Below are positions 1-23,137 of a stretch of DNA of 23,137 nt, piece by piece. The notes beneath the pieces are model-generated. The model was not told where the DNA came from, made no database searches, and was given only the letters and a program-made list of their open reading frames with translations. A program made the position numbers and the translations under genes. The stretch comes from a virus. Location of the stretch: IMG/VR virus record IMGVR_UViG_3300005509_000007, positions 1 through 23,137 of that record; one strand, given 5' to 3'. The first letter of the stretch is position 1. Every line of letters begins with the position of its first letter.

Positions 1-1
1 C

Positions 2-2755
2 GAATTAAGCGAAGGTCTTTACGAAGTTATTTCCGCGTCTATAGATTCGTCCGAAGCTATAGGCTTTTTAGAAACGGCTACCCGGTCCGCCACGGCCGGG
101 GTAACCGATGTTAAAACCGCCGTAGATGGTATTACTACAGTATTAAACGCTTATGGTCTTTCGGCGGATGAAGCGGGACAAGTATCCGACATTATGTTTA
201 CTACGGTCAAACGCGGGAAAACTACCTTCGGCGAAATGGCCCAAAATTTAGGCCAAGTTATACCGGTCGCTTCCAGTATGGGGGTAGAATTCGAAGAGGT
301 AGCTTCGGCCTTCGCCACTCTTACTAAAAACTCTATGAATACGGCAATGAGTTCCACGGCTTTAGCCGGTGCTATTACCGAATTATCCAACCCAGCTTCT
401 AACGCTAATAAATTGTTAAAGCGATTAACCAATACAACCGGCGGGCAACTAATAAAGACCAAGGGGCTAATAGGAACTATTAAAGAATTAGGGGGGGCTT
501 CAAAGGAAGAACTTGTAGAAAATTTCGGACGGCAAGGGGCAAGGGCTATCCTTATACTTACTAATAAGTTCCAAATGGCTACCGACGACTTGGACGCTAT
601 GCGGAATGCGTTAGGGGCCACCGATGAAGCTTTCCGGAAAATGGAAGCTACGGTTAACTTCCAATCTGCACTATTAAAGAATAATTTTAACGCAATCTTA
701 ATAGAATTAGGCAGTATTACCCTACCGCTTCTAAACTCGGTTATGGGAGGCCTAATCGTAGTTATACAAAACTGGAAAAAGGCAATAATAGCACTTATAG
801 GTTCCCTTATTACTTTTAAATTGGTAATGCTATCGGTAAACGGTTCGATATTCGCCGGTATAAAAACCGTAAGGGCTTATAGGATTGCTATGGTTTTGTT
901 ACGCCGGGGTATTAGGACGACCACTTTAAGCCTAAAGACTTTAAAGGCTACGCTTATTTCTACCGGTATTGGGGCCGGTATCTTGCTTATCGGTTCGGCT
1001 ATAGAATGGTTAGTAGGGAAAGCCGACGAATCGACCGACGCCGTAGATAGGTCCGCAGAAGCTATTTACGGTTATGAACAAGCGGTCCGCGACGCTTCCG
1101 GTTATACAGAACTTCAATCCGCTTTAGACAGAATAGAAGTTTTAGACAAGGAAATTGGGGTCCGCGATAAATTAACCAAAAAGGTAGTAGAAGGTGGAGA
1201 AGTAGAGACGAGCCGGTGGAAAACCCAACTAAACCAAGGTGCAAGTTTACGGTCTATACAATATTCTTTGTATAATGATATAGCTTTCGCTTCTGTTAAA
1301 AAAGACTCCGACTTATTAAAGTGGTCCCTACAAGAACTACGGGTAGAACAAGAGAAGCTGAAAAAGGAAAAGCCCATACAAGCAAGTGATATATGGGACC
1401 CGGCCACCGAAAACGCTATGGATAAAAGAGTTATGGACAAGTCTACCGAGATGGGTAGCTATAATAAGGCCTTGGCAAAAGCAATAGATACAATAGATAG
1501 ACTTATTAAAAAGAAAAAAGAGCAAGGGCAAGCCGACGACGTCTCTTTAGAAGACCTACAAAACGAAAAAAAGGCACTAGAAGAACGGGTAGAAGCCTTA
1601 AAGGAAGTAACCAGTGCCATAGTTACCCTAACTACCGCCGAACAAAAACTACTAATGTTACAAGCGGAAAGAAAAGGCGATAAGGCGGTATATAATCTTT
1701 TAGTACAAAGAAGGAACGCGTTAAAAAAGCTAACTAATCAAACAACGGAACAAAAAATAGAGCAAGAAAAATTACAAATTGTTATAAATCGTATGTGGCG
1801 GGGTTTTAAAGATAGCGAGAAAGCCGAAGCCAAGAGAGTGGCTAATATAAAAGACGAATTGGCGTTAATAAAGGCAAAACAACAAGGAATAGACGACGAA
1901 ATAAAGTTTTACCAAGATAAAATAGATATAATGGCCGAAGTTGTAAATATGACGGCTGAAGAAGAGTTAGCTTATGAAAATTTAAGGCTAAAAGTAATAG
2001 AATTAAATAACGAAAAGCAAGATAGCTACGAAGACGAAGTGGACCGCTTAAAAGACGCCGAAGACCGTAACTACGAATTAGGCTTAACAAGTTTTTCTAG
2101 GTATTTCAAAATTTTACAAGACCGTAAGGAAGCGTTAGAAGGTTCAATAGAAGACGAACAAGAACTAAAAACCAAACAAGCCGAATACGACGACCAGTTA
2201 AGCCAGTTAGCGATGGAAAGGTTCGGGAAGCTACGCGGTGGGGTTAAAGAATTTTTAAAGGGCGAACTAATAGACAAAATTACTTCGGCTCAAATAGGAA
2301 TGGCTATCGAATTAGCTAAAATTTTCGCTTCGGAAAGTCTAACCCTTGGCCTTACTTTGGTCCCGAAATTGGCGTATTATGGGGCCGGTATAGGGTTACT
2401 AGAAACCGCTAAAGGTATGGTCCAAGCCTTCGCCCACGGTGGACTAGTAAACCAACCGACTATAGGCTTATTAGGGGAAGCCGGGCCGGAATTTGTGGCC
2501 CCGGTAGAAGGGTTTAAAGAATACGCTAAAAAAGAACTTACCCCTATGATAGCCCACGAAATAAGCTTGGGGAACATAGCTTTAACGGGCCACTTCCCGG
2601 GGATACAACAACAACGCCAAGGACCCGACATTACGGAAATGGAAAAAAGTTTAAAAGAACTTGTAAAGGTTGTTAAGGGTAGCCCGGCCCGGACCACCGT
2701 ACGCGGTTCCGATATTATAATAGCGGAAAACAGACTTAAACGGGGCCGTTTATAA
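2..2755 (+). CDS. Phage tail tape measure protein (5' end outside window)
   Basis: The reading frame is open from the left edge, so only the last ~917 residues are visible; the first in-frame ATG at 194 is internal. The start of the visible part (STAGVTDVK, GLSADEAGQVSD, KTTFGEMAQNLGQ, GVEFEEVASAFATLTK) matches the conserved region of TP901-type tape measure proteins (PhageMin_Tail). Hydrophobic stretches follow (about bases 720-870 and 955-1020), then a long charged helical and probably coiled-coil region (about 1080-2270), and a C-terminal AHGGLVNQPTIGLLGEAGPEF segment typical of the family. The protein sets tail length, fills the tail tube and helps DNA cross the membrane on entry. It overlaps the next gene by one base (TAATG), suggesting coupled translation. 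Confidence 0.95.
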   Translation, partial: ELSEGLYEVISASIDSSEAIGFLETATRSATAGVTDVKTAVDGITTVLNAYGLSADEAGQVSDIMFTTVKRGKTTFGEMAQNLGQVIPVASSMGVEFEEVASAFATLTKNSMNTAMSSTALAGAITELSNPASNANKLLKRLTNTTGGQLIKTKGLIGTIKELGGASKEELVENFGRQGARAILILTNKFQMATDDLDAMRNALGATDEAFRKMEATVNFQSALLKNNFNAILIELGSITLPLLNSVMGGLIVVIQNWKKAIIALIGSLITFKLVMLSVNGSIFAGIKTVRAYRIAMVLLRRGIRTTTLSLKTLKATLISTGIGAGILLIGSAIEWLVGKADESTDAVDRSAEAIYGYEQAVRDASGYTELQSALDRIEVLDKEIGVRDKLTKKVVEGGEVETSRWKTQLNQGASLRSIQYSLYNDIAFASVKKDSDLLKWSLQELRVEQEKLKKEKPIQASDIWDPATENAMDKRVMDKSTEMGSYNKALAKAIDTIDRLIKKKKEQGQADDVSLEDLQNEKKALEERVEALKEVTSAIVTLTTAEQKLLMLQAERKGDKAVYNLLVQRRNALKKLTNQTTEQKIEQEKLQIVINRMWRGFKDSEKAEAKRVANIKDELALIKAKQQGIDDEIKFYQDKIDIMAEVVNMTAEEELAYENLRLKVIELNNEKQDSYEDEVDRLKDAEDRNYELGLTSFSRYFKILQDRKEALEGSIEDEQELKTKQAEYDDQLSQLAMERFGKLRGGVKEFLKGELIDKITSAQIGMAIELAKIFASESLTLGLTLVPKLAYYGAGIGLLETAKGMVQAFAHGGLVNQPTIGLLGEAGPEFVAPVEGFKEYAKKELTPMIAHEISLGNIALTGHFPGIQQQRQGPDITEMEKSLKELVKVVKGSPARTTVRGSDIIIAENRLKRGRL

Positions 2756-4821
2756 TGGCGACTAAAGTTAATATATTCCATAAACCGGCTAACCAAGATT
2801 GGGCAGATGTAACGCCGTTTGTAATGAAGGATGGATTCCCGGACGCCTTTACGGAAACCCTAAAGGGGGAAGGCTTAAACGAATACCGGGTTAAGGAATT
2901 TACTTTTAACCTACATAAAGCCAGTTTCGGGGACGCCTTTACGTGGCCGGAACGTTTAGACTTCGTTAAAATAGAAGAGGCCAATTCCGGGATTCCACTA
3001 CTTAACGGATTTGTGGACGAAATCCGCAAAGAATATTCGGATACCCCGGAATTTACCGTATTCCCTAACGCGTTATTACTTAAAGATACCTTGGTCGGCG
3101 AAGTAACCGAAGACGAAGGCGAAGAACCTATAACAGAATTTAAGTTAATGGATTCGCCTAAACCGTTACACGAAATAGTAGGGGAAGTCTGTACAAGTGT
3201 AAATAATAAAAGGGGTACTAACTTTACGGCGGACGAAGATAGCGTACCGACTACGGAAAGCGATATAAAAAACTTCTTTGGTAATACTATTTTTAAAATG
3301 CGACAATTCGGGTTTATTAACTTTCTATTCGAAGTTATTTTCGGCGAAGACAAGATAGAAATACGGAAACAATCCGCGTCAAATTACCCTTCCGGTTATA
3401 GGTATACCGCCCTACGGTACGATGTCGGTTTATTCATTAAGACGGTAATATCTTACGGGGCTTTTCTAAATTGGGCTTGGTCTCATTACTGGGGTTGGCC
3501 TTTTAACTGGACTATATCAATATCGTTAGTAGTCCCTTGGTTTGATTTTAAACTGCCGACTATGGGGGCTTATATTTTCGCCTACGATTGTACCGGTGGG
3601 GGGGTAGGTGATATACAAGCTACCCACGAATTTTTCCCACTTGCCCCGTTTCACGATACTTGGCCTAGTCTTCACGGGTACGGTACGAAGGTAAATAACG
3701 GCGACTTTACCAATCTGGGCAATATAGGACAGAATAAAATCTGGTCTTACTTAAAACGCGAAGGGTGGGAAAATCCTATTATAAAATTAGCTTGGGATTA
3801 TGATTCTACTAATACCTATTGGGTGGCGGAAGCTAAAAACCCTACGGACCTTTTCGGCTACTGGTTAATCTTCGGCAGTATGGAAACGCCTTTCGATAAC
3901 GAATATAGATTACACTACCGAAATAAAAACGGGTCCGACATTTTAAAAGATTTGGCGATAGTGTCTAACCGGTGGTTTTATGTGGACCCGTTAGATAAAA
4001 TACATTTATTACCGCGTAACGACGCCAACAATACCAAACAAGTAATTTCTAGTAATTTTTTAGAACGGGAAAGGGAAACGGAAAAAAATAAAGAATCGGA
4101 AGTATCGGTTTCACGTTACGAAAAAGATTCCAGTAGCGGAAAAGTAAGTACCTATGGTTTAGTATTAAGGAAGAACGAATTAGACGCTATAGTCCAACAA
4201 TACAGTTTATACGCTCAAAGTACAAGACAAGAATACAACATTAAATTATACGACCCCCCAACCGGGGACGACAGAATAGCCCTTATGGACGAAATAGTAG
4301 TTACGGCGGACGGGAATACCGCCGACTACAGTATAGGCCGGGTTATTGAATTAGAACAAAGCTTTTTAGATAATACCGTAAGTTTTAAGACCGAAGTATC
4401 CGACGATTTTACGTTAATGGAATATACCGAAGAACAAGAAGAGGGCGAAGGGCCTAACCCGTCTGACCCTTCCGTTGAAATTTACTTACCCCAACCGAAC
4501 ACTCAACATACTTGGGCTTTTGGTGGTGAACTTTATATTACTTGGGAGTATTTTGGGGACGGTTGGCCGTCGTCCCAAAGTTCTGTTTGGGTGGAATTAA
4601 AACTACAACAAGAAATGGGGCCAACTTTTGTTACCGTGGCCATTATTGCATACGACCTACACCCCCCTACCAACGTTTATTCTAGTTCGCTTACCGATGA
4701 AGTTTACGACGGTGTAAATAAAAATGCCGGTTACGAAGACTATAGGATAAAACTATCTGTATATTGGGCCGGCCAATCTCCCATAATCGCTTATAGAAAT
4801 ATAGTTATACTAGATAACTAG
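2755..4821 (+). CDS. Large tail tip / hub-like protein
   Basis: This 688-residue protein directly follows the tape measure gene, where siphophages encode distal-tail and hub proteins. The first ~200 residues (VTPFVMKDGF, FTWPERLDFVKIEE, GIPLLNGFVDEIRKE) read like a gp27/late-control-D-type hub: a displaced frame in which a value is defined, modified and reported. The middle is rich in Trp and aromatic residues (about residues 225-385). The last ~115 residues (from PSVEIYLPQPN, about base 4470) look like a separate beta-sandwich domain resembling the Kre9/KNH or Ig-like type (GGELYITWEY ... DYRIKLSVYW), perhaps for surface binding. The fold assignments are inferences from pattern. No signal peptide or membrane segment is seen. 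Its role as a structural tail protein is fairly secure from context. Confidence 0.7.
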   Translation: MATKVNIFHKPANQDWADVTPFVMKDGFPDAFTETLKGEGLNEYRVKEFTFNLHKASFGDAFTWPERLDFVKIEEANSGIPLLNGFVDEIRKEYSDTPEFTVFPNALLLKDTLVGEVTEDEGEEPITEFKLMDSPKPLHEIVGEVCTSVNNKRGTNFTADEDSVPTTESDIKNFFGNTIFKMRQFGFINFLFEVIFGEDKIEIRKQSASNYPSGYRYTALRYDVGLFIKTVISYGAFLNWAWSHYWGWPFNWTISISLVVPWFDFKLPTMGAYIFAYDCTGGGVGDIQATHEFFPLAPFHDTWPSLHGYGTKVNNGDFTNLGNIGQNKIWSYLKREGWENPIIKLAWDYDSTNTYWVAEAKNPTDLFGYWLIFGSMETPFDNEYRLHYRNKNGSDILKDLAIVSNRWFYVDPLDKIHLLPRNDANNTKQVISSNFLERERETEKNKESEVSVSRYEKDSSSGKVSTYGLVLRKNELDAIVQQYSLYAQSTRQEYNIKLYDPPTGDDRIALMDEIVVTADGNTADYSIGRVIELEQSFLDNTVSFKTEVSDDFTLMEYTEEQEEGEGPNPSDPSVEIYLPQPNTQHTWAFGGELYITWEYFGDGWPSSQSSVWVELKLQQEMGPTFVTVAIIAYDLHPPTNVYSSSLTDEVYDGVNKNAGYEDYRIKLSVYWAGQSPIIAYRNIVILDN

Positions 4822-4830
4822 GATAAGAAA

Positions 4831-4947
4831 ATGGAATTAAATAAAAATAGGGGGCGTTACGGTTTTGGGTTGCTAACGGAATTTTTTAATTCCGCCGGTT
4901 TTCCCCCGGGATACGAACGCCCCTTTTATAATAAAGGAAGAAATTAA
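4831..4947 (+). CDS. Small 38-residue protein between tail genes
   Basis: A 38-codon frame begins ATGGAATTAAAT after AGGATAAG and ends with TAA directly abutting the ATG of the next gene. It encodes a basic, aromatic, Gly-rich peptide (NRGRYGFGLLTEFFN, PPGYERPFYN). It fills the only gap between the two tail genes, and its ribosome binding site and perfect abutment favour real translation. It could also be a short leader coupling translation of the following gene. No family is recognised. Confidence 0.5.
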   Translation: MELNKNRGRYGFGLLTEFFNSAGFPPGYERPFYNKGRN

Positions 4948-5424
4948 ATGGCTTACACTGGAAGCGGTGGACCAACCATTATTTACTATGACGACCCGGT
5001 GAATATGTCTAACCCCATACGCGTAGATTTACCAGTAGCGAACAAGGGAAAAAGGGAAGACACTTATTCAGACGAAACGGACCGCTTCGAAAATATTGAC
5101 GGTAAGTATATAAGTGGCCCCCCGAGGTGGCGGTTTACCGCTAAATATAATTTTGCTAGTGTAACCGGCGGACACATAGACAAGTTAATGGATATTTATA
5201 ACCGGTCTAACTTTGTAAAACTAATACCCCATATAGACTTCCCAATGATTTGTTACGATTGTTTAATAGATTCTGTCGCCATAATACCCCAAGATGGGTA
5301 TATAATGAAAGACGAAATAGAAATGGAACTAACAAGCGTAAATTATATTTATACCCGGCCTTCAATAGATAACCTAATCGGGTGTATGTTTGCCTATAGG
5401 ATAGGCGTAAGGGTGGACGAATGA
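4948..5424 (+). CDS. Probable small tail structural protein
   Basis: This 158-residue protein starts at an ATG preceded by AAAGGAAG. It sits between the hub and the fibre gene. The middle (PPRWRFTAKYNFASVTGGHIDKLMDIYNRS, then FVKLIPHIDFP) suggests a compact alpha/beta tail protein that reads out a field of positions, similar in style to small proteins encoded near distal tail genes. It has two nearby Cys (in MICYDC) and no membrane segment. I recognise no family. Assignment as virion component rests on its place in the tail operon. Confidence 0.6.
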   Translation: MAYTGSGGPTIIYYDDPVNMSNPIRVDLPVANKGKREDTYSDETDRFENIDGKYISGPPRWRFTAKYNFASVTGGHIDKLMDIYNRSNFVKLIPHIDFPMICYDCLIDSVAIIPQDGYIMKDEIEMELTSVNYIYTRPSIDNLIGCMFAYRIGVRVDE

Positions 5425-5452
5425 CTAACAATAAAATAAGGAACTTAATAAA

Positions 5453-6580
5453 ATGAGTAGATTTTCTTTCGGAATATTTGGACAAAATAGCGACGAACTT
5501 ATTTCCGGTTTAGATGTTAAAATCCGCGACGTTAACGATACGGTAATAGCGGACAAAAGCGGAAATTTAGCCCATACGATAGAGGACAACGGGGACGGAA
5601 CCTATTACGTGGATAGCTTACCCCAAAGTCTTATAAATGTTTATGTGGGAGATTCGGCCCAAGATGAATTACAGAATATATTCTTTCCTACAGAAGCTAC
5701 GGCGGACCATATAAGCGACGATACCAAACACCGGGCTATAAACGACGTGGGTACGGGGACTACTGAAACTTTTTCTAACAGTAAGGTAAATACTCTGTTA
5801 GCCAGTAAATCCAATACTTCCCACAACCACGCAACCGAATACGCTACCCTCGGACACGACCACGACACCGACTACGCGGATATAAGCCACTCTGGAGACA
5901 ATAGTCTTCACAGAACGATAAATGACTCTGGCACGGGTGAGTACAATTTGTTCAGTGCAAGTAAAATCAATACCGAGCTTGCTCTGAAAGCTGATGACGC
6001 TGACCTTACAAGCCACTCTGGAGACAATAGTGTTCACCGAGAAATAGACGACTCGGGCGTTAATAATACGGATTTATTTAGTGCCAGTAAAATCAATACC
6101 GAACTTGCTCTAAAAGCTGATGACGCCGACCTTACAAGCCACTCTGGAGACGCTGATAAGCACCGAGAAATAAACGATTTGGGGTCGGGGGTTACCGATG
6201 TGTGGAGTGGTAATCATATAATAACTTACATCAACAACAAGGCTACATTTAGTTCAGATGATTTTGCGGGAGGCTTAGGAAGTGACGTAACCATTAAGCA
6301 AGATTTTAACGACCAAACTATTCTGGACAATAGCAAACGGCTGAACCAAAATCTCGAATCATTACAAACCGCAATAGGGGGCGGTCCCATACCTTATGAA
6401 GAACGTGCGAACCATTTGACGGCCAACTTAGCTAATAAGGGGAAATTATATTACTATAATTCCGGCCCGAGTATGCCGTCTGGTACATACGGTTTGTATT
6501 TCATAGCCCAAAGCGGAACGAACTCGTACCACCGCCTTACTGTTGTAGAGGATTCTTGGGGTGGTGGTGGAGGAAACTAA
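5453..6580 (+). CDS. Tail fibre / receptor-binding-type protein with 42-residue repeats
   Basis: This 375-residue protein is preceded by AAGGAAC. Residues 1-85 look like a beta-rich attachment domain. After this come HRxIND-type repeats with a 42-residue period (LHRTINDSGTG, VHREIDDSGV, KHREINDLGSG) and a His-rich stretch (SHNHATEYA, GHDHDTDYA) like the HxH metal-binding turns in trimeric phage fibres. The C-terminus is Gly/Ser-rich and ends GGGGGN. It is probably a trimeric fibre or tail-tip adhesin that recognises the host surface. It is the last gene of the tail operon and is followed by a terminator-like hairpin. The repeat section uses CTG, CTC, GAG and TCA codons that are scarce in neighbouring genes, suggesting recombination from another phage. 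Confidence 0.75.
   Translation: MSRFSFGIFGQNSDELISGLDVKIRDVNDTVIADKSGNLAHTIEDNGDGTYYVDSLPQSLINVYVGDSAQDELQNIFFPTEATADHISDDTKHRAINDVGTGTTETFSNSKVNTLLASKSNTSHNHATEYATLGHDHDTDYADISHSGDNSLHRTINDSGTGEYNLFSASKINTELALKADDADLTSHSGDNSVHREIDDSGVNNTDLFSASKINTELALKADDADLTSHSGDADKHREINDLGSGVTDVWSGNHIITYINNKATFSSDDFAGGLGSDVTIKQDFNDQTILDNSKRLNQNLESLQTAIGGGPIPYEERANHLTANLANKGKLYYYNSGPSMPSGTYGLYFIAQSGTNSYHRLTVVEDSWGGGGGN
5906..6157 (+). repeat. Two tandem 126-bp units inside the tail fibre gene
   Basis: Two units (5906-6031 and 6032-6157) have an exact 126-bp period, so each codes for 42 residues. The last ~72 bases of each (from AGTGC.AGTAAAATCAATACC to CACTCTGGAGAC) differ at only about four positions, while the first parts have diverged. 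A partial earlier copy (SHSGDN) lies just upstream and a degenerate 60-residue relative starts near 5726. Confidence 0.9.
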
Positions 6581-6604
6581 TGATTAGAACGTAGAGCATA
6601 AGAC

Positions 6605-6637
6605 AATACGCCTCCCCGGCCGTATTCCACCATTTTT
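6605..6637 (+). terminator. Probable terminator after the tail operon
   Basis: The hairpin AATACGCC-tcccc-GGC(c)GTATT has about nine paired bases with one bulged C and is followed, after six bases, by TTTTT. It lies 25 bases after the tail fibre stop codon and just before the early-module promoter region. The short gap before the T run makes it an imperfect intrinsic terminator. Confidence 0.5.
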
Positions 6638-6640
6638 AGG

Positions 6641-6669
6641 CCACTACCCCATAGTGGTTAGTACCACTA
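6641..6669. promoter_or_regulatory. CCACTA / TAGTGG / CCACTA operator-like repeat
   Basis: CCACTA (6641-6646), TAGTGG (6652-6657) and CCACTA (6664-6669) form two overlapping inverted repeats that share the middle arm. Both CCACTA arms are followed by CCC. The element lies between the putative terminator and an AT-rich TTATAAAAT box, where a repressor or activator site for the early operon would be expected. The two possible hairpins are mutually exclusive. Confidence 0.45.
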
Positions 6670-6679
6670 CCCAATAGAA

Positions 6680-6723
6680 TAAATACTTATAAAATCCTTT
6701 GGGAAATAATAGAAATGTATTAT
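6680..6723 (+). promoter_or_regulatory. Putative early-operon promoter region
   Basis: An AT-rich stretch holds AATACTTATAAAATCC and, further down, TATTATATT just before the first gene of the early module. No good TTGACA-like -35 box is visible, so phage-factor-dependent or unusual promoter recognition is possible. The following ATG (6735) has no ribosome binding site, so a short-leader or leaderless transcript is an option. Confidence 0.35.
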
Positions 6724-6734
6724 ATTCCCCCCCT

Positions 6735-7706
6735 ATGTACAATACAAAAAGAATAGCGACTTACGACGCTTTCCGGGAAATAGCCGACGACCCCAATACC
6801 CGGGAAGGGTTAGTCTTTACTTCCACCGGTGAAGGCGTAAAGATGTTTACGGCTTGGGGCGTTTCTTCCCGTTGGGTTAATGACGGTTCCGGACATAAGG
6901 AAATAGTTACTAATTATTTTATAAAGAATCTTACCAAGGATAAGGACCGCGTAGAAGAAAAGCTACTAGACCTATGCGAAAAACAGAACTATAAATATTA
7001 CTATGTTTCCCCCGAAACATTAGGTACGAAGTTAAACAAATTTAACGACCCTAACCGTTGGGCCAATTTACCCCAAAGCGAAAAGTATATTAACTTCGGT
7101 AAGTACCACGGTAAGCCGTTAAGCTACGTTACAAAAGACTTGGACTACTTCGTTTATATGGTATACGGTAGCGGATGGTTTCCAAGTGAACACAACGCTA
7201 AAAAATGTTTGGAATATATTGCGGAAATACCGGAAGTAAAAAAGGCCGTAGAAGACAAAAAGAAGGCCGACGCCAAGGCTAACCGGGAACGCGAAGAAAA
7301 GGACCGTAAGGTAGCCTTAAAACGGGCCAAAAGCCAACCCGTAGGGAAACCCGGGGAACGGATGAAGTTAGAACTTACTTTAGTGCGACTATTTGAGTTT
7401 AACAATTACTACGGCGAACGCGACGGCGGATATATATTAGAAGACAAAAACGAAAACCAATTTATTTACTTTAATTCCTTCCATTTACCTTTAGGCGAAA
7501 AAGAAGACGTAGAAGGTTACCCGGAAATAGTAGACCGATATTTAGAAGTAGGCGAAACGGCTATAGTAAACGCTACTATAAAGAAACATAACAATAGCGT
7601 AAAGTATGGAATTACTACCCAACTTTCCCGGATACACGCTTTACAAATTGGGGAAGACTTAAGAAACCAACTAAATAAAAAAGGGGCCAACCATAGCCAA
7701 CGATAA
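6735..7706 (+). CDS. Early protein with FGKYxGK motif and OB-like C-terminus
   Basis: This is the first gene after the tail terminator. I chose the ATG at 6735 (MYNTKRIATYDAF, 323 residues); an in-frame TTG at 6699 would add 12 residues, and neither start has a clear ribosome binding site. Residues 119-145 (INFGKYHGKPLSYVTKDLDYFVYMV) resemble the FGK-x-GK segment found at the C-terminus of exonuclease-X-like and related phage proteins. Residues ~175-205 are a charged Lys/Glu/Arg helix. Residues ~207-305 (LVRLFEFNNYYGERDGGYILEDKNE ... ATIKKHNNSVKYGITTQLSRI) have the strand pattern of an OB-like domain seen in DNA-replication proteins. A role in early DNA metabolism is inferred; the specific function is unknown. 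Confidence 0.55.
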   Translation: MYNTKRIATYDAFREIADDPNTREGLVFTSTGEGVKMFTAWGVSSRWVNDGSGHKEIVTNYFIKNLTKDKDRVEEKLLDLCEKQNYKYYYVSPETLGTKLNKFNDPNRWANLPQSEKYINFGKYHGKPLSYVTKDLDYFVYMVYGSGWFPSEHNAKKCLEYIAEIPEVKKAVEDKKKADAKANREREEKDRKVALKRAKSQPVGKPGERMKLELTLVRLFEFNNYYGERDGGYILEDKNENQFIYFNSFHLPLGEKEDVEGYPEIVDRYLEVGETAIVNATIKKHNNSVKYGITTQLSRIHALQIGEDLRNQLNKKGANHSQR

Positions 7707-8343
7707 ACTCCAAATTAGCGATAACCTAGCTATACCGTCTTGGGACCGGGAGGCCGTAAGACCGGCGGAAGTTCCCCGGTCTTGCGGTTCTTGTTCGCTT
7801 TGTTGTGTCCTATTTAATATAGACGATATAGAAAAAGTTAAAAATACTACTTGTAATAAATGTGTTTTAGGCCGGGTTGGTTCTTGTAGTGATTACGACA
7901 ACCGGCCACAAGCTTGTATAGATTTCCGTTGTTTGTGGCTACAAGCCGGGGACCAAGACGGGACCAACTGGAAGAAATATTATAGGGAGGACTTTAGGCC
8001 GGATAAAATCGGGGCCTTAATGGATGTAAACCCAACCGGGGAAATAGTCTTAATACGCGTTAAAAAGTTCCGCGAATGGGACGGCCTTAAAAAAGCCTTT
8101 AAGATTTTCGTAAGTGCCTTAAGTGATTCTATACCCGTGTTAATAGTAGACGGCGACGGGACCTATAGGGCTATCGGTAACGCTATCTTTATATGGTTCG
8201 AAAAGGCCGGTTACGAAGCTTCGGCCATTATTAACGGGGAATTCGGTAGGGATACTTTCGACGATACGGAAGAGGGAAGAAAGGGCCTTTATCAACATTT
8301 GGTCAACTCTAAAGTTAATAAGATAGTAGTAAAAAAACAATAA
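7693..8343 (+). CDS. YkgJ-like Cys-cluster (metal-binding) protein, non-standard start
   Basis: The frame has no ATG, GTG or TTG before its cysteine-rich domain. The best start is ATA at 7693 (giving ANDKLQISDN), seven bases after AAAAAAGGGG and overlapping the upstream stop by 14 bases. That yields 216 residues with CGSCSLCC at 31-38, CNKC at 54-57, C65, C75 in RPQAC and C80 in FRCLW. This arrangement is characteristic of the YkgJ family (zinc- or iron-chelating CxxCxxCC domain). A TTG at 7933 would remove the whole cluster, so it is unlikely. The C-terminal ~130 residues (IVLIRVKKFREWDGLKK ... NKIVVKKQ) are alpha/beta and not recognised. The role may be metal-dependent modification or redox; this is not established for the family. 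Confidence 0.65.
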   Translation: MANDKLQISDNLAIPSWDREAVRPAEVPRSCGSCSLCCVLFNIDDIEKVKNTTCNKCVLGRVGSCSDYDNRPQACIDFRCLWLQAGDQDGTNWKKYYREDFRPDKIGALMDVNPTGEIVLIRVKKFREWDGLKKAFKIFVSALSDSIPVLIVDGDGTYRAIGNAIFIWFEKAGYEASAIINGEFGRDTFDDTEEGRKGLYQHLVNSKVNKIVVKKQ

Positions 8344-8358
8344 GGACGGGACGACGGT

Positions 8359-8631
8359 ATGGAAATACAAATGGACAAAACGGAACTATGGACCTTTTCG
8401 ATTGGTAGCCGTAAGCTTATTTTTAACCAACTACCGGCGGACAACAAGGACGAAGACAAGGTTTACGAAGTTAAAGATAAAGAAGGGACCTTAATACTTC
8501 GGATAATAGAAAAGCCCAACCTTACAACCATTACACCGGCCGGGACCAGTTTAAGGCTAATTAAAGAAGATGTTTATATCCTTGCCGGTTTTTTACAACA
8601 TAAAGACGAACAAGCTAAAAAAAGTATATAG
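8359..8631 (+). CDS. Hypothetical 90-residue protein
   Basis: The ATG follows TAAGGACGGG at a reasonable distance, 15 bases after the previous stop. The protein is soluble, charged and apparently beta-rich in its middle (ELWTFSIGSRKLIFNQL, KVYEVKDKEGTLILRIIEK), ending in a short Lys-rich helix. No family, membrane segment or Cys cluster is visible. It lies between the YkgJ-like gene and the RHH regulator in the early operon. Confidence 0.6.
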   Translation: MEIQMDKTELWTFSIGSRKLIFNQLPADNKDEDKVYEVKDKEGTLILRIIEKPNLTTITPAGTSLRLIKEDVYILAGFLQHKDEQAKKSI

Positions 8632-8645
8632 ATAAAAGGGGAAAA

Positions 8646-8672
8646 TTGCTTAACTTTACAACTGTTTATAAA
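8646..8672 (+). promoter_or_regulatory. Possible promoter before the RHH gene
   Basis: TTGCTT (8646-8651) and TATAAA (8667-8672) are separated by 15 bp, a slightly short bacterial promoter spacing. The downstream AAGGAAC and ATG at 8693 would then sit on a short leader. The 61-bp gap before this gene is long for this compact genome. Confidence 0.35.
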
Positions 8673-8692
8673 TTAAATAAGGAACCTATAAT

Positions 8693-8881
8693 ATGGGACT
8701 AAATAGTAATGTCCAAATAAAACGTAGTACATTAGACCGACTAAAGCGTTATCGGGCCGTAAGCGGTACAACCGCTACCCATATAGCCGACGCGTCTATA
8801 AACGAATATTTGGACCGTAAGGGCTTCGAAAAGGACCGGGCTATACCTTCGCTTAATGGGACGCCCAAGACAAAAACTTAA
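8693..8881 (+). CDS. Ribbon-helix-helix DNA-binding protein
   Basis: A 62-residue protein with ribosome binding site AAGGAAC. The pattern VQIKRSTLDRLKRYRAVSG followed by TTATHIADASINEYLDRKG is a typical Arc/CopG ribbon-helix-helix fold: one strand, then two helices, forming a dimer that binds DNA with the paired strands. It probably represses or tunes early-operon transcription, possibly its own, since a candidate promoter sits directly upstream. The last ~15 residues are a flexible basic tail. The target site is unknown; the dispersed CGAGGGATG elements or the CCACTA repeat are candidates. Confidence 0.8.
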   Translation: MGLNSNVQIKRSTLDRLKRYRAVSGTTATHIADASINEYLDRKGFEKDRAIPSLNGTPKTKT

Positions 8882-8887
8882 TAACAA

Positions 8888-8995
8888 GGGGGCCGGTTTC
8901 GTTATCCGCGATTTACCGGGTTTACCGTGGTTCGTTTGTGTTTCTCACCTTCCTCTCGCCACGAAGACCGGGTTATTTTCCCGGCCCCCGTTTTT
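8888..8995 (+). promoter_or_regulatory. Possible attenuator-like leader with alternative hairpins
   Basis: The 140-bp gap between two genes holds GGGGGCCGG (8888-8896) that pairs perfectly with CCGGCCCCC (8981-8989), immediately followed by GTTTTT. A local hairpin, CCGGG (8968-8972) with CCCGG (8980-8984), uses part of the same arm, so the two structures exclude each other. This resembles a terminator/antiterminator pair ahead of the next genes. Function is inferred from pattern only. Confidence 0.35.
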
Positions 8996-9021
8996 CGAAA
9001 CCAACAAAAAGGGAAAAGCAA

Positions 9022-9561
9022 ATGGAAGATGTTACAGTAGTAACCGGTAACGGTAGCAACCCGAGAGACCGGATAGTCGAAACTAACGGCGAACCGGCGG
9101 ACCTCTTGGTAATTGTAAACCCACTTACCGGCGAAGAGGTAGAACTAACCGCTACGGCTTTGGTGGACCAATGGGCTTTATGTAAGGACCATATTAGGGC
9201 CTTATATAAGTTTAAAGACGTTATCGAAAGGAACTTGGTAGAAATTACCGGGCCACCTTTAGACGGCGGAAGAACCGCTTACCTTAATACTGGCGTAGGT
9301 AAAGTTAAAATCCAACGGAAAGACTCTACTACGTGGGACCAACCCCTATTAAGTGAAGCCGTCTTTTTACTTGGACCGCAAGAAACCCGAAGGCTTGGAA
9401 TCTCGACCTTATATAAGCCCCACTTGGGTAAAATTAGGTCGTTTCTAAATACCGAACAAGCGGACCCGGACTTAAGAAAGGCCAAGGAACTAATAATAGA
9501 AAGCAAGACGCTAAAAGAGTTAAAGCCTATTATAACCTTGGTAGAAACCCCCAACCCTTAA
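9022..9561 (+). CDS. Hypothetical early protein upstream of the annealing protein
   Basis: I use the ATG at 9022 (MEDVTVVTGNG, 179 residues), which follows AAAGGGAAAAG; earlier in-frame starts reach back into the GC-rich hairpin leader and are less likely. The protein has a predicted helical middle (LVDQWALCKDHIRALYKFKDVIERNLVE), then a beta-type stretch with paired turns (GVGKVKIQRKDSTTWDQPLL) and a C-terminal helix. The overall layout recalls small phage proteins that accompany recombination genes, but I do not recognise a family. It precedes the putative annealing protein by 25 bp and is probably co-transcribed with it. Confidence 0.6.
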   Translation: MEDVTVVTGNGSNPRDRIVETNGEPADLLVIVNPLTGEEVELTATALVDQWALCKDHIRALYKFKDVIERNLVEITGPPLDGGRTAYLNTGVGKVKIQRKDSTTWDQPLLSEAVFLLGPQETRRLGISTLYKPHLGKIRSFLNTEQADPDLRKAKELIIESKTLKELKPIITLVETPNP

Positions 9562-9586
9562 CCCCTAACATAAGGACCCCTAAACT

Positions 9587-10594
9587 ATGGACAGACAAGA
9601 AAAACAAAAAGCGGTAAACCGGACCCTTTCCGAGAAATACGGATTAGACCCGGCGGTCCACTTTTGGAAACAAAAACAAAGCGGTTTATTTATCGCTACC
9701 TATGACGCTATTATGATTATAGCGGAAAACGAAGGTATTACCTTTACCCAACCTATCCAAAATTGGGACGCGTTACCGAATATTTGTATAATGATTTCGG
9801 CAATGCACCCGGACGGCCGGGAAGTGTGGACCTTTGGCGAATGTTCGGCGGATAATAACCGTAATGTTTACCCTTTCGCTATGGCGGAAAAACGGGCAAA
9901 ATCGCGGGGCGTTTTGATGTTAATAAACGCTTACCAGTATGGCGTAAAAAGTGAAGTAGAAGCGGACGACTTCAAACGCGTCGCTTCCAGTATGGAGGAC
10001 GGCGGTAACACGGATTACCACCAAGAACAAGAAGCTGAATTAACCGGAAAAGGAAAACCGGCGGAAAACACCCCTACCGACAAACCGGGAAACTCCCGTC
10101 TACCGGGAAAAAGAAAGGCTTACAACCTTTCGGCGACAACAAAACAACGCGAACTAGTTAATACGATACTAACAGAAGAACCGCGTTTATGGACCGACGT
10201 CGAAGTAAAAGAATGGTTGGCGAACTTCGAAGTGGCCGTTATTTGCCGACGAGAGTACGGTGATATGATAGACGACCTAAAGGCCCATCAAAACCAAAAG
10301 CGTTTCGAACGCCGGGAATATGTAGTAGAATTCGCCCAAGTTCGGGACCACTTCGAAAGCAAGGGCCTTGGCGAAGCCTTCGAAACGAAGACGGTAGACG
10401 ACTTCGGGACCAACGACCCGGCGGAACTGGTAGACTTCCTTTTACATACCGGGGAAATACCAAGCGTACTTAAGGGTTTACGGACCCTATACGCCGAAAG
10501 GACGGAAGCAAGTAGTAAGGCTATATCGCCACCGACCCCCCCGGGGGACCGCTTCCCGGTTTCAAACGACCCCGAACTATTCCCAAATAGTTAG
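9587..10594 (+). CDS. Putative ssDNA-annealing / recombination protein
   Basis: This 335-residue protein is preceded by AAGGACCCC. Residues ~83-116 (FGECSADNNRNVYPFAMAEKRAKSRGVLML) carry an acidic turn followed by a P-x-x-MAEKRAxxR helix, a pattern I associate with phage ssDNA-annealing and RAD52-like proteins. Residues ~20-75 (KYGLDPAVHFWKQKQSGLFIATYDAIMIIAENEGI) would form the preceding sheet and helix. A low-complexity linker (~135-175) leads to a helical C-terminal domain, and the tail is Pro-rich, ending ELFPNS. Placement just before the replisome-organiser-like gene supports a role in recombination-dependent replication. The family call is inference; it could instead be a replication accessory factor. 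Confidence 0.45.
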   Translation: MDRQEKQKAVNRTLSEKYGLDPAVHFWKQKQSGLFIATYDAIMIIAENEGITFTQPIQNWDALPNICIMISAMHPDGREVWTFGECSADNNRNVYPFAMAEKRAKSRGVLMLINAYQYGVKSEVEADDFKRVASSMEDGGNTDYHQEQEAELTGKGKPAENTPTDKPGNSRLPGKRKAYNLSATTKQRELVNTILTEEPRLWTDVEVKEWLANFEVAVICRREYGDMIDDLKAHQNQKRFERREYVVEFAQVRDHFESKGLGEAFETKTVDDFGTNDPAELVDFLLHTGEIPSVLKGLRTLYAERTEASSKAISPPTPPGDRFPVSNDPELFPNS

Positions 10595-10602
10595 GGTAGT
10601 TT

Positions 10603-11589
10603 ATGGCCTTGCCGTGGTTTAGATTCTACGCGGAATTTGTACACGACCCTAAAGTATGTACGTTACCGGAAGTAGACCAAATACGTTTAGTTAAATTATT
10701 TTGTCTTCGTTGTTCTGAATCGTTGGACAAATTGGACGAAGCGGAAATAGCCTTCGCCCTACATATTCCAATAGAAGAACTACAGAAAACCAAGCGTAAT
10801 TTAGTCGCGAAAGGTTTTCTTACCGAAGATTGGATTTTACGGAACTGGTCTAAACGCCAACTAAAAAGCGATTCCAGTACGGAAAGGGTTAGACGCTATC
10901 GTGCCAAGGAAACGGCCCGGAAACAAGCGGAAACGGATTCGAAACGGGAAAGTAACGGCGTAGATATAGAAGTAGATACAGATAAAGAAAGAAATACTAA
11001 ACCAAATAACGGGGGGAAGACTACCCCCCGTTTAGGTAAGGTTATTATTTCCGAAATAATAGACCTTTACCATACGACTTTAAAAGACCTACCAACCGTA
11101 CGCCTTCCTTTAGGACAAATAAGTAGTAGGCATCTACGAAAAAGGGTAAAAAGCTTTAAAGATGGGAAAGAAATAATAGAACACTTTAAGGAAGTCTTTA
11201 ATATAGTAGCCGGGTCCGACTTCTTAACCGGTAAGACGACCGATTGGTCGGCTAATTTCCACTGGATTATAAGACCTACTAACCACGAAAAAATATTAAA
11301 CGGGGAATATACTACCCTAAAAGAATATAAGAAAAAGAAGAGGCGGAAACTATATTGTACGGAGGTCGGGGAAGACTATAAACCCCTACACCCGGTAGTA
11401 GAAGTAGACCCCGAAAATAAAGCTATGTTTATATATTGTAAAATTTGTAAAGCCCCACTAGTCGAAGGTTATATATTAGAATCGCATATAAATAATAAAA
11501 GAAAAAAAGCTTTACCACTAACCCCCCCTACCGGCGAAAGCGGACCGGTAAGCCTTGGGGACATTCTCAACAAACCAAAGGCAAGATAA
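10603..11589 (+). CDS. Replisome-organiser / DnaD- or O-like replication protein
   Basis: This 328-residue protein starts at ATG 10603 after TTAGGGTAG. The N-terminus (PWFRFYAEFVHDPKV, then a winged-helix-like region to FLTEDWILRNWSKRQLKSDSS) is characteristic of phage replication-initiation proteins with a helix-turn-helix. A basic linker (STERVRRYRAKETARKQ) follows. Residues ~205-240 (FLTGKTTDWSANFHWIIRPTNHEKILNGEY) match the conserved end of these proteins (F-x-G-x...W-x-A-x-F-x-W...N-x-x-KIL-x-G-x-Y). Unusually, ~85 more residues follow with one Cys near 251 and a CKIC pair near 280, possibly a small zinc knuckle. It probably binds the origin and recruits helicase; no helicase gene is visible in this window. 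Confidence 0.75.
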   Translation: MALPWFRFYAEFVHDPKVCTLPEVDQIRLVKLFCLRCSESLDKLDEAEIAFALHIPIEELQKTKRNLVAKGFLTEDWILRNWSKRQLKSDSSTERVRRYRAKETARKQAETDSKRESNGVDIEVDTDKERNTKPNNGGKTTPRLGKVIISEIIDLYHTTLKDLPTVRLPLGQISSRHLRKRVKSFKDGKEIIEHFKEVFNIVAGSDFLTGKTTDWSANFHWIIRPTNHEKILNGEYTTLKEYKKKKRRKLYCTEVGEDYKPLHPVVEVDPENKAMFIYCKICKAPLVEGYILESHINNKRKKALPLTPPTGESGPVSLGDILNKPKAR

Positions 11590-11840
11590 TGGCCGAAATA
11601 CATATACCGAACAGTAACATACAAAGCATAAGCTTGAGGGAATCGTTAATTATATACGAAGCCCTTAAGAATTATCGTATTTCCCTTAACCGCCTTTCGG
11701 ACCTAAACAAGTCGAACGAAGTAGGTACTTTAATAGCAAAAGTAAAAGGGAAAAAATGGATAATATTCCAGAAAGAAAACCCCGAACGAGGGATGGGAAA
11801 AGAAAACCCCCGGACGGGTGTAAATGTAAAAAGCCCGTAG
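11589..11840 (+). CDS. Hypothetical 83-residue protein overlapping the phosphoesterase
   Basis: The ATG overlaps the previous stop by one base (TAATGG), a strong coupling signal. The N-terminal ~60 residues form a soluble alpha-rich segment (SLRESLIIYEALKNYRISLNRLSDLNK) followed by a strand pair (TLIAKVKGKKWIIF). The last ~28 residues overlap the start of the phosphoesterase gene by 85 bases in another frame. Such a long overlap is unusual here; the stop may have drifted downstream, or the next gene may start later. No family recognised. Confidence 0.55.
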   Translation: MAEIHIPNSNIQSISLRESLIIYEALKNYRISLNRLSDLNKSNEVGTLIAKVKGKKWIIFQKENPERGMGKENPRTGVNVKSP

Positions 11841-12760
11841 TACACTTACGGGGCCGTAATGGTTCCGGTAAGATTCGGGTATCTTGCCGGAATTGTAACA
11901 AGTGGGGACTAATAGACGATATTTCCCGGAAGGTAAAAAACAAGCTTACCCGGGTAAACGTAAGAACCAACCCGATAAGGTCCGAATCTGGGATATTGCA
12001 ACGGGCCATAGTGTCGCCGGATAAACATTTCCCACTAGAAGACCACCCGGCTATGAATTGTTTAAAAAGGATAATAGAAATAGCTAACGCGGATACTTAT
12101 ATAGACCTTGGCGATGTAGTAGAAGGCGATTCGGTTTCCCAATATAAGACGAAGGTAAAAGGTAAAATACCATTAGACTATAAAATAGCCGAAATAGACG
12201 CGGAGGTAAAAGATATTAAAGCCCGTTGGGACGACATAGACGAAGCTTTAGACAAGTCTTCGATTACTACTAAATATTTAACAGTAGGAAACCACGACGA
12301 ACGCTTCGACCGGTTCGTAAAAAAATACGAAGTCTTAAAAGACCAATACGGCTTTATCCCATTATTTAAAGTAAAAGAACGCGGTTATAAACCTATACCT
12401 TACGGCGAAATGTTAAAAATAGGCCGTCTACACTTTTACCACGGCCACCACGCCGGGGGAATATTCCACGCCCGGACCCATTTATTAAGATTTGGGATAA
12501 ATGTAATATACGGCCACCACCACAGTATACAACATTACGAACTAGGCCATATAGACGGTGTTAAGTCGGCCACTTCGTTAGGTTGTCTTAAAGACCTATC
12601 CGGGGACGCTAACGAATGGCTTAAAAACCTTTCCCACGGTTGGGGCCACGCCGTCGCGTCCGTCGATTGGTACGACGACGGTAACTACGTTACTAATATC
12701 CACAGAATAATAGGCGGTAAGACCGTCTTTTATGGTGAATACATAGACGGGAATATTTAA
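11756..12760 (+). CDS. Calcineurin-like metallophosphoesterase with N-terminal zinc ribbon
   Basis: This 334-residue protein contains the metallophosphoesterase motifs in order: D-x-H (DKH, 89-91), GDVVEGD (119-125), GNHDER (178-183), HGHH (229-232) and GHHH (253-256). These form the di-metal site that hydrolyses phosphodiesters. Before it, CKC (22-24) and CRNC (44-47) suggest a zinc ribbon that may bind nucleic acid. Related phage enzymes are thought to act on nucleic acid ends or cyclic nucleotides, and the substrate here is unknown. The ATG at 11756 lies inside the previous gene and is followed by a Lys/Arg-rich tail. It overlaps the nuclease gene by one base (TAATG). Confidence 0.85.
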   Translation: MDNIPERKPRTRDGKRKPPDGCKCKKPVVHLRGRNGSGKIRVSCRNCNKWGLIDDISRKVKNKLTRVNVRTNPIRSESGILQRAIVSPDKHFPLEDHPAMNCLKRIIEIANADTYIDLGDVVEGDSVSQYKTKVKGKIPLDYKIAEIDAEVKDIKARWDDIDEALDKSSITTKYLTVGNHDERFDRFVKKYEVLKDQYGFIPLFKVKERGYKPIPYGEMLKIGRLHFYHGHHAGGIFHARTHLLRFGINVIYGHHHSIQHYELGHIDGVKSATSLGCLKDLSGDANEWLKNLSHGWGHAVASVDWYDDGNYVTNIHRIIGGKTVFYGEYIDGNI

Positions 12761-13323
12761 TGACTTATTCAATTACAGACGACGTAAATAAGGCCAAAGC
12801 TTGGGAATGTTTCTTTATGGAAGAAATGGGTAGGTTATTGGACCTTAAACTATTATGGAATCCGGACCGGTTTATTATAGATTGGTCCGTCGTAGATAAA
12901 AGCTTAAATATAATAACCCTTATTGAAGCGAAGGTACGAAAGAACCATAGCGTCAACAAGTGGGACGACTTTATGGTAGGTTTAAGGAAATACCAATGGG
13001 GAGTAAACTATTACCTAACTACTGGAATACCCTTCGTACTCGCTTTTAGGTTTAGCGACGCTATAGTAACTTATAAACATAATCCGGAAAAGAAGCTTAT
13101 GGTAAAATATACCGGTAGGTCCGTTAATAAACGATGGTCCCAAGATGTTACCCCTTGTGTCCACATCCTTAAAAGCGATTGTAAAATATATAACCTTCCT
13201 TATTCTATTCCGGTCAATATGGTAGAAGACCTTAATACGAGGGTATGGAAGGACATAAGCCAACCTATCGAACTTTACTTAAACAAGATATACGAAGGTA
13301 AAAGCTTTGTAAACTATGAGTAA
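12760..13323 (+). CDS. PD-(D/E)XK-type nuclease-like protein
   Basis: This 187-residue protein shows the core of a PD-(D/E)XK nuclease: a helix with E16, then FIID (D41) and, after a strand turn, LIEAKVRKN (E56, K58), followed by KWDDFMVGLRKYQWGVNYY, which fits the helix after the catalytic strand. Such proteins cut DNA or RNA. In phages they serve recombination, junction resolution or host DNA breakdown. It overlaps the phosphoesterase before it and the ParB-like gene after it, so the three genes are probably translated together. The family call rests on motif spacing; the specific family is not recognised. Confidence 0.65.
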   Translation: MTYSITDDVNKAKAWECFFMEEMGRLLDLKLLWNPDRFIIDWSVVDKSLNIITLIEAKVRKNHSVNKWDDFMVGLRKYQWGVNYYLTTGIPFVLAFRFSDAIVTYKHNPEKKLMVKYTGRSVNKRWSQDVTPCVHILKSDCKIYNLPYSIPVNMVEDLNTRVWKDISQPIELYLNKIYEGKSFVNYE

Positions 13324-13819
13324 AAAACATATTAAGAAACGATTAGGTAGTATACGCTTCTTAAGGTTAGACGACCCTCATTACGATTGGGAAGCGTTAG
13401 AAAAGTCTTTATACTATGAGGGTTACCAACCGGGTAAATACGGCTACATAGAAGTACATAACGAAACTTGCGTAAACGGTAACCACCGTATGGAAATACT
13501 AACAAGATGTAAAGAAAATTTAGACCGGTGTATATGGGTAGCAAAGGTTAATAATTGGTCATACTTTTCCGGAATAACTATTACTATAATCCTTTCCCCT
13601 TTATTTCTACCTTATTTCTTCTTGTTTAGTTTAGTGCGACGCCTACTTAAGGCTACCGGCCTATATAAACCAAAGGTAAGACATTGGACCGATAAGCGGG
13701 GGTGGCATAAAAACTATAGGATAAAAGAATGGAAGAAAGCCTACCAAAAAGAAAACGCGGACGAACGGGTAAAACTATGGAATAAACCATACAAGAAACA
13801 AGGGGGGAATAAATGCTAA
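13316..13819 (+). CDS. ParB-like domain protein with a membrane segment
   Basis: This 167-residue protein begins inside the previous gene (8-base overlap). Residues ~20-66 (DPHYDWEALEKSLYYEGYQP, then YGYIEVHNETCVNGNHRMEIL) resemble the ParB/sulfiredoxin-like fold, with NGNHR (54-58) at the place of the conserved G-x-x-R/GHHR nucleotide-binding motif. Residues ~84-107 (GITITIILSPLFLPYFFLFSLV) form a clear membrane helix. The C-terminal third is strongly basic and aromatic. A ParB-like domain tied to the membrane is unusual. It could act on DNA or nucleotides at the cell envelope, perhaps at the site of genome entry. The fold call is inference. Confidence 0.5.
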   Translation: MSKKHIKKRLGSIRFLRLDDPHYDWEALEKSLYYEGYQPGKYGYIEVHNETCVNGNHRMEILTRCKENLDRCIWVAKVNNWSYFSGITITIILSPLFLPYFFLFSLVRRLLKATGLYKPKVRHWTDKRGWHKNYRIKEWKKAYQKENADERVKLWNKPYKKQGGNKC

Positions 13820-13935
13820 TAGATGTTATATATTTCTTGTGGAATATGGCCGGAATAGTGTTTTTTGGTGGAATAGGGGCCTTTCTAATGTATTTAGTAG
13901 GCTTAACCTTGTACGACTTTATTAACCGGCATTAG
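13813..13935 (+). CDS. Small membrane protein (40 residues)
   Basis: The frame starts at an ATG just after AGGGGGGAATAA and overlaps the end of the ParB-like gene by seven bases. It encodes MLIDVIYFLWNM..., with a hydrophobic stretch over most of its length (VIYFLWNMAGIVFFGGIGAF and LMYLVGLTLYDF), ending FINRH. One or two membrane helices are likely. It could be a holin-like or membrane accessory protein partnering the ParB-like protein. No family can be assigned to such a short sequence. Confidence 0.55.
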   Translation: MLIDVIYFLWNMAGIVFFGGIGAFLMYLVGLTLYDFINRH

Positions 13936-13947
13936 GGGGGTTTTATA

Positions 13948-14148
13948 GTGATTAACATAAAAAGAAATTGGCAAGGTGTAGGGTTGGCACTCTACGGTAA
14001 GCCCCCCCTTTTTCCCTTATATTACAACGATATAAGGCGTATCCCTAGCGAGGGATGCGATTATTCAATTATGGAATGTAACTCATTTTGCGGTCCCTTA
14101 AAAAAGACTGACGGGGGGCCCAAGTGCATAACCCGGACCATACACTAA
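13948..14148 (+). CDS. Small Cys-containing hypothetical protein (GTG start)
   Basis: This 66-residue frame starts with GTG at 13948, eight bases after the GGGGGG run. It has four Cys (37, 44, 48 and 60: EGCDYSIMECNSFCGPLK, PKCITR), which could bind zinc. A hairpin CGTATCCCT-AGCG-AGGGATGCG lies inside the coding region and contains one of the dispersed CGAGGGATG elements. No family recognised. Coding is supported by the start spacing and the following gene's ribosome binding site just after its stop. Confidence 0.5.
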   Translation: MINIKRNWQGVGLALYGKPPLFPLYYNDIRRIPSEGCDYSIMECNSFCGPLKKTDGGPKCITRTIH

Positions 14149-14164
14149 CTAAAGGGAGAATCAA

Positions 14165-14488
14165 ATGGCGTTAGAAATAGAACAGAGTAAGGGGGTACTA
14201 TTCCCCAACGATTACAAGACAGAAGGCGACAACCAACCGGACTTTAGGGGTGAAGTAGAACTCCCCCCGGGGTATGGGTACACCGGACCAAAGGACGGCA
14301 TACCGGAAGGGATAAGCCCCACCCGGCTAAGGATAGTCGTATGGGATAACACAAGTAAGGCCGGTAAGCCTTATAGGTCCATAGAAGTAAATACACCCAA
14401 GCCCCCTAAACAATCACATCCCTCGTCTGAGGATTCAACCTATAAGCCTACAAGTACAACAACAAGTAAGACCGAACTACCCTTTTAA
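14165..14488 (+). CDS. Putative ssDNA-binding (SSB/DUF736-like) protein
   Basis: This 107-residue protein follows AAAGGGAG. Residues ~20-78 (PDFRGEVELPPGYGYTG ... RLRIVVWDNTSKAGKPYRSIEV) have the strand order of a small OB-type domain and resemble the DUF736 pattern (PD-x-x-G ... W-x-x-x-S-x-x-GKPY). After a Ser/Thr/Pro-rich linker the protein ends TELPF, like the C-terminal LPF/IPF tip that bacterial SSB proteins use to recruit partners. A role in protecting or organising single-stranded DNA with the annealing protein is inferred. The linker codes for HPSSED, produced by a dispersed DNA element also present in the gene at 14975. Confidence 0.5.
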   Translation: MALEIEQSKGVLFPNDYKTEGDNQPDFRGEVELPPGYGYTGPKDGIPEGISPTRLRIVVWDNTSKAGKPYRSIEVNTPKPPKQSHPSSEDSTYKPTSTTTSKTELPF

Positions 14489-14547
14489 GGGGCTAACCTC
14501 TTCCGGTATGCCGATTGTTTACTGTAGCCATAGGGTAAGTATATAAT

Positions 14548-14760
14548 ATGAACATAGAAAACCTTATAACGCTTAAGGCTAATGTAGAGCGAACCATAGA
14601 CGGGGCTATCCATACCATTAGTAGGGTAAGGGAATTAGAGAAGGAAGTGGCCCGCCTACAAGAAGCTAACCGCTTATTAGAAGATGAGCGGGACACTATG
14701 GCCCGGCAACTAAACGACGCCAAGAATAAGGCACGACTAGAAGCCGGGTTAATATTGTAG
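14548..14760 (+). CDS. Small coiled-coil protein
   Basis: This 70-residue protein starts after AGGGTAAG. Nearly the whole chain is helical with heptad spacing (LITLKANVERTIDGAIHTIS, VRELEKEVARLQEANRLLED, MARQLNDAKNKARLEAG), so it is probably a parallel coiled-coil dimer or trimer. It sits between the SSB-like gene and the small membrane protein. Such proteins can act as adaptors; no specific role can be given. Confidence 0.65.
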   Translation: MNIENLITLKANVERTIDGAIHTISRVRELEKEVARLQEANRLLEDERDTMARQLNDAKNKARLEAGLIL

Positions 14761-14777
14761 GGCCGACGCTCTGGCGA

Positions 14778-14825
14778 GGGATGTGGTTATGTTAGAACTC
14801 AAACGTGGGATGTGGTTATGTTAGA
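14778..14825 (+). repeat. 19-bp direct repeat pair duplicating a start region
   Basis: GGGATGTGGTTATGTTAGA occurs twice (14778-14796 and 14807-14825), 29 bp apart, without mismatch. Each copy contains an ATG eight bases after the GGGATGTGG stretch. The first ATG (14789) opens an 11-codon frame that stops at 14824, inside the second copy; the second (14818) opens the small membrane protein. Confidence 0.85.
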
Positions 14826-14988
14826 CGTGTTAAGCTTTCTGTTGGTCTTTATAGTGGGTATATATGCCGGGGCCTACCTTTCTTTTAAGGGTATGTCAAA
14901 GGCCATAGAGAAGCTACAGATAGTACACCGGAAGGAACTTAAAGAACTGTTTAATACACTAAAGGGAAACAACTATGGCGAAGGATAA
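14818..14988 (+). CDS. Small single-pass membrane protein (56 residues)
   Basis: The frame begins at ATG 14818 in the second copy of a 19-bp direct repeat. Residues ~4-22 (VLSFLLVFIVGIYAGAYLSF) form one membrane helix, followed by a charged amphipathic helix (MSKAIEKLQIVHRKELKELFNTL). This architecture fits a small holin, antiholin or envelope-modifying protein, though nothing proves it. The 11-codon frame just upstream might act as a translational leader. The C-terminus overlaps the next gene by 14 bases. Confidence 0.6.
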   Translation: MLDVLSFLLVFIVGIYAGAYLSFKGMSKAIEKLQIVHRKELKELFNTLKGNNYGEG

Positions 14989-15199
14989 GATAAGGATGAG
15001 GGATAAGCCACATCCCTCGTCAGAGCAACCGAAGATAAGGATAGGGGACAAGATACGGACCAGTGGCGGAACGGGCCTTACAGTAATAGCAACGACCGGG
15101 ACGGGGGCTTATTGTATGCACCTAACCCCACTACATAAACCCCATAAGGACGCGGTCTTTATACCTTACTCCGACCTAACACTACAGAAAGGAAAGTAG
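14975..15199 (+). CDS. Hypothetical small beta-barrel-like protein
   Basis: This 74-residue protein follows AAAGGGAAAC and overlaps the preceding membrane protein gene. The N-terminus is basic (MAKDKIRMRDKPHPSSEQ), and HPSSEQ is encoded by a dispersed DNA element. The rest (KIRIGDKIRTSGGTGLTVIATT ... DAVFIPYSDLTL) has the rhythm of a small SH3/KOW-type barrel, which often binds nucleic acid or protein. No family is assigned. The next gene begins two bases after its stop. Confidence 0.55.
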   Translation: MAKDKIRMRDKPHPSSEQPKIRIGDKIRTSGGTGLTVIATTGTGAYCMHLTPLHKPHKDAVFIPYSDLTLQKGK

Positions 15200-15200
15200 T

Positions 15201-15569
15201 ATGGCATATAAAGAAAGGGATATACAACGCCACATAATAAGCCTACTCAAGCTAATGCCGGAACTTGTCCCGGTTATATTCCGGGTAAATGCCGGGGCGG
15301 TCCAAACAAAGCAAGACCGCTATGTTAGGTTAGCACCTAAAGGGGTAAGCGATATTATAGGAATGTTAAGGGGTGGATTCTTATTGGCCATAGAAGTAAA
15401 GACCCCGGAAAGAAAGAATAGGGTAACCATAGAACAACAAAACTTTTTAGACATAGTACGCTTATACGGGGGGTTAAGCTTTGTTTGTTGGGACCCGGAA
15501 GACGCGGTTAAACAAATAAACGACTACACTATCGAACGCGAATTAGAACGCAACGAACGGGCCGAATGA
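15201..15569 (+). CDS. VRR-NUC domain nuclease
   Basis: This 122-residue protein has the full VRR-NUC pattern: an N-terminal helix with E5 (ERDIQRHIISLL), FRVNAGA (28-33), KGVSDIIG (D51), FLLAIEVKTP (E65, K67) and the following TIEQQNFLDIVRLYGG (Q79). Single-domain phage members act on branched DNA such as Holliday junctions, clearing them before packaging. The ribosome binding site AAAGGAAAG and the overlap with the next ATG (TGAATGA) support co-translation. The length fits the stand-alone phage form. Confidence 0.85.
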   Translation: MAYKERDIQRHIISLLKLMPELVPVIFRVNAGAVQTKQDRYVRLAPKGVSDIIGMLRGGFLLAIEVKTPERKNRVTIEQQNFLDIVRLYGGLSFVCWDPEDAVKQINDYTIERELERNERAE

Positions 15570-15779
15570 ATGAATGGACGTTATAAGGGACTAAAAATTA
15601 TAAACTTAAATGTTGTCCGGAATATAGAAATATGGGGGGAATGGCAAGGGCTAAGTAAGGGGGAGTGGACCTATAAACATAAAGTAGAATACTTGGCCCA
15701 GAAATATTTCTTAAGTGTTAAACGAGTGCAAAACTTAATAAGCGAAATGGCCGGTATGGTCGAAGGTCCCATTAAATAG
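15570..15779 (+). CDS. Small helix-turn-helix protein
   Basis: This 69-residue protein starts directly after the VRR-NUC stop. Residues ~35-60 (YKHKVEYLAQKYFLSVKRVQNLISEM) form a helix-turn-helix of the kind found in Mor-like activators and in small DNA-binding subunits. It lies just before the small terminase gene, so it might switch on the late operon, or it could be a terminase accessory factor. Its single-domain size and context do not let me choose. Confidence 0.55.
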   Translation: MNGRYKGLKIINLNVVRNIEIWGEWQGLSKGEWTYKHKVEYLAQKYFLSVKRVQNLISEMAGMVEGPIK

Positions 15780-15838
15780 GGGTATGTATTTGTTTTTATT
15801 AAGTGGTATACTGGTCCAAGCTAAAGGAAAATAAAGCT

Positions 15839-16246
15839 ATGACTATGGCAAGGACAAAGCCAAACAGTAAAGGCCCGGGAAGGCCGAAGATTAACATAGA
15901 TTGGGACGACTTGGATAAGTTACTGGCCCTACAATGTACACTAGAAGAGGTAGCTTTCTTCTTTGACGTTAGCCCGGATACAATACAACGACGGGTAAAA
16001 TCGGTTAAACGATGTACCTTTGGGGAATACTATAAACTTAAGTCGGCCGGTGGCCGGACTTCGATAAGGCGTAAACAGTTCGAAGAGGCTTTAGACGGTT
16101 CTATCCCTATGTTAATATGGTTAGGTAAACAGTATTTAGGACAAAAGGATAAGAAGGAAACCGAAATAACCGAACTTAAACCTATTAAAGTCTTGGACAT
16201 TATGACCGAGGAAGACTTGGTAGCGAACTTATCCATTTCGAACTAA
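15839..16246 (+). CDS. terS: Terminase small subunit
   Basis: I use the ATG at 15839 (MTMARTKPNSKG), which follows AAAGGAAA; an in-frame GTG at 15803 would add 12 residues but has no ribosome binding site. The N-terminus is basic (KGPGRPKINIDWDDLDKLL), then a helix-turn-helix (CTLEEVAFFFDVSPDTIQRRVKS) binds the packaging site. A helical oligomerisation region follows (RRKQFEEALDGSIPMLIWLGKQYLGQKDK). The pattern of HTH followed by SIPMLIWLGKQYLGQ is typical of phage TerS. It overlaps the likely start of terL by 16 bases. Confidence 0.85.
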   Translation: MTMARTKPNSKGPGRPKINIDWDDLDKLLALQCTLEEVAFFFDVSPDTIQRRVKSVKRCTFGEYYKLKSAGGRTSIRRKQFEEALDGSIPMLIWLGKQYLGQKDKKETEITELKPIKVLDIMTEEDLVANLSISN

Positions 16247-17463
16247 AGACAAACCAAAAGAAGGTTTTACAAAGTACGAGCCGGTTTACAATTTTATCCG
16301 CCGGAAGACGCTTCGGAAAATCGACCATAGGATTACTATATCTTTTAAACGGGGACTTAATACCCGGTGGTCGCTATTGGTTTCTTGGACCCACCTACCG
16401 CCAGACCCGGTTAATAGCTTGGCACTTATTAAAGGGAATGTTTAGAAACCAACCGGTAAAGATGAACGAAACGAACTTAAGCGTAACACTACCCAACGAA
16501 GCGGAAGTAAGATTAGTCGGGGCCGATAGGCCGGATAACTTACGCGGTAGTTTTCTTAACCGGGTAGTATTGGACGAAATAGCTTATATTAAACCGGGAA
16601 CCTTCGAAGAGGTAATTTTCCCAATGTTAGGAACGACTAAACCCCCCGGCCGGGCCTTGTTTACCGGGACCCCTAACGGAATGGGACCTTTTAAAAAGTA
16701 TTTTGATTACGGTAACGACCCAAATAATAAAGATTGGGGAAGCTTCCACTTTACCACTTTAGAAGGCGGTTACGTCCCGGCCGACGAAGTAGCAAGGGCC
16801 AAGGAATATTTAGACCCCCGAACCTTTAGCCAAGAATATTTAGGGACTTTCGAAAATTACGGGGGGCAACTATATTATACTTTTAAACAAACCCCCCATA
16901 CGGCCGACTTAAAACATAACCCCAACCTACCTATATGGATAACCGCCGACTTTAATAAAGAACCTATGGTATGGGAAATAGCCCAAATACACGACAAGCG
17001 GTTAAATATAATCGACGAAATCTATATACGCTATTCGGCCAAGACCCATATAGCCGTCGCGGAATTCTTGAAGCGTTACGGAAACGTTACAAATAAGTTA
17101 GTATATGTTACCGGGGACGCGTCTAATAACTACGAAAGCCATAGGGACTATACGACGGACTATATAATTATCCGCGACGCTCTAATGGAAAAGGGTTTCC
17201 GGGTAGTGGTACAAGTACCGAAGCGGAATCCAAATATAAACAATCGTATAAATATAGTTTGTAGCCTACTAACTAATGGCCGTTTAACTATTTCCCCCAA
17301 GTGTAAACAGTTAATAGACGACTTAAACCAAGTAGAAAGCGATAATAAAGGGGGCAAAAACAAAGAGGACCCGGCCCGTACTCACAGTAGCGACGCGTTA
17401 GATTATCTTGTGTGGCGACTATTTAGCCGGGAATTCTTTAAACAAACAATAAAACAAATTTAG
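16231..17463 (+). CDS. terL: Terminase large subunit, no usual start codon
   Basis: The ATPase-nuclease motor that packages DNA. Counted from ATC at 16231, SAGRRFGKS (23-31) is Walker A, VVLDE (112-116) is Walker B, and the nuclease acidic residues sit in TADFN (D240), TGDAS (D296) and SSDALDY (D388). The frame is open only from about 16186 and has no ATG, GTG or TTG before Walker A; the first in-frame ATG, 16438, lies after Walker A and would make a dead enzyme. ATC at 16231 gives 410 residues, a normal terL length, but other near-cognate codons or a -1 shift from terS cannot be excluded. The downstream portal gene follows after nine bases. Confidence 0.85.
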   Translation: MHFELKTNQKKVLQSTSRFTILSAGRRFGKSTIGLLYLLNGDLIPGGRYWFLGPTYRQTRLIAWHLLKGMFRNQPVKMNETNLSVTLPNEAEVRLVGADRPDNLRGSFLNRVVLDEIAYIKPGTFEEVIFPMLGTTKPPGRALFTGTPNGMGPFKKYFDYGNDPNNKDWGSFHFTTLEGGYVPADEVARAKEYLDPRTFSQEYLGTFENYGGQLYYTFKQTPHTADLKHNPNLPIWITADFNKEPMVWEIAQIHDKRLNIIDEIYIRYSAKTHIAVAEFLKRYGNVTNKLVYVTGDASNNYESHRDYTTDYIIIRDALMEKGFRVVVQVPKRNPNINNRINIVCSLLTNGRLTISPKCKQLIDDLNQVESDNKGGKNKEDPARTHSSDALDYLVWRLFSREFFKQTIKQI

Positions 17464-17472
17464 GATAAGATT

Positions 17473-18921
17473 ATGGCGACTCTAACAGAATTAACGAAAG
17501 CAATTACTACGAATACTATAGGTTCGGACGACAAAGGCCAAAGGGCTATAACCCGGGACCTATTCTATACCCAAGATAACAAGGGGGTACAAGGTCTTTT
17601 AACCGACGACCTAAAGAAGTACGTAGATACGGCGGATATTTCACGAATGAAGCTTATTACCTTAGACTTTTTTATCCCAGCGTTTTTAGAAAAGCTTTGT
17701 AGCGTCTACGATGTAGCCCCGGTTTTTAAGTACGAAGAGGGGGTAGGCGATAAAGACATAGAATTATTTACCGCGTTAATTGAAGAAACCCGAATACATA
17801 GTATTTTCCAAGAAAGCTTCTTACGGTGTAGGCTACATAATACAATAATAGCAAACGTTAAATACGCTTCTAATTTAGACCGGGTTTTCATAGACAACTC
17901 TTACCACGCCGGTAATACAGAAGTACTAACCTATTCCGATGTACATACAGAGCCTAAAATTATATATTGGGAAGAGGTAAGGGGGGCTAATAGTATTTGG
18001 ATAGTATGGGACCGGGAAAAGGGTTTCCATTACTGGACCCCCAAGAAGCCGGAATACGACGCGAAAATAAACGACATAGTAGGGGCTAAACACCCTATAG
18101 GGGACAACCCCGACCTATTAGGCCCGGACTATTGGCCCTTCGTTGTTTATAGATACCGGGACCACTCTAACAAGTTTTGGGGTTATGGTATGGACGCTAT
18201 CGTAGAACTAATACGGTCTATAAATGTTTTATTAACAGTATGTAACGACGACACTATCCAAGAAACTATAAGGCTACTTATCTTAAACTTTAATCCTACC
18301 GGGACCGAAGGGGAACGGGGCCAACTAAAGACCGGTCTACGGCATCCTTTATTTATGGAATCCGCTATAGGCGACAGTAAACCGGAAGGGGAAATCCTTT
18401 CGGCCAACCTTTATAATAAAGATGTAGTAGAACTAATAGAAAAACTAACGGACTTCGTTAGTAAGCTACATAATGTAGACAACATTTTAAGGGCGGAATT
18501 ACAACAAAATTTAAGCGGGATAGCCTTAAGGCTTAAGAACGAACCGCAACTACGCCAATGGGCCAAGGATATAAACATATTAAGGCCAATGGACCGCGAC
18601 TTATTGCAAACATTGGTAGACGTTAATAACTACCACCGGGAACCGGGGCGACAAATTAGCGACGGCTTTTTAGAACGGGTAAGCGTAGACTACCAAGAAC
18701 CGCGAATAGTTACGGACGAAAAAGAAGACTACGAATTAGAACGGGCGAAATGGGAAGACGGGACAAGTAGCCCTATCCGGTATATACTTAAGAAAAACCC
18801 GGAATTTAACGAAGAGGAAGCGGGGGAATACATACGCTTAAATTTGGCGGTCTTTAACGGAATAATGGGAATAGGTGTCGGTATTCCGGTAGACGAAGAA
18901 CAAGAAGGGGACATAGGTTAA
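17473..18921 (+). CDS. Portal protein
   Basis: This 482-residue protein follows terL at the expected place, with AGGATAAG upstream. It shows the portal layout: a helical N-terminal wing (DLFYTQDNKGVQGLL ... KLITLDFFIPAFLEKL), a stem region with WPFVVYRYRDHSNKFWGYGMDAIVELIRSIN (~221-251), the long helical clip and crown region (NLSGIALRLKNEPQL, ~346-360) and a C-terminal acidic tail (EEEAGEYIRL, EEQEGDIG). The portal is the dodecameric ring at one vertex through which DNA enters and leaves. The size is normal for the siphovirus type. Confidence 0.9.
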   Translation: MATLTELTKAITTNTIGSDDKGQRAITRDLFYTQDNKGVQGLLTDDLKKYVDTADISRMKLITLDFFIPAFLEKLCSVYDVAPVFKYEEGVGDKDIELFTALIEETRIHSIFQESFLRCRLHNTIIANVKYASNLDRVFIDNSYHAGNTEVLTYSDVHTEPKIIYWEEVRGANSIWIVWDREKGFHYWTPKKPEYDAKINDIVGAKHPIGDNPDLLGPDYWPFVVYRYRDHSNKFWGYGMDAIVELIRSINVLLTVCNDDTIQETIRLLILNFNPTGTEGERGQLKTGLRHPLFMESAIGDSKPEGEILSANLYNKDVVELIEKLTDFVSKLHNVDNILRAELQQNLSGIALRLKNEPQLRQWAKDINILRPMDRDLLQTLVDVNNYHREPGRQISDGFLERVSVDYQEPRIVTDEKEDYELERAKWEDGTSSPIRYILKKNPEFNEEEAGEYIRLNLAVFNGIMGIGVGIPVDEEQEGDIG

Positions 18922-18924
18922 ATT

Positions 18925-19368
18925 ATGCCGAGATTTAGTAAAAGAAGTAAGAGCCGGTTAAAAACTTGCGACAACGAATTACAAACTTTATTTAACGAAG
19001 TGGTTGTCCGCTACGATTGTACGATATTATGTGGCCACCGGGGTAAGACGGCCCAAAATAAAGCCTTTAACGATGGATTTTCCAAGCTTAAATACCCGAA
19101 TAGTAACCATAATAAAATTCCGAGTATGGCCGTAGATGTGGCCCCCTATGTAGGTAAGGCCCGGGGTAATATAGATTGGAAAGATATAAACCAGTTTTAC
19201 CACTTCGCCGGGTATGTCCGGGGGGTAGCGGAACGACTTTTAAACGAAGGCGTATTAACTTATACTTTACGTTGGGGGGGGGACTGGAGACGAACATACA
19301 CCCAAACCAAAAAGAACAAGTTTCGGGACCTTGTACACTTCGAACTAGATAAAAAAGTAAGGAAATAA
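18925..19368 (+). CDS. M15 peptidase endolysin (L-alanyl-D-glutamate type)
   Basis: This 147-residue protein has the full M15C endolysin pattern: FSKRSKSRLKTCDNELQ at the N-terminus, CGHRGKTAQNKAF (~36-48), SNHN ... SMAVDVAPY with zinc ligands H62 and D71, and WGGDW followed by FRDLVHFEL with H138 as third ligand and D135 as catalytic acid. It cleaves peptide cross-bridges of peptidoglycan for lysis. It lies inside the head operon, directly after the portal, with no holin beside it; candidate membrane proteins are at 13813 and 14818. It has no signal peptide, so it needs a holin. Confidence 0.9.
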   Translation: MPRFSKRSKSRLKTCDNELQTLFNEVVVRYDCTILCGHRGKTAQNKAFNDGFSKLKYPNSNHNKIPSMAVDVAPYVGKARGNIDWKDINQFYHFAGYVRGVAERLLNEGVLTYTLRWGGDWRRTYTQTKKNKFRDLVHFELDKKVRK

Positions 19369-19369
19369 T

Positions 19370-19783
19370 ATGATATACGACCACTTTATAGACCGACTTA
19401 AAGATAAATGGGACGAAGATATGGCCGACGGTTGGGCTTCTAAAAAGAACTGTTGGGCTTTCTTCGAAAGGTATTACCGTGTTATAGCTAAATCCGTAGT
19501 AATAGCCGAAAGAAAATTAGAACACTTGGAAGTAAGTACGGGGGGCTTATCGGACGAAACAAAGAATAAATTAAGGGAAATTAGAACCGACCTACGTAAC
19601 GCGGTTTGGTTTTCGGCTTTTGACCGGCCCAAGCCTACTAAAAGATATTCGATAAAAAGCCTATTCGATGGTCTTATAAATTGGAAGCAAGTATACGAAC
19701 ACCACCACTTTTTCGACGACATAGAAGACGGACAAGGGAAACCAAAAGAACTAAACGAAAGCCGGCGACAAGTACAAGGATAA
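19370..19783 (+). CDS. Hypothetical protein in the head module
   Basis: This 137-residue protein starts after AAGGAAATA. It is helical throughout (FIDRLKDKWDEDMAD, FERYYRVIAKSVVIAERKLEHLE, NKLREIRTDLRNAVWFSAF) with a His-rich HHHFFDD near the end. It lies between the endolysin and the connector-like genes. It may be a virion or assembly accessory factor. No family recognised. Confidence 0.55.
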   Translation: MIYDHFIDRLKDKWDEDMADGWASKKNCWAFFERYYRVIAKSVVIAERKLEHLEVSTGGLSDETKNKLREIRTDLRNAVWFSAFDRPKPTKRYSIKSLFDGLINWKQVYEHHHFFDDIEDGQGKPKELNESRRQVQG

Positions 19784-19808
19784 ACCTTTTAAGAAACTGG
19801 AAAGACCA

Positions 19809-20018
19809 ATGAATATTAACGCCCTAACCGAAAAAGAAGCGAAATTAGTAAGGCTTACCCAACCGAAAATAAAAGAAGCTATAGGCGGATTAATTAGGGC
19901 CGGATTTAAACGCGACGAAGAAAAGATAATAGTAGCTAAAAAGAAGCTAAGGAAAGTAATAAGGCCTTCCGTTATTTCCGGCCTTACTTTGGGTGTTAAG
20001 TGGCTAAAATCAAATTAA
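19809..20018 (+). CDS. Small basic hypothetical protein in the head module
   Basis: This 69-residue protein begins after TGGAAAGACC. It is strongly basic and helical (AKLVRLTQPKIKEAIGGLIR, EEKIIVAKKKLRKVIRPSVI). It overlaps the next gene by 19 bases. A small basic helical protein here could be a head decoration or assembly helper, but the sequence alone cannot decide. Confidence 0.5.
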   Translation: MNINALTEKEAKLVRLTQPKIKEAIGGLIRAGFKRDEEKIIVAKKKLRKVIRPSVISGLTLGVKWLKSN

Positions 20019-20572
20019 ACCTACAACCATTTTTTCATAAGGAAGCTAGATTATTACGGGGCCAGTATAGGCGACTACTAACACTAAAGAAGGGAATACG
20101 AAACGACACGGCCCCACGTAATAAACCTTCTACAATATTAAGCAAGGGGGCCGACCACTGGTTAATAAATACCGGGGAAACAAGGGACAAGGGAATAGGC
20201 TTTTCACGTACCCGAACTGGAATGTCGGTCTACGCGAAATACGCAAAGCACAGTGGAAACCGCGTTTATATGGGGGTTAAAGGTGGACATAAGGGCCAAA
20301 AAAGGGGGGTACACCGGCCCCGGGACCAAAGGCGAATAGTAAACTCGTCAGCCCAAGCCACTCCGCCGTCATACACCGACCTTTTTATTTGGCATAATAA
20401 GGGGGGGGACCGGACCGCAATGTATAACCGGACCGAAAGGTATTCCGGTATTTTCCAAAAGTGGCCCGTAGGTTCTAAATTTCCCGACCGGTTAGCAAAC
20501 GCGGTACGGGGGCAAATAAAAGAACATATAATAAAAGAAATTTCCCGCGAAAATCTTATCGAGGGGTTTTAA
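20000..20572 (+). CDS. Basic protein, possibly head-tail connector or morphogenesis
   Basis: This 190-residue protein uses GTG at 20000 (VAKIKLNLQPFF) and overlaps the previous gene. It is very basic and rich in Gly and Arg (KGIRNDTAPRNK, GGHKGQKRGVHRPRDQRR). The end (YTDLFIWHNKGGDRTAMYNRTERYSGIFQKW ... FPDRLANAVRGQIKEHI) recalls the GpG-like virion morphogenesis proteins that end in a substrate-contact His/Gly-x-x and a helix. That likeness is faint. The next gene's ATG overlaps its stop (TAATG). Confidence 0.45.
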   Translation: MAKIKLNLQPFFHKEARLLRGQYRRLLTLKKGIRNDTAPRNKPSTILSKGADHWLINTGETRDKGIGFSRTRTGMSVYAKYAKHSGNRVYMGVKGGHKGQKRGVHRPRDQRRIVNSSAQATPPSYTDLFIWHNKGGDRTAMYNRTERYSGIFQKWPVGSKFPDRLANAVRGQIKEHIIKEISRENLIEGF

Positions 20573-22233
20573 TGTCTAACGCATTCAAGTTTAAATATAA
20601 AGGCACGAAGGTTCATACCTTGGTAGATTTGTATACAAAAGAAGCAGAAGATATGGCTGATATGGTAACAAAAAAGGCCCACGGGTGGGTGGTACGTCTA
20701 ATAATGGAGGGCTATGGCAGAAAGCACGCCGAAAAAAGGACGTTAATGTTGGTAGATATGGGAATAGGTCCTTTTCAAGATATGGAATGGCAAATTAGGC
20801 GAATGACGGACGCACTATATAAAGAAGTAGTAGCGGAACCTATAAAAGAATATGCACGCCAAAACCCGGAGGAACTATTACTATGGAAATTAGGCCGGGT
20901 TAAGACGGACCACTGTTCGGACTGTATAACACTTTCCACGCTTAAGGCCAGAACTATAAAGGGTTGGAAGAACGTAATGCTAAAGGAAGGGGGGCGTAGG
21001 ACGGGCCTACCAAGGGAAGGAAAAACCAAATGTAGTTACGGGTGTAAGTGTATGTTAAAACCGACCGGTAAACTCGAGCCACTTGCAGACACTCGAGAGA
21101 AAACATTAAGAGAAGAGAAAAAGAAGAAAGAAGAAACCGGGACTAAGGGGGTAGCAAAGTCGGAACTTCGGCCTAATATGTGTGGTAAACATTTGACTGT
21201 ACGCGAGGCGGAAGCTTGGGCTACTCATAATTTTACAAGAGAAGACGGACGTCCGTTAGTGGTTGACTATTCACAGTTAAACGACCCGGATATGGCAAAC
21301 GGATTTAACCTTCAACTTAAACAACTGTATGAAGACTTCCCCAATAACGACTTAGAGCAAGTAATGGCCGGAGAAATCAATAGTACGTGGATGGGATTAT
21401 GTAGTGGCGGTAGCGAAATAACTATACAAACGAAGTTCGCAAACCAAACCCAAGAAAAGGCCGACGAACATTACATTCATAATCAGATACGGCGGTTTCA
21501 CCCGGAAACCATTAGGGGAGAGAAAAACCCACGGGGTTACCGTAAATCTGTACTTACCCACGAATTCGGACACGTTTTATCTTGGCGGTATGTTCGACAG
21601 TCTAATTCTTGGGCCTATCTGGAAACGAATGGCACTTGGGCCGAAGGTATGCCGAAAAAACTAAGAGAAGCATATAATAGATATTTAAAAGATGTAAAAG
21701 CCTTTAACAAACGTTGGGGTGAGCCCCACATTTATAAGCCGTCCGAGACTAGGGCCATAGATGCTTCACTTGATTACTTGTATGCTGAAGGGGGGGACAA
21801 TCGAGGGAACTGGAGAAAGTTACATCAAGAAATGGCCCCACCCGGAAAAGATAAGGGCGGTTATGTTTACGCCCCCTCAAATATGCAGTGGCACTCCAAT
21901 AACCCAATACGTAAGCCGGCAACAGAGGGCGGAGTTCTTCCGTTTGTACGAGGACCTTACTATACACAATCCGAAGTTGACGCTTTTGTAGCGGAACGCG
22001 ACGAATTCTATTTGTCGAAATATGCCGAAGACGATTTAGATGAGTTTGTAGCCGAAGCCGTATGCCAACATTTTAACGGCGTACAGAAGTCCCCCTATGC
22101 CAGAGAAGTTTATGAGATATTAAAAGAGCATTACGCAAAGCGAACCGGAAAAGAGACAGAGCAAGAACAAGAACAAGAACGTATAATAAGTGAAGAACGT
22201 GACAGAGAAGAGTGGTTCGAAACGGGAAAGTAA
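20572..22233 (+). CDS. MuF-like head protein fused to HExxH metalloprotease (zincin)
   Basis: This 553-residue protein begins with a helical MuF/SPP1-gp7-type head-morphogenesis region ending in its typical Cys cluster (CSDC 115-118, C154, C158, C160 with NVMLKEGGRRTGLP between). A charged, Lys/Glu-rich linker (~170-200) leads to a second domain holding HEFGH (330-334) in SVLTHEFGHVLSW and a later acidic helix (DLDEFVAEAVCQHF, 488-501) that supplies a likely third metal ligand (E491 or E495). It is thus a probable gluzincin-type zinc metalloprotease. MuF proteins carrying C-terminal toxin-like domains are known as phage-encoded polymorphic effectors. This one may enter the host with the DNA. 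Its codon use differs from neighbours. Confidence 0.75.
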   Translation: MSNAFKFKYKGTKVHTLVDLYTKEAEDMADMVTKKAHGWVVRLIMEGYGRKHAEKRTLMLVDMGIGPFQDMEWQIRRMTDALYKEVVAEPIKEYARQNPEELLLWKLGRVKTDHCSDCITLSTLKARTIKGWKNVMLKEGGRRTGLPREGKTKCSYGCKCMLKPTGKLEPLADTREKTLREEKKKKEETGTKGVAKSELRPNMCGKHLTVREAEAWATHNFTREDGRPLVVDYSQLNDPDMANGFNLQLKQLYEDFPNNDLEQVMAGEINSTWMGLCSGGSEITIQTKFANQTQEKADEHYIHNQIRRFHPETIRGEKNPRGYRKSVLTHEFGHVLSWRYVRQSNSWAYLETNGTWAEGMPKKLREAYNRYLKDVKAFNKRWGEPHIYKPSETRAIDASLDYLYAEGGDNRGNWRKLHQEMAPPGKDKGGYVYAPSNMQWHSNNPIRKPATEGGVLPFVRGPYYTQSEVDAFVAERDEFYLSKYAEDDLDEFVAEAVCQHFNGVQKSPYAREVYEILKEHYAKRTGKETEQEQEQERIISEERDREEWFETGK

Positions 22234-22251
22234 CTTGGAGGATTTTTAATT

Positions 22252-22518
22252 ATGGAAACTAAAAAAAATATTGCTATTGAAATGCCTTGTATGTCTTGCC
22301 GGTTTTTCGACCACAAAGTACTGGGCCCGGACCAAGACGGCTTTATATGTAAGGCCTTTCCGGAAGGAATACCGAACGAAATTTTAATGGGGAACTTCGA
22401 CCACCGGACCCCCTACCCCGGCGACAACGACATACAGTTTAAGCCTATAAGTGTCGCCTTTACTATTAGTCAGTTTTTGGAATACCAAGCTAAAAAAACC
22501 CCGAAAGATTCCCCCTAA
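22252..22518 (+). CDS. Small Cys-rich protein that follows the MuF gene
   Basis: This 88-residue protein has a strong ribosome binding site (TTGGAGGATT). The N-terminus [10 protein letters not shown] (C13, C16), then [16 protein letters not shown] with C33, [13 protein letters not shown] and IQFKPIS. This CxxC-G-x-x-C-x-AFP-x-GIP-x-EI...DH-x-x-P-x-GD pattern is a recurrent phage family of unknown role next to head genes. It could bind zinc through the three Cys and H51. It is probably a head-assembly accessory protein. Confidence 0.7.
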
Positions 22519-22539
22519 ACCCCTATAATAAGGGGTTTA
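22516..22539 (+). terminator. Hairpin terminator candidate inside the head module
   Basis: TAAACCCCT (22516-22524) pairs perfectly with AGGGGTTTA (22531-22539) around ATAATA; it begins at the stop codon of the small Cys protein. The nine-bp stem has no good T run directly after it, so it may slow or partly stop transcription, or process the message, rather than end it fully. Confidence 0.45.
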
Positions 22540-22552
22540 CGGTCTTTCCCCC

Positions 22553-22593
22553 CTTAAATAGTTCTTGCATATTTCTATAGGTTGTTGTAATTT
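22553..22593 (+). promoter_or_regulatory. Possible promoter before the histone-fold-like gene
   Basis: The 81-bp gap holds TTAAATA (22554-22560) and TTGCAT (22565-22570) separated by 17 bp from TAATTT (22588-22593). The next ATG (22600) has no ribosome binding site, so a start of transcription near the ATG is possible. Several readings fit; none is strong. Confidence 0.3.
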
Positions 22594-22599
22594 GTTATT

Positions 22600-23043
22600 A
22601 TGAATAACGTAAAACAACGACGCGGATTAACCCTTCTACGGGTAGGAAGTCTTAAGAAAGTCCTTCGGGATTTAGGCTTACAATCTACCACGGAAGCATT
22701 GGTCCAGTTAGACCGCGAAGTAGCTTACCTTATAAAGAAGTATGGGAAGGACCAAGCCGAACAAGGAATAAAACGGCTAAATGGCGATACTTCTTTAATG
22801 TCAATAACCGGAACAAGTCGTAGCAAACCCCACCCCATAACCGAAACGGAAAAAGTCGATTCCGTTTTAGGTAAATCTTGCCAAAGGTGTAGCGGAATAA
22901 AAGACGCTTTCTTACAAAAGGCACGGTCAGAAATGCGGTGGTTCTACGATGAAATAAAAACCGGAATTATACGGGCTAGTAATGGTAAAAAGTATAATCC
23001 GGATTGGGCGACTAAACAAGGACGTATAAATAACATAACCTAA
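22600..23043 (+). CDS. Helical protein with faint histone-fold likeness and CxxC
   Basis: This 147-residue protein starts at ATG 22600 with no visible ribosome binding site. Residues ~15-68 (VGSLKKVLRDLG ... STTEALVQLDREVAYLIKKYG, KDQAEQGIKRLNGDTSL) follow the first two helices and loops of the histone fold as in archaeal histones, including the acidic residue after the first helix and the G-x-T/S loop. A third helix is not obvious. CQRC lies at 94-97, then a helical tail (IKDAFLQKARSEMRWFYDEI). It could be a DNA-binding or assembly protein of the head. The fold call is a guess; a plain helical protein is possible. Confidence 0.4.
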   Translation: MNNVKQRRGLTLLRVGSLKKVLRDLGLQSTTEALVQLDREVAYLIKKYGKDQAEQGIKRLNGDTSLMSITGTSRSKPHPITETEKVDSVLGKSCQRCSGIKDAFLQKARSEMRWFYDEIKTGIIRASNGKKYNPDWATKQGRINNIT

Positions 23044-23118
23044 CCACCTAACCGGTCCGGCTCTACGGCGTCTTATGACAAAGTAAGAACAAACAGACCA
23101 CCGGGGGCCGGGCCATAA

Positions 23119-23137
23119 TTAAAGGGATACTATGCTA
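23119..23137 (+). promoter_or_regulatory. Ribosome binding site and first codons of the next gene
   Basis: TTAAAGGGATACT precedes ATGCTA, which runs to the window edge (ATG at 23132). The signal matches the AAAGGG sites of other genes here. Only two codons are visible, so the product is unknown; by position it may be a scaffold or capsid gene. Confidence 0.4.

Follow-up and report, generated by a model that had tools for sequence, protein, structure and literature searches.

The four iterons of the phage lambda origin are imperfect inverted repeats of 18-19 bp with a GAGGGA half, and they share one orientation, occupy ~85 bp of gene O and adjoin an AT-rich tract. In Stx phages, additional iterons occur as an in-frame insert that gives O 13 extra residues (PMC7466680). 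The stoperators of cluster A mycobacteriophages are dispersed, near-identical sites of 13 bp, the sequence of which differs between related phages. They lie mostly in one orientation, number 10-50 in published search settings and are bound by the immunity repressor of these temperate phages (PMC6550527). The Rickettsia palindromic elements (RPE) are palindrome-associated repeats of 100-150 bp that lie in frame inside unrelated genes (PMC3767692).

The locus described here resembles each of these systems in part. Like the lambda iterons, its six 18-bp sites lie near an O-like initiator gene and share with them the GAGGGA half, ACGAGGGAT and, at several sites, an imperfect inverted repeat. However, they are spread over 3.2 kb, in both orientations and outside the initiator gene. 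Like stoperators, they are short, near-identical and dispersed, and their sequence differs between related phages. However, four are forward and two reverse while the main genes are all forward, and no immunity repressor was recognised. At least one defining feature of lambda iterons and of stoperators was tested and found absent, and membership in either class is not established. With the RPE the sites share an association with palindromes, a position in frame inside unrelated genes and presence/absence differences, of 27 and 30 bp in ORFs, that keep the reading frame. In contrast to the RPE, the units are only 18-30 bp long and reside in a phage; furthermore, they have in common a TTRT word on the 3′ side but no left boundary, and no transposase was found that could serve as their mobilising enzyme.

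Genome context and gene layout

The window, i.e. the whole stretch of DNA that was analysed, comprises positions 1-23,137 of the IMG/VR virus record IMGVR_UViG_3300005509_000007 (23,137 nucleotides). The ends of G001, which at 35,871 bp is the longest contig of this phage, overlap, and the phage genome is ~35 kb long. The same phage, at 99.9% identity, is also found in several other IMG/VR contigs and inside a metagenome-assembled genome (MAG) labelled Rhodospirillaceae NP992, which may not be its host. The label of this MAG and the existence of marine relatives, among them a Pelagibacter phage, make it probable that the phage is marine. No DNA relatives were found in the phage and plasmid collections; in scans of viral and genome contigs, its close relatives were one near-identical strain and L035 (IMGVR 3300022225_001072), a contig of 4,834 bp with the same genes as the window at 14.03-18.94 kb and 92-98% identity to it.

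The main genes in the ORF list of the window all lie on the forward strand, and those of the region in question are as follows.

10603-11589, forward strand: O-like / DnaD-like replication initiation protein (PHROG families)
11756-12760, forward strand: metallophosphoesterase (family match)
12760-13323, forward strand: PDDEXK nuclease (family match)
14165-14488, forward strand: 107-aa protein, SSB-like by eye, with a flexible tail that ends in TELPF

Small genes continue to 15.8 kb and are followed by a weak match to a terminase small subunit (15803-16246) and by the terminase. The 107-aa protein has no family match and no protein relative in the phage and plasmid collections, and its AlphaFold model was too poor for use; the ORF at 17473-18921 likewise has no protein relative in these collections. 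Promoter-like sites occur at chance level, and terminator-like sites only slightly above it. Elsewhere in the window, three 126-bp tandem units (5881-6184) lie in ORF 5453-6580, which probably encodes a tail or fibre protein (at L029:9874-11043 there is a gene for a collagen-like GXY protein), and the phage copy in NP992 lacks a 22-bp intergenic segment (19789-19810).

An 18-bp repeat in six copies

The window contains five copies of the nonamer CGAGGGATG, exactly where an earlier note on this DNA had placed them. That note had expected less than one copy by chance, and dinucleotide shuffles agree: they contained 0.09 copies on average and never five. The full repeat unit is 18 bp long, CYCNRRCGWGGGATGNGR, and has six copies, named S1-S6, of which the sixth to be recognised, S5, carries the variant CGTGGGATG (at 14804) in place of CGAGGGATG.

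11781-11798, forward strand: S1, CCCGAACGAGGGATGGGA, within the overlapping ORFs 11589-11840 and 11756-12760
14043-14060, forward strand: S2, CCCTAGCGAGGGATGCGA, right half of the palindrome 14038-14059, CGTATCCCT-AGCG-AGGGATGCG
14414-14431, reverse strand: S3, CTCAGACGAGGGATGTGA, in the 3′ tail of ORF 14165-14488 (the 107-aa protein), encoding HPSSE
14769-14786, forward strand: S4, CTCTGGCGAGGGATGTGG, intergenic, just upstream of ORF 14812-14988
14798-14815, forward strand: S5, CTCAAACGTGGGATGTGG, forms a 29-bp tandem pair with S4, of which it is the second unit
15008-15025, reverse strand: S6, CTCTGACGAGGGATGTGG, in the 5′ part of ORF 14975-15199, encoding HPSSE; right arm of the hairpin 14995-15021

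The longer likeness reported in the earlier note, 17 of 18 positions in inverted orientation between 14769-14786 and 15008-15025, was confirmed. Compared with the other copies, CCACATCCCTCGTCAGAG matches 17 of 18 positions at 14769-14786 (inverted), 16 at 14414-14431 and 15 at 14798-14815, the last of which had been missed. A matrix built from the six 18-mers scores its own sites at 23.7-27.1 bits and the next position in the window, the left arm of the S2 palindrome, at 11.7 bits. In G001, CNNNNNCGNGGGATG is found at the same six places only (reversed control, 0), and the motif is hence not equally dense elsewhere in the genome. The count of four nonamers within 1 kb, which the earlier note had stressed, is right but not rare, as ~40% of Markov simulations contain some 9-mer four times within 1 kb; therefore, the case rests on the 18-bp likeness.

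The sites span 11781-15025, or ~3.2 kb of the ~35-kb genome; they are dispersed rather than arrayed or phased and fall in both coding and intergenic DNA. Of the 18 columns, 11 show no variation, and departures from the consensus are clustered centrally (simulated p ~0.002 and 0.017), with half of them in the three central columns and the flanks fixed. The hairpins of which S2 and S6 are arms are strong. TT[AG]T follows S2-S6 directly on the 3′ side (at S6, one base further) and is present in L035 too, where the motif is absent. Rfam gave no match, and a known RNA family was rejected for the repeat. Three other loci (L006, L007 and L009) share a single 17-mer only, which was taken as chance.

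Sister-strain alleles without the sites

All six sites are absent from sister-strain alleles that are 92-98% identical over the same genes. This absence is what is new here. They comprise L035 and a second allele at one end of G001, together called strain B, although the two may not be one strain; the strain of the window is called A. The second G001 allele spans 11645-12361, differs by ~19 substitutions and lacks S1 through a 27-bp in-frame deletion. A contig of NP992 carries six of these substitutions and yet keeps S1; the alleles are therefore real and recombining.

In L035, S2 is mutated to CCTTAACGGTATGCTAT, with a compensated frame change, and AAAGAAGCCGATAGTAGCTACTA stands in place of S3. 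One 49-bp segment, absent from L035, holds both S4 and S5, and S6 lies within a segment that is net 30 bp longer than its L035 counterpart. Furthermore, L035 has a repeat of its own, the 21-bp palindromic AGAAGCnnnTAGTAGCTnCTA, with one copy where A has S3 and the other directly behind the gene that holds this position. The earlier note had observed that the sites force the peptide HPSSE on two proteins. This is correct, but conservation of the peptide does not extend to the sister strain, where one L035 protein has a KEADSS-like sequence and the other has no counterpart. Because both strain B proteins lack HPSSE, a constraint at the peptide level was rejected and the repeat is taken to be a feature of the DNA.

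Divergence between A and B is 4-8% in 14030-15570 and 1.8% in 15.57-18.94 kb. The phage contigs of the NP992 MAG end at 14297 and resume at 15666, as if strain variation had broken the assembly. A 25-nt inverted repeat (88%) has its arms within the 107-aa gene (14296-14320) and just past its stop (14489-14513); L035 has no match to the latter arm and a different hairpin at that place.

Possible origin and function of the sites

The repeats are a real, sharply defined and strain-specific set of DNA sites. The reading that best explains them, which we hold tentatively and at somewhat less than even confidence, is that the six are recognition sites for a sequence-specific DNA-binding protein encoded by the phage, dispersed at its replication and early gene block. 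Protein-binding sites are favoured because the flanks are fixed and the centre is variable, because both orientations occur and because the sites are confined to the replication block or lie beside it. The variable centre between fixed flanks would be best read as a dyad-like operator rather than as evenly decaying copies. The protein would make its contacts at the GGGATG half, which is fixed (and at CYC), and the central NRR would act as a spacer. The likeliest binder may be the O-like initiator, in which case an origin would lie within its gene or close to it, with the sites around this origin as accessory iterons; a small regulator, RHH-like (8693-8881) or HTH-like (15570-15779), is about as likely. 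Protein binding, the identity of the binder and any role in replication or transcription are what we infer from these features of the DNA. The earlier note had compared the sites with regulatory stoperators or replication iterons. Its view of them as cis elements at the DNA level in both orientations stands, but iterons and stoperators are analogies only, as the sites are dispersed and neither a repressor nor an integrase was recognised.

What speaks for the initiator as the binder is that the arms of a palindrome in its gene (11008-11032) match RACGNGGG of the sites, that its relatives carry in-gene repeats and palindromes and that ACGAGGGAT is common to the sites and the lambda iterons. Each of these points is post hoc and of modest weight. 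The last of them is equalled by 14 of 2000 column-shuffled motifs, and the likeness to the lambda O iterons and to the palindrome is modest and proves no membership. That the sites show neither the array nor the phasing of classical iterons counts against the initiator-iteron reading. Because alleles more than 92% identical exist without any of the six sites, the sites are not essential, unless the binder has changed too. If they bind the initiator or a regulator, two strains that otherwise hardly differ would have opposite states at six dispersed sites, which would make them a natural experiment on how the cis-element sets of phages change specificity.

A different explanation, which is possible although we do not prefer it, is that insertion or local copying gave rise to the repeats, through a tiny palindrome-associated element or through template switching and slippage between short repeats, and that no protein needs to bind them. 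Near-identical pieces would thereby have entered permissive places of one strain, such as intergenic DNA and flexible protein tails. All six sites lie in stretches where A and B do not match, and such stretches make up ~5% of the compared DNA; in three of them A exceeds B in length, by 27, 49 and 30 bp. S1 (two copies of AAAGAAAACCCC 27 bp apart), S5 (GGTTATGTTAGA, twice) and S6 (AAGATAAGGAT..., 86%) are each bordered by direct repeats. TT[AG]T 3′ of S2-S6 is retained in the motif-free strain B, which suggests that the change stopped at a common boundary, and the inserts within genes keep the frame. On the other hand, S2 and S3 are replacements rather than clean inserts, the sites have no shared left boundary and no candidate transposase, and the variation is concentrated in the site centre. 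With one other allele per place, A may be ancestral instead. It is unlikely that a palindrome-associated repeat of ~18-30 bp is actively spreading in the phage genome, beside TTRT words and in frame within unrelated genes, such that co-occurring strains have all or none of its copies. If the sites did spread as repeats, they would represent a mobile or copying element of unusually small size.

Returning to sites that bind a protein, we consider it rather unlikely that they are lambda-type replication iterons that form the phage origin and are bound by the O-like protein. The nearby initiator gene, the common ACGAGGGAT and the imperfect inverted repeats at several sites all agree with such an origin. 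However, the sites are spread over 3.2 kb outside that gene in mixed orientation, none of the lowest-GC 60-bp windows adjoins a site, and strain B has none of them. Moreover, BLASTP gave no likeness between the initiator and lambda O, no switch was seen in GC skew, and the initiator gene itself, like those of its relatives, holds better origin candidates.

It is very unlikely, too, that an immunity repressor uses the sites as stoperators or operators and that strain B is heteroimmune or virulent. Dispersed, near-identical short sites within early genes would fit such a system, as would the different two-copy repeat AGAAGCnnnTAGTAGCTnCTA of strain B at and near the S3 position. However, no repressor or integrase was recognised in the window ORFs or in the rest of the ~35-kb genome (ORF lists and family scans, with many ORFs unannotated), and the number, length and prevailing orientation of cluster A stoperators (PMC6550527) all differ from those of the sites. 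That the phage exploits a Chi-, KOPS- or uptake-like motif recognised by its host is barely credible and was rejected: the repeat is partly non-coding and occurs in a phage, but CNNNNNCGNGGGATG is not enriched in the 3.3-Mb MAG, which may not be the host (16 copies, 2 of them in a phage contig, vs 11 of the reversed control).

Candidate origin elements in the initiator gene

The initiator gene lies 0.2-4.4 kb from the sites and contains none of them. Its product matches PHROG replication-initiation families (best 3.9e-24; O-like phrog_345, 1e-11) and is 37% identical to O proteins of Pseudomonas phages. The structural model has an N-terminal helical domain that contains two short strands (pLDDT 70-89), and a fold search of it against the PDB gave nothing significant. 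Two elements of the gene stand out.

11008-11032, no strand assigned: perfect palindrome AACGGGGGG-AAGACTA-CCCCCCGTT with 9-bp arms, both matching RACGNGGG of the sites
11080-11097 and 11267-11284: two copies of an 18-nt repeat (16/18) that lie 187 bp apart and are read in two frames

Seven of the eight window matches to RACGNGGGR lie within 11.0-15.1 kb, a pattern that was defined after the palindrome had been seen and the total count of which is not above that in shuffles. The palindrome and the 18-nt repeat are candidate origin elements.

Relatives of the initiator likewise carry palindromes or repeats within their genes. TGTAACGTTWCA occurs twice, ~200 bp apart and in different frames, in the O-like genes of Pseudomonas phages (L026:6123-6134 and 6319-6330, the same in L027 and L028) and of an unrelated IMG/VR contig (L044:966-977 and 1174-1185). 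These pairs are candidate in-gene iterons of this initiator family. They resemble the six sites in that they go with the same initiator family and are repeated words within coding sequence, but they have another sequence, which is absent from the window phage, and lie inside gene O.
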